Below, piece after piece: positions 1 to 64,000 of a stretch of 64,000 bases of DNA. A program made the position numbers and the translations under genes. The stretch's first letter is position 1; every line of letters starts with the position of its first letter. The notes beneath the pieces are model-generated. The model was not told the origin of the DNA, ran no database searches, and was given only the letters and a program-made list of their open reading frames with translations. The stretch is from Actinacidiphila paucisporea (GTDB taxonomy: Bacteria; Actinomycetota; Actinomycetes; Streptomycetales; Streptomycetaceae), in contig NZ_FRBI01000004.1 of assembly GCF_900142575.1 (NCBI RefSeq), forward strand, positions 219,909-283,908. Reading direction: 5' to 3'.

Positions 1-1135
1 CGTCCTGCGCGACCGCCGCGTACAGGTCGCCGCCGGCCGCCGCCCCCGCCAGACCCTGGTCGCCGGACATCGCGGCAAGCACCCGCGGCTCCAACTGGCC
101 GGCGTCCGCGACCACCAGCAGATGGCCGGGGTCGGCGACCACGGCCGCCCGCAGCGGGCGGGGAATCTGCAGCGCCCCGCCGCCCCGCGTCGCCCAGCGC
201 CCCGACACCACACCGCCGACCACGTACTCGGGCCGGAAGCGCCCGTCACGCACCCAGGCCTCGCGCCATGCCCAGCCGTGCGCGGCATGGATACGCGACA
301 GCTCCTTGTACCGCAGCAGCAGCCCGGCTGCCGGGTGCTCCACCTTGCGCAGCTCGTGCGAACGGGTCGATGCCAGCGGCACCCCCACCCGCGCGAAGGC
401 CGGCAGCAACTGAGCGGGGGAGTCGGGATTGACCGGGCGGCCCAGCGCGTCCTGGATGCGCTGCGCCAGCTCGCCGAGCCTGGCCGGCCTGGCACCGCCC
501 GCCGGGCGCGGCCCGAGCAGCCCGGTCAGCAGCTCGTCGTGCGCCCGCGCGCTCCACGGCAGACCGTCCCTGCCCATCTCGACCGCCGCCAGTGCGCCGG
601 CGGACTCCGCCGCGCACAGCAACCGCATCCGGTCCGGCCGGTCGCCCGCCCCGATCCGCCGCTGCTGGGCGGCATGCACCTCGACCAGCGCCGCCAGCGG
701 GTCCGCGTCCGGCGGCAGATGGTGCCGGTCGGCGGCGAACAGCACCGGCTGGTCGTCGCCGCCCGCCTCCGGCGCGTCCGGCGGCTCGGGCAGTCCGTGC
801 AGCCGCGCCCAGGCCGCCCCCAGCGAGCGCGGCCTGCCGTGCCTGCCCTCCTGGCCGAGCAGCAGCGACTCGACCAGCTTCACGTCATGGCACCGCCCGA
901 CCCGGACCCCGCCCCGGTCCAGCAGCCCCTGATAGACCTCCTCCGTCCCGCCCCACACCCAGCGCGGGCCGGCCGCAGCCTCGACCTCCCGCACCGCCCG
1001 GGCGAGATCGGCCACCACCGCGGTCCCGCCGACCGTCCCGCCGTCCTCCCCGAGCCCGCACAGCCGCCCGCCGCTCCCGACCGGATCGGCCACCACGGCC
1101 ACCCGCCCGGCTCCTGCGTCAACGGCTGCGTCCAC
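1..1135 (-). CDS. Bifunctional 3'-5' exonuclease/DNA polymerase (PolA-like), 5' part, cut by the window edge
   Basis: About 378 codons of the N-terminal part are visible; the C-terminus lies beyond base 1. The reading frame gives an actinobacterial PolA-related protein: a weakly conserved exonuclease-like N-terminal region, then a polymerase thumb/palm region with LGELAQRIQDALGRPVN and SRIHAAHGW. Near residue 345 is VVADAGQLEPRVL, which aligns with family-A polymerase motif A (DYSQIELR) and keeps the metal-binding Asp. The family is thought to act in DNA repair synthesis; the activity is inferred from homology. I chose GTG at 1135 because a RecA-NDp-type promoter ends 6 nt upstream, so the mRNA would be leaderless. 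An in-frame GTG further in is less likely. Confidence 0.8.
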   Translation of the reverse strand, partial: MDAAVDAGAGRVAVVADPVGSGGRLCGLGEDGGTVGGTAVVADLARAVREVEAAAGPRWVWGGTEEVYQGLLDRGGVRVGRCHDVKLVESLLLGQEGRHGRPRSLGAAWARLHGLPEPPDAPEAGGDDQPVLFAADRHHLPPDADPLAALVEVHAAQQRRIGAGDRPDRMRLLCAAESAGALAAVEMGRDGLPWSARAHDELLTGLLGPRPAGGARPARLGELAQRIQDALGRPVNPDSPAQLLPAFARVGVPLASTRSHELRKVEHPAAGLLLRYKELSRIHAAHGWAWREAWVRDGRFRPEYVVGGVVSGRWATRGGGALQIPRPLRAAVVADPGHLLVVADAGQLEPRVLAAMSGDQGLAGAAAGGDLYAAVAQD

Positions 1136-1141
1136 TCCCCG

Positions 1142-1164
1142 AGAGTAGGTCCGACCACTGACAA
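1142..1164 (-). promoter_or_regulatory. RecA-NDp (PafBC-type) DNA-damage promoter
   Basis: On the minus strand TTGTCAGTG (1164-1156) is followed after 8 nt by TACTCT (1147-1142). This fits the actinobacterial SOS-independent damage promoter TTGTCRGTG-N8-TAnnnT exactly. The hexamer ends 6 nt before GTG 1135, so transcription would begin at the start codon. It drives a repair-type polymerase, which fits the known regulon. Confidence 0.8.
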
Positions 1165-1195
1165 TGCCGCCGGCGGCCGTCTTGGGAACGCCGAA

Positions 1196-1227
1196 GAGCC
1201 CGGCGGCGTGTGGCGCCTGCCGGGCTC
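1196..1227 (-). terminator. Hairpin terminator after thioredoxin
   Basis: GAGCCCGGC (1196-1204) and GCCGGGCTC (1219-1227) form a perfect 9-bp stem just downstream of the thioredoxin stop codon. There is no T-tract, as is usual in this GC range. Confidence 0.55.
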
Positions 1228-1239
1228 GGGGGCGAGGGG

Positions 1240-1611
1240 TCAGTCCTGCTTCGCCTGGGCTTCCTCGACGGACTTGTGTACCTCCGCCATGTCCAGCGCG
1301 CGGGCCTGCGCGATGACGTCCTCCAGCGCGGGCTCGGGCAGCGCGCCCGGCTGCGCGAAGATCGCCACCTTGTCCCTGACGATCATCAGCGTCGGGATCG
1401 ACTGGATCTGGAAGGCCGCCGCAAGCTCGGGCTGGGCCTCCGTGTCGACCTTCGCGAAGACCAGGTCCTGGTGCTTCTCTGACGACTTGTCGTAGACCGG
1501 CGCGAACGACCGGCACGGCCCGCACCAGGCGGCCCAGAAGTCGATGAGGACGAAGTCGTTGGCGGACACGACCTCGTCGAAATTCTCCTTGGTCAGCTCC
1601 ACAGTGCTCAT
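1240..1611 (-). CDS. trxA: Thioredoxin
   Basis: A 123-residue cytoplasmic thioredoxin, the normal size for the family. It reduces protein disulfides via the WCGPC motif (Cys30 and Cys33, in DFWAAWCGPC); the cis-proline loop reads SIPTLMI. The C-terminal tail MAEVHKSVEEAQAKQD is a short charged extension. ATG 1611 is preceded by GGGGAGGGC, a ribosome site set close to the start. It lies downstream of a citrate synthase in the same direction, but a 517-bp repeat-bearing spacer makes co-transcription unlikely. There are several thioredoxins in streptomycetes, so the trxA symbol is generic. Confidence 0.93.
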   Translation of the reverse strand: MSTVELTKENFDEVVSANDFVLIDFWAAWCGPCRSFAPVYDKSSEKHQDLVFAKVDTEAQPELAAAFQIQSIPTLMIVRDKVAIFAQPGALPEPALEDVIAQARALDMAEVHKSVEEAQAKQD

Positions 1612-1717
1612 GCCCTCCCCAACGGGTGGCGGTGCCGGGAAATTCCGTCCTTCACTCGTCCGGGTGGAGCCGCCCGCGCCTCCATGGCGTGGGGCCCCGC
1701 GCACTCGTTGTCCGCGT

Positions 1718-1918
1718 ATGGCACCGATGCAGAGGAACGCGCGAGCCGCCGGGAACCCGGCTCCAGCTGGAACGGTTCTGCACCACACCCGCGCCGACGC
1801 GCCGGTCTTCGCCGCCCTGGCCGACCAATGGCGCTCCGCCGGCCGCATGGTCCCCGGCCAGGCCGACCCCGAATGGTCCACCCTGACCACCCGCATCCCC
1901 CGCGTGACCTTGCCCTGA
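1718..1918 (+). CDS. Small hypothetical protein (66 aa)
   Basis: A short frame inside the 517-bp spacer between thioredoxin and citrate synthase. Its second half, VFAALADQWRSAGRMVPG followed by a DPEW motif, looks like the small W..GR.VPG..D.EW proteins I recall from streptomycetes. That is memory, not a search. No good ribosome site precedes ATG 1718 or ATG 1727, so either a leaderless start or a decayed gene copy is possible. No membrane segment or signal peptide. Confidence 0.4.
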   Translation: MAPMQRNARAAGNPAPAGTVLHHTRADAPVFAALADQWRSAGRMVPGQADPEWSTLTTRIPRVTLP

Positions 1919-1930
1919 CCCCGGACCCCC

Positions 1931-2105
1931 AGGGGCGCGGGGAAGTGCGCGAGCAACCACATCGGACGGGAAGCAAGCATCGCCCCGGCAAGGGGCACCC
2001 CCCAGGGGCGCGGGGAACTGCGCGAGCAACCCCGACGGCGGGAAAGATGACGACGCCCCGGCAAGGGGCACTCACCCGGGGGCGCGGGGAACTGCGCGCA
2101 CAACC
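1931..2105. repeat. 73-bp tandem repeat block (about 2.5 units)
   Basis: The core GGGGCGCGGGGAA(C/G)TGCGCG begins at about 1932, 2005 and 2079, i.e. every 73-74 bp. Between cores, the hairpin-forming GCCCCGGCAAGGGGC occurs twice (about 1982-1996 and 2055-2069). The core resembles a dispersed intergenic repeat common in Streptomyces. No coding function is seen. Confidence 0.8.
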
Positions 2106-2128
2106 CCCCGGCCGGCAGCCGCGCCCCC

Positions 2129-3433
2129 TCACCCCCGCGGTAGCGGCACCGGCTGGGGCGCCCCCACCCCGGCATAGACCCCCCTGGGCCGCAGCCGCAG
2201 CGCCCGCTCCCCGTACTCCTCCAGCGCGTGCGCGACCCACCCCGCGGTCCTGCCCACGGCGAAGACGGCCTCGCCGGCTTCCGCCGGCATCCCGGAGGCG
2301 ACCGACAGGACGGCGAGCGCGAGGTCGACGTTGGCGTGCAGCGGTGTGTGCCGCGCCGCCGTGGCGATCGTGTCGCGTGCCGCGGCGAGCGCGTCCGCCG
2401 CCGCGGGCACGTCGGCGAGGAGGGTGAGGAGCAGCCGCGCCCGCGGGTCCTCGCCGTGGTAGAGCCGGTGCCCGAGCCCCGGCACGCGCTGCCCGGCGCG
2501 CAGGTGCGCCGCGACGACGGGACCGGCGCCGCCGGCCAGGACGTCGGCGAGCATCCGGTGGGCGAGCGCGCTGGCCTGCCCGTGCAGCGGCCCGTCGAGC
2601 GCCCCGAGCCCGGCCGAGACCGCGGCGTAGGGGTGCGCGCGGCCGGAGGCCGCGACACGGACGGCGAGGGTCGACGTGGCCAGGTCGTGGTCGATGAGCA
2701 GGACGAGCGCGGCGTCGAGGACCCGCAGCGACGCCGCGTCCGGCTCCTGTGCGGTGAGCCGTGTCCACAGCCGCCGGGCGATCGGCGCGTCGCCGGGGGC
2801 ATCCTCCCCGCCGGCCGGCGGCAGCGCGTCGACCAACGTCGGGATCAGCCCGCGGGCGCAGCCGAGCACCGCCTCCCGGGTGAGGTCGAAGCGCAGCGGA
2901 TCGGCCGCGCCGGCGGCGATCACCGCGACCCGCATCCGGTCCATCGGCCCGCTGCCCGCGGGCAGTGAGCCAGCCGCGGCCCGGGCGGCGGCCAGCGGCT
3001 GCGGAGGAGCGATGAAGCGGACGCCGACCTCCAGCTCCCCGGTCCACAGCCACTGCGCGACGTCCTCGTATGCGTAGGCCTCCGCAAGGGCGACCGCGTC
3101 CACGCCGCGGAAGGCGTAGCTGTCGGTCGCCGCGTCGATGAGGGTGATGCCGGTGCGGATGCGGCCCCATCCCTCGGCCTCGCCGTCGGAGGGGGAGCCC
3201 GAGGCGGCGGTGCCCGCTCCGGCCCGTCCCCTGGCGGCCAGGGCCGCGACCTCGGCCGGGTCGAAGGTGCTGCCCCGCCCGCCGGCGGCCCGCCGGCTGT
3301 CGAGCAGCCCCCGGCTGACGTAGGCGTACAGCGTCTCCGGCTTGACGCCGAGCCGCGCCGCCGCCTCCCGCGTGCTGATGCGGGCGTCGTCGCCGCCCGC
3401 TGCCCCGTCCGTCATGGGCGCCACCGTATCCAC
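2129..3433 (-). CDS. Citrate synthase with N-terminal MerR/excisionase-like DNA-binding domain
   Basis: Residues ~18-70 (ISTREAAARLGVKPETLYAY...) form a helix-turn-helix of the MerR/excisionase type. The rest is a citrate synthase fold that condenses acetyl-CoA with oxaloacetate (or propionyl-CoA in the methylcitrate branch). Catalytic landmarks are present: GPLHGQASALAHR, GLGHRLYHGEDPR and NVDLALAVLS with the catalytic Asp. Three starts are possible: GTG 3433, GTG 3424 and ATG 3415. GAGGTGG lies 5 nt before GTG 3424, which I consider the best; the longest is given here. It is divergent from a second citrate-synthase-like gene, with a perfect AT-rich palindrome between. The fused HTH suggests the enzyme may bind that DNA (inference). 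Streptomycetes keep a similar divergent pair. Confidence 0.9.
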   Translation of the reverse strand: MDTVAPMTDGAAGGDDARISTREAAARLGVKPETLYAYVSRGLLDSRRAAGGRGSTFDPAEVAALAARGRAGAGTAASGSPSDGEAEGWGRIRTGITLIDAATDSYAFRGVDAVALAEAYAYEDVAQWLWTGELEVGVRFIAPPQPLAAARAAAGSLPAGSGPMDRMRVAVIAAGAADPLRFDLTREAVLGCARGLIPTLVDALPPAGGEDAPGDAPIARRLWTRLTAQEPDAASLRVLDAALVLLIDHDLATSTLAVRVAASGRAHPYAAVSAGLGALDGPLHGQASALAHRMLADVLAGGAGPVVAAHLRAGQRVPGLGHRLYHGEDPRARLLLTLLADVPAAADALAAARDTIATAARHTPLHANVDLALAVLSVASGMPAEAGEAVFAVGRTAGWVAHALEEYGERALRLRPRGVYAGVGAPQPVPLPRG

Positions 3434-3454
3434 CTCAGGTCAACTCTTGCTCAC

Positions 3455-3468
3455 GTTGATTAATCAAC
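3455..3468. promoter_or_regulatory. 14-bp perfect palindromic operator between two citrate synthase genes
   Basis: GTTGATTAATCAAC equals its own reverse complement and is strikingly AT-rich for this genome. A TTGACA -35-like box for the plus-strand gene starts 2 nt after it (3470-3475). It sits in the 93-bp divergent intergenic region and is the obvious site for a shared regulator. Confidence 0.7.
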
Positions 3469-3526
3469 ATTGACAGGCTACCGATCAAGCATGGACAGTC
3501 AAGTAAGGAGTCAAGGAGGAGAACCG

Positions 3527-4717
3527 ATGCCCACCACCGCACCCCCCGCCCCCTCGCAGTCCGCCCCGCCGCAGCCGGCGCCGCCCGAAGTCCCGCGCGG
3601 CCTCAAGGGCGTGGTCGTCACCGACACCGTGCTCGGCGATGTCCGTGGAGCCGAGGGCTTCTACCACTACCGCGAGTATTCGGCGGTCGAGCTGGCGGCG
3701 AGCCGCGGCTTCGAGGACGTGTGGCATCTGATGTTCCACGGCACGCTGCCGACGGCCGAGGAGCGTTCCCGCTTCACCCGGCAGACCGCGGGACTGCGCC
3801 GTCTGCCCGCCGCCGTACGGGACGCGTTGCCCGCCGTCGCCCGCGCCACCGGCGGGTCGGGGCCGCTGGCCGGGCTGCGTACGGCCCTGTCGCTGACCGG
3901 CGCCGCCGCCGGATTCCGGCCGCTGTACGACCTTGATCCCGAACAGCGGCAGGCCGACGCGCTGGCCGCCTGCGCGGTGGTGCCGACGCTGCTGACAGCG
4001 CTGCACCGGCTCGGCCGCGGCCTGGCGCCGATCGAGCCGCGCGACGACCTGCCGTATGCGGCGAACTACCTGTACATGCTGACCGGCGAGGAGCCGGTCC
4101 CGGACCGGGCGCGGGCCGTCGAGCAGTATCTGATCTCGACCGTCGACCACGGCTTCAACGCCTCGACCTTCACCTCCCGGGTCATCGCCTCGACCGGCGC
4201 GGACCTGGCGGCCTGCCTGGTCGGGGCGATCGGCGCGCTGTCCGGGCCGCTGCACGGCGGGGCGCCGAGCCGCGCGCTGGACACGCTGGACGAGATCGGC
4301 ACCCCGGACCGCGTCGACCCCTGGCTGCGCGAGCACATCGCGGCCGGCGAGCGGATCATGGGCTTCGGCCACCCCGTCTACCGCACCGAGGACCCGCGCT
4401 CCCGGCTGCTCAAGGGGATAGCCCGGGGTATCGGCGGTGACCTCGTCGACTTCGCCGTGCAGGTCGAGGCGCGCGCGGAGGCGCTGCTGGCCGAGCTGAA
4501 GCCGGGGCGGGACCTGCACATCAATGTGGAGTTCTACGCCGGCGTGGTGATGGAGCTGTGCGGATTGCCGCGGGAGATGTTCACGCCGACCTTCGCGGCG
4601 GCCCGGGTGGTCGGCTGGAGCGCCAACATCCTGGAGCAGGCCGCCGACAGCAAGATCATCCGCCCGTCCGCCCGCTATGTGGGGCCGCCGCCGCCCCGCC
4701 CGGTCCCCGCGGTCTGA
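3527..4717 (+). CDS. Citrate synthase-like protein (2-methylcitrate/citrate synthase family)
   Basis: 396 residues. A proline-rich N-terminus is followed by the citrate synthase fold: GPLHGGAPSRALDTL and IMGFGHPVYRTEDPRS carry the usual histidines. The third catalytic position, normally Asp in NVDFYSG, reads NVEFYAG here (Glu335). A Glu at that place makes normal citrate synthase activity doubtful, although from memory the same residue occurs in streptomycete relatives. ATG 3527 is fixed by the strong ribosome site AAGGAGGAG at 3514-3522. It is divergent from the HTH-fused paralogue and probably co-regulated through the shared palindrome. It could act on another acyl-CoA substrate or as a partner of the paralogue. 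Confidence 0.88.
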   Translation: MPTTAPPAPSQSAPPQPAPPEVPRGLKGVVVTDTVLGDVRGAEGFYHYREYSAVELAASRGFEDVWHLMFHGTLPTAEERSRFTRQTAGLRRLPAAVRDALPAVARATGGSGPLAGLRTALSLTGAAAGFRPLYDLDPEQRQADALAACAVVPTLLTALHRLGRGLAPIEPRDDLPYAANYLYMLTGEEPVPDRARAVEQYLISTVDHGFNASTFTSRVIASTGADLAACLVGAIGALSGPLHGGAPSRALDTLDEIGTPDRVDPWLREHIAAGERIMGFGHPVYRTEDPRSRLLKGIARGIGGDLVDFAVQVEARAEALLAELKPGRDLHINVEFYAGVVMELCGLPREMFTPTFAAARVVGWSANILEQAADSKIIRPSARYVGPPPPRPVPAV

Positions 4718-4736
4718 CCGCGGCGCCCGGCGGCAC

Positions 4737-4788
4737 GGGTGGAAGGGGCCGGGTGGAACAGGCGCCGGGTGGAAGAGGTCGGGTGGAA
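4737..4788. repeat. Four direct GGGTGGAA repeats
   Basis: GGGTGGAA occurs at 4737, 4751, 4767 and 4781, spaced 14, 16 and 14 bp, just after the citrate-synthase-like gene. There is no evident hairpin. The function is unknown; it may be a slippage-derived array. Confidence 0.7.
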
Positions 4789-4839
4789 AGGCGAGCGCGG
4801 CGCCGGAAAGGCGCGGCACATTGCCACGGCTGGTCTGCA

Positions 4840-4855
4840 TACCGACCAGTCGGTA
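4840..4855. promoter_or_regulatory. TetR-type operator upstream of the quinone oxidoreductase
   Basis: TACCGAC-CA-GTCGGTA has perfect 7-bp arms. Dyads with a TACCGAC/GTCGGTA core are typical of TetR-family regulators that control oxidoreductase genes. It lies 54 nt before the GTG start of the next gene. No tetR gene is adjacent, so the regulator would act from elsewhere. Confidence 0.6.
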
Positions 4856-4908
4856 GTGTGAGACCGTTGCCGGGGACCCGGCACGGACCCACCCCCGGAG
4901 GAGCCGGC

Positions 4909-5862
4909 GTGCGCGCGATCCAGATCACCGAATTCGGCGGACCCGAGGTCCTGCGGGAGACGGAACTGCCCGACCCGGTCGCCGGCGAGGGACAGCTGCT
5001 GCTGGACGTCGACTCCGCGGGGGTGAACTACGCCGACACGCACACCGTGGAGAATTCCTACCTCTCCCGCTCGGCGCTGCCCATGGTGCCGGGCGCCGAG
5101 GTGGTCGGCCGCACCGCCGACGGCCGCCGGGTCGTCGCCCTCACCGACAACGGGGGATACGCCCAGAAGGCCGCCGTCCAGACGTACCTGGCCCACGAGC
5201 TGCCCGACACGGTCACCGACGGGCAGGCGCTCGCGCTGGTCGTCCAGGGCCTCACCGCCTGGCATCTGCTGCGGACGTCGGCGCGGCTGGCGCCCGGTGA
5301 GAGCGTCGTGGTGCACGCGGCCGCCGGCGGCACCGGCTCGCTCGCCGTCCAGCTCGCCCGGCAGTTCGGCGCGGGCCGGGTGATCGCGACCGCGTCCTCC
5401 CAGGACAAGCGCGACCTGGCGCTGGAGATGGGCGCCGACGTCGCGGTCGACTCCGACCCCGAGGGGCTCACCGAGCGGCTGACCGCGGCAAACGGCGGGC
5501 GCAAGGTCGACATCGTGCTGGAGATGACCGGTGGCCCGGTCTTCGACGCCTCGCTCGCGGCCCTGGCCCCCTTCGGCCGGCTGGTCGCGTACGGCATGGC
5601 CTCCAGGACCGCCCCCACCCCCGTCCAGCCCGCGCAGCTGATGGGCCGCTCGCGGGCGGTCGTCGGCTTCTGGCTGATGCACTGCCTGGGCCGCCCGGGG
5701 ATGTACCGCGAGCCGATGGCGGAACTGCTGGCGATGACCGCGGACGGCCGGCTGCGGCCGCGCGTCGGCGGCGTCTACGGCCTGTCGGAGGCGGCCCGGG
5801 CGCACGAGGACCTGCGCGCCAGGCGCACAACCGGCAAGCTGGTGCTCGATGTGACCCGATGA
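4909..5862 (+). CDS. Zinc-binding-dehydrogenase-family NADPH:quinone oxidoreductase
   Basis: 317 residues of the medium-chain dehydrogenase/quinone reductase superfamily. It opens with MRAIQITEFGGPEVL, and the Rossmann fingerprint VVHAAAGGTGSLAVQLARQFGA is near residue 145. The catalytic-zinc ligands of true alcohol dehydrogenases are not seen, so an NADPH-dependent quinone/enone reductase acting in the cytoplasm is likely. GTG 4909 has CCCGGAGGAG at spacing 5-6. A TetR-type dyad 54 nt upstream suggests derepression by a small aromatic or electrophile (inference). The closing residues GKLVLDVTR are standard for the family. Confidence 0.88.
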   Translation: MRAIQITEFGGPEVLRETELPDPVAGEGQLLLDVDSAGVNYADTHTVENSYLSRSALPMVPGAEVVGRTADGRRVVALTDNGGYAQKAAVQTYLAHELPDTVTDGQALALVVQGLTAWHLLRTSARLAPGESVVVHAAAGGTGSLAVQLARQFGAGRVIATASSQDKRDLALEMGADVAVDSDPEGLTERLTAANGGRKVDIVLEMTGGPVFDASLAALAPFGRLVAYGMASRTAPTPVQPAQLMGRSRAVVGFWLMHCLGRPGMYREPMAELLAMTADGRLRPRVGGVYGLSEAARAHEDLRARRTTGKLVLDVTR

Positions 5863-5897
5863 GCGGAACCGGACGGGTCGTCCCGGTCGTTGGATCG

Positions 5898-5918
5898 GTG
5901 CAACAGTTGGAGTTGCAC
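5898..5918. promoter_or_regulatory. Inverted repeat GTGCAAC-N7-GTTGCAC upstream of htpX
   Basis: Perfect 7-bp arms with a 7-nt spacer lie 74 nt before the htpX start and 35 nt after the previous stop codon. It could be an operator for the stress genes or an RNA hairpin. No T-tract follows, which favours an operator. Confidence 0.5.
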
Positions 5919-5991
5919 ACACCATCATGACCAGTGGAGCACGCAGGGCCGCCGCCCGCGACCCGCGCCCCCGCACAGCTCGGGAGGGGCC

Positions 5992-6891
5992 ATGCCACGC
6001 AACCGCTTCGCACAGGACCGGGGACTGACGACCCGCATGGTCGTCACGATGTTCCTGATCGGACTGCTCTACGTCGTCTTCGTCGGAGCGCTGCTCGCCC
6101 TGCTGCGCGGCGCCTGGCCGATGATCCTGATCATCGCGGGACTGCTCTTCGTCGTCCAGTTCTGGTTCAGCGACCGCATCGCCGCCTTCAGCATGGGCGC
6201 CCGCGAGGTCACCCCCGAGCAGCAGCCGGAGCTGCACGGCGTCGTCGACCGGATCTGCGCGCTCGCCGACCTGCCCAAACCGAAGGTCGCCGTCGCCCAG
6301 TCCGACGTGCCCAACGCGTTCGCGACCGGCCGCAACCACAAGAACACGGTGGTGTGCGTGACCACCGGGCTGCTGCGCCGGCTGGAGCCCGAGGAGCTGG
6401 AGGGCGTCGTCGCCCATGAGCTGTCCCACGTCGCCCACAAGGACGTCGCCGTGATGACGATCGCCTCCTTCCTCGGCATCCTGGCCGGCGTCATCACCAG
6501 GATCGGCCTGTGGGGCGGCTTCCGGCGCAGCCGCGACCCCGGCACCGCCGCGCTGTTCATCCTGGTGCCGCTGGTCAGCGCGGTGGTCTACGCGATCAGC
6601 TTCCTGCTCACCCGGATGCTGTCGCGCTACCGCGAGCTGTCCGCCGACCGCAGCGCCGCCCTGCTGACCGGCCGCCCCTCCGCGCTGGCCTCCGCCCTCA
6701 CCAAGGTCAGCGGCGAGCTGGCCGCGATCCCCACCAAGGACCTGCGCGCGGCCGAGCCCTTCAACGCGTTCTACTTCGCCCCGGCACTCACCACCAGCCC
6801 GACCGTCTCCAAGCTGCTCGCCACCCACCCCAGCCTCGAGCAGCGGCTGGCCCAGCTGGCCGCGATCACCGTCGAGCTGGACCACCGCTGA
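5992..6891 (+). CDS. htpX: HtpX-family membrane zinc metalloprotease
   Basis: 299 residues, an M48B membrane protease involved in quality control of membrane proteins. Two N-terminal membrane segments (~15-60) precede the zinc site HELSH (His142, Glu143, His146). Two further hydrophobic stretches (~155-170, 180-205) come before RYRELSADR with the third ligand, Glu215. ATG 5992 follows GGGAGGGGCC. The stop codon overlaps the ATG of pspAB (TGATG), so the two are translationally coupled. The pairing with a PspA-associated gene places it in envelope stress. An inverted repeat upstream may be the operator. Confidence 0.93.
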   Translation: MPRNRFAQDRGLTTRMVVTMFLIGLLYVVFVGALLALLRGAWPMILIIAGLLFVVQFWFSDRIAAFSMGAREVTPEQQPELHGVVDRICALADLPKPKVAVAQSDVPNAFATGRNHKNTVVCVTTGLLRRLEPEELEGVVAHELSHVAHKDVAVMTIASFLGILAGVITRIGLWGGFRRSRDPGTAALFILVPLVSAVVYAISFLLTRMLSRYRELSADRSAALLTGRPSALASALTKVSGELAAIPTKDLRAAEPFNAFYFAPALTTSPTVSKLLATHPSLEQRLAQLAAITVELDHR

Positions 6892-7448
6892 TGGGCCTGC
6901 TCGATGTGCTGCTCGGCCGCAGCAAACCGGTCCGGCCCGACCTCGACCAGCTCTTCGGCCTGTCCTCGGCCGCCATCACCCTCCAGGCCGCGAGCGAGCT
7001 GCGCCCGACAGGGTCGGGCTCGGTGTGCTTCGCCGCCGTCGAGGGCGGCGCGTTCGCCGAGATCCAGCAGGACCTGCGCAGCCTGCTGTCGGTCGAGGCG
7101 AGCCGCGACAGCTACGGCTACACCTGGCTCCGGTCACGGCACGACCCCAGCGAGGTCACCGACCTCGTCACCGACCTGCACGCCGTCAATTCCGCGTTGG
7201 AGTCCGGCGGTTTCGGACCGCAGCTGCTGTGCTCGCTGGTCGGCTTCGAGGACCCGCAGGGGCACCGCGTCGCCCTGGTCTACCTCTACAAGCGCGGGTC
7301 GTTCTACCCCTTCGCCCCGCTGCCCGGGGAGAAGCGCGACCACGCGCTGGAGCTCCAGGTCAGGGCCCTGGTCGCCGACGACCTGCGGCTGGAGGCCGAC
7401 CTCTCGCGCTGGTTCCCGGTCTGGGGCGCGCCCGGCATGGCCGGGTGA
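6891..7448 (+). CDS. pspAB: PspA-associated protein PspAB
   Basis: 185 residues, opening MGLLDVLLGRSKPV, the typical start of the PspAB family found next to htpX in actinobacteria. No transmembrane segment, signal peptide or known catalytic motif is seen. The family is tied to the PspA phage-shock membrane-maintenance system by gene context; its biochemical role is unknown. The start is fixed by the overlapping TGATG junction with htpX, so both are made from one message. Confidence 0.88.
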   Translation: MGLLDVLLGRSKPVRPDLDQLFGLSSAAITLQAASELRPTGSGSVCFAAVEGGAFAEIQQDLRSLLSVEASRDSYGYTWLRSRHDPSEVTDLVTDLHAVNSALESGGFGPQLLCSLVGFEDPQGHRVALVYLYKRGSFYPFAPLPGEKRDHALELQVRALVADDLRLEADLSRWFPVWGAPGMAG

Positions 7449-7521
7449 GGGGGGCGCGGTAGCGGCGGCGGAATCGAACCGGCGTGCGTCGAAAGGCGGT
7501 TGCCGGGCAGGAGGTCGGTGA

Positions 7522-7540
7522 CGGACGCCACCGGCGTCCG
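7522..7540. terminator. Short perfect hairpin after htpX-pspAB
   Basis: CGGACGCC-ACC-GGCGTCCG has an 8-bp perfect stem and a 3-nt loop, 73 nt after the pspAB stop. It may end the operon transcript or act in the leader of the next small gene. No T-run. Confidence 0.45.
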
Positions 7541-7588
7541 CGGCCCGACCGCCGCCCGCACGGGCGGCCTTCGCCGAGGAGAATGCGC

Positions 7589-7774
7589 ATGCTGGCAGCC
7601 GTGGGCGCCGTAATTTTCGCGATCGCTTATCTGATCAACGTCACGAGCACCGACACCGACGCGGCCTTCACGCCGATAAGCCTGATGATCGCCGGGTTGT
7701 TCTTCGTGGCCCTGCACTTCGCCGGAGTCGGCTCCGGCTGGTCGTACCCCACCAGACGGCGGCGCCGTCGCTGA
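7589..7774 (+). CDS. Small two-helix membrane protein (61 aa)
   Basis: The product has two hydrophobic helices (about residues 2-17 and 29-46) separated by a short hydrophilic loop, and ends in a run of arginines (RRRRRR), so its C-terminus should be cytoplasmic. GAGGAG at 7576-7581 sits 7 nt before ATG 7589, which is why I prefer it over ATG 7583. Function unknown. Position after htpX-pspAB is compatible with an envelope role, but a hairpin lies between them. Confidence 0.72.
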   Translation: MLAAVGAVIFAIAYLINVTSTDTDAAFTPISLMIAGLFFVALHFAGVGSGWSYPTRRRRRR

Positions 7775-7839
7775 GCAGGGACCGGGCGCGATCTACAGTG
7801 GGGGAGCGTAGCCGACAACACCCCCCAGGAGGCATACGG

Positions 7840-8280
7840 ATGACTGTCTACGACCCCGCCGACGTGAAGAGCAGCAGCGAGTCGTGGGTGGCGGATCAGG
7901 CCAGGCGGTACGAGGAGTCCAACGGCACCGAGGGCACCGACATGAAGGGCGCGCCCTGCCTGCTGCTCGACTACCAGGGCTACCGGACCGGGGAGTGGCG
8001 CCGCACGGTGCTGATCTACGGCCGGGACGGCGAGGACTTCCTGGTCGTGGCGTCCAAGGGCGGCGCCCCCGAGCACCCGCAGTGGTTCCGCGGCCTGCTC
8101 GCGTACCCCGAGGTCCACGTGCGGGTGCTCGGTGAGCGGTTCACCGCCAGGGCCGAGCCGCTGACACCCGAGGAGAAGAGCGAGGTCTGGGCGGACCTGG
8201 TCGAGATCTGGCCGCCCTACGCCGACTACCAGAAGAGCACCGACCGCGAGATCCCCGTTGTCCGCCTCACCCGCGTCTGA
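7840..8280 (+). CDS. Deazaflavin (F420)-dependent nitroreductase-family protein
   Basis: 146 residues, the usual size for the Ddn-like split-barrel family that uses reduced F420 to reduce nitro compounds or quinones. The family pattern KGGAPEHPQWFRGLLAYPEV is present (residues ~70-90), matching the GxxxHPxWxxNL signature. ATG 7840 follows CCAGGAGGC at good spacing. It appears to be a single gene that ends before a long bidirectional hairpin. The physiological substrate cannot be read from the sequence. Confidence 0.9.
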   Translation: MTVYDPADVKSSSESWVADQARRYEESNGTEGTDMKGAPCLLLDYQGYRTGEWRRTVLIYGRDGEDFLVVASKGGAPEHPQWFRGLLAYPEVHVRVLGERFTARAEPLTPEEKSEVWADLVEIWPPYADYQKSTDREIPVVRLTRV

Positions 8281-8355
8281 CAGCGCGCCTCCCCTCGGCG
8301 CGTAGGTCCCGGGGGACCGGGGGGAATCCCGGACCGGGCCGCGGCACTGTGCACA

Positions 8356-8393
8356 CGTAAGGGGCGCCCATCCAGTAATGGGCGCCCCTTACG
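8356..8393. terminator. Bidirectional terminator hairpin, 16-bp perfect stem
   Basis: CGTAAGGGGCGCCCAT pairs perfectly with ATGGGCGCCCCTTACG around a CCAGTA loop. It lies between two convergent genes (plus stop 8280, minus stop 8406) and can serve both strands. Confidence 0.85.
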
Positions 8394-8405
8394 CTTGCGT
8401 GTCAG

Positions 8406-9851
8406 TCACCTCCCGGCCTTCGGCCGGCGGACGGTCAGCGCCGCCAGCACCAGTTCGAGGGCCAGCAGGAAGGCCAGGCCGAGCCCGAAGGCGTGCGGGT
8501 AGCGGTCCGTCGCCCCGTCCCCCACGGAGCCGTAGAAGACGATGCCGATCAGCGCGATCCCCAGCGCGCCGCTGACCTGCTGGATCGTCGCCACCACCCC
8601 GGAGGCCGCGCCCACCAGTGGAGCGGGGACCGTGTCGAGCGCGTCATGGGTGAGCGGGGCGATCACCATGCCCATTCCCACGCCGTCGAGGAAGAGCCCG
8701 GGCACCAGTTCCCCCAGGCCGCCGGTGGTGCCCGACGCGTGAACGGCCGCCCACAGCGCCCCCAGACCCACGGCCATGATCAGCGCGCCGGCCGGGACCG
8801 TACGGCGTCCCAGGCGTTCGGCGATCCGGTGCGCCGCGGTCGAGGTGAGCAGGTAGCCGCCGCCGATCGCCAGGAAGACCACGCCCGAGGCCAGCGCGTC
8901 CAGCCCGCGTCCCGCCTGCAAATACAGCGCGAGAATCAGGAAGAAGGACCCCTGCCCGGTCCAGAAGACCAGCTGCGCCAGCGCCCCCGCGCGGAAACCG
9001 CGCTGCCGGAAGAGCGCGAGGTCGAGCACCGGGTCGCCGCCCGCCGCGCCCAGCCGCCGCTGGTGCGCCACGAAGACCGCGAAGAGCACCGCGGAGCCCG
9101 CCAGGCACAGCCACGTCCACACCGGCCAGCCCAGCGACCTGCCCTGGATCAGCGGCAGCACCAGGGCGACGACCGCCGCGGTGGAAAGTGCCACGCCCGT
9201 GCTGTCCAGCCGCGGCCGCCGCGGCGCCCGCGACTCGCGCAGGGCCCGCGGGGTCGCGGCCAGCGCGGCCAGCCCGACCGGCAGGTTGATCAGGAAGCAT
9301 GCCCGCCAGCCCAGACCCAGCAGGTCCGCCTTGATCAACAGGCCGCCGATCAGCTGCCCGAAGACCGCTCCGACACCCATCGTCAGCCCGTACATGCTGA
9401 ACGCGCGGGCCTGCGCCCGGCCCGTCCACCCGGTCTGCAGGATCGCCAGCACCTGGGGGCCCATCAGGGCCGCGGACAGCCCCTGCAACACCCGTGCCGC
9501 CACCAGTGTCCCGGCGGACGGCGCGAGACCGCAGGCCGCCGAAGTCGCCGTGAACAGCGCGAGCCCCACCGCGAACACCCGGCGGCGGCCGAAGACGTCA
9601 CCCAGCCGGCCCGCGGTGACCAGGCCGGTGGCCACGGCCAGACCGAAGCCGGCCACCACCCACTGGATCGCCGCGGAACCGGCCCGCAGATCGCTCTGCA
9701 CCGCGGGTATCGCCACGTTGACGATGAAGAGGTCCAGCGAGGTCATGAAGGTGGCGGCCAGCAGGACCAGCAGGCCGAGAGCGGACCGCCCGGCGTCCGG
9801 AGCTGCGCTCCGTGGCGCGGACGGGGAGAGCGTGGAAGAGGCCGAGGCCAT
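8406..9851 (-). CDS. MFS drug exporter, DHA2 (EmrB/QacA) family
   Basis: 481 residues with about 14 hydrophobic helices. Motif A-like GRLGDVFGRRR follows helix 2, and the motif C-like GLTMGVGAVFGQLIGG is in helix 5, marking a drug:H+ antiporter. The N-terminal tail is short, then LGLLVLLAATFMTSLDLFIVNVAIPAV matches the DHA2 start. ATG 9851 has AGGAG nine nt upstream. It is last in a minus-strand run behind an NTF2-like gene (50-nt gap) and an XRE/TPR regulator, so these may form one operon. The substrate is unknown. Confidence 0.92.
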   Translation of the reverse strand: MASASSTLSPSAPRSAAPDAGRSALGLLVLLAATFMTSLDLFIVNVAIPAVQSDLRAGSAAIQWVVAGFGLAVATGLVTAGRLGDVFGRRRVFAVGLALFTATSAACGLAPSAGTLVAARVLQGLSAALMGPQVLAILQTGWTGRAQARAFSMYGLTMGVGAVFGQLIGGLLIKADLLGLGWRACFLINLPVGLAALAATPRALRESRAPRRPRLDSTGVALSTAAVVALVLPLIQGRSLGWPVWTWLCLAGSAVLFAVFVAHQRRLGAAGGDPVLDLALFRQRGFRAGALAQLVFWTGQGSFFLILALYLQAGRGLDALASGVVFLAIGGGYLLTSTAAHRIAERLGRRTVPAGALIMAVGLGALWAAVHASGTTGGLGELVPGLFLDGVGMGMVIAPLTHDALDTVPAPLVGAASGVVATIQQVSGALGIALIGIVFYGSVGDGATDRYPHAFGLGLAFLLALELVLAALTVRRPKAGR

Positions 9852-9901
9852 GGCGGAACTCCTGTCGCGAGGGTCGGAGGGGGCTGGGGGCGGCCCGCCG
9901 G

Positions 9902-10267
9902 TCAGGCGGCGGCCGGCACCTTGTCGAGGAATCCGAGGACGCGCCGCACGAGCCCGTCGTCGCCGGTGGTGACCACGTCGAAGCCGACGACCAGCGACTC
10001 GCCGCCGGCCGGCCCCAGCTCCCAGGTGAAGCGGGCGATGCCGTGGTGCGCGTCGACCGGGCCGAGGGTGAAGACCAGGCCGGTGAACTGCGCCTGCACC
10101 GCGGCGATGACCGCGTCGAGCGCGTCAGGTCCCGTGACGTCGGCCAGCGGGTCGGTGTAGCGGGCGTCGGCCGCGAAGACCGCGTCGATCCCGCGCCGCC
10201 TGGCGGCCGGGTCGGTCTCGTTCCACACCGCGATGTACTGCTCGACCAGCTGCTGGATGTCGCTCAT
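9902..10267 (-). CDS. NTF2/SnoaL-like fold protein
   Basis: 121 residues beginning MSDIQQLVEQYIAVWNETDPAARR, typical of the NTF2-like (SnoaL-type) cone fold: a helix pair, then RYTDPLADVTGPDALDAVI and a C-terminal beta region. Members bind or isomerise small hydrophobic molecules, but no catalytic residue can be assigned here. ATG 10267 follows a GGGAG site. It sits between a regulator and a drug exporter in one direction and may be a small-molecule-binding accessory of that export operon. Confidence 0.82.
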   Translation of the reverse strand: MSDIQQLVEQYIAVWNETDPAARRRGIDAVFAADARYTDPLADVTGPDALDAVIAAVQAQFTGLVFTLGPVDAHHGIARFTWELGPAGGESLVVGFDVVTTGDDGLVRRVLGFLDKVPAAA

Positions 10268-10363
10268 GACTGTCGTCTCCCTGCTGTCGCCGGCGCCGGG
10301 TTGCGCCGTCTCCTTGCAGGTCACGAAGTTACGGAGCCGGTCGAGCGGGGGAATCGGTCATCG

Positions 10364-11752
10364 TTAGGTAAGGGCCGGCCTGTCCCGCGAGCCGTCCCGG
10401 TCCAGACACGCCTTGAGCGCGTCGAGCGCGGCCGCCAGCCGCGGTGAACCGCACTGCCTGGACAGCCGGGCGGCCTCCCGGCCCAGCGCCAGCGCGCGGT
10501 CCCGGTCCCCGGCGCGGGCATGGGCCTCGGCGGCGCGGGCGCAATAGAGGCTGCGGTCGCGGACGAAGGACGGCTCCAGGTCGTCGAGCGCCCGGTCGAG
10601 CAGCGGTGCCGCCTCGGCCGCGCGGCCGAGCGCCAGCAGGCAGAGCCCGTGCTGCGCCGTCAGTTCCGCGCCGTCCAGCCAGTACAGCCACGGCGGTCCC
10701 GGGTCCGCGCCCGCCGCCGCCAGTTGCCGCTCCGCCTCCGCCGCGGCCCGCAGGCAGGCGCCCTCCGCGCCGGCCGCCGCGTGCGCCCTGGCCAGCCGGG
10801 AGGCGGCGAGCGCGCGGACCGGGGGCGGAGCGCCGCCCGCCGCCCGTACCGCCGCCTCCGCGGCGGCCACCGCGTCCCCCGGCCGCTCCGCGATCACCGA
10901 CTGGAGCGCGAGGCCGCCCCAGACCGCGACCGCCAGCGGCCGGTCGCCCGCGCTGTGCGCGAGCCGCAGAGCCGTCAGGTAGTGCCGCTGGGCGGCCCCG
11001 TGGCGCCCGGAGTCGGTGGCGGCCCAGCCGCCGAGCTGCGCGAGATCCGCGGCGACCCGTAGCAGCCGCCGCTCCGCGCCCCGCCCGCCGGGCCCGGGCA
11101 CCTCGCGCCGCAGCAGGCCGCCGACCAGCCGCAGGTCGGCGTCCACCCGGTGCCGTACGGCCGCGCCGCCGAGCCGGTCGTCCAGCTGCCGCAGACCGGT
11201 CACACCGGACTCCAGCCAGTCCAGCACCGGCTCGTCGACGCTGTACGACCCCGCGGTGGCCTGCGCCGGGACCCGCTCGCGGCCCGCCGCACCGCGGTGC
11301 CTGGCGTCCTCCGCGCCGGCCGCGTCCCAGTCGGCGATCGCGTCGAGCAGCCCCTGCCCGTCGGCGATCGGGAAGCCGCGGGGGTCGGCCGCCGCGTCGT
11401 CCAGGACCGACGCCAGCGCGGTCAGGCTGCCCTGGGTGGTCCACGGCAGCCCGTCGGGCATGCCGCCGTGCGCGGGCAGCCAGCGCGGCCACGGGCGCGC
11501 GTCGACCTCGCGCGCCGGTATGCCCAGCGCGCGGGCCAGCGCGCGCTGGCTGTCGGCCTCGGGGACGACGCCCCAGTGCTCCCAGCGCCACACCTTCTCC
11601 CGGCGGGCGGCCATCGGCACGCCGAGCGCCCGCGCGTGCTCGGCGATCACCCGGGCCACGTCCTGGTAGCTCCAGCCGTGTCTGCGCCGTACGTAGGCCA
11701 GCGGATGTGTCGACGCGGCGGAATCCTCGCGTGCCACGTTTGTGCCGTCCAT
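10364..11752 (-). CDS. XRE-family regulator with C-terminal TPR-like repeats
   Basis: 462 residues. The N-terminal ~75 residues (LAYVRRRHGWSYQDVARVIAEHA ... KVWRWEHWGVVPEADSQRALARALGI) form an XRE-type helix-turn-helix. Residues ~215-450 are Ala-rich helical repeats (HRYLTALRLAHSAGD-like units), the TPR-type ligand or partner domain seen in many streptomycete regulators. Divergent from a TPR-like hypothetical; the 244-bp intergenic region carries two dyads. It heads a run with the NTF2-like gene and DHA2 exporter and probably controls them (inference). Confidence 0.85.
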   Translation of the reverse strand: MDGTNVAREDSAASTHPLAYVRRRHGWSYQDVARVIAEHARALGVPMAARREKVWRWEHWGVVPEADSQRALARALGIPAREVDARPWPRWLPAHGGMPDGLPWTTQGSLTALASVLDDAAADPRGFPIADGQGLLDAIADWDAAGAEDARHRGAAGRERVPAQATAGSYSVDEPVLDWLESGVTGLRQLDDRLGGAAVRHRVDADLRLVGGLLRREVPGPGGRGAERRLLRVAADLAQLGGWAATDSGRHGAAQRHYLTALRLAHSAGDRPLAVAVWGGLALQSVIAERPGDAVAAAEAAVRAAGGAPPPVRALAASRLARAHAAAGAEGACLRAAAEAERQLAAAGADPGPPWLYWLDGAELTAQHGLCLLALGRAAEAAPLLDRALDDLEPSFVRDRSLYCARAAEAHARAGDRDRALALGREAARLSRQCGSPRLAAALDALKACLDRDGSRDRPALT

Positions 11753-11806
11753 TCACCGGTCCCTGCCGCGCCGCCCACGCCGGCGCCACTTCGTAGCGGA
11801 ATCGCC

Positions 11807-11816
11807 TATTCGAATA
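11807..11816. promoter_or_regulatory. Palindrome TATTCGAATA in a divergent region
   Basis: A perfect 10-bp AT-rich palindrome 55 nt upstream of the XRE/TPR regulator start. It is a candidate autoregulatory site. Confidence 0.4.
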
Positions 11817-11933
11817 CCAGTCCGGCGATCGTCCCCGCAGCGGATCACGCAAATCCGCGGTCTGCACGTTCCAAACCGACGCCACCCTACGGGACTACAG
11901 CGAGACAACAGGTCCGGACTTGTCCCCGACGGC

Positions 11934-11956
11934 CGCCAACCGATTGGCTGTTGGCG
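11934..11956. promoter_or_regulatory. Inverted repeat CGCCAAC-N9-GTTGGCG
   Basis: Perfect 7-bp arms lie 40 nt before the start at 11997. It is either an operator for the plus-strand gene or a 5' leader hairpin; the sequence alone does not decide. Confidence 0.4.
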
Positions 11957-11996
11957 ATCACATGACGTAACGCGCGCCGTGGAGGGCTGCCCGCGG

Positions 11997-12953
11997 ATGA
12001 CCCCACCGCCGCCACCCTTCCGCTTCTCGCGTGGCAAGGACGACGTGGCATTCGATACCGCCCTCGGCGACGAGGAGCTGGTCGCCGTTCGCGCTGCCCT
12101 GGTACAGGGCCGTTGGACGGAGGTCCGCGCGCTGCTGGCGCGTACCGGAGACGACTGGGACCTGCGCGGCCACCGGCTGGTCGTCCTGGGTGAGGGCCGC
12201 TCGGCCGCCACCTGGGCCGACGAGTGGCGGCTCGCGGAGCCCGAGAGCGCCGACGCCGCCGCTCTGTACGCCACCGCCGCGGTCTTCCGTGCCGCGGCCG
12301 GCCGGCAGAGCCCCGAGTCGGCCCGCGACGCCTGCCTGCGCGCGGCCCGGATGACGCCCGCCGACCCCTCGCCGTGGCTCGGCCTGCTCATCCTGGCCCG
12401 GCACACCGGCAGCGACGACGAGCAGGTCCGCGCCTTCGACCAGGTCCGCGGCCGGCACCGCGGCCACCACCACGGGCACTACCTGATGACCCGCTGCCTG
12501 GCCGAGCGTCAGAAGACCGACGGCGACGACCCCTTCCACGAGGTGTACGAATTCGCCGAGTGGGCCGCGGACGAGGCCGGCCCGGGCTCACCGCTGGGCG
12601 CGCTACCGCTGGTCGCCCTCGTCGAGCGCTACCACGCGCTGGCCGCCGCGGGCGCGCTGCCCGCCGACCCGGGACGGCTGGCGTACTGGACCAGCCCGCG
12701 GGCCAGGGCGAACCTGCGCAGCGCCTTCGACTGGTGGCTGGACTGGGACGGCCGCAGCCACCCGCGGCTGCTGCTGGACCTCAACCACCTGGCCTTCGTG
12801 CACGTCCACGCGGGCGACATGGTGGCCGCCGCCGCACTGTTCAACCGCATCGGTCGTGACGCGACCCGCGTCCCCTGGTCGTACTTCGACCGCGACCCCA
12901 AGAAGTCGTTCCGTGCCGCGCGCAACGCCGCGCTCGGTTTCGGTACCTCGTAG
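11997..12953 (+). CDS. Conserved hypothetical, TPR-like helical protein
   Basis: 318 residues with no signal peptide or membrane helix. After MTPPPPPFRFSRGKDD come helical, Ala/Arg-rich segments such as AALVQGRWTEVRALLAR and DACLRAARMTPADPSPWLGLLILAR that look like degenerate TPR units. A conserved-looking C-terminal part has FDWWLDWDGRSHPRLLLDLNHLAF. No catalytic motif recognised; a scaffold role is possible. GGAGGG lies about 11 nt before ATG 11997. It is divergent from an XRE/TPR regulator and followed after 45 nt by an amine permease, but no functional link is evident. Confidence 0.75.
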   Translation: MTPPPPPFRFSRGKDDVAFDTALGDEELVAVRAALVQGRWTEVRALLARTGDDWDLRGHRLVVLGEGRSAATWADEWRLAEPESADAAALYATAAVFRAAAGRQSPESARDACLRAARMTPADPSPWLGLLILARHTGSDDEQVRAFDQVRGRHRGHHHGHYLMTRCLAERQKTDGDDPFHEVYEFAEWAADEAGPGSPLGALPLVALVERYHALAAAGALPADPGRLAYWTSPRARANLRSAFDWWLDWDGRSHPRLLLDLNHLAFVHVHAGDMVAAAALFNRIGRDATRVPWSYFDRDPKKSFRAARNAALGFGTS

Positions 12954-12998
12954 GCCCCGCTCCCTCAGGCACCACCCCACGGAAGGACCCACACAGCC

Positions 12999-14525
12999 AT
13001 GCTGACGGGCAGTACGACCGGCATCAGCACGTTCAAGGGAGAGCAGCGCGCGCTGCGCGCGGATCGGATCGGCGCGCCGGCCCTGCTGCTCTCGGTTCTC
13101 GCGGCCACCGCCCCGCTGCTGGTGGTGGCGGGCGTCATCCCGACCACCTTCGCCACCATGGGCATCGTCGGGGTGCCGTTGTTGTTCGTCATCGTGGGCG
13201 CCGTGCTGATCCTCTTCAGCTTCGGTTACGCCGAGATGAGCCGGCACGTGCACAATGCCGGTGCCCTGTACGCCTACATATCCCGCGGCCTCGGCGGCAC
13301 GGTCGGCGCCGGCGCGTCCTATGTGGCGCTGTTCGCCTACAGCCTCATGCAGTGCGGCAGCTACGGCCTCTTCGGCTTCGAGATCTCCAGCCAGATCGCC
13401 CAGCACTGGCAGCACAACGTCGCCTGGTGGATCCCGGCGCTCGGCGGTGTCGCGATCACCGCGGTCTTCGGCGCCCTGAAGATCGACCTCAACGCCAAGA
13501 CCCTCGGTGTGCTGCTGCTCATCGAGACCACGATGATCGTCGTCCTGGACATCGGCTTCCTCGGCGACCCGGGCACGCAGGGCGTCTCGGTACACGCCTT
13601 CAACCCCAGCACCCTCAGCGGCGCGGGCCTGGGCACCGCGCTGTGCTTCACCATCGCCGGCTTCCTCGGCTTCGAGCAGGCCCCGGTCTACGCCGAGGAG
13701 ACCAGCGACCCGCAGCGGGTGGTGTCCAAGGTGATGTTCCTGGCCGTCGGCTTCGCCACCGTCTTCTTCGCCTTGAGCGCGTGGGCGATCACGGTCGCCA
13801 CCGGCCCCTCGGGCGTCATCGCCGGGGCGCAGAAGGAGGGCCCGAACCTGATCTTCGCGCTCAGCCAGGACCGGCTCGGCACCGCCTTCACCGACGTCCT
13901 CAACGTCTTCTTCATCACCGGGATCTTCGCCTGCATGCTCAGCTTCCACAACGTGGTGGCCCGCTACGCCTTCGCCATGGGCCGCGACGGGCTGCTGCCC
14001 GCGGCGGTCGGCCGCACCTCGAAGACCAGCGGCGCCCCGGCCATCGGCTCGTTCCTGCAGTCCGCCGTCGCGCTGGTGGTCGTCATCGTCTTCGCCGTCA
14101 CCGACGACAAGCCGGTGGGCGACCCGACGGCGCCGGTGCTGCGGCTGTTCACCTGGGCGGGCAACGTCGGCGCGCTCGGCGTGGTGCTGCTGATGTGCAC
14201 CGCGGCGGTGGCGGTGATCGCCTTCTTCGTCAAGCGCGGCGCCGCCCGCGTCCAGGGGTGGCGGCTGGTCACCTCCGGGCTCGCGGCGCTCGCGCTCGGG
14301 ACGATCTTCGTCTACTCGGTGAAGGACTTCTCGGTACTGCTGGGCGCCAACCCCGGCTACGGGCTGCGCTGGACGCTGCCCGGCATCATCGCGCTGGCCG
14401 CCGTCATCGGGCTGGTCTGCGGTCAGGTGCTGCGCGTCAGGAAGCCCGAGGTGCACGCCAGGATCGGCCAGGGCAACGAGGCCTTCCAGCTGGAGAAGGC
14501 GGCCTCCGCGGCCGAGTCCGCCTGA
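12999..14525 (+). CDS. APC-superfamily amine/amino-acid permease
   Basis: 508 residues with about 12 membrane helices. The first helix region ALLLSVLAATAPLLVVAG and the GFLGFEQAPVYAEE stretch match the APC fold and its conserved glutamate loop. ATG 12999 follows GGAAGGA. The next gene is a copper amine oxidase, so uptake of a primary amine such as tyramine, phenethylamine or putrescine as a carbon/nitrogen source is a reasonable inference. A hairpin with a following TTT separates the two genes, so the oxidase may be expressed at a lower level or from its own promoter. Confidence 0.9.
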   Translation: MLTGSTTGISTFKGEQRALRADRIGAPALLLSVLAATAPLLVVAGVIPTTFATMGIVGVPLLFVIVGAVLILFSFGYAEMSRHVHNAGALYAYISRGLGGTVGAGASYVALFAYSLMQCGSYGLFGFEISSQIAQHWQHNVAWWIPALGGVAITAVFGALKIDLNAKTLGVLLLIETTMIVVLDIGFLGDPGTQGVSVHAFNPSTLSGAGLGTALCFTIAGFLGFEQAPVYAEETSDPQRVVSKVMFLAVGFATVFFALSAWAITVATGPSGVIAGAQKEGPNLIFALSQDRLGTAFTDVLNVFFITGIFACMLSFHNVVARYAFAMGRDGLLPAAVGRTSKTSGAPAIGSFLQSAVALVVVIVFAVTDDKPVGDPTAPVLRLFTWAGNVGALGVVLLMCTAAVAVIAFFVKRGAARVQGWRLVTSGLAALALGTIFVYSVKDFSVLLGANPGYGLRWTLPGIIALAAVIGLVCGQVLRVRKPEVHARIGQGNEAFQLEKAASAAESA

Positions 14526-14545
14526 CCGTCAGGTCACGGCTCGCA

Positions 14546-14593
14546 GGCAGTGGCCCGCCCCGCCCGCCCCGGGCGCGGCGGGCCGCTGCCTTT
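14546..14593 (+). terminator. Intrinsic terminator (14-bp stem, TTT) between permease and amine oxidase
   Basis: GGCAGTGGCCCGCC pairs with GGCGGGCCGCTGCC with a single G-T wobble and is followed by TTT. Its place, 21 nt after the permease stop, suggests termination or attenuation within the gene pair. Confidence 0.7.
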
Positions 14594-14632
14594 CCCCAGC
14601 CCCACCCGCCCATTTCGCCGTCAGGACACGCC

Positions 14633-16600
14633 ATGACCTGCTGCTCAACGGACGCCGAGACCGCACCCGCCGCCGCCCCGCACCCGCTGGACCCGCTGAC
14701 CGCCGCCGAGATCGACGCCGCCCGCGCGGCCCTCGAAGCCGAGGGCAAGGTCACCGAGGCCACCCGCTTCCCGCTGGTGCTGCCCGACGAGCCCGACCGG
14801 CACGCGGTGCTCGCGCACCGCCCCGGCGACGCCGTGACCCGCCGGATCCGGATCACCCTGCTGGACTCCGGCACCGGCCGGGCGGCCGAGGCGCTGGTGG
14901 ACGTCACCGACACCACCGCGGGCGTGCTGCTGTCCTACCGCGACCTCGACCCGGCGGCGGACGGCCAGCCGCCGCTGCTGTTCGAGGAGTACGAGACCTG
15001 CGACGAGATCGTCAAGGCCGACACCGGCTGGCGCAAGGCGATGGCGGAACGCGGCGTCACCGACCTCTCGCTGGCCATCGCGGCCCCGCTGGCGGCGGGC
15101 AACTTCGGCATCGCCTCGGAGACCGGCCGGCGGATGCTGCGGTCGCTGACCTTCCTGCGCTGCAACGCCAGTGACAACCCGTTCGCCCACCCGGTCGGCG
15201 GCCTCGTCGCCGAGGTCGACCTGACCGCCCGCCGGGTGGTGCGGCTGATCGACACCGGCGCCGTACCCGTACCCGCCGAATGCGGGCGCTACGACGCCGA
15301 GACGACAGGGGCCGCCCGCACCGACCTGCGCCCGCTGGAGATCACCCAGCCGGACGGGCCGTCCTTCGCCCTGGATGGGCCGGTGCTGCGCTGGCAGAAC
15401 TGGCGGCTGCGACTGGACTTCAACGCCCGCGAAGGCCTGGTGCTGCACGAGATCACCCACCGCGACGGCGACCGCGACCGGCCGGTGCTGCACCGCGCCT
15501 CGATCGCCGAGATGGCCGTGCCGTACGCAGAGCCCGACCCGGCGCGCAACTGGGTCTGCTACCTGGACGCCGGCGAGTACCTGCTCGGCAGGAACGCCAA
15601 CGCCCTGCGGCTGGGCTGCGACTGCCTCGGCGAGATCGCCTACGTCGACGCGGTCCTCGCCGACGACCTCGGCCGCCCCGAGACGCTGCACAACGCGATC
15701 TGCATCCACGAGGAGGACATCGGCCTGCTCTGGAAGCACACCGACATCTTCGACGACTTCGCGGTGGACTCCCGCCGTGCGCGCCGCCTGGTGATCTCCT
15801 ACATCGCCACCCTCGGCAACTACGACTACGGCTTCTACTGGTATCTCCACCAGGACGGCACGATCGCCTTCGAGGCCAAGGCCACCGGCCTGCTGCAGAC
15901 CTCCGCCGGGCAGCCCGGCGCCGGGTCGCCGTACGCCACCGAGATCGCCCCCGGCCTGCTCGCGCCCTTCCACCAGCACCTCTTCTGCGCCCGCCTCGAC
16001 GTGACCGTGGACGGCCCGGGGAACACGGTCGAGGAGGTCGACGTGGTCCGGCTGCCAACCGGCCCCGGCAACCCCAACGGCAACGCCTTCACCGCCAAGG
16101 CCACGCCGGTCGCCGACAGCGGCGAGGCCGGGCGGGTGGCCGACCCGTCGGTCAGCCGGCGCTGGCGGATCGTCAACCCGGGCGTGCGCAACCGGATGGG
16201 CGCCCCGGTCGCCTACACCCTCGTACCGGACACCGGACCGCTGCTGCTCGCGCAGCCGGGCTCGCCGGTCGCCGAGCGGGTCGCGTACGCCACCAGGCAC
16301 CTGTGGGTGACCCGCTACCGGCCCGAGCGGCACTACCCGGACGGCGACTACCCCAACCAGCACGCGGGCGGCGAGGGCGTGACCGCGTGGTCGCGGCCCG
16401 GCGAGGCGCTGGAGGACACCGACCTGACGGTGTGGCACTCCTTCGGGCCGACCCATCTGCCGCGCCTGGAGGACTGGCCGGTGATGCCGGTGGACGTCTG
16501 CGGCTTCAGCCTGCGGCCGACCGGCTTCTTCGACCGCAACCCGGCGCTGGACCTGCCGAAGGAGACCGGCGACGGATCCGGCGGACACTGCCACGTCTGA
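14633..16600 (+). CDS. Copper-containing primary amine oxidase
   Basis: 655 residues. It oxidises primary amines to aldehydes with release of H2O2 and NH3, using copper and a self-made topaquinone cofactor. The cofactor tyrosine lies in TLGNYDYG (Tyr397). Copper ligands are His447 and His449 (FHQHLF) and His608 ([17 protein letters not shown]). The catalytic base Asp312 is in [11 protein letters not shown]. The spacing matches well-studied arylalkylamine oxidases of actinobacteria. There is no secretion signal, so it is likely cytoplasmic. Starts at ATG 14633 without a strong ribosome site. It sits behind an APC permease; no aldehyde dehydrogenase is adjacent. Confidence 0.95.
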
Positions 16601-16696
16601 GCGCACACCGCCACGCCAGGACCGCCGCACCAGGCGCGGGGCGCGGCGATGTACGGCGGCGGGCGGCGACACCTAAGCGGTTGCTCAGCCGGGGCC

Positions 16697-16725
16697 TTGC
16701 GGAAACTGGAACACGTTCCTACCAT
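16697..16725 (+). promoter_or_regulatory. Promoter with KstR-like operator in the spacer
   Basis: TTGCGG (16697-16702), 17 nt, then TACCAT (16720-16725). The spacer holds the dyad GGAACACGTTCC (16708-16719), whose core fits the KstR-type consensus AACnnGTT. The -10 box ends 7 nt before GTG 16733, so the mRNA is probably leaderless. A repressor on this dyad would block RNA polymerase directly. Confidence 0.65.
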
Positions 16726-16732
16726 CACAGGT

Positions 16733-17907
16733 GTGACATCACCAGTGTCAAACCGGCCGCCGCAGGCCCCGGCCGCACCCGGCCCGCTGGCCGGTGTGCG
16801 GGTGGTCGAACTGGCCGGGATCGGTCCGGGACCCTTCGCGGCGATGCTGCTCGCGGACCTCGGCGCCGACGTCGTACGCGTCGACCGGCCGGGCGCCCCG
16901 GCGCTCGGCATCGACCCGGCCACCGACCTCACCAACCGCAACAAGCGGTCCGTGCTGGTCGACCTCAAGTCGCCGCACGGCCCCGCCACCGTGCTCGACC
17001 TGGTGGAGCGCGCCGACCTGCTCATCGAGGGCTACCGCCCCGGCGTCGCGGAACGCCTCGGCGTCGGCCCGCGCGAGTGCCTGGACCGCAACCCGCGGCT
17101 GGTCTACGGCCGGATGACCGGCTGGGGCCAGGAAGGGCCGCTGGCCGCGACGGCCGGGCACGACATCGGCTACATCGCGATCACCGGCGCGCTGGGCCTG
17201 GCGGGACCGGCGGACGGCGACCCGGCAGCCCCCGCCAACCTGCTCGGCGACTACGCGGGCGGCTCGCTCTACCTGGTCACCGGCCTGCTCGCGGCACTTC
17301 ACCACGCCCGCGAGCACGGCAGAGGCCAGGTCGTGGACGCCGCCATCGTGGACGGCACCGCCCACCTGGGCACGATGCTGCACGGCATGCTCGCCGCCGG
17401 CACCTGGCAGGACCGCCGCGCCGGCAACCTCCTCGACGGCGGCGCCCCGTTCTACGGCGTCTACCCGACCGCCGGCGGCGGCCACATGGCCGTCGGCGCC
17501 CTGGAGCAGCGCTTCTACGACACCTTCGCCGAGCTGCTCGGCCTGACCGCGGACCAGGCCGCGCTGCGCGACGACCCGGCCCGCTGGCCGGAGTTGCGCG
17601 CCGCCGTCGCCGCCCGCTTCCTGACCCGTACCCGGGAGGAGTGGACCGCGGTCTTCACCGGCACCGACGCCTGCGCGGCGCCCGTACTGTCGCTGACCGA
17701 GGCGCCGCTGCACCCGCACCTGGCCGCCCGCGGCACCTTCACCGAGGCGTACGGCACCACCCAGCCGGCCCCCGCGCCCCGCTTCTCCGCGACACCCGCC
17801 GCGCTGCGCCGCCCGCCCGCGCTGCCGGGCGCGCACACTGCGGAGGTGGCCCGCGACTGGGACACGCCCGCCCTGACCGACCCCGCCGCCAGCCCGCACA
17901 GAAAGGT

Positions 17908-17911
<4 letters not shown>
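16733..17911 (+). CDS. mcr: CaiB/BaiF-family alpha-methylacyl-CoA racemase
   Basis: 392 residues of the family III CoA-transferase fold. [33 protein letters not shown] and the [14 protein letters not shown] loop match alpha-methylacyl-CoA racemases, which epimerise 2-methylacyl-CoA esters before beta-oxidation of branched or sterol side chains. Its stop overlaps the ATG of the next gene (ATGA), a thiolase, and FadB follows, so this is a fatty/branched acid catabolic operon. GTG 16733 fits a leaderless message from the promoter at 16697-16725; a second GTG at 16745 is possible. Confidence 0.9.
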
Positions 17912-19128
<1,217 letters not shown>

Positions 19129-19175
19129 CCCGCCCTGCCCCCGCCCCGACCCGCCGCAAACGGAGCCAACCCGAC

Positions 19176-21359
19176 ATGAGCGAGCCCACCACCATCCGCT
19201 GGGAGCAGGACGCGGACGGCGTCGTCACCCTCGTCCTCGACGACCCCGCGCAGTCGGCCAACACCATGAACGCCGCCTTCACCGAATCCCTCGACGCCGT
19301 GGTCGACCGGCTGGAAGCCGGCATCGACGACATCCGCGGTGTCGTCGTCACCTCCGCGAAGAAGACCTTCTTCGCCGGCGGCGACCTCCGCGACCTGATC
19401 CGCGCCACCCCCGAGGACGCCGAGCAGGTCTTCGCCGGCACCCTGCGCATCAAGCGCCTGCTGCGCCGCCTGGAGACCCTCGGCAAGCCCGTCGTCGCCG
19501 CCATCAACGGCGCGGCACTGGGCGGCGGCTACGAGATCGCGCTGGCCTGCCACCACCGGATCGCCCTCGACACGCCGGGCACCAAGATCGGCCTGCCCGA
19601 GGTCACCCTCGGCCTGCTGCCCGGCGGCGGCGGTGTCGTCAGGACCGTACGGCTGCTCGGCATCGCCGACGCCCTGCTCAAGGTGCTGCTCCAGGGCACC
19701 CAGTACTCGGCGCCGCGCGCCCTGGCCGCGGGCCTGATCCACGAGGTCGCCGCCGACCGCGACGCCATGCTCGCCGCCGCCCGCGCCTTCATCGACGCCA
19801 ACCCCGAGTCCCGGCAGCCCTGGGACGTCCCCGGCTACAAGATCCCCGGCGGCACCCCGAAGACACCCGCCTTCGCCGCCAACCTTCCGGCCTTCCCCGC
19901 CAACCTGAGCAAGCAGCTGGCGGGAGCCCCCTACCCGGCGCCGCGCAACATCCTGGCGGCCGCCGTCGAGGGTTCCCAGGTGGACTTCGAGAACGCCTCG
20001 GTGATCGAGGCGCGCTACTTCACCGAGCTTGCCTGCGGCCCGATCTCGAAGAACATGATCCAGGCCTTCTTCTTCGACATGCAGGCCGTCAACTCCGGCG
20101 CCGGCCGCCCAGCGGGCGTACCGGCCCGCCAGGTCACCCGGGTGGCGGTGCTCGGCGCCGGCATGATGGGCGCGGGCATCGCCTACTCCTGCGCCAGGGC
20201 CGGCATCGACGTCGTACTCAAGGACGTCACCCTGGAGGCCGCGGAGCGCGGCAAGGCCTACTCCGCGAGGCTGCTGGACAAGGCGCTCGCCAAGGGGCGT
20301 ACGACCGCCGAGAAGCGGGAGGCGCTGCTGGCCAGGATCACCCCCACCGCCGAGCCCGCGGACCTGGCCGGCTGCGACGCGGTCATCGAGGCGGTCTTCG
20401 AGGACGCCGCGCTCAAGCACAAGGTCTTCCAGGAGATCGAGGACATCGTGGCGCCTGACGCGCTGCTGTGCTCCAACACCTCCACGCTGCCCATCTCGGA
20501 GCTCGCGGAAGGCGTCGGCCGCGCCGCGGACTTCATCGGCCTGCACTTCTTCTCACCGGTCGACCGGATGCCGCTGGTGGAGATCATCAAGGGCGAGCGG
20601 ACCGGCGAGGAGGCGCTGGCCCGTGCCTTCGACCTGGTGCGGCAGATCCGCAAGACACCGATCGTGGTGAACGACTCGCGCGGCTTCTTCACCTCCCGGG
20701 TGATCAGCAACTTCATCAACGAGGGCGTCGCGATGATCGCCGAGGGCGTCCCGGCCGCCTCCGTCGAGCAGGCGGCCGCACAGGCCGGCTACCCGGCCAA
20801 GGTGCTGTCGCTGCTCGACGAGCTGACCCTGACGCTGTTCGTCCGGATCAGCCGGGAGACCCGCGCCGCGGTCGAGGCGGCCGGCGGCGACTGGAGCGCG
20901 CACCCGGCCGAGGCGGTCATCGACCGGATGGTCGAGGAGTTCGGCCGCACCGGCCGCAGCGGCGGCGCCGGCTTCTACGACTACGCCGACGGCCGCAGGA
21001 CCGGCCTGTGGCCGGGGCTGGCCGAGCACTTCGGCAAGAAGGACGTCGAGATCCCCTTCGCCGACCTGAAGGAGCGGATGCTCTTCTCCGAGTCGCTCGA
21101 CAGCGTGCGGCTGCTGGAGGAGGGCGTGCTCACCTCGGTCGCCGACGCCAACGTCGGCTCGGTGCTCGGCATCGGCTTCCCCGCCTGGACCGGCGGCGTC
21201 CTGCAGTACGTCAACGGCTACCCGGGCGGCGTCGCCGGCTTCACCGCCAGGGCGCGGGAACTGGCCGCGGCATACGGCGAGCGCTTCAACCCGCCGGCGC
21301 TGCTGGTGGCCATGGCCGAACGCGGCGAGACCTTCACCGACCGCAGGGCCGCCGGCTGA
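19176..21359 (+). CDS. fadB: Multifunctional beta-oxidation protein FadB (enoyl-CoA hydratase/3-hydroxyacyl-CoA dehydrogenase)
   Basis: 727 residues. The N-terminal ~200 residues are a crotonase domain (AGGDLRDL oxyanion loop, NGAALGGGYEIALACH). A Rossmann domain begins near residue 320 (VAVLGAGMMGAGIAYSCA), with the dehydrogenase signature GLHFFSPVDRMPLVEII and the helical C-terminal domain (NDSRGFFTSR). Together these hydrate enoyl-CoA and oxidise 3-hydroxyacyl-CoA with NAD+. It lies 47 nt after the thiolase, and a perfect 17-bp hairpin ends the operon. The last 26 bp overlap the end of the convergent MerR gene. Confidence 0.96.
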   Translation: MSEPTTIRWEQDADGVVTLVLDDPAQSANTMNAAFTESLDAVVDRLEAGIDDIRGVVVTSAKKTFFAGGDLRDLIRATPEDAEQVFAGTLRIKRLLRRLETLGKPVVAAINGAALGGGYEIALACHHRIALDTPGTKIGLPEVTLGLLPGGGGVVRTVRLLGIADALLKVLLQGTQYSAPRALAAGLIHEVAADRDAMLAAARAFIDANPESRQPWDVPGYKIPGGTPKTPAFAANLPAFPANLSKQLAGAPYPAPRNILAAAVEGSQVDFENASVIEARYFTELACGPISKNMIQAFFFDMQAVNSGAGRPAGVPARQVTRVAVLGAGMMGAGIAYSCARAGIDVVLKDVTLEAAERGKAYSARLLDKALAKGRTTAEKREALLARITPTAEPADLAGCDAVIEAVFEDAALKHKVFQEIEDIVAPDALLCSNTSTLPISELAEGVGRAADFIGLHFFSPVDRMPLVEIIKGERTGEEALARAFDLVRQIRKTPIVVNDSRGFFTSRVISNFINEGVAMIAEGVPAASVEQAAAQAGYPAKVLSLLDELTLTLFVRISRETRAAVEAAGGDWSAHPAEAVIDRMVEEFGRTGRSGGAGFYDYADGRRTGLWPGLAEHFGKKDVEIPFADLKERMLFSESLDSVRLLEEGVLTSVADANVGSVLGIGFPAWTGGVLQYVNGYPGGVAGFTARARELAAAYGERFNPPALLVAMAERGETFTDRRAAG

Positions 21360-22149
21360 CACCTGGGCCCCTTCCCGGCGCCCCGCCGGGAAGGGGCCCA
21401 CACGGGCCGCTGCCCGCCTCCCGCGGTCGGGTCAGGGCTTGCTCCGCGGCGGGCGCCGGCCAGGCCCACAGCTGCTCGTTCAGCGACCGCTGGAAGGTCG
21501 TCACCAGCGCCTGCACCACCAGCGGCTGCATCTGCGCCGACAGCGACCGCATCGCGGCGTCCGGTTCGGACTCCCGCACCGGCTCCCACACCGACTCGCG
21601 GAAGATCCGGCTGATCGCCGACGCGGCCGCCCGCGCGTGCCGCTGCATCGCCTCCCTGGCCGCGACGATCGCCTCCAGCGGTATCGGCATGTCGAGCAGC
21701 CGCATCCCCAGGTGCAGGGTGCCCGGGTCGACCACGAAGACATCAGGGTCCGCGGTCGGCTGAAGGACGTTCATCGCCGCGAGCCGCTCCACGTCGGCGT
21801 CGCCGAGCGGGCGGCCCGCCCGCTGCTCCAGCTGCTCCCGGCCGACCCGCGCGCTGCCCCCGGGCAGCCAGGACGCCACCAGCGCCCGGTGGATCGCCAG
21901 GTCGTGCTCGCTGATCGACTCGGGCAGCTGCGCCAGGTAGCGCTCGATCGCCGCCAGCGTCAGGCCCTGCTGCTGCAGCTCCTCGATCAGCGCCAGCCGG
22001 GCCAGATGCCGGCCGCCGTACCGCCCTACCCGGCGCGGCCCGATCTCGGGCGGCGGCAGCAGGCCGCGGGCGCTGTAGAAGCGGACGGTGCGTACGGTCA
22101 CCCCGGCGCGGGCGGCCAGCTCGTCGATGGTCAGGGCGGTCTGCGGCAC
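21334..22149 (-). CDS. MerR-family transcriptional regulator
   Basis: 271 residues. The MerR DNA-binding domain is at the N-terminus (LTIDELAARAGVTVRTVRFYSARGLLPPP). A coiled region and an effector-type domain follow (DVFVVDPGTLHLGMRLLDMPIPLEAIVAAREAM). GTG 22149 is nearly leaderless: TACTGT ends 4 nt upstream, and there is no ribosome site. The C-terminal ~25 residues (Gly/Pro/Arg-rich) are read through the fadB terminator hairpin, and the stop lies inside fadB. That suggests the original stop was lost and the frame extended. It is a plausible regulator of the neighbouring fad operon or of the desaturase; unproven. Confidence 0.85.
   Translation of the reverse strand: MPQTALTIDELAARAGVTVRTVRFYSARGLLPPPEIGPRRVGRYGGRHLARLALIEELQQQGLTLAAIERYLAQLPESISEHDLAIHRALVASWLPGGSARVGREQLEQRAGRPLGDADVERLAAMNVLQPTADPDVFVVDPGTLHLGMRLLDMPIPLEAIVAAREAMQRHARAAASAISRIFRESVWEPVRESEPDAAMRSLSAQMQPLVVQALVTTFQRSLNEQLWAWPAPAAEQALTRPREAGSGPCGPLPGGAPGRGPGVSRRPCGR
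21364..21400. terminator. Bidirectional terminator, 17-bp perfect stem
   Basis: The left arm starts TGGGCCCCTTCCCGGCG, the loop is CCC, and the right arm is its exact complement. It lies 5 nt after the fadB stop and within the 3' coding end of the convergent MerR gene. Confidence 0.88.
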
Positions 22150-22279
22150 CGCAACAGTATCGCTGTGCCACCGGCGCTGTGAAAGACGCCGCCGCATCGC
22201 TGCCACCGGCCGGCCACGGAAGACGCCACAGTCCCCCGCCACCCGCGGGCGTCCCTCCCCACCTCGTACGCTGGCGCCC

Positions 22280-23716
22280 GTGCCCCTGCGCAGAACCGCC
22301 CCGCGCGCCCTCCCGCACGCCGCCCGGCGGCCGCTCTCGGCCTGCCTCGCCGGCGCCGCGCTGGCCTGCCTGCTGTCCTGCTCCGGCGGCGGCACACCGT
22401 CCGCCGGCGCCCCCGGCCTGGGCGACCGGCTCTTCCCCGCGGCGGGCAACGGCGGCTACGACGTCACGCACTACGGGCTCGACCTGTCCTACGACCCCGG
22501 CTCCGGGCGGCTGTCCGGCACCGCGCTGATCACCGCCACCGCGACCCGGGACCTCAGCAGCTTCGACCTCGACCTCGCCGGCCTGACCGTCAGCCGCGTC
22601 GGCGTCGACGGGCGCACGGCCCGCGCCACCCGCTCCGGCACCGAGCTGACCGTCCGGCCCGCCCGTACATTGCGGCGGGGAGCCCGCTTCGAGACCACCG
22701 TGGCCTACGCGGGAGTACCCCGGCTTGTCACCGACCCCGACGGCTCGCACGAGGGCTGGTTCCGTACCGACGACGGCGCCCTGGCGCTCGGCGAACCCGT
22801 CGGGTCGATGGCCTGGTTCCCCGGCGACGACCACCCGTCGGACAAGGCCGCCTTCGACCTGACCATGTCGGTACCCGACGGGCTGACCGCGGTGTCCAAC
22901 GGCGAGCTCGCCGGCACACGTACCGCCGGGGGACGCACCGCCTTCCACTGGCACAGTGCCGCGCCCATGGCCACGTATCTGGCCACCGTCGGCATCGGGC
23001 ACTACACCGTCACCCGCTCCCGCACCCCGGGCGGGGTGGCGCTGTACACCGCGGTGGACCCGCGCTCCGACGACCCGCGGACCGCGGCCGCGCTGCGCCG
23101 ATTGCCGCAGATCGTGGACTGGGAGAGCGGCCTCTTCGGCAGCTACCCCTTCGGCTCCGCCGGCGCCGTCGTGGACCACCTGCCGTCCGGGCAGGTCGGC
23201 TACGCGCTGGAGACCCAGAACCGCCCGGTCTTCCCCGGCGACGGCGACGGCCCCGCGGTGGCCGTGCCGACGCTCGTGCACGAGCTGTCGCACCAGTGGT
23301 TCGGCGACTCCGTCACCCCGAGCAGCTGGCAGGACATGTGGCTCAACGAGGGCTTCGCGACCTACGCGACATGGCTCTGGGAGGAGCGCGAGGACGGCGT
23401 TCCCGTCTCCCGCAGTGCGGCCGCCGCCTTCGCCGACCCGGCGGCGTGGGCCTTCCCGCCCGCCGCGCCGCCCACGGCCGCCGACGTCTCCGCGCGGCCC
23501 GTCTACGACCGAGGCGCCCTGGTCCTCTACCAGCTCCACCAGGCCCTCGGGGACGCTGCGTTCGCGAAACTGCTGCGCGGCTGGCCCGCCGCCCATTTCC
23601 ACGGCAACGCCTCCACCGCCGACTTCACCGCCTATTGCGCCGGGCTGACCACCCGCGACCTGAAGCCGCTCTTCGCGACCTGGCTGTACGGGACCGCCGA
23701 ACCCGCCCGGCTGTGA
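22280..23716 (+). CDS. M1-family metallopeptidase lipoprotein
   Basis: 478 residues. The signal peptide carries a lipobox LLSC with Cys34, so the protein should be lipid-anchored outside the membrane. The gluzincin site is HELSHQW (His334, Glu335, His338) with Glu357 in NEGFATY, the classic HExxH-x18-E. YALETQNRP stands in for the GAMEN exopeptidase loop. It is shorter than full aminopeptidase N because it lacks the large C-terminal helical domain, as in the actinobacterial M1 lipoproteins. Removes N-terminal residues of peptides at the cell surface (family knowledge). GTG 22280 follows TACGCT by 7 nt, so leaderless translation is likely. Confidence 0.92.
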   Translation: MPLRRTAPRALPHAARRPLSACLAGAALACLLSCSGGGTPSAGAPGLGDRLFPAAGNGGYDVTHYGLDLSYDPGSGRLSGTALITATATRDLSSFDLDLAGLTVSRVGVDGRTARATRSGTELTVRPARTLRRGARFETTVAYAGVPRLVTDPDGSHEGWFRTDDGALALGEPVGSMAWFPGDDHPSDKAAFDLTMSVPDGLTAVSNGELAGTRTAGGRTAFHWHSAAPMATYLATVGIGHYTVTRSRTPGGVALYTAVDPRSDDPRTAAALRRLPQIVDWESGLFGSYPFGSAGAVVDHLPSGQVGYALETQNRPVFPGDGDGPAVAVPTLVHELSHQWFGDSVTPSSWQDMWLNEGFATYATWLWEEREDGVPVSRSAAAAFADPAAWAFPPAAPPTAADVSARPVYDRGALVLYQLHQALGDAAFAKLLRGWPAAHFHGNASTADFTAYCAGLTTRDLKPLFATWLYGTAEPARL

Positions 23717-23770
23717 GCCCGGTGCGCCTTCCGGTCGGCTGCGCGCCCGCCGTCGCGGCCGGCCTCGCGG

Positions 23771-24814
23771 TCAGCGCAGCGGAGCGCCGACCGCGTGCAT
23801 GTGGCCGAGCGCCTGCGCATAGGAGTCGTACAGCCCCGTCTCGGTGTACGGGACGCCGACGCGGGCGCAATGGGCGCGCACCAGCGGGCGCGCGAGCCGC
23901 AGGTGCGGGCGGGGCAGGCTCGGGAAGAGGTGGTGCTCTATCTGGTAGTTGAGCCCGCCGAGGAGAAAGTCCACCACCGGGTTGCCGCGTACATTGCGCG
24001 AGGTCAGCACCTGGCGCCGCAGATGCCCCCAGCGCGCACCTTCCTCCGGCATCTCCATGCCCTTGTGGTTCGGGGCGAAGGCGCAGCCCAGGTGCAGCCC
24101 GAACAGCGCGTGGTGCAGGGCGGCGAAGGCGATGGCCTGCGGCAGCGGGAGCGCGGTCAGCAGCAGCGCCGCGTAACCCGCCAGATGCGCCACCAGCAGC
24201 GAGCCCTCGATCAGCCGCCCCCTGCGGTCGAGCCGGCGCAGGTCCTGGAAGCTGGCCACCTTCAGCGCCAGCCCTTCGAGCAGCAGCATCGGGAAGAACA
24301 GCCGCGCCTGATGCCGGGTCAGGAAGCGGGCGAAGCCCTGCCTTTCGACGGCCTGCGCCCGCGTCCACACCAGCGCGCCCACCTCCACGTCCGGGTCCTT
24401 GCCCACGTGGTTGGGATTCGCGTGGTGCCTGTTGTGCTTGTCGGCCCACCAGGCCGCGCCCATACCCAGCAGCAGATTGCCGTGGAAAAGCGCGAGGGTC
24501 CGGTTCGTACGGCGGCCCGCGGCTATCTGCTGGTGCCCGGCGTCATGCCCGACGAAGCCGCTGCGCGCCGACAGCACCGCGGCCGGCAGCGCGAGCGCCA
24601 GCACCCACCACGACCCGGTGCCGCCGACCAGCGCCACGGCGGTCCACACCGCGGCCATCGCCAGCAGGTTCACCGCGATCGACGTCACGTAGTGCCCCCG
24701 CCGGCGCCGCAGCAACCCGGCCTCCCGCACCGCGCGCAGCAGCGGGGTGAATTCGCTGGACCCGGCGTCGGGGACCCGCTCGGGAGGTTCGACGGTGGTC
24801 AGAACGGTCGGCAT
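23771..24814 (-). CDS. Membrane fatty acid desaturase
   Basis: 347 residues with hydrophobic segments near 50-90 and 195-240. The three histidine boxes of di-iron acyl desaturases are present: GHDAGHQ, HNRHHANPN and QIEHHLFP. The QxxHH third box is typical of front-end (delta-6-like) acyl-lipid desaturases, though this protein lacks the cytochrome b5 domain. Introduces a double bond into membrane lipid acyl chains using O2. ATG 24814 has GAGGAGCGTCC upstream; a longer in-frame extension lacks a ribosome site. Monocistronic, convergent with the peptidase. Confidence 0.92.
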   Translation of the reverse strand: MPTVLTTVEPPERVPDAGSSEFTPLLRAVREAGLLRRRRGHYVTSIAVNLLAMAAVWTAVALVGGTGSWWVLALALPAAVLSARSGFVGHDAGHQQIAAGRRTNRTLALFHGNLLLGMGAAWWADKHNRHHANPNHVGKDPDVEVGALVWTRAQAVERQGFARFLTRHQARLFFPMLLLEGLALKVASFQDLRRLDRRGRLIEGSLLVAHLAGYAALLLTALPLPQAIAFAALHHALFGLHLGCAFAPNHKGMEMPEEGARWGHLRRQVLTSRNVRGNPVVDFLLGGLNYQIEHHLFPSLPRPHLRLARPLVRAHCARVGVPYTETGLYDSYAQALGHMHAVGAPLR

Positions 24815-24988
24815 GGACGCTCCTCGGTTGACGGGCGGTGTCCGGCATGACGACCCGGCCGGGCCGTACTGCGACGCTACGAACCACCGCCCGTCGCGGA
24901 CCATGGCGCCATCACCCGGCTCACCGGGGTGCCAGACCCCCCGAAAACCGGGGGATATCCCCACCCGACTGCTGCCAGGATGGACCGC

Positions 24989-25495
24989 ATGACCACGGAC
25001 GATCTCTGCACGGCCGACTGGACGGCCGCGCCCCTACCAGTGTCGCACCCCGACTCGGTCACGCTGATCCGCCGGTATTACGCCGAGTTGATCACCCGTT
25101 ACCACGGCCGGCCGGCCGATGACGCGGAAGTCTCCGAGGTGATCACGCGGGAGCCGAGCGACGACCTGGTGCCGCCCACCGGCATCTTCGTCGTCGCCAG
25201 GATCGGCGGCGCCGCGGTGGGCTGCCTGGGCGTGCGGGTGCTGACCGCCGACATGGCGGAGCTGACCCGGATGTACGTCGGCCCCGAGGCCCGCAGGCGC
25301 GGCGTGGCGGGCGGCCTGATCGCCGCCGCCGAGGGCTTCGCCCGCGACACCTTCGGCGCCGAGCGGCTGCGCCTGGACACCCGTGCGGACCTGGTGGAGG
25401 CCCGTGCGCTCTACGCCCGGCACGGCTACCGCGAGATCGAGCGGTACAACGACAGCCCGTACGCCGACCACTGGTTCGAGAAGGCGCTTGCCTGA
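24989..25495 (+). CDS. GNAT-family N-acetyltransferase
   Basis: 168 residues. Acetyl-CoA-binding motif A is visible as YVGPEARRRGVAGGLIAAAEGFA (RRRGVAGG pyrophosphate loop), followed by LRLDTRADLVEARALYARHGYREIERYND, the usual motif B. Transfers an acetyl group to an amine; substrate unknown. ATG 24989 was chosen for AGGATGG at suitable spacing; ATG 24980 is a possible alternative adding three residues. Divergent from the desaturase and directly upstream of tex. Confidence 0.88.
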   Translation: MTTDDLCTADWTAAPLPVSHPDSVTLIRRYYAELITRYHGRPADDAEVSEVITREPSDDLVPPTGIFVVARIGGAAVGCLGVRVLTADMAELTRMYVGPEARRRGVAGGLIAAAEGFARDTFGAERLRLDTRADLVEARALYARHGYREIERYNDSPYADHWFEKALA

Positions 25496-25550
25496 CCGCC
25501 GGCCGACCCGCGGCCGCCTTGCCGCATACGGGCGCCCGGCGGCGTCTACG

Positions 25551-27968
25551 ATGCTGGCAACGCCGAGCGTCACGCGTCTCGGCCCGGGTCTGAGGAGCGG
25601 CATCATCAGCGGCAACGTTTCGGTCGAACGCAGGATCGCCGAGGAGTTGGGCGTACGCGAAGGTCAGGTGCGGGCGGCCGTCGACCTGCTCGACGGCGGG
25701 GCCACCGTGCCGTTCATCGCGCGCTACCGCAAGGAGGCCACCGGCACCCTGGACGACGAGCAGCTGCGCAACCTGGAGGAGCGGCTGCGCTATCTACGGG
25801 AGCTGGACGAGCGGCGAGCCGCCGTCCTGGAGTCGATCGAGGCGCAGGGCAAGCTCGACGACGCGCTCAAGGCGCAGATCATGGCCGCGGATTCCAAGGC
25901 CCGCCTTGAGGACATCTACCTGCCGTACAAGCCCAAGCGGCGCACCAAGGCGCAGATCGCCCGCGAGGCCGGCCTGGAACCCCTCGCGGACTCCCTGCTC
26001 GCCGACCCCGGGCTCGACCCGCAGACCGCGGCGGCCGCGTACGTCTCCGCGGACAACGGCGTGGAGGACGCGGCGGCCGCCCTGGACGGCGCGCGGTCCA
26101 TCCTCACCGAGCGCTTCTCCGAGGACGCCGACCTGGTCGGCGAGCTGCGCACCCGGATGTGGAACCGCGGCCGGCTGGTGGCGAAGGTGCGCGAGGGCAA
26201 GGAGGAGGCCGGCGCGAAGTTCGCCGACTACTTCGACTTCGCCGAGCCCTTCACCAAGCTGCCCTCACACCGGGTGCTGGCGATGCTGCGCGGCGAGAAG
26301 GAGGAGGTCCTCGACCTGACCCTGGAGCCCGAGGAGCCCGGCGAGGGCCCGACGAGCTTCGAGCGGCGCATCGCCCAGCGCTTCGGCGTCGCCGACCGCG
26401 GCCGCCCCGGCGACAAGTGGCTCGCCGACACCGTCCGCTGGGCCTGGCGCACCCGCTTCCTGGTCAGGCTCGGCATCGACCTGCGGGTCCGGCTGCGCCA
26501 GGAGGCCGAGGACGAGGCCGTCCGGGTCTTCGCCACCAACCTGCGGGACCTGCTGCTGGCCGCCCCCGCCGGCACCCGGGCCACCATGGGCCTCGACCCG
26601 GGCCTGCGCACCGGCGTCAAGGTCGCCGTGGTCGACGCGACCGGCAAGGTGGTCGCCACCGACACGATCTATCCCCATGTGCCGCGCAACCGCTGGGACG
26701 AGTCGCTGGCGACCCTGGCCCGCCTCGCCGCGGCCCACCGGGTCGACCTGATCGCGATCGGCAACGGCACCGCGTCGCGCGAGACCGACAAGCTCGCCGC
26801 GGAGCTGATCAAGGCGCACCCCGAGCTGGACCTGACCAAGGCCGTGGTCTCCGAGGCGGGCGCCTCGGTCTACTCCGCCTCCGCCTACGCCTCCGCGGAA
26901 CTGCCCGAGCTCGACGTGTCACTGCGCGGCGCGGTGTCCATCGCCCGCCGCCTCCAGGACCCGCTGGCCGAGCTGGTCAAGATCGACCCGCGGTCCATCG
27001 GAGTCGGGCAGTACCAGCACGACCTGTCCGAGGTGAAGCTGTCCCGCTCCCTCGACGCGGTCGTCGAGGACTGCGTCAACGGCGTCGGGGTCGACGTGAA
27101 CACCGCGTCCGTACCGCTGCTGCGCCGGGTCTCCGGCATCACCGAGGGCCTCGCCGCCAACATCGTCACCCACCGCGACGCCAACGGCCCCTTCCGCACC
27201 CGCAAGGACCTCAAGGACGTCGCCAGGCTCGGCCCGAAGGCGTACGAGCAGTGCGCGGGCTTCCTGCGCATCCTCGGAGGCGACGACCCGCTCGACGCCT
27301 CCGCGGTGCACCCTGAGGCGTATCCGGTGGTCCGCAGGATCGGTAAGACCGCGGGCACCGGCATCGCCGAGCTGATCGGCAACGGGACCGTGCTGCGCGG
27401 CCTGCGCCCGCAGGACTTCGTCGACGACTCCTTCGGCCTGCCGACCGTCACCGACATCCTCGCCGAGCTGGAGAAGCCGGGCCGCGACCCGCGTCCGGCC
27501 TTCAAGACCGCGGCCTTCAAGGAGGGCGTGGAGGAGATGAAGGACCTGCGGCCGGGGATGCTGCTCGAAGGCGTCGTGACCAATGTGGCGGCCTTCGGCG
27601 CGTTCGTGGACGTCGGCGTCCACCAGGACGGACTGGTGCACGTGTCGGCGCTGTCCCGCAGCTACGTGTCGGACCCGCGCGACGTGGTGAAGTCCGGCGA
27701 CATCGTGCGGGTCAAGGTGCTCGACGTGGACCTGCCGCGCAAGCGGATCTCGCTGACGCTGCGGCTCGACGACGAACCCAAGGCGGCCGCCGGCGGCGCA
27801 GAGGGCGGTGGCAACGGCGCAGGCGGCGGCGAGCGCCGCGGCAAGGCACCGCGGCAGGGCGGCAGGCCGGCGCAGGGCGACCGGCGCGGCGGCGGCTCCG
27901 CGCCGCAGCAGGCCGGCGGCGCGATGGCCGACGCCCTGCGGCGGGCGGGCCTGACCCGCGGCAGGTGA
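25551..27968 (+). CDS. tex: Tex-family RNA-binding S1-domain protein
   Basis: 805 residues as drawn. The family acts on RNA/transcription and survival; its exact role is unsettled. N-terminal Tex helices (RRIAEELGVREGQVRAA, FIARYRKEATGTLDD) are followed by the YqgF/RuvX-like domain (TMGLDPGLRTGVKVAVVD), helix-hairpin-helix motifs, and a C-terminal S1 domain (MLLEGVVTNVAAFGAFVDVG). A Gly/Arg/Gln-rich tail follows. The start is unclear. ATG 25551 has no ribosome site and forms part of a -10-like TACGAT. The ribosome site GAGGAG (25592-25597) is followed at 4 and 7 nt only by two ATC codons, just before the conserved sequence NVSVERRIAEE. A true protein start near 25602-25605 is likely. Confidence 0.92.
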   Translation: MLATPSVTRLGPGLRSGIISGNVSVERRIAEELGVREGQVRAAVDLLDGGATVPFIARYRKEATGTLDDEQLRNLEERLRYLRELDERRAAVLESIEAQGKLDDALKAQIMAADSKARLEDIYLPYKPKRRTKAQIAREAGLEPLADSLLADPGLDPQTAAAAYVSADNGVEDAAAALDGARSILTERFSEDADLVGELRTRMWNRGRLVAKVREGKEEAGAKFADYFDFAEPFTKLPSHRVLAMLRGEKEEVLDLTLEPEEPGEGPTSFERRIAQRFGVADRGRPGDKWLADTVRWAWRTRFLVRLGIDLRVRLRQEAEDEAVRVFATNLRDLLLAAPAGTRATMGLDPGLRTGVKVAVVDATGKVVATDTIYPHVPRNRWDESLATLARLAAAHRVDLIAIGNGTASRETDKLAAELIKAHPELDLTKAVVSEAGASVYSASAYASAELPELDVSLRGAVSIARRLQDPLAELVKIDPRSIGVGQYQHDLSEVKLSRSLDAVVEDCVNGVGVDVNTASVPLLRRVSGITEGLAANIVTHRDANGPFRTRKDLKDVARLGPKAYEQCAGFLRILGGDDPLDASAVHPEAYPVVRRIGKTAGTGIAELIGNGTVLRGLRPQDFVDDSFGLPTVTDILAELEKPGRDPRPAFKTAAFKEGVEEMKDLRPGMLLEGVVTNVAAFGAFVDVGVHQDGLVHVSALSRSYVSDPRDVVKSGDIVRVKVLDVDLPRKRISLTLRLDDEPKAAAGGAEGGGNGAGGGERRGKAPRQGGRPAQGDRRGGGSAPQQAGGAMADALRRAGLTRGR

Positions 27969-28070
27969 GGCAGGGAACCAGAACGGCCTGGGCCGCGTTG
28001 TTGTGGGTAGGCGTAAGGCGATGAGGGCGTGGCGTTCGGCCACGGGGCGCCGTGAACGGAGGCGGGGACA

Positions 28071-28253
28071 ATGTCGGGTCGTGCAAAGGTCGCCATCGGC
28101 GGTGTGGTGCTCGGGCTGATCCTGCTGCACTGGATCCCGCTGTGGCTGTTCTTCCTGATCATCGTCGGTATCCCGGTCGCCGGGTATCTCGCCCTCGACT
28201 CCTCGCAGCGCCGCAGGCTGCGCCGGGTGAGCCGGCGGCAAATCGGTCGCTGA
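28071..28253 (+). CDS. Small membrane protein (60 aa)
   Basis: One long or two closely spaced hydrophobic helices (residues ~7-42: IGGVVLGLILLHWIPLWLFF and on) precede a strongly basic tail (QRRRLRRVSRRQIGR). GGAGGCGGGGACA precedes ATG 28071, a good ribosome site. Not recognised as a named family. It lies between tex and a MOSC-domain gene, and nothing in the context fixes its role. Confidence 0.7.
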   Translation: MSGRAKVAIGGVVLGLILLHWIPLWLFFLIIVGIPVAGYLALDSSQRRRLRRVSRRQIGR

Positions 28254-28319
28254 CCTGGTCATTCCCCCAATAGGGTGAGTCATCGGGTCAGGGCATCCGA
28301 TCGAGGGGAAGACCATCCG

Positions 28320-28865
28320 ATGAGTCACGCCACCGTCACCGCGGTCAGCAGCGACACGGACCACCGGTTCAGCAAGGCCAACCGTCCCGCCATCCGGCTG
28401 CTCGCCGGCCTCGGCGTGGAGGGCGACGCCCATCTCGGGGCCACCGTCCAGCACCTGTCCCGCATCGCCCAGGACCCCACGCAGCCCAACCTCCGCCAGG
28501 TCCACCTGATCCATGCCGAGCTGTTCGACGAGCTGCGCGAGGCGGGCTATGCGGTGGCCCCCGGCGACCTGGGGGAGAACGTCACGACCCGCGGCATCGA
28601 CCTGCTCGCCCTGCCCGCCGGCACCCGGCTGCGTCTCGGCCCCGACGCGGTCGTGGAGGTCACCGGCCTGCGCAATCCCTGCCGCCAGATCGACCGCTTC
28701 CGCACCGGCCTGCTCAAGCAGGTCGTCGGCCACGACGAGTCCGGCGCCGTCGTCCGCAAGGCCGGCGTCATGGCCGTCGTGCTGGCCCCCGGCACCCTCC
28801 ACCCCGGCGACACGGTCACCGCCGAATTCCCCCCGCCCCCGCACCGCCCCCTGGAAAGGGTCTGA
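28320..28865 (+). CDS. MOSC-domain protein (YiiM-like)
   Basis: 181 residues covering one MOSC domain, the fold of molybdenum-cofactor sulfurases and N-hydroxylated base reductases. The conserved cysteine expected to bind Mo-MPT is in VTGLRNPCRQIDRF. LGENVTTRGIDL is the usual glycine/asparagine stretch. A stand-alone MOSC protein of this size fits a YiiM-like oxidoreductase/cofactor protein acting in the cytoplasm. ATG 28320 is preceded by GAGGGGAAG. The downstream NADAR gene starts 6 nt after its stop, so they are co-transcribed. Confidence 0.88.
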   Translation: MSHATVTAVSSDTDHRFSKANRPAIRLLAGLGVEGDAHLGATVQHLSRIAQDPTQPNLRQVHLIHAELFDELREAGYAVAPGDLGENVTTRGIDLLALPAGTRLRLGPDAVVEVTGLRNPCRQIDRFRTGLLKQVVGHDESGAVVRKAGVMAVVLAPGTLHPGDTVTAEFPPPPHRPLERV

Positions 28866-28871
28866 CCCGCC

Positions 28872-29456
28872 ATGCCCTGCCCCCCGACCCCGCTGCGCTC
28901 GGTCGACGCGCTGATCGCGTACGCCGCCGCCGGCCCCCGGGTGAAGTACCTCCACTTCTGGGGCCACCAGCCGCAGCGTGACGGCAGCATAGGACCCGGC
29001 TGCCTCAGCCAGTGGTGGCCCGCGCCCTTCACCGTCGACGGCGTCACCTATGCCACCGCCGAGCACTGGATGATGGCCGGCAAGGCACGGCTGTTCGGTG
29101 ACGCGGACGCCGAGCGGCGCGCTGTGGCCGCCACCCATCCCAAGGCGGCCAAGGACGTCGGCCGTTCCGTGCGCGGCTTCGACGACGCGGTCTGGTGCCG
29201 GGAGCGGTTCGCCCTGGTCGCGGAGGGCAGCAGGCACAAATTCGAGCAGCACCGTGACCTGCGGCGCTTCCTGCTGGCGACCGGCGGCCGGGTGCTGGTC
29301 GAGGCCAGCCCGCTGGACCGGGTGTGGGGCATCGGGCTGGCGGCCGACGACGAGCGCGCCGACGACCCGGCGCGTTGGAAGGGGCTCAACCTGCTCGGCT
29401 TCGCGCTGATGGACGCCAGGGACCGGCTCGCCGCCGAGGACGACGCCGGCGCGTGA
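28872..29456 (+). CDS. NADAR-domain protein (YbiA-like)
   Basis: 194 residues. Landmarks of the NADAR fold are LHFWGH at the N-terminus, the central TYATAEHWMMAGKARLFGD, and the C-terminal DRVWGIGL motif. Family members hydrolyse N-glycosidic bonds of riboflavin-pathway intermediates or remove ADP-ribose from modified bases; which applies here is not decidable from sequence. It is translated right behind the MOSC gene (6-nt gap). It ends before a very long hairpin. Confidence 0.9.
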   Translation: MPCPPTPLRSVDALIAYAAAGPRVKYLHFWGHQPQRDGSIGPGCLSQWWPAPFTVDGVTYATAEHWMMAGKARLFGDADAERRAVAATHPKAAKDVGRSVRGFDDAVWCRERFALVAEGSRHKFEQHRDLRRFLLATGGRVLVEASPLDRVWGIGLAADDERADDPARWKGLNLLGFALMDARDRLAAEDDAGA

Positions 29457-29476
29457 CCGCGGGCGCCTCCGGGCGT

Positions 29477-29526
29477 GCCGTGCCCGCCCGGTCCTCCGCG
29501 GCACGGGAGGACCGGGCGGGCACGGC
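29477..29526. terminator. Bidirectional terminator, 21-bp perfect stem
   Basis: The arms 29477-29497 and 29506-29526 are exact complements around an 8-nt loop. The site lies between the convergent NADAR gene (stop 29456) and the amylase gene (stop 29541). Confidence 0.9.
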
Positions 29527-29540
29527 TGGAGGGGGCCGGC

Positions 29541-32500
29541 CTACTTGAGGTAGGGGCCGTCCGCGCCGACCTTGCCCGGTGCTGCGTTGCGGCCGCCGAG
29601 GTCGAGCACGTAGACGCGCATGTCGCCCTTGCCGGGCGCGGCGATGGACAGGGTGCCGCCGGTGACGGTCCTGACGTCGCCGCTGACGGCGTCCACGTAG
29701 CGGCCGTCGGGGATGCCGCTGAAGCTCGCGGCGTCGGTCACCGTCACCAGGGCGAAGCTGTCCACGCCCGACGCGGTGTCGGTGTAGCGGCGCTTGAAGG
29801 ACATCCCGCCGCCGCTGACACCGTCGGTGCTGTACTGCCCCATCTGCAGCGCGGGGATCGCCCGCCGGATCTGGTTCAGCCGCTGGAGATGTTTGACCAG
29901 CGGCTGCGCAAGAGTGGTGGCCACCGGACCCGACGCACTGGCGACGGTTCCGAAGTCCGAGGCGGTGACCGTCCCCTCCACATGGTCGCCGTAGTAGGCG
30001 CGGCCGGTGGTCGCCAGCGGGCAGCTCGGCCCGCAGTCGATGGTCTTGCCGGCCTGGAACTGGATCTCCGAGCCGTAGTAGAGCGTCGGGATCCCGCGGA
30101 AGGTCCACATCAGCGCCATGTTCTCGGCCCAGGCGTCCTGCCCGCCGGTGTAGCGCACCGACGACTTGTTGGGGCCGTAGTCGTGGCTGTCGACGTAGAC
30201 GACGTTGTAGGTGGCGTCGTTGGTCGAGTCGTCGGAGTCCTTGCCGTTGTTGAAGGCATTGTGCGCGTCACCGAAATTCATGTGCATGCGCATGTCGATG
30301 ACGTTCATCCCGGAGAATTTGCTGTGGTCCGGGGTGTGGTAGACGTTGCCTTCGAGAAAGGCGTTGGCCGACGTCGGCTGGTTGCCGGTGCCCAGCTGCT
30401 CCTCGTAGTTGTACTGCTCGATCGCCGCGGTCGCGTCGTCCGGGCTGTAGTCCTTGCGCTCCTTCCACGTGTAGAACTGCGCCGAGTGGTTGACCGACCC
30501 GCGGTTCCACTTGTCGTTGACGAAGGCGCCGACCTCGCCGAAGACGAAGAAATTCTGCGCCTTGTCCGGACCCCAGTCCTGCAGCACCCGCTGCTGGATC
30601 GCCGGCAGGAAGCGGCGGTTCCAGGTGACCCGGGGGATGTGTACCGCGGTGTCGATGCGGAAACCGTCGACTCCCATGTCGATGTACTTGTTGTACGCGC
30701 CGATCAGGTAGTTCTGCACCACCGGGCTCTCGGTGTTGAAGTCGGCGAGGTCGTCGGCGAGCCAGCACGAACGCGAGTCCTCGCCCTCCCAGTTGCCGAT
30801 CCAGCACTGGTGGTAGAGCGAGGCGGGGAACATCCCCGAGGTCGGGTTCGGCCACTGGCAGTTGTAGAGCGTGTAGCCCTCCGGGCTCTTCTGACCGGTG
30901 GGCCTGCCCCAGTTCAGGCAGGTGTTGCCCGTCGGCTCCGCAGTGGACCACAGGTCGCCGTTGTAGTACGACTTGCCGGTCTTGGGGTCGATCGTCAGAC
31001 CGTCGTAGGCGAAGCCCGGCTCCTTCTCGTCGTAGTACCAGGACCACTGCGAGTCCCTGACACCGTAGACCGTGGGCACGAACAGGCCCTTGGCGCCCCA
31101 CCGCGAGCTGTGGTTGTAGACCACGTCCTGGTAGATCTTGATCCCCTTGGCATGGGCCGCGTTGATCAGGTCCTGATACGACGCCCCCGCCGACTCCAGG
31201 CGCGGGTCGACCCGGTAGAAGTCCCAGCCGTGGTAGCCGTGGTAGTCGTAGTCGCTGCGGTTCAGCACGACCGGGGTGATCCAGATCGCGGAGAAGCCGA
31301 GCGCCTTGACGTAGTCGAGCTTCTGCACCAGCCCCTTGAAGTCGCCGCGGAACATCGGGTCGTTGTTCGCCGCGTTGCCGGAGGCCACGTTCTGGTTGCC
31401 GCCGCGGTCGTTGCCGGTGTCGCCGTCGTAGAAGCGGGCGGTCAGCACGAAGTAGATCGGGTCCTTGCGCGGGTCGGTGCCGATCATCTGGCCGGGGGTG
31501 GCCGGCGGCGGGGCGTGCCCGGTGGTGGCGGTCGCCGCGGCCGAGGCGGCGGAGGCGTTGCCCGCCGCGTCCAGGGCCACGACGGTGTAGGTGTAGGCGG
31601 TCTCCGCCTCCAGGCCGGACTCCGAGAAGACCGTGGAGCCCACGCTGGTCACCACGGTGCCCTTGGTTCCGCCGCTGCGGGTCACCTGGTAGCCCGCCAC
31701 GGCCGTGTCGTCGGTCGACGGGTTCCAGGTCAGCACCACGGCCGTGTCGGTGGCGGTGGCCTTCACCGCGCTTGGCACGGTGGGCGGCGTGGTGTCGGGG
31801 ACGACCGCCGCGCAGGGGTCGGCGGCATGGGAGGTGACCTTGGTGTCCTTGACGGTGCTGACACCCGAGGACAGCGCGTAGTTGGCGCCGTTGTCGTTGT
31901 CCCAGGTGCCGTTCCCGTTGTTGAAGGTGGCCGCGAGACCGGTCGCCCCCTGGAGGTCCACGGTCTTCTTCACCCAGCCGGTGCAGGCCGCGTCCATGCC
32001 GACGCCCGGCACGGTCGTCCAGGCCTTCCCGGTGGGCGCGTAATGCAGGTTGACGCTGGTCCAGCCCACCGTGGCGGTGGAGTAGAAGACCGTCGCGGAG
32101 GTGATGGGCGGGTCGGTGGTGCCGCCCGCACACGGGTCGCTGTGCGCTATGGCGCCGTCCTTGACGGTGATGGTGCCGGTTCCAAGGGAGTAGTTCTTGC
32201 CGCCGTTGTTGTCCCAGGTGCCCTGGCCGTTGTTGAAGGTGGCCTGCCACCCGGTGGCCGTGCCCAGGTCGACGGTCTTCTTCACCCAGCCGGTGCAGGC
32301 GGCGTCCATGGCGACGCCCGGCACGGTGGTCCAGCTGCCGCCGTCCGGCGCCCAGTGCAGCTTGTACGCCGACCAGTTGGACGCCGTGGTGGAGTAGTAG
32401 ACGGTGGCGGTGTTCCCGCTCGTGGCGGCCGCCGCGGGGGCCGCGCCGGTGGACAGCGCGGGGAGCAGGGCGGCAAGCAGCCCGGTGACGACGGCGAGGA

Positions 32501-32555
32501 CGGCCGCGAGCGGGCCTGGCCTGATGGTGCGGTGATGGCGCGAAAGGTATCTCAC
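29541..32555 (-). CDS. Secreted multidomain GH13 alpha-amylase-type enzyme with starch-binding modules
   Basis: 1004 residues, exported by a Sec signal peptide (hydrophobic core [20 protein letters not shown], cleavage near AAPAAAA). Two similar ~85-residue carbohydrate-binding modules (TATVYYSTTASNWSAYKLHW and TVFYSTATVGWTSVNLHY, CBM25-like) come first. A fibronectin type III domain follows (~270-350), then a GH13 barrel. Catalytic residues: nucleophile Asp635 in GVDGFRID, acid/base Glu674 in FGEVG, and a transition-state Asp in VDSHDYG. Degrades starch or related alpha-glucans outside the cell. GTG 32555 has GAGGAGTCC upstream. The upstream region carries CTTGCAGTAA, shared with the second amylase of this window. 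Confidence 0.93.
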   Translation of the reverse strand: MRYLSRHHRTIRPGPLAAVLAVVTGLLAALLPALSTGAAPAAAATSGNTATVYYSTTASNWSAYKLHWAPDGGSWTTVPGVAMDAACTGWVKKTVDLGTATGWQATFNNGQGTWDNNGGKNYSLGTGTITVKDGAIAHSDPCAGGTTDPPITSATVFYSTATVGWTSVNLHYAPTGKAWTTVPGVGMDAACTGWVKKTVDLQGATGLAATFNNGNGTWDNDNGANYALSSGVSTVKDTKVTSHAADPCAAVVPDTTPPTVPSAVKATATDTAVVLTWNPSTDDTAVAGYQVTRSGGTKGTVVTSVGSTVFSESGLEAETAYTYTVVALDAAGNASAASAAATATTGHAPPPATPGQMIGTDPRKDPIYFVLTARFYDGDTGNDRGGNQNVASGNAANNDPMFRGDFKGLVQKLDYVKALGFSAIWITPVVLNRSDYDYHGYHGWDFYRVDPRLESAGASYQDLINAAHAKGIKIYQDVVYNHSSRWGAKGLFVPTVYGVRDSQWSWYYDEKEPGFAYDGLTIDPKTGKSYYNGDLWSTAEPTGNTCLNWGRPTGQKSPEGYTLYNCQWPNPTSGMFPASLYHQCWIGNWEGEDSRSCWLADDLADFNTESPVVQNYLIGAYNKYIDMGVDGFRIDTAVHIPRVTWNRRFLPAIQQRVLQDWGPDKAQNFFVFGEVGAFVNDKWNRGSVNHSAQFYTWKERKDYSPDDATAAIEQYNYEEQLGTGNQPTSANAFLEGNVYHTPDHSKFSGMNVIDMRMHMNFGDAHNAFNNGKDSDDSTNDATYNVVYVDSHDYGPNKSSVRYTGGQDAWAENMALMWTFRGIPTLYYGSEIQFQAGKTIDCGPSCPLATTGRAYYGDHVEGTVTASDFGTVASASGPVATTLAQPLVKHLQRLNQIRRAIPALQMGQYSTDGVSGGGMSFKRRYTDTASGVDSFALVTVTDAASFSGIPDGRYVDAVSGDVRTVTGGTLSIAAPGKGDMRVYVLDLGGRNAAPGKVGADGPYLK

Positions 32556-32640
32556 GTCGGACTCCTCGGACGGGGCCGCGCGGGCGGCCGGTGTCGGGGA
32601 GGCCGTCACTTCCGCGCGCCACGGAACGAACGGCCGAATA

Positions 32641-32663
32641 TCTTGCGCAAGTTACTGCAAGAA
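32641..32663 (-). promoter_or_regulatory. Amylase-type operator: CTTGCAGTAA followed by CTTGCGCAAG
   Basis: Read along the amylase direction, CTTGCAGTAA (32661-32652) is followed immediately by the palindrome CTTGCGCAAG (32651-32642). CTTGC therefore recurs one helical turn apart. The same CTTGCAGTAA lies upstream of the second amylase, also in gene orientation. A LacI-type (MalR/Reg1) repressor is the likely reader. Confidence 0.6.
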
Positions 32664-32799
32664 CCTTCGTGAGGTTACTGGGACATGTGAGTGACGTAAA
32701 GAGGCGTGTACGGGTCCGGTGTTCCGTCGCACGTAGGGTGCTGTGCGGGTGCGGCTGCTGCATCCGATCCGCACCGGTCGCAGAGGAGTGGCACGGCAT

Positions 32800-34179
32800 A
32801 TGACGGAGCGCCTGGTGGTCATCGGCGGCGACGCGGCGGGCATGTCGGCCGCCTCCCAGGCGCGGCGCCGCCGGGCGGCCGACGACCTGGAGATCGTCGC
32901 CTTCGAACGCGGGCACCACACCTCCTACTCCGCCTGCGGCATCCCGTACTGGATCGGCGGCGCCGTGCCGGGCCCCGACGCGCTGGTCGCCAGGACCGCG
33001 GCGGAGCACCGCGCCCGCGACATCGACCTGCGGCTCGGCACCGAGGTCGTCGGGATCGACCCGGAGCGCGGCCGGGTCCGCAGCAGGGACGCCGACGGCG
33101 GCGAGCAGTGGACCGGCTACGACCACCTGGTCATCGCGACCGGCGCGGTTCCCGTACGCCCGCCGCTGCCCGGCATCGACGCGCCGGGCGTCCACGGTGT
33201 GCAGACCCTGGACGACGGCGAGGCGGTGCTCCGCGGCCTGGACCGCGCGGAAGTTCGCCGCGCCGTGGTGATGGGCGGCGGCTACATCGGCGTGGAGATG
33301 GCCGAGGCGATGCTGCGGCACGGTCTGGACGTGACGCTGATCGACCGCAACGAGCAGCCGATGACGACCCTCGACCCGGATATGGGGCGACTGGTGCGCG
33401 ACGCGCTCGAAGGTCTCGGGGTGCGCGTGGTCTCCGGCGCCCCGGCCCGCGCGGTGCTCACCGGCGAGGACGGCCGGGTCCGCGCCGTCGCCACCGACGC
33501 CGCGGAACATCCCGCCGACCTGGTGGTCCTCGGCCTCGGCGTACGTCCGCAGACCGACCTCGCAGCCGAGGCGGGACTGCCGCTCGGCGCACACGGCGGC
33601 CTGCTCACCGACCTGTCCATGCGAGTGCGCGGCACCGAGCGGATCTGGGCGGGAGGCGACTGCGTCGAAGTGCTCAACCTGGTCTCCGGCGCCCTCCAGC
33701 ACATCGCGCTCGGCACCCACGCCAACAAGCACGGCAAGACCATCGGCACCAACATCGGCGGCGGCTACGCCACCTTCCCCGGCGTGGTCGGCACCGCCGT
33801 CAGCAAGGTCTGCGACGTCGAGATCGCCCGCACCGGCCTCAAGGAGTCCCAGGCCCGTGCCGCCGGGCTGCGGTACGTGACCGCGGTCATCGAGTCCACC
33901 AGCCGCGCGGGCTACTACCCCGACGCCGCCCCGATGACGGTCAAGATGCTCGCGGAACGCCGCACAGGGCGGCTGCTCGGCCTGCAGATGGTCGGCGGCG
34001 AGGGCGCGGCCAAGCGCGTCGACGTCGGAGCGGTCGCACTGACCGCGGGCATGACCGTGGAACAGGTGGTGGGCCTGGACCTCGGCTACGCCCCGCCCTT
34101 CTCACCGGTGTGGGACCCGGTGCTGGTCGCGGCGCGCAAGGCGGCCGACGCGGTGGCGGCGGACATCGCGGCGGACTGA
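32800..34179 (+). CDS. FAD-dependent pyridine nucleotide-disulfide oxidoreductase (CoA-disulfide reductase/NADH oxidase type)
   Basis: 459 residues. The N-terminal FAD site is VVIGGDAAGMSAASQ, and the single redox cysteine sits in SYSACGIPYW, as in CoA-disulfide reductases and NADH oxidases. The NAD(P)H fold is at VVMGGGYIGVEMAEAM. A second FAD contact is IWAGGDCVE, and a dimerisation domain ends the protein. Likely keeps low-molecular thiols reduced in the cytoplasm; the natural disulfide (CoA or another thiol) is inferred. ATG 32800 follows AGAGGAG at a somewhat long spacing. Divergent from the amylase. Confidence 0.9.
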   Translation: MTERLVVIGGDAAGMSAASQARRRRAADDLEIVAFERGHHTSYSACGIPYWIGGAVPGPDALVARTAAEHRARDIDLRLGTEVVGIDPERGRVRSRDADGGEQWTGYDHLVIATGAVPVRPPLPGIDAPGVHGVQTLDDGEAVLRGLDRAEVRRAVVMGGGYIGVEMAEAMLRHGLDVTLIDRNEQPMTTLDPDMGRLVRDALEGLGVRVVSGAPARAVLTGEDGRVRAVATDAAEHPADLVVLGLGVRPQTDLAAEAGLPLGAHGGLLTDLSMRVRGTERIWAGGDCVEVLNLVSGALQHIALGTHANKHGKTIGTNIGGGYATFPGVVGTAVSKVCDVEIARTGLKESQARAAGLRYVTAVIESTSRAGYYPDAAPMTVKMLAERRTGRLLGLQMVGGEGAAKRVDVGAVALTAGMTVEQVVGLDLGYAPPFSPVWDPVLVAARKAADAVAADIAAD

Positions 34180-34182
34180 CCT

Positions 34183-34226
34183 TGGCGCTTACGACCTGGG
34201 CGCTTACGACCCGGGCGCGTACGCCC
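34183..34226. repeat. Three degenerate 15-bp tandem repeats
   Basis: Units of the type GGGCGCTTACGACC occur in tandem between convergent genes. The third unit has diverged (GCGTACGCCCC). Likely slippage; no function seen. Confidence 0.6.
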
Positions 34227-34243
34227 CGGGCCGGGCCGCCCGG

Positions 34244-35239
34244 TCAGGACGGCGCGGACGCCAGCTTGCCGAGGGCTTCGAGCAGCGGAGGGAGCGCGGG
34301 GCCGCGGCCGACGGGCAGCACTTCGCCGGGCGCCTCGTCGAGCAGGACGAAGGCGACGTCGTCGGCCCTGGCGACCAGGCTCCAGCCCGGCCCGTCGGCC
34401 CGCAGCGAGCCGCCGGTGGTGCGCACCCGTCCGGGCGGCGGGGGAGTGCGGAGGTATTCCTCCGCGCCTTGCAGCGCGCGGCGTATGCCGCCGTGGGAGA
34501 TCGAGGGGCGGGGTGCCGCCTCGTGGGAGGCCGCGGGTGCTTCGGCGGGTGTTACGGGCGCGGCCGCCGGGGTCGCGGGCGTTTCGTCCTCCGCGGGGTC
34601 CGGGGGCGCTGCCTCCGCCTCCTCGGCCTCCTCCGCGTCCTGCCCGGGTGCCGGCGCCTCCCGCTGCTCCTGCTCCACCGGCGCCGCCGCGGAGTCCGCT
34701 TCCGGTTCCGTTTCCGGCGTGGACTCCGTTTCAGCGTCCGTTTCCTGCGTGGCCGTCGGCATCAGCTGGTCGCGCCACTCGTACCACCGGGCGGCGATCT
34801 CGTCGGCCCCCAGCCGCCGCTGCGGCGGTCCCCACACCGAGACGTCGGGCGGCGTGAGCGCGGGTCCCGCCGTCTCGTCCACGGGATCGTGCGGCGCCGG
34901 GATGCCCGGCACGGAGACGGCGACCGGCAGCGGCCAACCCGGCAGCGAGGCGGCCAGCGTGTCCTCGTCGGGGGCGAGTTCGTATTCGAGGCCGCAGTCC
35001 CAGGCGGCGAGCGCGCACGCGACCATGGCGGCGTCGGTGGTCGCGACCGTCCAGCGCGCGCCGCTGCCGTCCTGACCGAACATCAGGCCGTAGCCGTCGG
35101 TCAGCGGGGTCAGGCCCAGGTGCGCGCACGCGGCGGGGTAGTCGTCGCCGAGCACCCCGGGGAAGCGCTCCGGCGTGAGCATCGCGGCCGTCAGCACGAA
35201 CAGCTCGTCGTCTTCGTCCGTGTGATCCGCCGCGGCCAT
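34244..35239 (-). CDS. Conserved hypothetical protein with acidic low-complexity linker
   Basis: 331 residues in three parts: an N-terminal globular region (~1-165), an acidic Glu/Ala/Pro-rich linker (~170-250, e.g. DAEEAEEAEAAPPDPAEDE), and a C-terminal ~80-residue region (RRALQGAEEYLRT ... VLLDEAPGEVLPVG). No signal peptide or membrane helix. I do not recognise a named family; such two-headed proteins with acidic spacers are frequent in streptomycetes. Starts ATG 35239 after GGGAGGGCGCC. It is followed on the same strand by nothing close, and the convergent flavoprotein gene ends 65 bp away. Confidence 0.7.
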   Translation of the reverse strand: MAAADHTDEDDELFVLTAAMLTPERFPGVLGDDYPAACAHLGLTPLTDGYGLMFGQDGSGARWTVATTDAAMVACALAAWDCGLEYELAPDEDTLAASLPGWPLPVAVSVPGIPAPHDPVDETAGPALTPPDVSVWGPPQRRLGADEIAARWYEWRDQLMPTATQETDAETESTPETEPEADSAAAPVEQEQREAPAPGQDAEEAEEAEAAPPDPAEDETPATPAAAPVTPAEAPAASHEAAPRPSISHGGIRRALQGAEEYLRTPPPPGRVRTTGGSLRADGPGWSLVARADDVAFVLLDEAPGEVLPVGRGPALPPLLEALGKLASAPS

Positions 35240-35388
35240 GGGGCGCCCTCCCTCTCGATTCCGGTCCGCGCACCTTAACCAGCGGGTAACGTCCGCGTCG
35301 AGGGGGTGGGCGCCCGCGCCCGGGGAACCGCGGCGCCGGCTTGGCCGTCGCTTTCGCGTCGGCTATGGCGCCGGCCTTTCGCCCCGGC

Positions 35389-35919
35389 TCACGCGGCCGC
35401 GTCGAGCGCCGCCAAGGTGGTCCGCAGCCAGTCGAGTTCGGCCCTGCTGGTGGCGCGGGCGATGACCAGTACGCCCTGCCGGAAGGGGTCGTCCACCTCT
35501 TCCGCGCTCACCGGGCGGTCGTCGGCGTAGAAGAAGCTCGACGGCTCCTCCAGGAAGGCGAGCCTGCGACGCAGCACCACGGCCTGCGCGGCGGGATCGG
35601 CGAGGTGCCGCAGGAAGGCGAGCACGGTGAACCAGCGGTTCTCGTTGCTGATGTCCAGGGGCTCGGGCTCGGCGAGCCGGCGCATCAGCTCCGCCCTGCC
35701 CCCGTCCGTCAGGCTCAGTACGTGCCGCGGCGCGGCGACCGCGCCGGGCTGCTGGTCGCGCCGCAGCCAGCCCGACTTCTCCAGTCGTTTGATCGCCGGG
35801 TAGAGCGTGCTCTCCGCGATCGGCTTGATGTGCCCGGTCAGCGCGGCGACGCGTTTGCGCAGCTCGTAGCCGTGCAGCGGCGTCTCGTGGAGGAAGCCCA
35901 GGATCGAGAGTTCCAGCAT
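35389..35919 (-). CDS. PadR-family transcriptional regulator
   Basis: 176 residues, beginning MLELSILGFLHETPLHGYELRKRV, the invariant PadR opening. The winged helix continues with ESTLYPAIKRLEKSGWL. The C-terminal half is a helical dimerisation domain of the Vir_act_alpha_C kind. The start at ATG 35919 is set by the family's usual N-terminus. Divergent from an alpha/beta hydrolase; the 109-bp region between holds a strong promoter for the hydrolase and recurring CGGTGT elements on the PadR strand, so repression of both genes is likely (inference). Confidence 0.9.
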   Translation of the reverse strand: MLELSILGFLHETPLHGYELRKRVAALTGHIKPIAESTLYPAIKRLEKSGWLRRDQQPGAVAAPRHVLSLTDGGRAELMRRLAEPEPLDISNENRWFTVLAFLRHLADPAAQAVVLRRRLAFLEEPSSFFYADDRPVSAEEVDDPFRQGVLVIARATSRAELDWLRTTLAALDAAA

Positions 35920-35952
35920 GGCGCCATTCTGCCACGCCTCCGCTGTACACCG

Positions 35953-35983
35953 TTGACGTAGTACCTCGACACCGATGTATAGT
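35953..35983 (+). promoter_or_regulatory. Promoter TTGACG-N19-TATAGT
   Basis: A near-consensus sigma-70/HrdB-type pair on the plus strand in the PadR-hydrolase intergenic region, with a 19-nt spacer that is somewhat long. It would transcribe the hydrolase from about base 35990. Confidence 0.6.
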
Positions 35984-36028
35984 TCGGCTGTCGTCATGGA
36001 ACGGCACCCGGCGAGAGAGGCGGCAGTG

Positions 36029-36787
36029 ATGCGGCAGACGGAATTCGGCCCCGACGGCGCGTACATCCGGTGGACCGAGGCGGAGGGGGCGGGCCCCGCC
36101 CGCGTCCATGTGCACGGCCTGGGCGCGGCGACGGGCCCCTATACGGCCCACCTGTCCGCGTATCCGGAACTCGGCGGGCGGCGGACGCTCTACGTCGACC
36201 TGCCCGGCTTCGGCATCAGCGACCGCCCCGCCGGCTTCGGCTACTCCCTGGAGGACCACGCGGCCGCGCTCGCGGCGGTCCTGGACGCCGCCGGGGTGCG
36301 GGGCGCCGAGGTGGTCGGGCACAGCATGGGCGGCTCGGTGGCGATCGTGCTGGCCTACCGCAGGCCCGACCTGGTCTCCAGGCTCGTGCTGGCGGAGGCC
36401 AACCTCGACCCCGGGCCCGTCCCAGGTGCCGGCAGCAGCGGCATCGCCCGCTGGTCCGAGGAGGAGTTCGTGCACGGCGGCGGCTTCGCCGCCACTTTGG
36501 AGCGGGTCGGCTGGCTGTGGCGCTCCACCATGCGCCTCGCCGACCCGCTGGCCCTGCACCGCAGCGCGTGCGGCCTGCTCCGCGGCACGGAGCCGACCAT
36601 GCGCGCCATGCTGACCGGCCTCGACATCCCCCGCACCTACCTGGTGGGCGACGCCGGCGACGAGATCGCCGACCTGGCGGACCTGACCGCGTCGGGCGTC
36701 CGGGTGGTCGGGGTGCCGGACTCGGGGCACTGCATCATGTTCGACAACCCGCGGGCCTATGCGGCGGCGATCAGTGCCGCTGCCTGA
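36029..36787 (+). CDS. Alpha/beta-fold hydrolase
   Basis: 252 residues. The oxyanion HGLG lies early, the nucleophile elbow is GHSMGGS, and the catalytic His is in DSGHCIM; the acid is probably Asp in VGDAGDE. Substrate unknown; an esterase, lactonase or C-C hydrolase is possible. ATG 36029 has GAGAGAGG 8 nt upstream; ATG 35996 would add 11 residues but leaves only about 6 nt of leader. The last 17 bp overlap the convergent methyltransferase. Probably repressed by the divergent PadR regulator. Confidence 0.88.
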   Translation: MRQTEFGPDGAYIRWTEAEGAGPARVHVHGLGAATGPYTAHLSAYPELGGRRTLYVDLPGFGISDRPAGFGYSLEDHAAALAAVLDAAGVRGAEVVGHSMGGSVAIVLAYRRPDLVSRLVLAEANLDPGPVPGAGSSGIARWSEEEFVHGGGFAATLERVGWLWRSTMRLADPLALHRSACGLLRGTEPTMRAMLTGLDIPRTYLVGDAGDEIADLADLTASGVRVVGVPDSGHCIMFDNPRAYAAAISAAA

Positions 36788-37382
36788 CCGCGACCGCGAG
36801 ATAGCGCTCCTCGGAGTCGTCGAGCAGCGACAGCTCCCAGCCCGTCGCGGACAGCAGCGGGTCGAGCTGCGGCCGCGCCCTGACATCGTCGGTACGCAAC
36901 CGGTGGCCGCGGCGGGCGGCGAGCGCGGCCCGCCCCAGCGGATGGAAGAGCGCGAGCCGGCCGCCCGGTCGCGTCACCCTGGCCAGTTCGCGCAGCCCGG
37001 CTGCCGGATCGGGCAGATGGTGGAGCAGGCCCGCTGCGAAGACGACGTCGAAGGCCCGGTCCTGGAGCGGCAGTTGTGCGCTGTCCGCCTCGATCAGCGC
37101 GCCGTCCGCCTGCCTCCCGAGCCGGACGGCCTCGCGCAGCATCTCCGGCGTCAGGTCGACGCCCACGACCTCGCCCGCCGGGCCGACCGCCGCTCGCAGC
37201 AGCGGCAGTGCCCGCGCGCTGCCGCAGCCCGCGTCCAGGGCCCTACCGCCGGGCGGCGTCTCCAGCGCCGCGACCGCCGCCGTGTAGGCGGGCGTGTCGC
37301 CGGGATAGCGGGTCTCCCAGCCCTCGGCGCGCTCGCCGAAGAAGAGGCGCAGCCGCTGCCGTTCGCTTCCGATACTGGCCAT
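36771..37382 (-). CDS. Class I SAM-dependent methyltransferase
   Basis: 203 residues with the SAM-binding motif [15 protein letters not shown] (motif I), [11 protein letters not shown] (acidic end of strand 2) and [15 protein letters not shown] (motif post-II). The general fold is of the UbiE/Methyltransf_11 type; the acceptor cannot be named. It overlaps the 3' end of the convergent hydrolase by 17 bp. Its ATG is only 13 bp from the divergent ynfA start, so there is no room for a normal 5' leader. Confidence 0.88.
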
Positions 37383-37395
37383 GCATCATGGTGGC

Positions 37396-37731
37396 ATGAT
37401 CACCCTGCGTTCCGCGGCCCTCTTCGTTCTCGCCGCCCTGCTGGAGATCGGCGGCGCGTGGCTGATCTGGCAAGGGGTGCGCGAGCACCGCGGCATCGGG
37501 TGGATGGGCGCGGGCATCGTGGCCCTGGGCCTCTACGGATTCGTCGCGACCCTCCAGCCGGACGCCGACTTCGGCCGCATCCTGGCCGCGTACGGCGGTG
37601 TCTTCGTGGCGGGCTCCCTCATCTGGGGCGTGGTAGCCGACGGTTACCGTCCGGACCGCTTCGACATCGCGGGAGCGGTGATCTGCCTGGTCGGGGTGGG
37701 TGTCATCATGTACGCGCCGCGCGGCGGCTGA
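37396..37731 (+). CDS. ynfA: YnfA-family small membrane protein
   Basis: 111 residues with four hydrophobic helices, the normal YnfA size. Conserved pieces are [23 protein letters not shown] and [15 protein letters not shown]. The family is a small-multidrug-transporter relative; a transport role is inferred, not shown. ATG 37396 is 6 nt after a CATCAT -10-like box, so leaderless. Divergent from the methyltransferase with 13 bp between the starts. Confidence 0.92.
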
Positions 37732-37849
37732 ATTCCGCCGTTCCCGGGCGGCGCCCGGCACTTCGGCGGGTGCGGCGCGCCGAGGCGGGGTTGCCGAAGC
37801 GGGCCCGGCGCGACAGGCTCTAGGGCAGGGGGAGACGGGAGGCAGGGCG

Positions 37850-38251
37850 ATGACGGTGAGCAACAGGCTCGCGTGGCTGCTCGACGATCTGACACAGCGC
37901 GTGCCGCACGTCCAGCACGCACTCGTCCTGTCCAACGACGGTCTGGTCACCGGCGCCAGCGGCGGCCTCGACCGGCCGGCCGCCGAGCATCTGGCCGCCG
38001 TCTCGTCGGGCTTCCACAGCCTCGCCAAAGGCGCGGGCCGGCAGTTCGGAACGGGCGGGGTCCGGCAGACGATGGTCGAGTTCGACGAGGGCTATCTTTT
38101 CGTGACCGCGGCGGGCGACGGCAGTTGCCTGTCGGTCCTCAGCGGCATGGAGGCCGATGTCGGCCGGGTCGCCTACGAGATGACGCTGCTGGTGCACCGG
38201 GTGGGCGAGCATCTGGGCGTCGCCGCCCGCGGACCGGGCTCGCCGTACTGA
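37850..38251 (+). CDS. Roadblock/LC7-domain protein
   Basis: 133 residues with the roadblock fold: LLDDLTQRVPHVQHALVLSNDGLVTGAS, a middle QTMVEFDEGYLFVTAAGDGSCL, and C-terminal GRVAYEMTLLVHRVGEHLG. In streptomycetes this protein is usually the B member of a conservon (sensor kinase, roadblock, DUF742, small GTPase). None of those partners is here, so it is an orphan copy. ATG 37850 follows GGGAGGCAGGGCG. It might regulate a GTPase encoded elsewhere. Confidence 0.9.
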   Translation: MTVSNRLAWLLDDLTQRVPHVQHALVLSNDGLVTGASGGLDRPAAEHLAAVSSGFHSLAKGAGRQFGTGGVRQTMVEFDEGYLFVTAAGDGSCLSVLSGMEADVGRVAYEMTLLVHRVGEHLGVAARGPGSPY

Positions 38252-38308
38252 CCCGATGACGGCTGCGGCCGCCGGCCGGGCAGGCGGGCTGAGCTGCGGG
38301 GAAGCGAG

Positions 38309-38317
38309 TTATCCACA
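38309..38317 (+). other. Single perfect DnaA-box-like nonamer
   Basis: TTATCCACA matches the strict DnaA box. It is isolated, with no cluster nearby, so it is not an origin. It may titrate DnaA or regulate the gene starting at 38397. Confidence 0.4.
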
Positions 38318-38396
38318 GGGCTGGGAACGGGTGTTCGCCGCGCGCGCTAGAGTCGTCACTGTCAGTAGTTGAGCAAGACGGGGAGTGACGACAGTG

Positions 38397-39506
38397 ATGA
38401 CGACGAAGGTGCGCACGACCGGCAAGGCGACGGCCGCGGGCGGTACGGGCAGGGCCAGCGGTACGCGCAGGGCGGGTGCGGCGGGCGATACCGGCCGGGC
38501 GGGCAGGGTGGTGGCGCGCGGTCAGGACCCGGGCGGGCCGCCGACCCTCACCCTCGACCGGGCATGCGAGGAACTGAGCCTGGGCTACCCGGACTTCGAG
38601 CTGGCGCTGGTGCTCGGTGAGATCGCCACGGTCGGCGGCGGCACGGGCCGGCTGCGGGTGCCCGCGCAGGAGATCGCCAGGGTCCGGGAGGCCGAGGGCG
38701 GGGCGCGGGCCCTGCTCGCGAGGATCCAGCTGGTCAACACCACGGACGGCGCCGAGCTGCTGGGGATCAGCCGCGACCGGCTGCTCCGGCTGACCAGAGC
38801 CGGCTGCGTCCGCCCGGTGCGCTGGTATGTCAACCGCTACCGCGCGCTGGTCTGGCTCTATCTCGCCAGCGAGCTGCGGGACTTCGCGGCGGCCAGCCCC
38901 GCGCTGCTGTCCGGCCGGCTCCCCGCGGCGGTGCGCGAGTCGGCCGACGACGGCGAGGACCAGCGGCCGCGCGGCTGGCGGTCACGCCGGGTCGCCCAGC
39001 TGGTCAGGGACGCGCCGGGCCCCTGGGAGGAAGCCGCGGTGTGGGCGGCACTCCTCGGGCCCGAGATGACCTTGTCCGCGGTCCCCGATCCGTACGAGCG
39101 CGCACGGCTGCAGAGGATCCATCCGGCGCTGCCGCCGGGCCGCCCCGGGCCGCTGGCGGACGCAGCGCTGATCGGGCGGCTCACCACCGCGGACCACCCG
39201 GACGAGATCGCCCTCGGCCTGGTCGCGCTCGCCGACGCCCTGGGCCGGGCCCGCGACCGCGACCCGGTGCCGCGGCACCAGTCCCTGTCCCAGCCCGAGC
39301 TACGGCCGCCCGGCGCGGTCCGCGCCGAGCTGCCCGCCGTGTCCGAGGCGCCCGCCGTGCCCGACGCGCCACCGGCACCGGTGGCCGGTGCGGTGGTGCC
39401 GGTGCGAGCGCCACTGCCGGCACCGGCGCCCTGGCCGGTCGAGGATCGGCCGCGGCGCAGTCTGCGCCGGTTGCTGCGGGGCCGCAGGCAGGTCACCGAC
39501 GGGTGA
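38397..39506 (+). CDS. DUF6397-like conserved streptomycete protein
   Basis: 369 residues. A basic Thr/Gly/Arg-rich N-terminus (about 45 residues) is followed by a conserved middle with LLGISRDRLLRLTRAGCVRPVRWYVNRYRALVWLYLASEL, which looks like a small HTH-like unit. The tail is Pro/Ala-rich and ends in a basic RRSLRRLLRGRR patch. The family name is from memory; function unknown. GGGGAG at 38380-38385 favours ATG 38397 or GTG 38394 over GTG 38385. A single DnaA-box-like nonamer lies 80 nt upstream. Confidence 0.72.
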   Translation: MTTKVRTTGKATAAGGTGRASGTRRAGAAGDTGRAGRVVARGQDPGGPPTLTLDRACEELSLGYPDFELALVLGEIATVGGGTGRLRVPAQEIARVREAEGGARALLARIQLVNTTDGAELLGISRDRLLRLTRAGCVRPVRWYVNRYRALVWLYLASELRDFAAASPALLSGRLPAAVRESADDGEDQRPRGWRSRRVAQLVRDAPGPWEEAAVWAALLGPEMTLSAVPDPYERARLQRIHPALPPGRPGPLADAALIGRLTTADHPDEIALGLVALADALGRARDRDPVPRHQSLSQPELRPPGAVRAELPAVSEAPAVPDAPPAPVAGAVVPVRAPLPAPAPWPVEDRPRRSLRRLLRGRRQVTDG

Positions 39507-39511
39507 GCGCC

Positions 39512-39545
39512 CCAGGTGGCCGTGCGCCCGGCCGGGCCGCCCTGG
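39512..39545. terminator. Imperfect hairpin between convergent genes
   Basis: CCAGG-T-GGCC pairs with GGCC-GC-CCTGG with a small internal loop, between stops at 39506 and 39573. A weak candidate terminator. Confidence 0.4.
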
Positions 39546-39572
39546 TGCTGCCCTACGGCGCCGTCCGAGCCG

Positions 39573-42086
39573 TCACAGCTCGCCGACACCGGTGAGCCTG
39601 ATCACCGCGCGGCCCTCTTCGTCGGAGGCCGCCAGGTCCACCTCGGCTGAGATGCCCCAGCCGTGGTCGCCGGCCGGGTCGGCGAAGGTCTGGCGCACGC
39701 GCCACAACCCGTGCTCCGGTTGTTCCTCGATCTGCAGCAGCTTCGGGCCGCGGGCGTCGGGGCCGGTGCCCAGGTCGTCGTATTCGTCCCAGTAGGCGTC
39801 CATCGACTCCGCCCACGTGTCGGCGTCCCAGCCGGACTCCGCGTCCAGTTCGCCGAGCTGGTGGTATTTCTCCAGCGCCGCCAGCTCCACCCGGCGGAAG
39901 AGCGCGTTGCGGACCAGCACCCGGAAGGCGCGGGCATTCGCGGTGACCGGCTTGACCTGGTCGGCGCGCTCGGCGGCCTCTTCCGCGGTTTCCACCTCGG
40001 GGTTGGCCAGCTGCTCCCACTCGTCCAGCAGGCTGGAGTCGACCTGCCGGACCAGCTCCCCGAGCCAGGCGGTCAGATCCTGGAAGTCCTCGGACTTGAG
40101 GTCGTCGGGCACGGTGTGCTCCAGCGCCTTGTAGGCGCCGGCGAGATAGCGCAGCACGATGCCCTCGGTCCTGGCCAGCTCGTAGTACGAGGTGAATTCG
40201 GAGAACGTCATCGCGCGCTCGTACATGTCGCGCACCACGGATTTGGGGGAGAGCGGATGATCACCGACCCACGGGTGGCTCTTGCGGTACACGCCGTAGG
40301 CATGCAGCAGGATCTCTTCCATCGGCTTGGGGTAGGACACGTCCTGCAGGCGCTCCATGCGCTCCTCGTACTCGACGCCGTCGGCCTTCATCGCGGCCAC
40401 CGCGTCGCCCCTGGCCTTGTTCTGCTGGGCGGCCAGGATCTGCCGCGGGTCGTCCAGCGTCGACTCCACGACCGACACCATGTCCAGCGCGTAGGAGGGG
40501 GAGTCGGGGTCGAGCAGTTCGAAGGAGGCCAGCGCGAAGGTCGACAGCGGCTGGTTCAGCGCGAAGTCCTGCTGCAGGTCGACGGTCAGCCGGACGATCC
40601 TGCCCTCCGCGTCCGGCTCGTCGAGCCGCTCCACCACACCGCCGGCCAGCAGCGAGCGGTAGATGGCGATGGCCCGGCGGATGTGCCGCAGCTGTGCGCG
40701 GCGGTCCTCGTGGTTGTCCTCCAGCAGCCTGCGCATCGCGTCGAAGGCGTTGCCCGGGCGGGCGATCACCGACAGCAGCATCGCGTGGGTGACCCGGAAG
40801 CGGGACGTCAGCGGTTCGGGGTCGGAGGCGATCAGCTTCTCGAAGGTCGCCTGCGACCAGCCGACGAAGCCCTCGGGCGCCTTCTTGCGCACCACCTTGC
40901 GGCGCTTCTTCGGGTCGTCGCCGGCCTTCGCGAGCGCCTTCTCGTTCTCGATGACGTATTCGGGCGCCTGCGCCTCGACGAAGCCCGCGGTGTCGAAGCC
41001 GGCCCGTCCGGCGCGGCCGGCGATCTGGTGGAATTCCCGGGCGCGCAGCACCCGCACCCGCTGCCCGTCGTATTTGGTGAGCGCGGTGAAGAGCACCGTG
41101 CGGATCGGCACGTTGACGCCGACGCCGAGCGTGTCCGTACCGCAGATCACCTTGAGCAGCCCCGCCTGCGCCAGCTTCTCCACCAGCCGGCGGTATTTCG
41201 GCAGCATCCCCGCGTGGTGCACCCCGATGCCGTGCCGGACGTAGCGGGACAGATTGCGGCCGAAGGCGGTGGTGAAGCGGAAGTTGCCGATCAGGTCGGC
41301 GATCGCGTCCTTCTCGGCCCGGGTGCACATGTTGATGCTCATCAGCGCCTGCGCCCGCTCGACGGCCGCGGCCTGGGTGAAGTGCACGATGTAGACCGGC
41401 GACTGACGGGTCTCCAGCAGTTCGGTCAGCGTCTCGGTCAGCGGGGTGCCGCGGTATTCGTAGCTCAGCGGCACCGGACGGTTCGCCGACCGCACCACGG
41501 TGGTGGGCCGCCCGGTGCGGCGGGTCATGTCCTCCTCGAAGCGGGACACGTCACCGAGCGTCGCCGACATCAGCAGGAACTGCGCCTGCGGCAGCTCCAG
41601 CAGGGGGATCTGCCAGGCCCATCCGCGGTCCGGCTCGGCGTAGAAGTGGAATTCGTCCATGACCACCTGGCCGACGTCCGCCGACCTGCCGTCCCGCAGT
41701 GCGATCGAGGCCAGCACCTCGGCGGTGCAGCAGATGACCGGCGCGTCGGGATTCACCGAGGCATCACCGGTCAGCATGCCGACGTTCTCGGTGCCGAAGA
41801 GCTTGCACAGGTCGAAGAACTTCTCCGAGACCAGCGCCTTGATCGGCGCGGTGTAGAAGGTGACCTCGTCGCGGGCCAGCGCCGCGAAGTGAGCACCCGC
41901 CGCGACCAGGCTCTTTCCGGATCCGGTCGGGGTGGAAAGGATCACGTTCGCACCCGAGACCACCTCGATCAGCGCCTCCTCCTGGGCCGGGTAGAGCGAG
42001 ATGCCCTGCCCCTCGGCCCACGTCGAGAACGCTTCGAAGAGGGCATCGGGGTCGGCATCGGACGGCAGCTGATCGATAAGGGTCAC
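39573..42086 (-). CDS. Ski2-like DEAD/DEAH-box RNA helicase (DUF3516 C-terminus)
   Basis: 837 residues. Helicase core: Walker A TPTGSGKS, motif Ia TAPIKALVSEKFF, motif II MDEFH (DEFH variant), motif III SATLGD, then the C-terminal helicase lobe with GIGVHHAGMLPKYRR and QIAGRAGRAG. The C-terminal third (from ~450) is the actinobacterial DUF3516-type domain. The resemblance to Ski2/Mtr4/HelY helicases points to RNA unwinding and turnover (inference). GTG 42086 is preceded by CAAGAT ending 6 nt away, so leaderless translation is likely; no ribosome site is present. Confidence 0.93.
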   Translation of the reverse strand: MTLIDQLPSDADPDALFEAFSTWAEGQGISLYPAQEEALIEVVSGANVILSTPTGSGKSLVAAGAHFAALARDEVTFYTAPIKALVSEKFFDLCKLFGTENVGMLTGDASVNPDAPVICCTAEVLASIALRDGRSADVGQVVMDEFHFYAEPDRGWAWQIPLLELPQAQFLLMSATLGDVSRFEEDMTRRTGRPTTVVRSANRPVPLSYEYRGTPLTETLTELLETRQSPVYIVHFTQAAAVERAQALMSINMCTRAEKDAIADLIGNFRFTTAFGRNLSRYVRHGIGVHHAGMLPKYRRLVEKLAQAGLLKVICGTDTLGVGVNVPIRTVLFTALTKYDGQRVRVLRAREFHQIAGRAGRAGFDTAGFVEAQAPEYVIENEKALAKAGDDPKKRRKVVRKKAPEGFVGWSQATFEKLIASDPEPLTSRFRVTHAMLLSVIARPGNAFDAMRRLLEDNHEDRRAQLRHIRRAIAIYRSLLAGGVVERLDEPDAEGRIVRLTVDLQQDFALNQPLSTFALASFELLDPDSPSYALDMVSVVESTLDDPRQILAAQQNKARGDAVAAMKADGVEYEERMERLQDVSYPKPMEEILLHAYGVYRKSHPWVGDHPLSPKSVVRDMYERAMTFSEFTSYYELARTEGIVLRYLAGAYKALEHTVPDDLKSEDFQDLTAWLGELVRQVDSSLLDEWEQLANPEVETAEEAAERADQVKPVTANARAFRVLVRNALFRRVELAALEKYHQLGELDAESGWDADTWAESMDAYWDEYDDLGTGPDARGPKLLQIEEQPEHGLWRVRQTFADPAGDHGWGISAEVDLAASDEEGRAVIRLTGVGEL

Positions 42087-42220
42087 CCCACCATCTTGCC
42101 TGTCCCAAGCGTCACAGGCGGAACCGGAGGCCGCGGTCGTGATCATCGGCGATAGGGTGTGCCGTCGACCACGCGTCAACTCCGCCCGCGGGCGGCACTT
42201 CAGGGGGACGGAGCAGCACC

Positions 42221-43015
42221 ATGATGGGACCTGCGCACTCACTGTCCGGAGCGGCGGCCTGGCTGGGCGTCGGGGCCGTCGCGGCGGGCCTCGGCCACCC
42301 GATGCCCTGGCCGACGGTCCTGGTGGGCGCGCTGATCTGCGCGGGTGCGGCGCTGGCCCCCGACCTGGACCACCAGGCGGCGACGATCTCCCGTGCCTTC
42401 GGCCCGCTGTCCCGGGCGCTGTGCAGGGTCGTGGACAGGCTGGCGCACGCCACGTACAAGGCGACCCGCAAGCCGGGCGACCCGCGCAGGGCCGGCGGGC
42501 ACCGCACCCTCACCCACACCTGGCTGTGGGCGGTGCTGGTGGGCGCCGGCTTCTCGGCGGCCGCGGTCTACGGCGGCCGCTGGGCGGTGCTGGTCATCCT
42601 CTTCATCCACATGGTGCTCGCCGTGGAGGGCCTGCTGTGGCGGCAGGCCAGGATGTCGAGCGACGTGCTGGTCTGGCTGCTCGGGGCGACCAGCGCCTGG
42701 ATGCTCGCCGACGTACTGGACGACCCGGGCAACGGCAAGGACTGGCTGTTCACCCAGCCCGGGCAGCACTACCTGTGGATCGGCCTGCCAATCGTGCTGG
42801 GCTCCCTAGTGCACTGCATCGGCGACGCGCTGACCGTGTCCGGCTGCCCGGTGCTGTGGCCGATCCCGATCGGCCGGCGCCGCTGGTATCCGGTCGGCCC
42901 GCCGCGCTTCATGCGCTTCCGGGCCGGCAGCTGGGTGGAGATCAAGGTCCTCACCCCGGTCTTCTTCCTCGTCGGCGGCGGCTGCGCCCTGGGCGCGCTG
43001 GGCGTCATCGGCTGA
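42221..43015 (+). CDS. DUF457 (YdjM-like) membrane-bound metal-dependent hydrolase
   Basis: 264 residues with several hydrophobic helices. The family's conserved polar residues lie in GPAHSLSGAAAW, ALAPDLDHQ and GGHRTLTHTW, which should bind a metal at the membrane. A late VHCIGDALTVSGCPVLWP is also typical. The enzymatic role in the family is not settled. ATG 42221 follows GGGGGACGGAG. Divergent from the helicase gene, with a TAGGGT -10-like element near 42152. Confidence 0.88.
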   Translation: MMGPAHSLSGAAAWLGVGAVAAGLGHPMPWPTVLVGALICAGAALAPDLDHQAATISRAFGPLSRALCRVVDRLAHATYKATRKPGDPRRAGGHRTLTHTWLWAVLVGAGFSAAAVYGGRWAVLVILFIHMVLAVEGLLWRQARMSSDVLVWLLGATSAWMLADVLDDPGNGKDWLFTQPGQHYLWIGLPIVLGSLVHCIGDALTVSGCPVLWPIPIGRRRWYPVGPPRFMRFRAGSWVEIKVLTPVFFLVGGGCALGALGVIG

Positions 43016-43051
43016 CCTCCCGCCCGCCGGACCCGCGCGCCGGGCGGGAGG
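43016..43051. terminator. Hairpin terminator between convergent genes
   Basis: CCTCCCGCCCG (43016-43026) and CGGGCGGGAGG (43041-43051) form a perfect 11-bp stem starting just after the DUF457 gene stop. It can also serve the convergent ABC operon. Confidence 0.7.
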
Positions 43052-43063
43052 CGGGGGGCGCGG

Positions 43064-44845
43064 TCAGCCGTGCCAGGACCGCCACAGAGCCGCGTAGGCG
43101 CCGTCCGCGGCGACCAGCTGGTGGTGGCTGCCCAGTTCACTGATCCGGCCGTCCTCGACCACGGCGATCACGTCCGCGTCGTGCGCGGTGTGCAGCCGGT
43201 GCGCGATGGCGACGACCGTGCGGCCGTCGAGGACCCGGGACAGCGACCGCTCCAGGTGGCGGGCCGCCCGCGGGTCCAGCAGCGAGGTGGCCTCGTCGAG
43301 GACCAGCGTGTGCGGGTCGGCGAGCACCAGTCGGGCCAGCGCGAGCTGCTGAGCCTGGGCGGGGGTGAGGACGGCGCCTCCCGAGCCGACCTCGGTGTCC
43401 AGGCCGTCGGACAGCGCCCGCGCCCAGCCGTCGGCGTCCACCGCACCCAGCGCCTCCCACAGCTCGGCGTCCACCGCGGACGCCCGGGCGAGCTGCAGGT
43501 TGTCGCGGAGCGTGCCGACGAAGACGTGGTGCTCCTGGTTGACCAGGGCGACATGCTCGCGCACCCGCTCGGCGGGCATCCTGGCCAGCTCCGCGCCGCC
43601 CAGGGTGACCTCGCCGGTCCGCGGAGCGTAGATCCCCGCGAGCAGCCGGCCGAGGGTGGACTTGCCCGCGCCGGAGGGACCGACCAGCGCCAGCCGGGTG
43701 CCGGGCGGCACCTGGAGGGTGATGCCGTGCAGGACGTCGCCGCCCCTGCGGTAGCCGAAGCGCACCTGGTCGGCGGCGACCTCGCGGCCCTGCGGGGAGA
43801 TCCGGTCGTCCCCGGCCGACTCCTCGACCTCGCGCACACCGACCAGCCGGGCCAGCGAGACCTGGGCGACCTGCAGTTCGTCGTACCAGCGCAGGATGAG
43901 GTTGACCGGGTCCACCAGCATCTGCGCGTAGAGCGCACCGGTGGTCAGCTCGCCGGCCGTCACCCATCCGTTCAGGGCGAAGGCGCCGCCGATCATCAGT
44001 ACCGAGGTCAGGATCAGCGTGTGGGTGGCGTTGATCACCGGGAAGAGGACGGTGCGCAGCCACATCGTGTAGCGCTCCCACGCCACCCACTGGCCGATCC
44101 GCTGCCGCGACAGTTCCTCCCGGCGCTCGCCCAGGCCGTGCGCCTCGATGGTGCGTCCCGCGTCGACGGATTCGGCGAGCACGGCGGCGACGGCGGCGTA
44201 TCCGGCGGCCTCGGAGCGGTAGGCCTGCGGGGCCCGGTGGAAATACCAGCGGACGCCCACCAGCAGCAGCGGCAGGGCGATCAGCACCGACAGCGCGAGC
44301 GGCGGCGAGGTCACGGCGAGCGCGCCCAGCAGCAGCCCGGCCCAGACCACGGCGATGGCCAGTTCCGGTACGGCCTCGCGCATCGCGTTGGCCAGCCGGT
44401 CGATGTCGGTGGTGATCCGGGAGAGCAGATCGCCCGTTCCGGCCCGCTCCAGGACACCGGGCGGCAGCGAGACCGCCCGTACCAGGAAGTCCTCCCGCAG
44501 GTCGGCCAGCATCAGCTCGCCGAGCACCGCCCCGCGCAGCCGGACCAGCCGGACGAAATACGCCTGCACCGCGAGCGCCACCAGGAAGAAGGCCACCGCC
44601 CGGCCCAGGTGGACGTCCCGCCTGCCCTCCGACAGGTCCTGCACCAGCCCGCCGAGCAGATACGGGCCCACCATCGACGCCAGCACGGCGACCGTGTTCA
44701 CGCCCACCAGCAGGGCGAAGGCACCGCGGTGCCTTCGGGCCAGCTCGCGGACGTAGCCGCGTACGGTCCCCGGCGAGCCCACCGGCAGGGTGGTGCTCTG
44801 CTGCGGCGCGGCAGGATCGTGGTCCGGGGGTCTCACGCCGATCAT
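43064..44845 (-). CDS. ABC exporter half-transporter B (permease-ATPase fusion), intact Walker A, altered signature
   Basis: 593 residues: six-helix exporter membrane domain (~40-320), then an ATPase domain (~350-593). Walker A is intact (VGPSGAGKST, ~390), as are Walker B (LVLDEATS) and the H-loop (AIAHRLH). The ABC signature, normally LSGGQ, reads LTPAQ (~495). Its ATG overlaps the stop of the upstream half-transporter (ATGA), so the two are made together and should form a heterodimer. With that partner it completes one consensus ATP site. The exported compound is unknown (lipid, peptide or drug). Confidence 0.93.
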   Translation of the reverse strand: MIGVRPPDHDPAAPQQSTTLPVGSPGTVRGYVRELARRHRGAFALLVGVNTVAVLASMVGPYLLGGLVQDLSEGRRDVHLGRAVAFFLVALAVQAYFVRLVRLRGAVLGELMLADLREDFLVRAVSLPPGVLERAGTGDLLSRITTDIDRLANAMREAVPELAIAVVWAGLLLGALAVTSPPLALSVLIALPLLLVGVRWYFHRAPQAYRSEAAGYAAVAAVLAESVDAGRTIEAHGLGERREELSRQRIGQWVAWERYTMWLRTVLFPVINATHTLILTSVLMIGGAFALNGWVTAGELTTGALYAQMLVDPVNLILRWYDELQVAQVSLARLVGVREVEESAGDDRISPQGREVAADQVRFGYRRGGDVLHGITLQVPPGTRLALVGPSGAGKSTLGRLLAGIYAPRTGEVTLGGAELARMPAERVREHVALVNQEHHVFVGTLRDNLQLARASAVDAELWEALGAVDADGWARALSDGLDTEVGSGGAVLTPAQAQQLALARLVLADPHTLVLDEATSLLDPRAARHLERSLSRVLDGRTVVAIAHRLHTAHDADVIAVVEDGRISELGSHHQLVAADGAYAALWRSWHG

Positions 44846-46689
44846 GCGGACTCCTCCATCGTGGCGGTGGTGCGCGGGGCGCCGGCGGGCGCGGGGAGCG
44901 GGTCGGTGCCGGGGTCGGCCTCCCGGGTGACGACGGCGCGGTAGCGCGGGTCGGTGCGCAGCAGGTCGTGGTGGCCGCCGGCGGCAACGGCGGTGCCGTC
45001 GTCGACGAAGACCACCCGGTCGGCGCGGTCGAGCACCAGCGGGCTCGACGTGAGGACGACGGTGGTGCGGCCGGTCCTGAGCGTGCCGAGCGCGCGGGCG
45101 ATCCTGGCCTCGGTGTGGGCGTCGACCGCCGACGTCGGCTCGTCCAGCACCAGCACCTCGGGGTCGGCGACCAGGGAGCGGGCCAGAGCGAGGCGCTGCC
45201 GCTGCCCGCCGGACAGCGAGCGCCCGCGCTCGGTGATCCTGGCGCGCATCGGATCCGCCGCTCCCGCACCGTCGCCCGGTTCGACCAGCGACTGGGCCAG
45301 CGCGTCCAGCACGTCGCCGCACTGGGCCGCGGTCAGCGCCGCCTCGGGGGTGACGCGGCCCGAGGAGGGCACCGCGAGCAGTTCGGCCAGCGTGCCGGAC
45401 AGCAGCACCGGGTCCTTGTCCTGGACCAGCACCGCGGCCCTGACCGCGGCCAGCGGCAGCGCGTCGAGCCGGTGGCCGCCGAGCGTCGCCGAGGGGTCAG
45501 CGCCGACCCCCGACGGGCTGTGGCCGCCCAGCCGGTCGGCCAGTCGCCCCGCGGCGTCCGGGTCTCCGCACACCACCGCGGTCAGCTCCCCGGGCGCGGC
45601 GCGCAGCCCGGTCAGCGGGTCGTGCAGCTCCCCGGTCAGCTCGGGCGGCGCGGCGGCGCCTGGCGTCGCGGAGGAGGCCACGCCGTCGTGTCCGCGCCGC
45701 AGCGCCAGCACCCGGGCCGCGCGCTTCGCCGACGGGCGGGAGAAGGACCACGCCATGGCGATCTCCTCGAAATTGCGCAGCGGCATCATCAGGAAGGCCA
45801 CCGAGCCGTAGACCGTGACCAGTTCGCCCACCGAGATCCGTCCGTCCAGCGCGAGCCGGGCGCCGTACCAGGCGACGGCCACCAGCAGCAGTCCTGGCAG
45901 CAGCACCTGCACCGCGCTGATCAGCGCCCACATGCGGGCGCTGTGCACCGCGGCGGTCCGCACCTGCTGGGAGGCGCGGCGGTAGCGCTCGAGGAAGAGT
46001 TCCTCGCCGCCGATGCCGCGCAGCACCCGCAGCCCGGCGACCGTGTCGGAGGCCAGTTCGGTGGCCTTGCCCGCCTTCTCCCGCTGGAGGTCGGCCCGCC
46101 GGGTCGCCGCGGGCAGCAGCGGCAGCACCGCGAGCGCCAGCACCGGCACGGACGCGGCCACGATCACGCCGAGCGCGGGCTGGTAGACCACCAGGGCGAC
46201 GGCCACCCCGACCGTGGCGAGCAGGGCGGAGGCGAAGCGGGCCAGTGCCTCGACGAACCAGCCGATCTTCTCGACGTCGCCGGTGCTGACCGCCACCACC
46301 TCGCCGGCCGCCACCCGCCGGGTCAGCACCGCGCCCAGCTCGACGGTCTTGCCCGCCAGCAGTTGCTGGACGCGGGCAGCGGCACTGATCCAGTTGGTCA
46401 CGGCGGTGCGGTGCAGCATCGTGTCGCCGAGCGCGGTGAGCAGCCCGAGGAGCAGCATCAGCCCGCCGGCCAGGCCCAGCCGCACGCCCGACCGGTCCAC
46501 CACCGCCTGGACGGCGAGGCCCACGGCGGCGGGGAAGGACGCGACGGCGGCCATGTGCAGGGTGCCCCAGGCGGTGGCGAGCACCTGTCCGCGCCACTGT
46601 CGTACCTCCAGCCACAGCAGCAGGCGGAAGCCGGATCGGGCGTCGGGCACGCCGGGGTCGGACAGCGGAAGGTCGCGTAGGGACGTCAT
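44842..46689 (-). CDS. ABC exporter half-transporter A (permease-ATPase fusion), degenerate Walker A
   Basis: 615 residues: exporter membrane domain (~25-310) and ATPase domain (~350-600). Walker A is lost (CGDPDAAGR in place of GxxGxGKST). The signature is perfect (SLSGGQRQRLALAR, ~490) and Walker B is LVLDEPTSAVD, but the H-loop histidine is missing (VLTSSPLVLDRADR). This is the exact complement of the defects in the partner encoded downstream, as in asymmetric heterodimeric exporters. It likely regulates rather than powers the cycle. ATG 46689; first gene of the two-gene operon. Confidence 0.93.
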   Translation of the reverse strand: MTSLRDLPLSDPGVPDARSGFRLLLWLEVRQWRGQVLATAWGTLHMAAVASFPAAVGLAVQAVVDRSGVRLGLAGGLMLLLGLLTALGDTMLHRTAVTNWISAAARVQQLLAGKTVELGAVLTRRVAAGEVVAVSTGDVEKIGWFVEALARFASALLATVGVAVALVVYQPALGVIVAASVPVLALAVLPLLPAATRRADLQREKAGKATELASDTVAGLRVLRGIGGEELFLERYRRASQQVRTAAVHSARMWALISAVQVLLPGLLLVAVAWYGARLALDGRISVGELVTVYGSVAFLMMPLRNFEEIAMAWSFSRPSAKRAARVLALRRGHDGVASSATPGAAAPPELTGELHDPLTGLRAAPGELTAVVCGDPDAAGRLADRLGGHSPSGVGADPSATLGGHRLDALPLAAVRAAVLVQDKDPVLLSGTLAELLAVPSSGRVTPEAALTAAQCGDVLDALAQSLVEPGDGAGAADPMRARITERGRSLSGGQRQRLALARSLVADPEVLVLDEPTSAVDAHTEARIARALGTLRTGRTTVVLTSSPLVLDRADRVVFVDDGTAVAAGGHHDLLRTDPRYRAVVTREADPGTDPLPAPAGAPRTTATMEESA

Positions 46690-47026
46690 GGTGTCCTGGG
46701 CTCGGAGCGGTGGACCGGGAGGGCGGACGGACCGGCGGGGCGGATCGGGAGAAAGCGCGCGAAGTGCCGTCCTGAACCGTGCAACTTTCGCGAAGTCGCC
46801 CGCGCGGGGTCAACAGGTTTTCCTGCCGGCTGACAGGACGGCAACAACTTGCAGTAAGGCGACGAAAGTTCTTCCGTCAACATCCTTGACGTGTACGCAC
46901 TGACGGCGGGAAGCTCCTGGGCGGAACCCGAGGGACCGGTGTTCCGGTAACTCCCCCCACCCGGCGGCCAGGCGCGTGGCTGCCTTCGCAGGGCACCGCT
47001 GTGCCCGCTCATCGAAGGAGCCGCCC
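46690..47026 (+). other. Divergent upstream region of the ABC operon and the CBM20 amylase
   Basis: This 337-bp gene-free stretch holds the amylase element CTTGCAGTAA at 46848-46857 and a TTCGCGAA palindrome near 46787. AACTTTC (near 46783) and GAAAGTT (near 46864) form an inverted pair. A TTGACG -35-like box near 46886 has no convincing -10. There is an amylase ribosome site GAAGGAG near 47014. I see no small gene in it. Confidence 0.55.
46848..46857 (+). promoter_or_regulatory. Shared amylase upstream element CTTGCAGTAA
   Basis: Identical 10-mer and same orientation relative to the gene as the one in front of the large amylase at 29.5-32.6 kb. It lies about 170 bp before the start codon. 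Confidence 0.55.
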
Positions 47027-48760
47027 ATGAGATCCCGCGCCCTGAACGGTTCGCTGGCCGCCGTCGTCGCGGCGGCCGGACTGTTCGCCGTCTCCGTCCA
47101 GCAGGCACACGCGACGCCACCGGGAGCCAAGGACGTCACCGCGACGCTCTTCCAGTGGCGCTACGACTCGGTCGCCAAGGCCTGCACCGACCAGCTCGGC
47201 CCGGCCGGCTACGGCTATGTCGAGGTCTCGCCCGCCACCGAGAACATCCAGGGCGACCAGTGGTGGACCTCCTACCAGCCCGTCAGTTACAAGCTGAACA
47301 ACCGCCTCGGCAACGAGTCGTCTTTCGCGAGCATGGTGAACACCTGCCACGCCGCCGGCGTGAAGGTCGTCGCCGACGCGGTGATCAACCACATGTCGGC
47401 GGGCTCCGGCACCGGCACCGCGGGGACGAACTACAGCAAGTACAACTACCCCGGCTACTACCAGGACCAGGACTTCCACACCTGCCGGACGAGCATCTCC
47501 AACTACCAGGACCGCTCCAACGTCCAGAACTGCGAGCTGGTCGGGCTCGCCGACCTCGACACCGGCAGCGACTACGTGCGCAGCACCATCGCCGGCTACC
47601 TGAACCACCTGATCTCGCTCGGCGTGGACGGCTTCCGCGTCGACGCCGCCAAGCACATGGCCGAGACCGACCTCGCGGCGATCAAGTCCAAGCTCAGCAA
47701 CCCGAACATCTACTGGGCCCAGGAGGCGATCTACGGCGCCGGCGAGGCCGTGCAGCCCGGCGAGTACGTCAACACCGGCGACGTGGACGCCTTCCAGGGC
47801 GCCTTCGACCTCAAGCGGATCTTCACCGGGCAGCAGCTGGCGTCGCTGAAGACCTGGGGCGCGTCCTGGGGCGCCGGCTACCTCGCGAGCGACAAGGCCC
47901 GCACCTTCGTCGACAACTGGGACACCGAGCGCAACGGCTCGACGCTCAGCTACAAGAACAACGCCACCTACACCCTGGCCAACGTCTACGTGCTGGCCTG
48001 GCCCTACGGCTCACCGAACGTCTTCTCCGGCTACGAGTTCTCCAACAACGACGCGGGCCCGCCGAACGGCGGCTCCGTCAACGCCTGCTACAGCGACGGC
48101 TGGAAGTGCCAGCACGCGTGGCCGCAGATCTCCGGCATGGTCGGCTTCCGCAACGCCGTCGCCGGCACCGCGGTGACCAACTGGTGGGACAACGGCAACA
48201 ACGCCATCGCCTTCGGCCGCGGCAGCAAGGGCTTCGTCGCGATCAACCACGAGGGCGGCGCGCTCACCCAGACCTTCACCACCTCGCTGCCCGCCGGCAC
48301 CTACTGCGACGTCCAGCACGCCGGCACCACCTATTCCGTGGGCTCAGACGGCAGGTTCGCCGCCACCATCGGCGCCAACGACGCCGTCGCCCTCTACACC
48401 GGGGGGCCGTGCGGTACGACCGGCGGCACCACCGGTGGCACGACCGGCGGCGGCACGCCCAACCCCGCGGCCGGAGCGTCCTTCGCGGTGAACGCCACCA
48501 CCGTCCCGGGCCAGAACATCTACGTCGTCGGCGACAACTCCACCCTGGGCAACTGGAACACCGGCAGCGCCCTGCTGCTGTCCTCGGCGAGCTACCCGGT
48601 GTGGAAGCTGGACGTCACGATGGCCGCGGGCACGGCCTTCCAGTACAAGTACATCCGGAAGGACGGCAGTGGGAACGTGACGTGGGAATCCGGCGCCAAC
48701 CGGACGGCCACCGTGCCGGCCGGCGGGAAGGTCGTGCTGAACGACACCTGGCGCAACTGA
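47027..48760 (+). CDS. amy: Secreted alpha-amylase with C-terminal CBM20 starch-binding domain
   Basis: 577 residues. A Sec signal peptide ([21 protein letters not shown]) is followed by the GH13 barrel. Catalytic residues are nucleophile Asp206 ([12 protein letters not shown]), acid/base Glu233 (YWAQEAIY) and Asp299 (FVDNWDTER), with spacing like animal-type/Streptomyces amylases. A Gly/Thr linker (GGTTGGTTGG) leads to a ~95-residue CBM20 domain ([19 protein letters not shown]). Endo-cleaves starch outside the cell. ATG 47027 follows GAAGGAG. The upstream element is shared with the other amylase, so joint control by a LacI-type maltose regulator is likely. Confidence 0.96.
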
Positions 48761-48860
48761 CCGCGACCGCGGCCCGCGCACAGCCGATTCACCCCTCTGC
48801 GGCAGGACCCGGCACACTGTGGTCTTCCACCGATCTTGACCACAGAGGGGACCCCCATCC

Positions 48861-49301
48861 ATGAAGGGCTTCCGCACCTTCCTGCTCCGCGGCAACGTCG
48901 TAGACCTGGCGGTCGGCATCGTCATCGGCGCCGCCTTCACCGCCCTGGTCAACGGCTTCGTCAAGGCGTTCCTGACCCCGGTCGTCGGCCTGGTCAGCGG
49001 TGCCACCGGTGACTTCAGCGCCAGGACCTTCCACGCCTCGGGCGTCACCTTCCCGTACGGCACCTTCATCGACGCGACGATCAGCTTCGTGATCGTCGCG
49101 GCGGTGATCTACTTCCTGGTCGTGCTGCCGATGAACCGGATGCAGGAGAAGTTCTTCCCGAAGGCCGCGAGCGCTCCGATGCGCGAGTGCCCGGAGTGCC
49201 TGACCGCGATCCCGGCGGCGGCCAAGCGGTGCAGCGCCTGCACCGCGCCGATAGGGCCGGGCGTGGGTGTCCAGGGCGGCCCTGTCGACCTCGGCAAGTA
49301 A
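48861..49301 (+). CDS. mscL: Large-conductance mechanosensitive channel MscL with zinc-ribbon tail
   Basis: 146 residues. The N-terminal RGNVVDLAVGIVIGAAFTALV (pore helix M1) and the second helix (ISFVIVAAVIYFLVV) are classic MscL, which opens under membrane tension to release solutes on osmotic downshift. In place of a simple helical tail, the C-terminus carries two CxxC knuckles, Cys110/113 and Cys124/127, separated by ten residues, which should bind zinc. ATG 48861 follows AGAGGGGACC. Single gene. Confidence 0.95.
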   Translation: MKGFRTFLLRGNVVDLAVGIVIGAAFTALVNGFVKAFLTPVVGLVSGATGDFSARTFHASGVTFPYGTFIDATISFVIVAAVIYFLVVLPMNRMQEKFFPKAASAPMRECPECLTAIPAAAKRCSACTAPIGPGVGVQGGPVDLGK

Positions 49302-49315
49302 GGGCTCGCCCACGA

Positions 49316-49351
49316 GGAGCCGCGGCCCTGCCTCAGCAGTGCCGCGGCTCC
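49316..49351. terminator. Bidirectional hairpin between mscL and the MarR gene
   Basis: GGAGCCGCGGC and GCCGCGGCTCC form an 11-bp perfect stem with a 14-nt loop. The MarR stop codon falls within the loop. Confidence 0.7.
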
Positions 49352-49839
49352 GCCGTCTCGTCCCGATCGAGCGCGGCGAGCAGCCCGGTCAGTGCCGCAC
49401 GGCTCGCGTCGTCCAGCGGCGCGAGGATCTCGGCGGCCGCCGTACGCCTGGCGTGCCGCAGGTCGGCCAGCGCGCGGCGGCCGCCGTCGAGCAGCTCGAT
49501 CCTGATCACCCGGCGGTTGTGCGGATCGGGCACCCGGCGCAGCAGGTGCTGCTCCTCCAGCGCGTCCACCAGCGTCGTCACCGCCCGCGGCACCACGTCG
49601 AGGCGCTGGGCGAGATCGGCCATCCGCGGCGGTTCCTCGCAGTGCGCGAGCGTCCGCAGCAGCCGGGCCTGCGCGGGCGTGATGCCCAGCGGTTCGAGCA
49701 ACCGGCGCTGGGCCCGGTGCAGCCGGCGGCTCAGCCGCAGCAGCTGGTCGGCGAGTCGCCCGGTGACCTCGTCCGCGGGTGCCTGCGCGGGAGCTGGCAC
49801 GGTGACCGGGGGCGCGGCCTCGGTGGTGCGGGTGTCCAT
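49333..49839 (-). CDS. MarR-family transcriptional regulator
   Basis: 168 residues. A Pro/Ala-rich N-terminus is followed by the winged helix (LGITPAQARLLRTLAHCEEPPRMADLAQRLDVVPRAVTTLVDALEEQHLLRRV) and the wing DPHNRRVIRIELLD. It is divergent from an ABC exporter; nested inverted repeats in the 133-bp region between the genes make it the likely repressor of the exporter and of itself, released by an exported compound (inference from the common MarR-exporter arrangement). Confidence 0.92.
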   Translation of the reverse strand: MDTRTTEAAPPVTVPAPAQAPADEVTGRLADQLLRLSRRLHRAQRRLLEPLGITPAQARLLRTLAHCEEPPRMADLAQRLDVVPRAVTTLVDALEEQHLLRRVPDPHNRRVIRIELLDGGRRALADLRHARRTAAAEILAPLDDASRAALTGLLAALDRDETAEPRHC

Positions 49840-49865
49840 GGAATACAGCGTAGCAGGACTTAGTT

Positions 49866-49894
49866 CATTGTGAGCGTAGGTAACAATGACCTAC
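49866..49894. promoter_or_regulatory. Interleaved inverted repeats, MarR operator candidate
   Basis: CATTGT-N11-ACAATG (49866-49888) is interleaved with GTAGGT-N7-ACCTAC (49876-49894). They cover the likely exporter promoter. An ATG at 49886 lies within the dyad, which argues that it is not the exporter's start codon. Confidence 0.6.
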
Positions 49895-49972
49895 ACTCTC
49901 TGTCGAGAGTCCCGCAGGCACTACCCCGCCAGTTCCATCGCCCCACACCGCTGTCACGTCCCGAGGAGTCCT

Positions 49973-51787
49973 TTGCGCCCCGAAAACGATCTCGCGTCCC
50001 GGTGGACGCCGCCGAGCAGGAAACCCGCCGCGCCCACCGACGTCCGCCGCATCACGCGGCTCTTCCGCCCCTACCGCGGCCGGCTGGCCGTCGTGGGTGG
50101 CCTGGTCGCCCTGTCCTCGCTGGTCTCCGTCGCCTCGCCGTTCCTGCTGCGGGCGATCCTGGACACCGCGATCCCGCAGGGCCGCACCGGCCTGCTGAGC
50201 CTGCTGGTGCTCGGCATGATCGGCACCGCGGTCGCCACCGGCGTCTTCGGCGTCCTGCAGACCCTGATCTCCACCACCGTCGGCCAGCGCGTCATGCACG
50301 ACCTGCGGACCGCCGTCTACGAGCGGCTGCAGCGCATGTCGCTGGCCTTCTTCACCCGCACCCGCACCGGCGAGGTGCAGTCCAGGATCGCCAACGACAT
50401 CGGCGGCATGCAGGCCACCGTCACCTCCACCGCGACCTCGCTGGTCTCCAACGCCACCGCTGTGATCGCCTCGGTCGTGGCTATGGCCGCACTGGACTGG
50501 CGGCTGACCGTCGTCTCCCTCCTGCTGCTCCCGCTGTTCGTCTGGATCGCCCGCCGGGTCGGGCGCGAACGCAAGAAGATCGCCACCGAGCGGCAGAAGC
50601 AGATGGCCTCGATGTCCGCGATCGTCACCGAGTCGCTGTCGGTCAGCGGCATCCTGCTCGGCCGCACCATGGGCCGCGCCGACTCGCTCACCCGTGACTT
50701 CTCCGCCGAGTCCGAGCGCCTGGTGGACCTGGAAGTGCGCTCCAACATGCAGGGCCGCTGGCGGATGGCCATCATCGGCATCGTGATGTCCGCGATGCCC
50801 GCGCTGCTGTACTGGGCGGCCGGACTGACCACCGGGCACGGCGGCTCCGCGATCTCCATCGGCACCCTGGTCGCCTTCGTCTCGCTCCAGCAGGGCCTCT
50901 TCCGGCCCACCGTCTCGCTGCTGGCCACCGGCGTGCAGGTGCAGACGTCCCTGGCACTCTTCCAGCGCATCTTCGAATACCTCGACCTGCCGCTCGACAT
51001 CACTGAGCGCCCCGGCGCGCGGAACCTGGGGACCGTGCGCGGCGACGTCGCCTTCGAGGGCGTGGACTTCGCCTACGACCCCGAGTCCGGCTCTCCGACG
51101 CTGACCGCCATCGACGTGGCCGTGCCCGCGGGTGGCAGCCTGGCCGTCGTCGGCGCGACCGGTTCCGGCAAGAGCACCCTGAGCTATCTGGTGCCGCGGC
51201 TCTACGACGTCACCGCGGGCCGCGTCACGATCGACGGCATCGACGTCCGCGACCTGACCTTCGACACGCTGGCCGCCGCGGTCGGCGTGGTCTCCCAGGA
51301 GACCTACCTCTTCCACGCCTCGGTCGCGGAGAACCTGCGCTTCGCCAAGCCGGACGCGACCGACGAGGAGATCCACGCCGCCGCCCGCGCCGCGCAGATC
51401 CATGACCACATCACCGGCCTGCCCGACGGCTACGACACCCTCGTCGGTGAGCGCGGCTACCGCTTCTCCGGCGGCGAGAAGCAGCGTCTGGCCATCGCCC
51501 GCACGATCCTGCGCAATCCGCCGGTGCTGATCCTCGACGAGGCCACCAGCGCCCTGGACACCAGGACGGAGCAGGCCGTCCAGGACGCCATCGACACCCT
51601 GTCGGCCGGCCGCACCACCATCACCATCGCCCACCGGCTGTCCACCATCCGCGACGCCGACCGGATCGTGGTCCTCGACGCCGGGCGGATCGTCGAAAGC
51701 GGCACCCACGACGAACTCCTCGCGGCGGGCGGCCGCTATGCCGCGCTGGTCCGGCGCGACACGCAGATGGCCGTCAGCGCGCCCTGA
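49973..51787 (+). CDS. ABC exporter (permease-ATPase fusion), probably homodimeric
   Basis: 604 residues: membrane domain ~40-320, ATPase ~350-590. All ATPase motifs are intact: Walker A GATGSGKST, signature FSGGEKQRLAIAR, Walker B LILDEATSALD and H-loop IAHRLST, so it can work as a homodimer. I prefer the TTG start at 49973 because GAGGAG (49963-49968) is 4 nt upstream. ATG 49886 lies inside the operator dyad and lacks a ribosome site. Divergent from a MarR regulator that probably controls it. Substrate unknown; drug or lipid export is the usual role. Confidence 0.92.
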   Translation: MRPENDLASRWTPPSRKPAAPTDVRRITRLFRPYRGRLAVVGGLVALSSLVSVASPFLLRAILDTAIPQGRTGLLSLLVLGMIGTAVATGVFGVLQTLISTTVGQRVMHDLRTAVYERLQRMSLAFFTRTRTGEVQSRIANDIGGMQATVTSTATSLVSNATAVIASVVAMAALDWRLTVVSLLLLPLFVWIARRVGRERKKIATERQKQMASMSAIVTESLSVSGILLGRTMGRADSLTRDFSAESERLVDLEVRSNMQGRWRMAIIGIVMSAMPALLYWAAGLTTGHGGSAISIGTLVAFVSLQQGLFRPTVSLLATGVQVQTSLALFQRIFEYLDLPLDITERPGARNLGTVRGDVAFEGVDFAYDPESGSPTLTAIDVAVPAGGSLAVVGATGSGKSTLSYLVPRLYDVTAGRVTIDGIDVRDLTFDTLAAAVGVVSQETYLFHASVAENLRFAKPDATDEEIHAAARAAQIHDHITGLPDGYDTLVGERGYRFSGGEKQRLAIARTILRNPPVLILDEATSALDTRTEQAVQDAIDTLSAGRTTITIAHRLSTIRDADRIVVLDAGRIVESGTHDELLAAGGRYAALVRRDTQMAVSAP

Positions 51788-51802
51788 CCGGTGCGGGTCG
51801 GG

Positions 51803-52462
51803 TCAGTCGCGGTTGTCGTGGATGAGGATGACGTCGAGGGTGCGGGGGCCGTGGACGCCTTCGACGCGGTCGAGTTCGATGTCGCTGGTGGCGGAGGGGC
51901 CGGAGATCCAGGTGAGGGGGTGTGTGGGGTCGAGGTGGGGGAGTGCTTGGGGGAGTGAGTCGACCACCTGTGTGGGGGTGTTGATGATGCAGATGTGGTG
52001 GTCGGGGACGAGGGTGAGGATGCGGCGTCCTTGGTCGGGTGAGGTGTCCAGGACGATCGTGCCGGTTTCTGCGATGGCCAGGGCGCAGCCGGTGATGACG
52101 GTGTCGATGGTGTCGAGTTGGTGGGCGGTCAGCTCACCGTGGTCGTGGTGGATGTGGATACCGGTTGTGGCGCTGAGCCAGTCGGTTGGGACGCCCGGTG
52201 GGATGACGGCGCTGCGGGTGCCGTGGTCGGTCAGCAGGCGGGCGATGGTGGTGGGTAGGGCGGTTGTGTCGGTGTGGTGGACGTGGGCGCGGTAGTCGGT
52301 GAGGTTGTCCGCGAGTAGGTGGGTGCGTTGCTCGGGGGTGCGGGTGGCGTGGGTGGTCTGGTAGGTGCGGGGGATGGTGGTGGGGTCGGGTGTGGTGCCG
52401 GGCTGGTCGCCGAGGGCCTGGCGGACGCGGCGCAGGATCTCGTCCCGGCTGGTGGTGGTCAC
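51803..52462 (-). CDS. lutC: LutC-family lactate utilisation protein (LUD domain)
   Basis: 219 residues of the LUD domain, third subunit of the LutABC L-lactate oxidation complex. The typical ending SDIELDRVEGVHGPRTLDVILI is present, as is ALAIAETGTIVLD. Start GTG 52462 overlaps the lutB stop (GTGA). Codon use differs from the rest of the window: in the last 50 codons all seven Leu are CTC and both Glu are GAA. That points to acquisition from, or a shared history with, another actinobacterium. Confidence 0.93.
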   Translation of the reverse strand: MTTTSRDEILRRVRQALGDQPGTTPDPTTIPRTYQTTHATRTPEQRTHLLADNLTDYRAHVHHTDTTALPTTIARLLTDHGTRSAVIPPGVPTDWLSATTGIHIHHDHGELTAHQLDTIDTVITGCALAIAETGTIVLDTSPDQGRRILTLVPDHHICIINTPTQVVDSLPQALPHLDPTHPLTWISGPSATSDIELDRVEGVHGPRTLDVILIHDNRD

Positions 52463-53943
52463 TGCGGGGTGTCCTTCGCATCGGCGTCGCGGTGTTGCCA
52501 CCAGTCGCGGAAGGTGCGGGCGGGGACGGGGGGCAGGTCCCGGGTGGCGGTCCAGGCGCGGGCGGTCTTGCCGGGTAGGCGCCGCGGGTGGAGTGCCCTG
52601 GTGCGGGTGGTGAGGCGCTGGGTTGCGGTCCATGCGGCGGGGTGGTTCAGCGTCCAGGCGGCGGTGCGCATGGTGGTGCGTTCTGTGGTGTGTCGCTTGG
52701 CGGGTTTGATGGTGGTTTTGGTGCCGTTGGTGGTGGTGGGTCCGCCTTGGGTGATGCGTTCGCGGAGGTGGACGAGGACCTCGGGGATGTTGATGGCGAC
52801 GGGGCAGACGTCGTAGCAGGCGCCGCAGAGGGTGGACGCGTAGGGGAGTGAGGCGTTCAGTGGTGTGGTGGTGCCGTGGAGTTGGGGGGTGAGGATGGCG
52901 CCGATGGGGCCGGGGTAGGGGGTGCCGTAGGCGTGGCCGCCGGCGCGTTCGTAGACGGGGCAGACGTTGAGGCAGGCGGAGCAGCGGATGCAGCGGAGGG
53001 CTTGGCGTCCGGTGGTGTCGGCGAGGGTGTCGGTGCGGCCGTTGTCGAGTAGGACGAGGTGGAAGGTTTGGGGTCCGTCGCCGAGGGTGGTGCCGGTCCA
53101 GGTGGTGGTGTAGGGGTTCATGCGTTCTGCGGTGGAGGAGCGGGGGAGGGTTTGGAGGAAGACTTCCAGGTCGCGCCAGGTGGGGATGGTCTTCTCGATG
53201 CCGACCAGGGTGATGAGGGTGTCGGGGAGGGTCAGGCACATGCGTCCGTTGCCTTCGGATTCCAGGACGACCATGGTGCCGGTTTCGGCGATCATGAAGT
53301 TCGCGCCGGAGATGGCGACTTTGGTGCGGAGGAATTTCTCGCGTAGGTGCAGGCGGGCGGCTTCGGCGAGGTCGGCGGGGGTGTCGGTGAGGTCATCGGG
53401 TGCCGGGCGGCCCCACGCCCCCATGCGGGTGTGGAAGATGTCGCGGATCTGGGTGCGGTTTTTGTGGATGGCGGGGACGAGGATGTGGGAGGGCCGGTCG
53501 TTGTCGAGTTGGACGATGAGTTCGGCCAGGTCGGTCTCGTAGGCGGTGATACCGGCCTGTGTGAGGGCTTCGTTGAGGCCGGTCTCCTGGGTGGCCATGG
53601 ATTTGACTTTGACGACTTCACTTTCGCCGGTGGCGTGGATGAGGTCGGTGATGATGCGGTTGGCGTCGTCGGCGTCGATGGCCCAGTGGACGGTGCCGCC
53701 TGCGGTGGTGACGGCGGTTTCGAGTTGTTCGAGGTAGTGGTCGAGGTGGTGCAGGGTGTGGTCTTTGATGGCCGCGCCCGCGGCCCGCAGCTGGGGCCAG
53801 TCGGACAGTTCGCTGGTGGCGGTGGCGCGTTTGGTGCGGATGGTGCTGGTGGCGTGGCGCAGGTTCGCGCGGAGTTGCTCGTCGCGGGTCGACAGGCGTG
53901 CTGCTTGGGGGAAGGTCGGCAGGCCGAGGTGTGTGCGGCTCAT
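52459..53943 (-). CDS. lutB: LutB-family iron-sulfur lactate oxidation subunit
   Basis: 494 residues. The LUD-type N-terminal part (KVKSMATQETGLNEAL, AETGTMVVLESEGNGRM) is followed by two 4Fe-4S motifs, CIRCSACLNVCPVY and CGACYDVCPV, then a C-terminal DUF3390-like tail. Passes electrons from lactate within LutABC to the respiratory chain (family knowledge). ATG 53943 overlaps the lutA stop. The coding strand is C-rich with many CAC/ACC codons, in line with the other two genes of the operon. Confidence 0.95.
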   Translation of the reverse strand: MSRTHLGLPTFPQAARLSTRDEQLRANLRHATSTIRTKRATATSELSDWPQLRAAGAAIKDHTLHHLDHYLEQLETAVTTAGGTVHWAIDADDANRIITDLIHATGESEVVKVKSMATQETGLNEALTQAGITAYETDLAELIVQLDNDRPSHILVPAIHKNRTQIRDIFHTRMGAWGRPAPDDLTDTPADLAEAARLHLREKFLRTKVAISGANFMIAETGTMVVLESEGNGRMCLTLPDTLITLVGIEKTIPTWRDLEVFLQTLPRSSTAERMNPYTTTWTGTTLGDGPQTFHLVLLDNGRTDTLADTTGRQALRCIRCSACLNVCPVYERAGGHAYGTPYPGPIGAILTPQLHGTTTPLNASLPYASTLCGACYDVCPVAINIPEVLVHLRERITQGGPTTTNGTKTTIKPAKRHTTERTTMRTAAWTLNHPAAWTATQRLTTRTRALHPRRLPGKTARAWTATRDLPPVPARTFRDWWQHRDADAKDTPQ

Positions 53944-54722
53944 CGGAGGTTTCCTGCTTTGGTTGCCGGGGTGTAGGGGTGTTCTTTGGTGGAGGCGAGG
54001 ATTTCGGCGAGGTGCACGGTGTGCAGGGGGGTGTGTTGGCGGGTGATGAGGCCGTGCAGGTGCATGAGGCAGGAGTTGTCGGCGCCGCAGAGGATGTCGG
54101 CGCCGGTGGTGAGGGCGTGGGTGATTTTGTCGTGGCCCATGGCGGTGGACACGTCGGGGTTTTTGATGGCGAAGGTGCCGCCGAAGCCGCAGCATTCGTC
54201 GGCGGCGGGGAGTTCGCGCAGGGTGATGCCGCGGACGGCTTGGAGGAGCCGGTGGGGGCGGTCTCCCAGGCCGAGCGTGCGCAGGCCGTGGCAGGAGGGG
54301 TGGTAGGTCACGGTGTGGGGGAAGTACGCGCCGACATCGGTCACTCCCAGAACGTCGACCAGGAACTCGGTGAGTTCGTAGGTCTTCGGCACCGCAGCCG
54401 CTGCGGCCCGGCTCAGCCCGCTCTCGCGGCCTTCGGCGGTGGCCCGCTGGGCGATTTTGGGGTAGTTGTCGCGGACCATGGCCGCACACGACCCTGACGG
54501 GGTCACGATGTAGTCGTAGTCGGTGAAGACGGTGGCGTAGCGGTGGACCAGTGGCTCGGTCTGGTGCCGGTAGCCGGTGTTGTACTGCGGCTGGCCGCAG
54601 CAGGACTGGCCGGTGGGGAAGTCGACGTCCACGCCGAGCCGTTCCAGCAGCGTGACCACCGCCCGCCCGGTATCGGGATACAACACATCATTCACACAGG
54701 TCACGAAAAGCGCTACACGCAT
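53940..54722 (-). CDS. lutA: LutA-family (CCG-domain) lactate oxidation subunit
   Basis: 260 residues with two cysteine-rich CCG domains: GQSCCGQPQYNTG with an N-terminal VTCVNDVLYP, and YHPSCHGLR with ECCGFGGTF. These bind an iron-sulfur/heterodisulfide-reductase-like cofactor. First gene of lutABC. ATG 54722 has GCGGAGGACCC upstream. The first ~20 codons are unusually A/T-rich (TTG, TAT, AAT, GTA, CTT), unlike the neighbouring genes. An 11-bp palindrome lies 90 bp upstream. Confidence 0.95.
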   Translation of the reverse strand: MRVALFVTCVNDVLYPDTGRAVVTLLERLGVDVDFPTGQSCCGQPQYNTGYRHQTEPLVHRYATVFTDYDYIVTPSGSCAAMVRDNYPKIAQRATAEGRESGLSRAAAAAVPKTYELTEFLVDVLGVTDVGAYFPHTVTYHPSCHGLRTLGLGDRPHRLLQAVRGITLRELPAADECCGFGGTFAIKNPDVSTAMGHDKITHALTTGADILCGADNSCLMHLHGLITRQHTPLHTVHLAEILASTKEHPYTPATKAGNLR

Positions 54723-54811
54723 GGGTCCTCCGCGCCGCCCCGGTGCAGGCCGGGCTGATCTCGATCACGCATGCGCCCATAGTGCCGCAATCCCCTTCCG
54801 CAAGGAAGAAG

Positions 54812-54822
54812 ACATCCGATGT
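54812..54822. promoter_or_regulatory. Palindrome ACATC-C-GATGT upstream of lutABC
   Basis: Perfect 5-bp arms around one base, 90 nt before lutA. The ACATC/GATGT dyad is of the GntR-operator kind, and lut operons are often controlled by a GntR-family regulator. No such gene is adjacent. Confidence 0.5.
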
Positions 54823-54859
54823 TTATTCGCATGAGCGCGGCAGAGGCCACGCGGTGGGC

Positions 54860-55972
54860 TCAGCGCACGCCTTCGAGCGGGCGAGCCGGTGCGGCTTCGG
54901 TGGCCTGGTCCTGCTCCGCCAGCAGGGTGCGTATGTCCCGCACGGCGGTACGGCCGGCGCGGTTGGCGCCGATGGTGCTCGCTGACGGCCCGTAGCCGAC
55001 CAGGTGGACCCGCGGGTCCTTGACCACCCGGGTGCCCTCCACCGCGATGCCGCCGCCGGGCTCGCGCAGCCGCAGCGGGGCGAGGTGGTCGAGCGCGGCG
55101 CGGAATCCCGTCGCCCACAAGATGACGTCGGCGTCCAAGGAGCGGCCGTCGCTCCAGGCGACGCCGTGCGGGGTGATCCGGTCGAACATCTCCTGCCGCC
55201 GCAATATGCCGCGGTCCACGGCCTGCCGGACAGCGCCGGTCGCCGCAAGGCCGGTCACGCTCACCACGCTCTGCGGCGGGAGCCCCTGGCGTACCCGCCG
55301 CTCGACCATCGCGACCGCCTCGCGCCCCCAGTCCTCGGTGAAGGGCTCGCTGCGGAAGACCGGCGGGCGCCGGGTCACCCAGGTGGTGCGCGCCACCTCG
55401 GCCAGCTCCATCAGCAACTGCACCGCCGAGGTGCCGCCGCCGACCACGATCACGTGCAGGCCGGCGAAGTCCGCCGCGCCCCGGTAGCCCGCGGTGTGCA
55501 ACTGGCGGCCGAGGAAGGTCTCCTGGCCCGGGTAGTAGGGCATAAAGGGCCGGTCCCAGGTGCCCGTCGCGTTGATCAGCGCCCGAGCCGACCAGGTCCC
55601 GGCGCCGGTCTCGATCCGCAGTCGCCCGCCATCCCCCTCGCGTACCGCCGCGACGTCGACCGGGCGCCGCACCCGGAGGTCGAACTCCCGCTCGTAGCGG
55701 GCGAAGTAGTCGCCCACCACCTCCGCCGACGGCCGGTCGGGGTCCGCGTCGCCCAACGGCATGCCGGGCAGTTCGTGCACCCGGTGCGCCTTGCCGTACG
55801 TCAGCGACGGCCAGCGGTACTGCCAGGCGCCGCCGGGCCCCGGGGAGTGGTCGAACACGACGAAGCCGGTGTCCGGGGCGAAGCCCGAGCGGCGCAGGAA
55901 ATACCCCGCGGACAGGCCGGCCTGGCCTGCGCCGACGACCGCCACCCCGACCTCGCGCACCGCGTCGTTCAT
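54860..55972 (-). CDS. Flavin-containing monooxygenase-type FAD/NADPH oxidoreductase
   Basis: 370 residues. FAD-binding GAGQAGLSAGYFL is at the N-terminus with GPGGAWQYRW, the NADPH site is VVGGGTSAVQLLMEL, and the ATG-F motif occurs as LWATGFRA. These mark the class B flavoprotein monooxygenase-like group (single-component, soluble). Substrate unknown. Codon use is normal for this genome, unlike the lut operon beside it. ATG 55972; monocistronic. Confidence 0.88.
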   Translation of the reverse strand: MNDAVREVGVAVVGAGQAGLSAGYFLRRSGFAPDTGFVVFDHSPGPGGAWQYRWPSLTYGKAHRVHELPGMPLGDADPDRPSAEVVGDYFARYEREFDLRVRRPVDVAAVREGDGGRLRIETGAGTWSARALINATGTWDRPFMPYYPGQETFLGRQLHTAGYRGAADFAGLHVIVVGGGTSAVQLLMELAEVARTTWVTRRPPVFRSEPFTEDWGREAVAMVERRVRQGLPPQSVVSVTGLAATGAVRQAVDRGILRRQEMFDRITPHGVAWSDGRSLDADVILWATGFRAALDHLAPLRLREPGGGIAVEGTRVVKDPRVHLVGYGPSASTIGANRAGRTAVRDIRTLLAEQDQATEAAPARPLEGVR

Positions 55973-56074
55973 GACTGTGCCAACTGCGGGACCAGGGGAA
56001 TGCTTCCCGCCCGGCCCTCGGCAGGTGCCGTCAGCCCGCGCCGGCGTCGCAGCACCCGCCCTTGGCAGGTGCCG

Positions 56075-56908
56075 TCAGCCCGCGCCCGTGCCCGCGGCCG
56101 GCGCGGGCTCCGCGGCCGGCATCCGCGGCATCCGCGGCTCCGAGGCCCAGCGTCGCAGCCGCGCGACGCGCTCCGCGGCCTCCTCCAGCCGCGACTGGGG
56201 CAGGTCGCCGTCGGCCACCGCCCTGGCCGCGGCGGCGTGGATCGCGTCCCGCACCCCCGCGCCGCTTGACGGGCCGAGCCGTACCAGGTCGACGCCGGCG
56301 ATCCACGCCAGCACCGCGGCGCCGGGTACACCCCAGCCGTCGACGATCGTCGGTGCGTCGAGCGTGTCGCTCAGCACCACCCCGCCGTATCCCAGCTCGC
56401 CGCGCAACACCCCGGTCACCGCCCGGGCGCTGAGCATCGCGGGCAGCTGCCCGTCGTCCGGCACCGGGGTCCGCCCCGCGGTGATCGCCCGTACGCCCGC
56501 GGCGGCGCCCTCGGCGAACGGCCGCAGGCTGCCCGCGGCGGTGAAGGGGCCGAGCGCGGCGGCCACGCCGTGCGTCTGGAGGTCGGTGACGAAGACCCGG
56601 GTCTCGTCGGCGCGAAGTCCCGGGCGGACGGCCAGGTGGAGGTTCGCGCCCGCCGCGACGAGTCCGGCGGCCGCGGCGTCGCCGCCGGCACCCTGCCGGG
56701 CCGGGCCCGGATGCCCGGTGAGCGCGTCGGGAAGTGCCGCCCGCAGCGCGTCGGCCGTCGCCCGCGCCGCCGGACCCTGCGTGTCCACGGCGACGCCCGG
56801 GGTGCCGTTGTCCAGCCCCCGCAGAATCCACTCGGGGAGCCGGCCGTGCCGGCCGCGCACCGTGGGCAGCAGGCAGGAGTCGACGAGCGCGGTGAGCCGG
56901 CGCAACAC
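56075..56908 (-). CDS. Degenerate GH3 (NagZ-like) glycoside hydrolase family protein
   Basis: 277 residues, well short of a normal GH3 beta-N-acetylhexosaminidase domain (about 330 or more). Matching parts: LRRLTALVDSCLLP at the start, LPAMLSARAVTGVLRGELGYGGVVLSDTLDAPTIV, and [20 protein letters not shown]. The SD nucleophile motif keeps its Asp (Asp181). The stretch with KH-x-PGHG, which binds the sugar and supplies the assisting His in NagZ-type enzymes, is absent: THGVAAALGPFTAAGSLRPF runs straight on. It is probably inactive or altered, perhaps a sugar-binding remnant. GTG 56908 has GGAGGG 8 nt upstream. A clear promoter and two overlapping dyads lie upstream. Confidence 0.8.
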   Translation of the reverse strand: MLRRLTALVDSCLLPTVRGRHGRLPEWILRGLDNGTPGVAVDTQGPAARATADALRAALPDALTGHPGPARQGAGGDAAAAGLVAAGANLHLAVRPGLRADETRVFVTDLQTHGVAAALGPFTAAGSLRPFAEGAAAGVRAITAGRTPVPDDGQLPAMLSARAVTGVLRGELGYGGVVLSDTLDAPTIVDGWGVPGAAVLAWIAGVDLVRLGPSSGAGVRDAIHAAAARAVADGDLPQSRLEEAAERVARLRRWASEPRMPRMPAAEPAPAAGTGAG

Positions 56909-56961
56909 CTTCACCCCCTCCGGGCTTGCGGCAAGGACGGGACGGCGTCCAGGCCCGCTGA

Positions 56962-56991
56962 ATGGTACAGACCAATTGCCGCTCGCGGCAA
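56962..56991 (-). promoter_or_regulatory. Promoter TTGCCG-N18-TACCAT with overlapping operators
   Basis: On the minus strand TTGCCG (56991-56986), 18 nt, then TACCAT (56967-56962). The dyad ATTGCCGC-TC-GCGGCAAT (56975-56992, 8-bp arms) covers the -35 box. ATTGGTCTGTACCATT (56976-56961), similar to the DasR site core TGGTCTAGACCA, covers the -10 box. Serves the GH3-like gene. Confidence 0.65.
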
Positions 56992-56992
56992 T

Positions 56993-57275
56993 GACTCCGA
57001 CCGCCCGTCGGCCGATCACACTTCCGGGCGGCGCCCTCGTCCGCGGTCGATTCCCCCAAGGGCCCACTGCGCTGGACGGGTGGCGGGGTCGCGCGGTTCC
57101 GCGCTCCCGAAAGGCCCCGCCCTCCGCGGCAGAAGCGCATGCCCCCTGCCAGGGGCCGACCGCGGTCGAGGGGGACCCAGGCCGCCAGGCGACAGGCGAC
57201 AGGCGACGGTGGCGCGGCAGCGCCACGCCGCGGGACGTGGCACCCTCCTGGTGCGCCCGGGAGGAGAATGGCGGC
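56993..57275. other. Gene-free spacer with a 7-bp tandem repeat
   Basis: No frame here has a credible start and ribosome site. It holds CAGGCGA repeated three times near 57184-57205, a GACCGCGGTC palindrome near 57158, and the ribosome site of the next gene (GGGAGGAG near 57259). Otherwise nothing is recognised. Confidence 0.5.
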
Positions 57276-57698
57276 ATGGCCGACCGCTACCGCTCGCGCG
57301 TGATCGACGTCTCCACCGGCTCGGTGGAGCGTGTCCACGACCTCACCGCCGCTTGCGCCGACTTCCTCCGGGAGGAGGCGAGCGGCGGCGACGGGCTGCT
57401 GAACGTGTTCGTGCCGCATGCCACTGCTGGAATCGCCGTCATCGAGACGGGCGCGGGCAGCGACGACGATCTGCTGAGCGCGCTGCGGGAGTTGCTGCCC
57501 GCCGACGACCGGTGGCAGCACCGGCACGGGAGCCCCGGGCACGGCCGCGACCATGTGCTGCCGGCGCTCGTGCCGCCGCACGCCACGCTGCCCGTGGTCG
57601 GCGGCCGGCTGGAACTGGGCACCTGGCAGTCGGTGGTGCTGGTGGACACCAACCGGGACAACCCGCGCCGCCAGGTGCGGCTCACCTTCCTCGGCTGA
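57276..57698 (+). CDS. yjbQ: YjbQ-family protein (secondary thiamine-phosphate synthase)
   Basis: 140 residues, the usual YjbQ/UPF0047 length. LLNVFVPHATAGIAVIE, the HGSPGHGRDHVLPALVPPHATLPVVGG stretch and GTWQSVVLVDTN are the conserved signatures; the histidines and acidic residues form a metal site. Members show a weak thiamine-phosphate-synthase-like activity; the physiological role is unsettled. ATG 57276 is placed 9 nt after GGGAGGAG; ATG 57268 is out of frame. Monocistronic. Confidence 0.9.
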   Translation: MADRYRSRVIDVSTGSVERVHDLTAACADFLREEASGGDGLLNVFVPHATAGIAVIETGAGSDDDLLSALRELLPADDRWQHRHGSPGHGRDHVLPALVPPHATLPVVGGRLELGTWQSVVLVDTNRDNPRRQVRLTFLG

Positions 57699-57854
57699 GG
57701 GCCGTCCCGCCGTCCGCGGTGGATCGGCGTACGGCGTCGGGAGCGGCGCGTCGCCGGGGCGCAGGGCCGTCCACCCGCCGGTCGGACGGGCCCGACAGCG
57801 CCGCGGGGCGCCGCCGTTGCCGTCGCACGCCCGCCGGGGCCGACGGGCCGGCCC

Positions 57855-58928
57855 TCAGCGCTCCGCCTCCGCGGAAAGGAAGTCCGCCAGGTCGTATCCG
57901 ACCGGCTCCTCCAGTTGCGCGTATGTGCACTGCTCGGGCTCGCGGTCCGGCCGCCAGCGGCGGAATTGCGCTGTGTGCCGGAAGCGGTCGCCCTGCATGT
58001 GGTCGTAGGCGACCTCGACGACCCGTTCGGGGCGCAGCGGTACCCAGGACAGGTCCTTCTTGCCGGTCCACCGGCTGGGGCCGCCCGGCAGCCGGTCGGC
58101 GGCCTGGGCATCCTCGCTGGCCCACTCCTGCCAGGGGTGGCCGGCCACCGACTCCATCCGCAGCGGGGCCAGTTCCTCCATCAGCTCGGCGCGCCGCCGC
58201 ATCGGGAAGGAGGCGCAGACGCCGACGTGCTGGAGGCGGCCGTCGCCGTCGTACAGGCCGAGCAGCAGGGAGCCGACCACCGGCCCGCTCTTGTGCGGGC
58301 GCAGGCCCGCGACGACGCAGTCGGCGGTGCGCTCGTGCTTGACCTTGACCAGGACGCGTTCGCCCGGCCGGTACGCCAGGCCCGGGGGCTTGGCGACGAC
58401 CCCGTCGAGGCCCGCGCCTTCGAAGCGGTCGAACCAGTCCGCGGCGAGTGCGATGTCGTGCGTGGCGGGCGCGAGGTGGACCGGCGCCGCGGCGTCGCCC
58501 AGCGCCGACACCAGCGCCGCCCTGCGGTCCTGCTGCGGCTCCGCCATCAGCGACCTGTCGCCGAGCGCGAGCAGGTCGAAGCCGACGAAACTCGCGGGCG
58601 TCACCTCCGCCAGATGGCGTACCCGCGAGTCCGCCGGGTGGATCCGCTCCAGCAGCGCGTCGAAGTCCAGCCGCCCCTCGCGCGCGATGACGATCTCACC
58701 GTCGAGCACGCAGCGCGGCGGGATACGGGTCCGGAGCGCCTCGACCACCTCGGGGAAGTAGCGGGTGAGGGGCTTGGTGGAGCGGCTGCCCAGCTCGATC
58801 TCGTCGCCGTCGCGGAAGACGATCGCGCGGAAGCCGTCCCACTTGGCCTCGTACTGCATGCCCGCCGGGATGGCCTTGGCGGCCTTGGCCAGCATCGGCT
58901 GCAAGGGGGGCATCACCGGCAGGTCCAT
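57855..58928 (-). CDS. ligC: ATP-dependent DNA ligase (LigC-type)
   Basis: 357 residues. The nucleotidyltransferase domain has motif I with the adenylated lysine Lys29 (YEAKWDGFRAI), then VLDGEIV (motif III), and ends in the OB-fold region with VVEVAYDHMQGDRFRH. Seals nicks or double-strand ends with ATP; the size fits the LigC end-joining/repair ligases of actinobacteria. Divergent from a LigD-type polymerase, so both likely act in non-homologous end joining; no Ku gene is in the window. ATG 58928 is 6 nt after CACAAT, so leaderless. Confidence 0.93.
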   Translation of the reverse strand: MDLPVMPPLQPMLAKAAKAIPAGMQYEAKWDGFRAIVFRDGDEIELGSRSTKPLTRYFPEVVEALRTRIPPRCVLDGEIVIAREGRLDFDALLERIHPADSRVRHLAEVTPASFVGFDLLALGDRSLMAEPQQDRRAALVSALGDAAAPVHLAPATHDIALAADWFDRFEGAGLDGVVAKPPGLAYRPGERVLVKVKHERTADCVVAGLRPHKSGPVVGSLLLGLYDGDGRLQHVGVCASFPMRRRAELMEELAPLRMESVAGHPWQEWASEDAQAADRLPGGPSRWTGKKDLSWVPLRPERVVEVAYDHMQGDRFRHTAQFRRWRPDREPEQCTYAQLEEPVGYDLADFLSAEAER

Positions 58929-58994
58929 GCTCCGATTGTGCGCGTCCGTGCCGTACAAGGCGCGCGGGCCGACCGTCCGCTCTAGCGTGGGGGC

Positions 58995-60011
58995 ATGGCA
59001 GAGACGCTGGAGCTGACCGTCGGCGAACGGACCGTGCGGGTCTCGCATCCCGACAAGGTCTACTTCCCGCAACGCGGACTGACCAAGGCCGACCTGGTGC
59101 GCTACTACCTGAGCGTCGGCGACGGGATCCTGCGGGCGCTCAGGGACCGGCCCACCACGCTGGAGCGCTACATCAGCGGGGTGGAGGGCGACTCGTTCTT
59201 CCAGAAGCGCGCGCCGAAGAACCTGCCCGACTGGATCCCGACCGGCCGCATCGCCTTCCCCAGCGGCCGCCACGCCGACGAGATCTGCCCGACGGAGACC
59301 GCGGCCGTGCTGTGGGCGGCGAATCTCGGCACCTTCACCTTCCACCCCTGGCCGGTCCGGCGCGGCGACACCGAGCACCCCGACGAGTTGCGGATCGACC
59401 TCGACCCGCAGCCCGGCACCGACTTCTCCGACGCGGTGCGCGCCGCGCTGGAGTTGCGCGACGTCCTGGACGGGCTGGGCCTGACCGGCTGGCCGAAGAC
59501 CTCCGGCGGCCGGGGCCTGCACGTATTCGTGCCGATCGCGCCCGAGTGGACCTTCCCCCAGGTGCGCCGCTCGGCCATCGCGGTGGCCCGCGAGCTGGAG
59601 CGCCGGGCACCCGAGCGGATCACCACGGCCTGGTGGAAGGAGGAGCGCGGCGAGAAGATCTTCGTGGACTACAACCAGACGGCGCGCGACCGTACGATCG
59701 CCAGCGCCTACTCCGTACGCCCCTTCCCGCACGCGCCGGTCTCGGCCCCGCTGCGCTGGGAGGAGGTGACCGAGGTGGCGCCTGCCGACTTCGACCTGGT
59801 CACCATGCCCGGCCGGTTCGCCGAGTTCGGCGACCTGCACGCCGACATGGACGACCACGCCTTCCGGCTCGACGCGGCTCTCGAACTGGCCGACCGCGAC
59901 GAGCGCGAGCACGGCCTCGGCGACCTGCCGTACCCGCCGGAGCACCCGAAGGCGGCGGGCGAACCGAAGCGGGTCCAGCCGAGCAGGGCCAGGAAGACCG
60001 ACGAGGGCTGA
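58995..60011 (+). CDS. LigD-type non-homologous end-joining DNA polymerase (PolDom)
   Basis: 338 residues covering only the primase-polymerase domain of LigD. Metal-binding acids lie in LRIDLDP, nucleotide-binding motif SGGRGLHVFVP follows, and FVDYNQTARDRTIASAYSVRP is the third conserved block. Extends and fills broken ends before ligation. A C-terminal basic tail (KRVQPSRARKTDEG) is present. ATG 58995 lies 6 nt after TAGCGT, so leaderless. Shares the 66-bp divergent region with ligC, the natural partner. Confidence 0.94.
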   Translation: MAETLELTVGERTVRVSHPDKVYFPQRGLTKADLVRYYLSVGDGILRALRDRPTTLERYISGVEGDSFFQKRAPKNLPDWIPTGRIAFPSGRHADEICPTETAAVLWAANLGTFTFHPWPVRRGDTEHPDELRIDLDPQPGTDFSDAVRAALELRDVLDGLGLTGWPKTSGGRGLHVFVPIAPEWTFPQVRRSAIAVARELERRAPERITTAWWKEERGEKIFVDYNQTARDRTIASAYSVRPFPHAPVSAPLRWEEVTEVAPADFDLVTMPGRFAEFGDLHADMDDHAFRLDAALELADRDEREHGLGDLPYPPEHPKAAGEPKRVQPSRARKTDEG

Positions 60012-60023
60012 GCGCGGCGCGGC

Positions 60024-61913
60024 TCAGCCGAAGGTCTCGACGTATTCCTCCGGCGGTCCCAGCTCGGGGCGGTCGCGCAGCTCGATGCGGTCGCCGAAGC
60101 GTTCGAGCTCCAGCACGGTGATCGTGTTGCGGCCCGCGGTCAGCAGCGGCGCCGGCACGTAGAGGGTGATCTGCGGGCCGATCTCCCAGTGGCGGCCCAG
60201 CAGCTTCCCGTTGACCCATACGAAGCCCTTGCCGAAGCCCGGTAGGGCCAGGAAGGTGTCGGCGGGCGTGTCGAGGTCCAGGTCGGCGGTCGCGAACCCG
60301 CTGCCGCCCGCGGGCAGCGCGACGGTCGGGGCGCGGTGCACGTCCTCCCGCGTCCACTCGTCGAGCGGCAGCCCGTGCACCGACCAGCTGTGCACCAGGC
60401 GCGGACCGATACGCACTCCGCCCAGGATGCCCTTGCCCTGGCCGAGCAGCGGGCCGTAGTTGATCCTGCCCTGGTTCTCCACCAGCAGGTCGAGCGCTAC
60501 CCGCCGCCCGGTCCCGGTCAGCGGCAGGGTGCCGGTCTCCTGGTCGAGCACGCCCAGCGGCGTACCGTCGGCGAAGACCTGGGCACGGTCGTGCAGCCCG
60601 TGCACCGTCAACTCGTGGCTGCCCTCGGGCACCAGCGGCCGGGCCCGGTAGAGCAGCAGGCCCGACGGCTGGCCCAGCTCCTCGAAGCTCGGCGGGTGCG
60701 GTGAGACGACGGCAGGGGCGAGCGCGGCCAGCCCCGCGAGCAGGCCCGCGCCAGGGACCGGCCGCAGCGTCCGGGGCGCCAGCAGCGGCGGATCGGGCGG
60801 CAGCGGGCGGGGAACCGCGCCGGTCGCGGCGAGCAGCAGGTCTCGGAAGCGGTGGAATTTCGGTCGCAGGGCGCCGTTCTCCGCGATCGGGGCGTCGGAG
60901 TCGTAGCTGGTCACGGTCGGCTGGAGCCGCGCCCCGTCGTGGTTGGCGCCGGAGCCGAGACCGGCGTTGGTGCCGCCGTGCGCCATGTAGAGGCTCACCG
61001 AGCCGCCGGCGTCCAGGATGCCGGCGAGGGTGCCCGCCGCGCTGTCCACCGACCGGACGTGGTGCCGTTCGCCCCAGTGGTCGAACCAGCCGTTCCAGAA
61101 CTCCGCGCACAGGAAGGGTTCACCGGCCCGCCGCGACCGCAGCAGCGCCGCGGCGGCGGCCGGGTCGGAGCCGAAGGTCGCCGCCGCTAGCGTGCCGGGC
61201 AGGCTGCCGCCGTCCTGCATCAGCGCGGTGGGCCCGTCGGCGGTGAAGAGCAGCTCGCCGACGCCCCGCCCGGTCAGCGCGTCGCGCAGCCACTCCAGGT
61301 GGGCGCGGTCGTCGCCGTAGCTGCCGTACTCGTTCTCCACCTGCACCGCGACCACCGGCCCGCCGTACGCCGCCTGCGCCGCCGCGATCTGCGGCACCAG
61401 CGTGTCGAACCAGCGCGCCACCTCGTCGAGATACGGCGGGTACGAGGACCGCGGCCGCATCCCCGGCATCCCGGTCAGCCAGGCGGGCAGCCCGCCGTTG
61501 TCCCATTCGGCGCAGATGTACGGGCCCGGCCGGACGATCACGTCGAGGCCGGTGTCCTGGGCGAGGTCGAAGAAGCGCCCGAGGTCCCGGCCACCGTCGA
61601 AGCGGAGCCTGCCGCGGCGCTGCTCGTGGACATTCCACGCGATGTACGCGTCCACGGTGTTCAGGCCCATGGCGGCCAGGCGCTCCAGCCGGTCGGCCCA
61701 TTGCGCCGGGTGGACCCGGAAGTAGTGCAGGGACCCGGCGAGAACGCGGTGCGGGGTGCCGTCACGCAGCAGCCGGCCGTGGGGGTACGACAGCAGGGCC
61801 GGCGCGGAAGGCGCGGCAATGTGCCGCGGGTCGGGCTCGTGCGCGGGCGGTTCCATGTCCTTGGCGACGCCGTGGAAGGACACCGCGACCTTCCCGTCCG
61901 TTGACGGCTCCAC
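60024..61913 (-). CDS. GH35 beta-galactosidase
   Basis: 629 residues. The GH35 barrel starts near residue 50 (VLAGSLHYFRVHPAQWADRL); the acid/base is Glu195 in QVENEYGSYG and the nucleophile Glu271 in CAEFWNGWFDHWG. Beta-sandwich domains follow with KGFVWVNGKLLGRHWEIGPQ. No signal peptide, so it is cytoplasmic and cleaves imported beta-galactosides. GTG 61913 has CGGAGG 8 nt upstream; a longer form lacks a ribosome site. It is divergent from a LacI regulator, which probably represses it. It ends 12 bp from the convergent polymerase gene. Confidence 0.93.
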   Translation of the reverse strand: MEPSTDGKVAVSFHGVAKDMEPPAHEPDPRHIAAPSAPALLSYPHGRLLRDGTPHRVLAGSLHYFRVHPAQWADRLERLAAMGLNTVDAYIAWNVHEQRRGRLRFDGGRDLGRFFDLAQDTGLDVIVRPGPYICAEWDNGGLPAWLTGMPGMRPRSSYPPYLDEVARWFDTLVPQIAAAQAAYGGPVVAVQVENEYGSYGDDRAHLEWLRDALTGRGVGELLFTADGPTALMQDGGSLPGTLAAATFGSDPAAAAALLRSRRAGEPFLCAEFWNGWFDHWGERHHVRSVDSAAGTLAGILDAGGSVSLYMAHGGTNAGLGSGANHDGARLQPTVTSYDSDAPIAENGALRPKFHRFRDLLLAATGAVPRPLPPDPPLLAPRTLRPVPGAGLLAGLAALAPAVVSPHPPSFEELGQPSGLLLYRARPLVPEGSHELTVHGLHDRAQVFADGTPLGVLDQETGTLPLTGTGRRVALDLLVENQGRINYGPLLGQGKGILGGVRIGPRLVHSWSVHGLPLDEWTREDVHRAPTVALPAGGSGFATADLDLDTPADTFLALPGFGKGFVWVNGKLLGRHWEIGPQITLYVPAPLLTAGRNTITVLELERFGDRIELRDRPELGPPEEYVETFG

Positions 61914-62091
61914 GTCGATGACCTCCGCTCGCCCGCGCCCGCGCACATGGCGTCGGCGGCACTCTGGCACAGGACGTTATCGATGCCAAGAGCGGGCTTC
62001 GTGCAGAGATCCAGGTAGAAGCCCTGGACACTGGATGCGCGTGGGATCGCTATCATCGAGCGGGGCCGCAGTCGGCCGGAAGGAGCGCGGG

Positions 62092-63120
62092 ATGCGGCAG
62101 GGCACGGGGGACGGCGGCAGAGCGCCGGCAATGGCCGATGTGGCACGGGTCGCGGGGGTGTCCGCGCAGACCGTCTCCAGGGCGCTGGGCGGCCACCCGA
62201 ACGTGCAGGAGACGACCCGGGCGAAAGTGCTCGCCGCCGTCGAGCAGTTGGGGTACCGCAAGAACACCGCGGCCGGGATGCTCTCGTCGGGCCGCAGCCG
62301 CACCCTCGGCGTGGTCACCCTGCAGACCGGCTTCTTCTCCCGCACCGCGCTGACCGTCGGGGTCGAACGCGCCGCCCGCGCCGCCGGTTACGCGGTCAGC
62401 ACCGCCGCCACCGCCTCGCTCGACCCCGCCGCGGTCGAGGACGCTTTGCTGCGGCTCGCCGACCAGCGAGTCGAGGGCGTCGTGCTGGCCGTGCCGCTGA
62501 TCCGGGTCAGCCGGCGGATCGAGCAGCTGACCGCCGCCGTGCCCACCGTCGCGGTGGACGGCTCCCGCACCCCGGACACCGAGGTCGTCGCCGTCGACCA
62601 GTCGGCCGCGGCGAGGCTGGCCACCACCCATCTGCTGGAGCTGGGCCACCGGACGGTGTGGCATGTAGCGGGCCCCGGCGAGTGGCTGGACGCCGCAAGC
62701 CGTGCCCAGGGGTGGCGGGACGTCCTGGAGGCCGCGGGCGCCGACGTGCCGCCCGCACTGGCCGGCGACTGGTCGCCCGCCTCCGGGCACCGGGCCGGGC
62801 TGATCCTGGGCCGGATCCCGGAGGTGACCGCGGTCTTCGTGGCCAGCGACGAGATGGCCTTCGGGGTGATCCGCGCGCTGCACGACCTGGGCCGCCGGGT
62901 GCCCGAGGACGTCTCCGTGGTAGGCGTGGACGACATCGCGCTCGCCGCGTACTGCTCGCCGCCGCTGACCACCGTGGCGCAGCCCTTCGCCGAGATGGGC
63001 GCCCTCGCGGTCGCGCACCTGCTGCGCCAGGTGGCGCGGCCGGCGGCGCCGCCCGCACCGGTCTCGGTCGAGCCGACCCTGGTCGTACGGTCGAGCACCG
63101 CGGCCGTCCGCGCGTCCTGA
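62092..63120 (+). CDS. LacI-family transcriptional regulator
   Basis: 342 residues. The LacI HTH is at residues ~13-65 (ADVARVAGVSAQTVSRALGGHPNVQETTRAKVLAAVEQLGYRKN). The periplasmic-binding-protein-like sugar-sensing domain follows (GVVTLQTGF, DQSAAARLATTHLLELGHR, VASDEMAFGVIRALHDLG). ATG 62092 follows GGAAGGAG. It is divergent from the GH35 beta-galactosidase gene; a galactoside-responsive repressor of that gene is the natural reading. TATCAT at 62051-62056 is a likely -10 box. Confidence 0.93.
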   Translation: MRQGTGDGGRAPAMADVARVAGVSAQTVSRALGGHPNVQETTRAKVLAAVEQLGYRKNTAAGMLSSGRSRTLGVVTLQTGFFSRTALTVGVERAARAAGYAVSTAATASLDPAAVEDALLRLADQRVEGVVLAVPLIRVSRRIEQLTAAVPTVAVDGSRTPDTEVVAVDQSAAARLATTHLLELGHRTVWHVAGPGEWLDAASRAQGWRDVLEAAGADVPPALAGDWSPASGHRAGLILGRIPEVTAVFVASDEMAFGVIRALHDLGRRVPEDVSVVGVDDIALAAYCSPPLTTVAQPFAEMGALAVAHLLRQVARPAAPPAPVSVEPTLVVRSSTAAVRAS

Positions 63121-63168
63121 GCCGCTCGCCGGGCCCGAGGTGATCGGCGGCGATGGCCGAAATCGTCA

Positions 63169-63209
63169 CAAGGACGTCCTTGCCGCCATCGCGACCCGCG
63201 GCCGACGAT
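63169..63209 (+). promoter_or_regulatory. GlxA-type promoter with palindromic operator on the -35 box
   Basis: The perfect palindrome CAAGGACGTCCTTG (63169-63182) overlaps a -35 box TTGCCG (63180-63185). An 18-nt spacer leads to GACGAT (63204-63209). The -10 box ends 6 nt before ATG 63216. A wider dyad GCGATGG/CCATCGC brackets the palindrome. Confidence 0.6.
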
Positions 63210-63215
63210 GAGGGC

Positions 63216-64000
63216 ATGACCACCCGCCGTGTCGTCTTCGCCGTCTTCCCCGGCTTCCAGCTGCTCGATCTCGCCGGTCCGAACGAGGTCTTCGTGCAGG
63301 CCGGGCGGCTGACGGCGGGTCCGGGGGAGGGGACGCGGGTGGTCGTGGACACGGTGGCCGCGGCCCCCGGTCCCGTCGTCAGCAGCGGTGGCCTCGCGGT
63401 CTCGCCGACACTGACGACAGGGGAGGCCACCGGACCGGTGGACACCCTGGTCGCCGTCGGCGGCGGAGGCGTCCACCAGGCGTGCCAGGACGCGGCCTTC
63501 GTGGACTGGTTCGCCCGCACCTCCCGGCTGGCCCGCCGCACCGCTTCGGTGTGCAGTGGCGCCTTCCTGCTCGGCGCGGCCGGGCTGCTCGACGGGCGGC
63601 GGGCGGTCACCCACTGGTCGATGTGCGAGCGGCTCGCCGCGCGCCATCCCGGCGTCACGGTCGAGTCCGACCCGATCTTCGTCCGCGACGGCGACCTGTG
63701 GACGTCGGCGGGCGTCACCGCGGGAATGGACCTCGCCCTGGCAATGGTCGAGGCGGACCACGGCCCCGAGGTGTCCAGGGCCGTCGCCAGGCAACTGGTG
63801 ATGTTCGTCCAGCGCCCCGGCGGCCAGGCGCAGTTCAGCGCCCAGCTGGCCGCCCAGCGCCCCGAGCGGCAGTCGCTGCGCGACGTCATCGACTGGGTCG
63901 CCGACCACCTGGCCGACGACCTCGGGGTGCCGGCGCTCGCGGCCAGGGCCGGTATGAGCGAGCGCCACTTCACCCGGGTCTTCCGCGCCGAGACCGGCCG
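63216..64000 (+). CDS. GlxA-family transcriptional regulator, 3' end beyond the window
   Basis: About 261 residues are visible. The N-terminal DJ-1/PfpI-type amidotransferase-like domain (VVFAVFPGFQLLDLAGPNEVF, ASVCSGAFLLGAAGLLDGRRAVTHW) carries the Cys of the family nucleophile elbow. The AraC-type HTH begins near residue 225 (LRDVIDWVADHLADDLGVPALAARAGMSERHFTRVFRAETGR) and is cut at base 64000. The ligand is unknown. ATG 63216 follows a -10 box by 6 nt, suggesting a leaderless, possibly autoregulated transcript. Confidence 0.92.
   Translation, partial: MTTRRVVFAVFPGFQLLDLAGPNEVFVQAGRLTAGPGEGTRVVVDTVAAAPGPVVSSGGLAVSPTLTTGEATGPVDTLVAVGGGGVHQACQDAAFVDWFARTSRLARRTASVCSGAFLLGAAGLLDGRRAVTHWSMCERLAARHPGVTVESDPIFVRDGDLWTSAGVTAGMDLALAMVEADHGPEVSRAVARQLVMFVQRPGGQAQFSAQLAAQRPERQSLRDVIDWVADHLADDLGVPALAARAGMSERHFTRVFRAETG

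Follow-up and report, generated by a model that had tools for sequence, protein, structure and literature searches.

The gene of a second, Klenow-like Pol-I-type DNA polymerase in Actinacidiphila paucisporea is most probably transcribed from a PafBC-dependent promoter of the RecA-NDp class which, to judge from the sequence, would drive a leaderless mRNA. The site lies in the first part of the window, by which the whole analysed stretch of 64,000 nucleotides is meant, and comprises the following features.

1156..1164, minus strand: upstream element TTGTCAGTG, at about -26, recognised by exact match and from orthologues
1148..1155, minus strand: 8-nt spacer GTCGGACC, read from the sequence
1142..1147, minus strand: -10 hexamer TACTCT, read from the sequence and fitting TAnnnT
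1133..1135, minus strand: GTG start codon, separated from the -10 hexamer by the 6 nt CGGGGA
1100..1102, minus strand: rival internal GTG, read from the sequence, 39 nt past the -10 hexamer, with an AGGAG ending 8 nt before it
1189..1234, minus strand: inverted repeat separating the thioredoxin gene from the promoter, its arms at 1189-1204 and 1219-1234
1240..1611, minus strand: thioredoxin gene, codirectional with the polymerase gene and upstream of it, with a WCGPC motif in the translation
1..1135, minus strand: 5' part of the Pol-I-type DNA polymerase gene (NF011538), from open frame and profile match

The promoter motif and its conservation at polymerase orthologues

The initial annotation had placed the motif TTGTCAGTG-N8-TACTCT at 1164..1142 of the minus strand, 6 nt before GTG 1135, and this proved to be exact and correct in its coordinates. 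The pattern TTGTCRGTG-N8-TAnnnT has a single exact match in the 64-kb window, which points into the polymerase gene. Allowing two mismatches adds three more matches, which is near chance (four in total versus 1.37 expected, with 4 of 100 shuffles reaching four). By analogy, TTGTCAGTG would be the RecA-NDp element read by PafB. A consensus scan of positions 1000-1700 gave no ordinary sigma-70 promoter, and a window scan for the SOS box TCGAAC-N4-GTTCGA with up to three mismatches, which degenerate boxes could escape, gave none closer than position 2313. As a separate observation, the same SOS pattern with up to three mismatches is found 37 times in the whole window versus 20.6 times in shuffles, none of 100 shuffles reaching 37, and this excess may be a codon effect. 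The inverted repeat at 1189-1234 folds with a z-score of -2.4, 4 of 200 shuffles folding equally well; it was not listed by the terminator scan and is possibly a hairpin terminating the upstream thioredoxin gene.

A scan of orthologues had been suggested as a check of the motif, and three sets of loci and one additional collection were inspected. Within the genus, 20 loci out of 26 matches were sampled, all of which carry the motif with at most two mismatches to the relaxed form NTGTCRGTG-N9-A-N3-T; 16 of the 20 match this form exactly, and 13 of the 20 are exact to the full consensus. An in-frame start codon follows 6 nt past the -10 hexamer in 18 of these 20 loci, the exceptions being L179, which is leadered, and L180, where a GTG at 7 nt is in a different frame from that of the profile match.

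The wider sample held 80 loci, 29 from Streptomycetaceae and 51 from outside the family, the latter presumably from Streptosporangiales, Pseudonocardiales and Micromonosporales as far as the genus names tell. Outside the family 23 loci have no mismatch, 12 have one, nine have two, six have three, and one has four. At most one mismatch is thus seen in 35 of 51 loci, while the reversed motif reaches this level in none of the 51 and two mismatches in six loci; among 1020 shuffled regions no mismatch was seen in none, one in nine, and two in 81. In 41 of the 44 outside loci with at most two mismatches an in-frame start codon stands at 6-8 nt, and the first base of the -10 hexamer is usually C or G. 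Among the 29 Streptomycetaceae loci of the same sample, 24 have the motif with at most two mismatches and eight of these 24 have a start at 6-8 nt; in Kitasatospora and Streptacidiphilus the motif is kept with leaders of mostly 33-70 nt.

A further 30 loci, 24 of them from genus g9, which is probably Streptomyces, have the start at 6-7 nt in 21 cases, with at most one mismatch in nine and two mismatches in 19. In genus g9 the polymerase motif reads TGTCAGAC in 13 of the 24 loci, with the 6-7 nt spacing retained. Exact TTGTCAGAC combined with leaderless spacing gave nine matches in 26 genomes, and as eight of the nine lie upstream of the polymerase (in eight genomes), TTGTCAGAC was ruled out as a second regulon-wide PafBC motif in g9. 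Another 20 loci across genera show at most one mismatch in 11 cases, two of these more than 170 nt upstream, and at least two mismatches in nine; no convincing motif at the polymerase was found in g13, g16, g17, and g6 of this cross-genus set. The orthologue scan spoke for the motif in 16 of 20 congeners and 35 of 51 loci outside the family, but in some genera the motif is drifted or was not found. Taken over all lineages, retention of the polymerase site is widespread, though a number of them have a weakened site or none, and a leaderless arrangement is frequent without being universal.

Regulator genes and further motif sites in the genome

Two adjacent WYL genes are found in the genome, the first beginning about 1.8 kb past the second of two Pup-ligase-family genes, which from the gene order we infer to be pafA. 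The only solved relatives of the WYL genes at an E-value of 0.001 are chains of 7p5x, 9fnd, and 6sj9, named PafC, PafBC or transcriptional regulator-like protein; matches of the two genes to 7p5x, which we take to be the M. smegmatis initiation complex, have E-values of 1.3e-53 and 3.6e-47. On the strength of these sequence matches the two genes are assigned as PafB and PafC.

The genome (8.16 Mb, 78 contigs) holds 18 exact motifs versus none of the reversed pattern, and 61 Streptomycetaceae genomes together hold 990 versus seven, counts which are not independent events because genomes within genera are related. At least two exact motifs occur in each of the 61 genomes, with genus means of 3 to 27. 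An RTG codon stands 6-7 nt after the -10 hexamer at 419 of the 990 sites, taken without filtering for real genes, versus 24 of 990 at 11-12 nt, several of which also have a start at 6-7 nt. With the relaxed pattern TGTCRGTG-N9-A-N3-T and an RTG at 6-7 nt, 30 sites versus none reversed were counted in the own genome. Because reversing the pattern controls only poorly for coding bias, gap-shifted controls were added, which gave five sites at 11-12 nt (reversed, one) and 13 at 1-2 nt; the three lists overlap by several sites. The leaderless spacing, at 419 versus 24 of 990 sites, is a mark of the RecA-NDp promoter class.

Gene content behind the motifs was inspected in the own genome. Half of the 18 exact sites head genes related to DNA or similar: recA, ruvC, uvrB, a DinG/YoaA-type helicase, an AlkZ-like glycosylase, a PD-(D/E)XK nuclease, the present polymerase, a SWIM-zinc-finger gene, and a DinB_2 protein. 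Three sites (L001, L003, L006) are located inside long open frames of other genes, and six precede genes in which no repair family was found (L004, peptidase-like; L005 and L015-L018, without Pfam family). An ATG or GTG heading a gene follows 6-9 nt past the -10 hexamer at 10 of the 18 exact sites; at L001 a GTG at 7 nt heads no credible gene. In addition to the exact set, relaxed sites 6-7 nt before the start codon were found at a polA-type gene (L157, N-terminal 501 amino acids seen), a stand-alone 5'-3' exonuclease (L161), dnaX (L151), an endonuclease-III-type gene (L139), a MoxR-type AAA gene, and an alkyltransferase-like gene. Others stand before genes of no evident repair role, among them a response regulator, an ECF-type sigma factor, and a sugar kinase, and the frames L138, L141, L142, L166, and L167 are regarded as spurious.

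Two of these sites deserve separate description. At G000:C32:223645-223746 (L143, L144) two RecA-NDp-like leaderless promoters point away from each other at a distance of about 40 nt and serve the SWIM-zinc-finger gene and the MoxR-type AAA gene. At recA (L008:1501-1569; G000:C46:29053) a GTG stands 7 nt past the -10 hexamer and shares its reading frame with the usual ATG, located 43 nt past the hexamer; the distance between the two codons is 36 nt. The string GTGGACGTG, matched irrespective of the gene behind it, occurs at the same spacing in several congeners. A second, leaderless form of RecA, 12 residues longer, is possible from this arrangement.

The interpretation of the site as a PafBC-read damage promoter, put forward in the initial annotation, gains from the PafB and PafC genes, the motifs before repair genes and the conservation at orthologues, and on this sequence basis it is well supported. 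There is about an even chance that Streptomycetaceae possess a full PafBC regulon with many leaderless core genes, in which damage proteins, possibly including an extended RecA, would be made by leaderless initiation. The core leaderless genes meant here are uvrB, the polA-type gene, the present polymerase, the DinG/YoaA-type helicase, AlkZ, endonuclease III, and others, and they would be leaderless because the promoter used by the activator keeps a set distance of 6-9 nt from the start codon.

The polymerase, its start codon and competing explanations

From GTG 1135 the open frame encodes 565 amino acids and continues beyond the left edge of the window on the same contig. This product matches the profile NF011538, "bifunctional 3'-5' exonuclease/DNA polymerase", with 720.9 bits (curated cut-off 389) and the Pfam family DNA_pol_A, and its nearest named relative among the matches listed is from Actinacidiphila cocklensis, with 94% identity in the best segment. 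The AlphaFold2 model has a mean pLDDT of 88.7 and in Foldseek resembles Klenow, Bst, and Taq fragments, with query TM-scores of 0.63-0.72 in the top 50. Residues D344, R384, K388, Y396, D514, and E515, which we take to be catalytic residues of family-A polymerases with roles as in Klenow, show no variation across the 30 orthologues aligned, which fits an active polymerase. No exonuclease domain was found in any of the 30 orthologues by domain search at an E-value of 0.1, nor did the alignment, with motif positions judged by eye, contain a conserved D-x-E carboxylate pair at the first strand. Of the repair-type exonuclease/polymerase proposed initially, the polymerase part stands on the profile and the invariant residues, but the exonuclease part finds no support, the word "exonuclease" being probably inherited from the family title since no such domain was recognised and no D-x-E pair is conserved. 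The enzyme is probably Bst/Taq-like and exo-dead. Elsewhere in the window two divergent citrate-synthase-like genes, recognised from their translations, occupy 2129-3433 (minus strand) and 3470-4717 (plus strand), one of which carries a MerR-type helix-turn-helix stretch at its N-terminus.

From the thioredoxin stop (1240) down to position 1135 the polymerase frame contains no ATG, GTG or TTG other than GTG 1135 itself; further in-frame GTGs follow 39, 45, and 48 nt past the -10 hexamer. From the spacing to the -10 hexamer and its conservation, transcription is predicted to start at GTG 1135 or within 1-2 nt of it, which would make the mRNA leaderless in the sense of a 5' UTR shorter than 9 nt. 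GTG 1135 is favoured because the 6-nt spacing is conserved. The initial annotation had gone further in stating that the promoter fixes the start of the gene; the conserved spacing of 6-8 nt agrees with the predicted leaderless start, but "fixed" is too strong a word since GTG 1102, with its AGGAG 8 nt before, is a real alternative.

This alternative retains the PafBC promoter and has translation begin at the internal GTG 1102 on an mRNA with a short leader, GTG 1135 being unused. Besides the AGGAG, an in-frame ATG or GTG at 30-54 nt past the -10 hexamer in 14 of the 20 same-genus orthologues agrees with it, as do the first 10 residues counted from GTG 1135, which have a mean pLDDT of 60 with the first strand starting at residue 11; the AlphaFold2 model leaves the choice between the two GTGs undecided. 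It is nevertheless considered unlikely, as the start stands at 6 nt in 18 of the 20 congeners, and four of these 18 are devoid of an in-frame ATG or GTG at 30-54 nt (in three such cases one is present at 57 nt). Outside the family the start at 6 nt stands directly before the conserved block in 18 genera (26 genus labels inspected), where the per-column conservation is partly circular because the rows were chosen on the motif; secondary start peaks in this comparison, at 12, 15, 18, and 21 nt, are mostly in-frame GTGs just behind the first start.

The leaderless PafBC promoter was also weighed against explanations which dispense with PafBC. That LexA controls the polymerase as a normal SOS gene, with the RecA-NDp match being incidental, could be suspected from the presence of sco3434 among the repair genes induced by topA imbalance, for which the LexA regulon is discussed as the likely cause (PMC6637917). 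The RecA-NDp motif is conserved at the orthologues, however, and no match to the SOS box within three mismatches lies nearer than 2313 in the window, an absence which is not final because degenerate SOS boxes are known from Streptomyces (PMC9380542 gives examples); altogether this explanation is very improbable. Still further from being credible is a chance origin of the 23-nt match with the polymerase being read from the thioredoxin promoter or another one. The polymerase frame does stay open into the upstream thioredoxin gene, but a hairpin lies between the two genes, the site and its spacing are conserved, and a chance match at the polymerase was ruled out by the genome counts (18 versus 0) together with the orthologue sites.

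For the preferred reading, a PafBC-driven leaderless mRNA, a mechanism can be drawn from M. smegmatis, where PafBC becomes active on binding single-stranded DNA; the -26 motif is recognised by PafB, and domain 4 of SigA is contacted by PafC in what is called sigma adaptation (PMC11804915). As published for that organism, damage would yield single-stranded DNA, which would activate PafBC. PafB would then read the upstream element, and through the contact of PafC with domain 4 of the housekeeping sigma factor RNA polymerase could start at a promoter with a -10 hexamer and without a usable -35. Initiation 6-7 nt past the -10 hexamer would land on the GTG, and the polymerase mRNA would therefore begin with its own start codon. 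The resulting polymerase would serve to fill gaps during repair. What the sequences show directly are the motif, its spacing, the PafB and PafC genes, the motifs before repair genes and the conservation, whereas binding by PafBC, induction by damage, the position of the 5' end, and a repair function of the polymerase are inferred. In S. coelicolor the gene sco3434, annotated as "DNA polymerase I", is listed as induced upon down- or up-regulation of topA (log2 2.01 and 2.29), along with recA, recX, lexA, and dnaE2 (PMC6637917), and SCO3434 and SCO2003 appear as DNA polymerase I entries (PMC3897704). SCO3434 is probably the orthologue of the present polymerase.

Comparison with known systems

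The promoter class is already known and the polymerase promoter is an added member of it; its significance stems from the PafBC-type regulon with leaderless genes which it exposes. Among the papers listed on PafBC or on DNA-damage promoters of actinobacteria together with leaderless transcripts (PMC7790235 and PMC10936776 among them), no title or abstract opening tells of a leaderless PafBC regulon; further background is provided by PMC8223512 and PMC6789036. In a 2022 study on the LexA regulon of S. venezuelae an initial motif search suggested that the M. smegmatis PafBC motif is seemingly not conserved, and the existence of a RecA/LexA-independent damage response in Streptomyces was left open (PMC9380542). 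The 990 versus seven motifs in 61 genomes of the family, together with PafB and PafC and the repair genes behind the motifs in the window's own genome, bear on this published doubt. As sites can now be named and 5' ends predicted, the question of the Streptomyces damage response has become directly testable, and one activator is linked to leaderless translation.

RecA-NDp promoters have been described upstream of S. coelicolor recA and of SCO6735, the latter being induced by UV (PMC5087735). The present site shares with these and with the RecA-NDp/PafBC promoters of mycobacteria, such as that of M. tuberculosis recA, the motif class before a DNA-metabolism gene (SCO6735 being a macrodomain gene), and PafB and PafC are encoded in the present genome. 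It differs from them in the start codon located 6 nt past the -10 hexamer, which predicts a leaderless mRNA. The polymerase resembles the members of NF011538 in its score above the cut-off, its invariant polymerase residues and its Klenow/Bst-like fold, but contrary to the title of the family no recognisable exonuclease active site was found in 30 orthologues. Leaderless mRNAs account for 21% of the primary start sites in S. coelicolor (PMC4895711). With the leaderless genes of Streptomyces the present gene has in common a start codon at the expected transcription start, predicted in this case; those genes favour AUG, whereas the polymerase gene has a GTG and is tied to the promoter class of one regulator.
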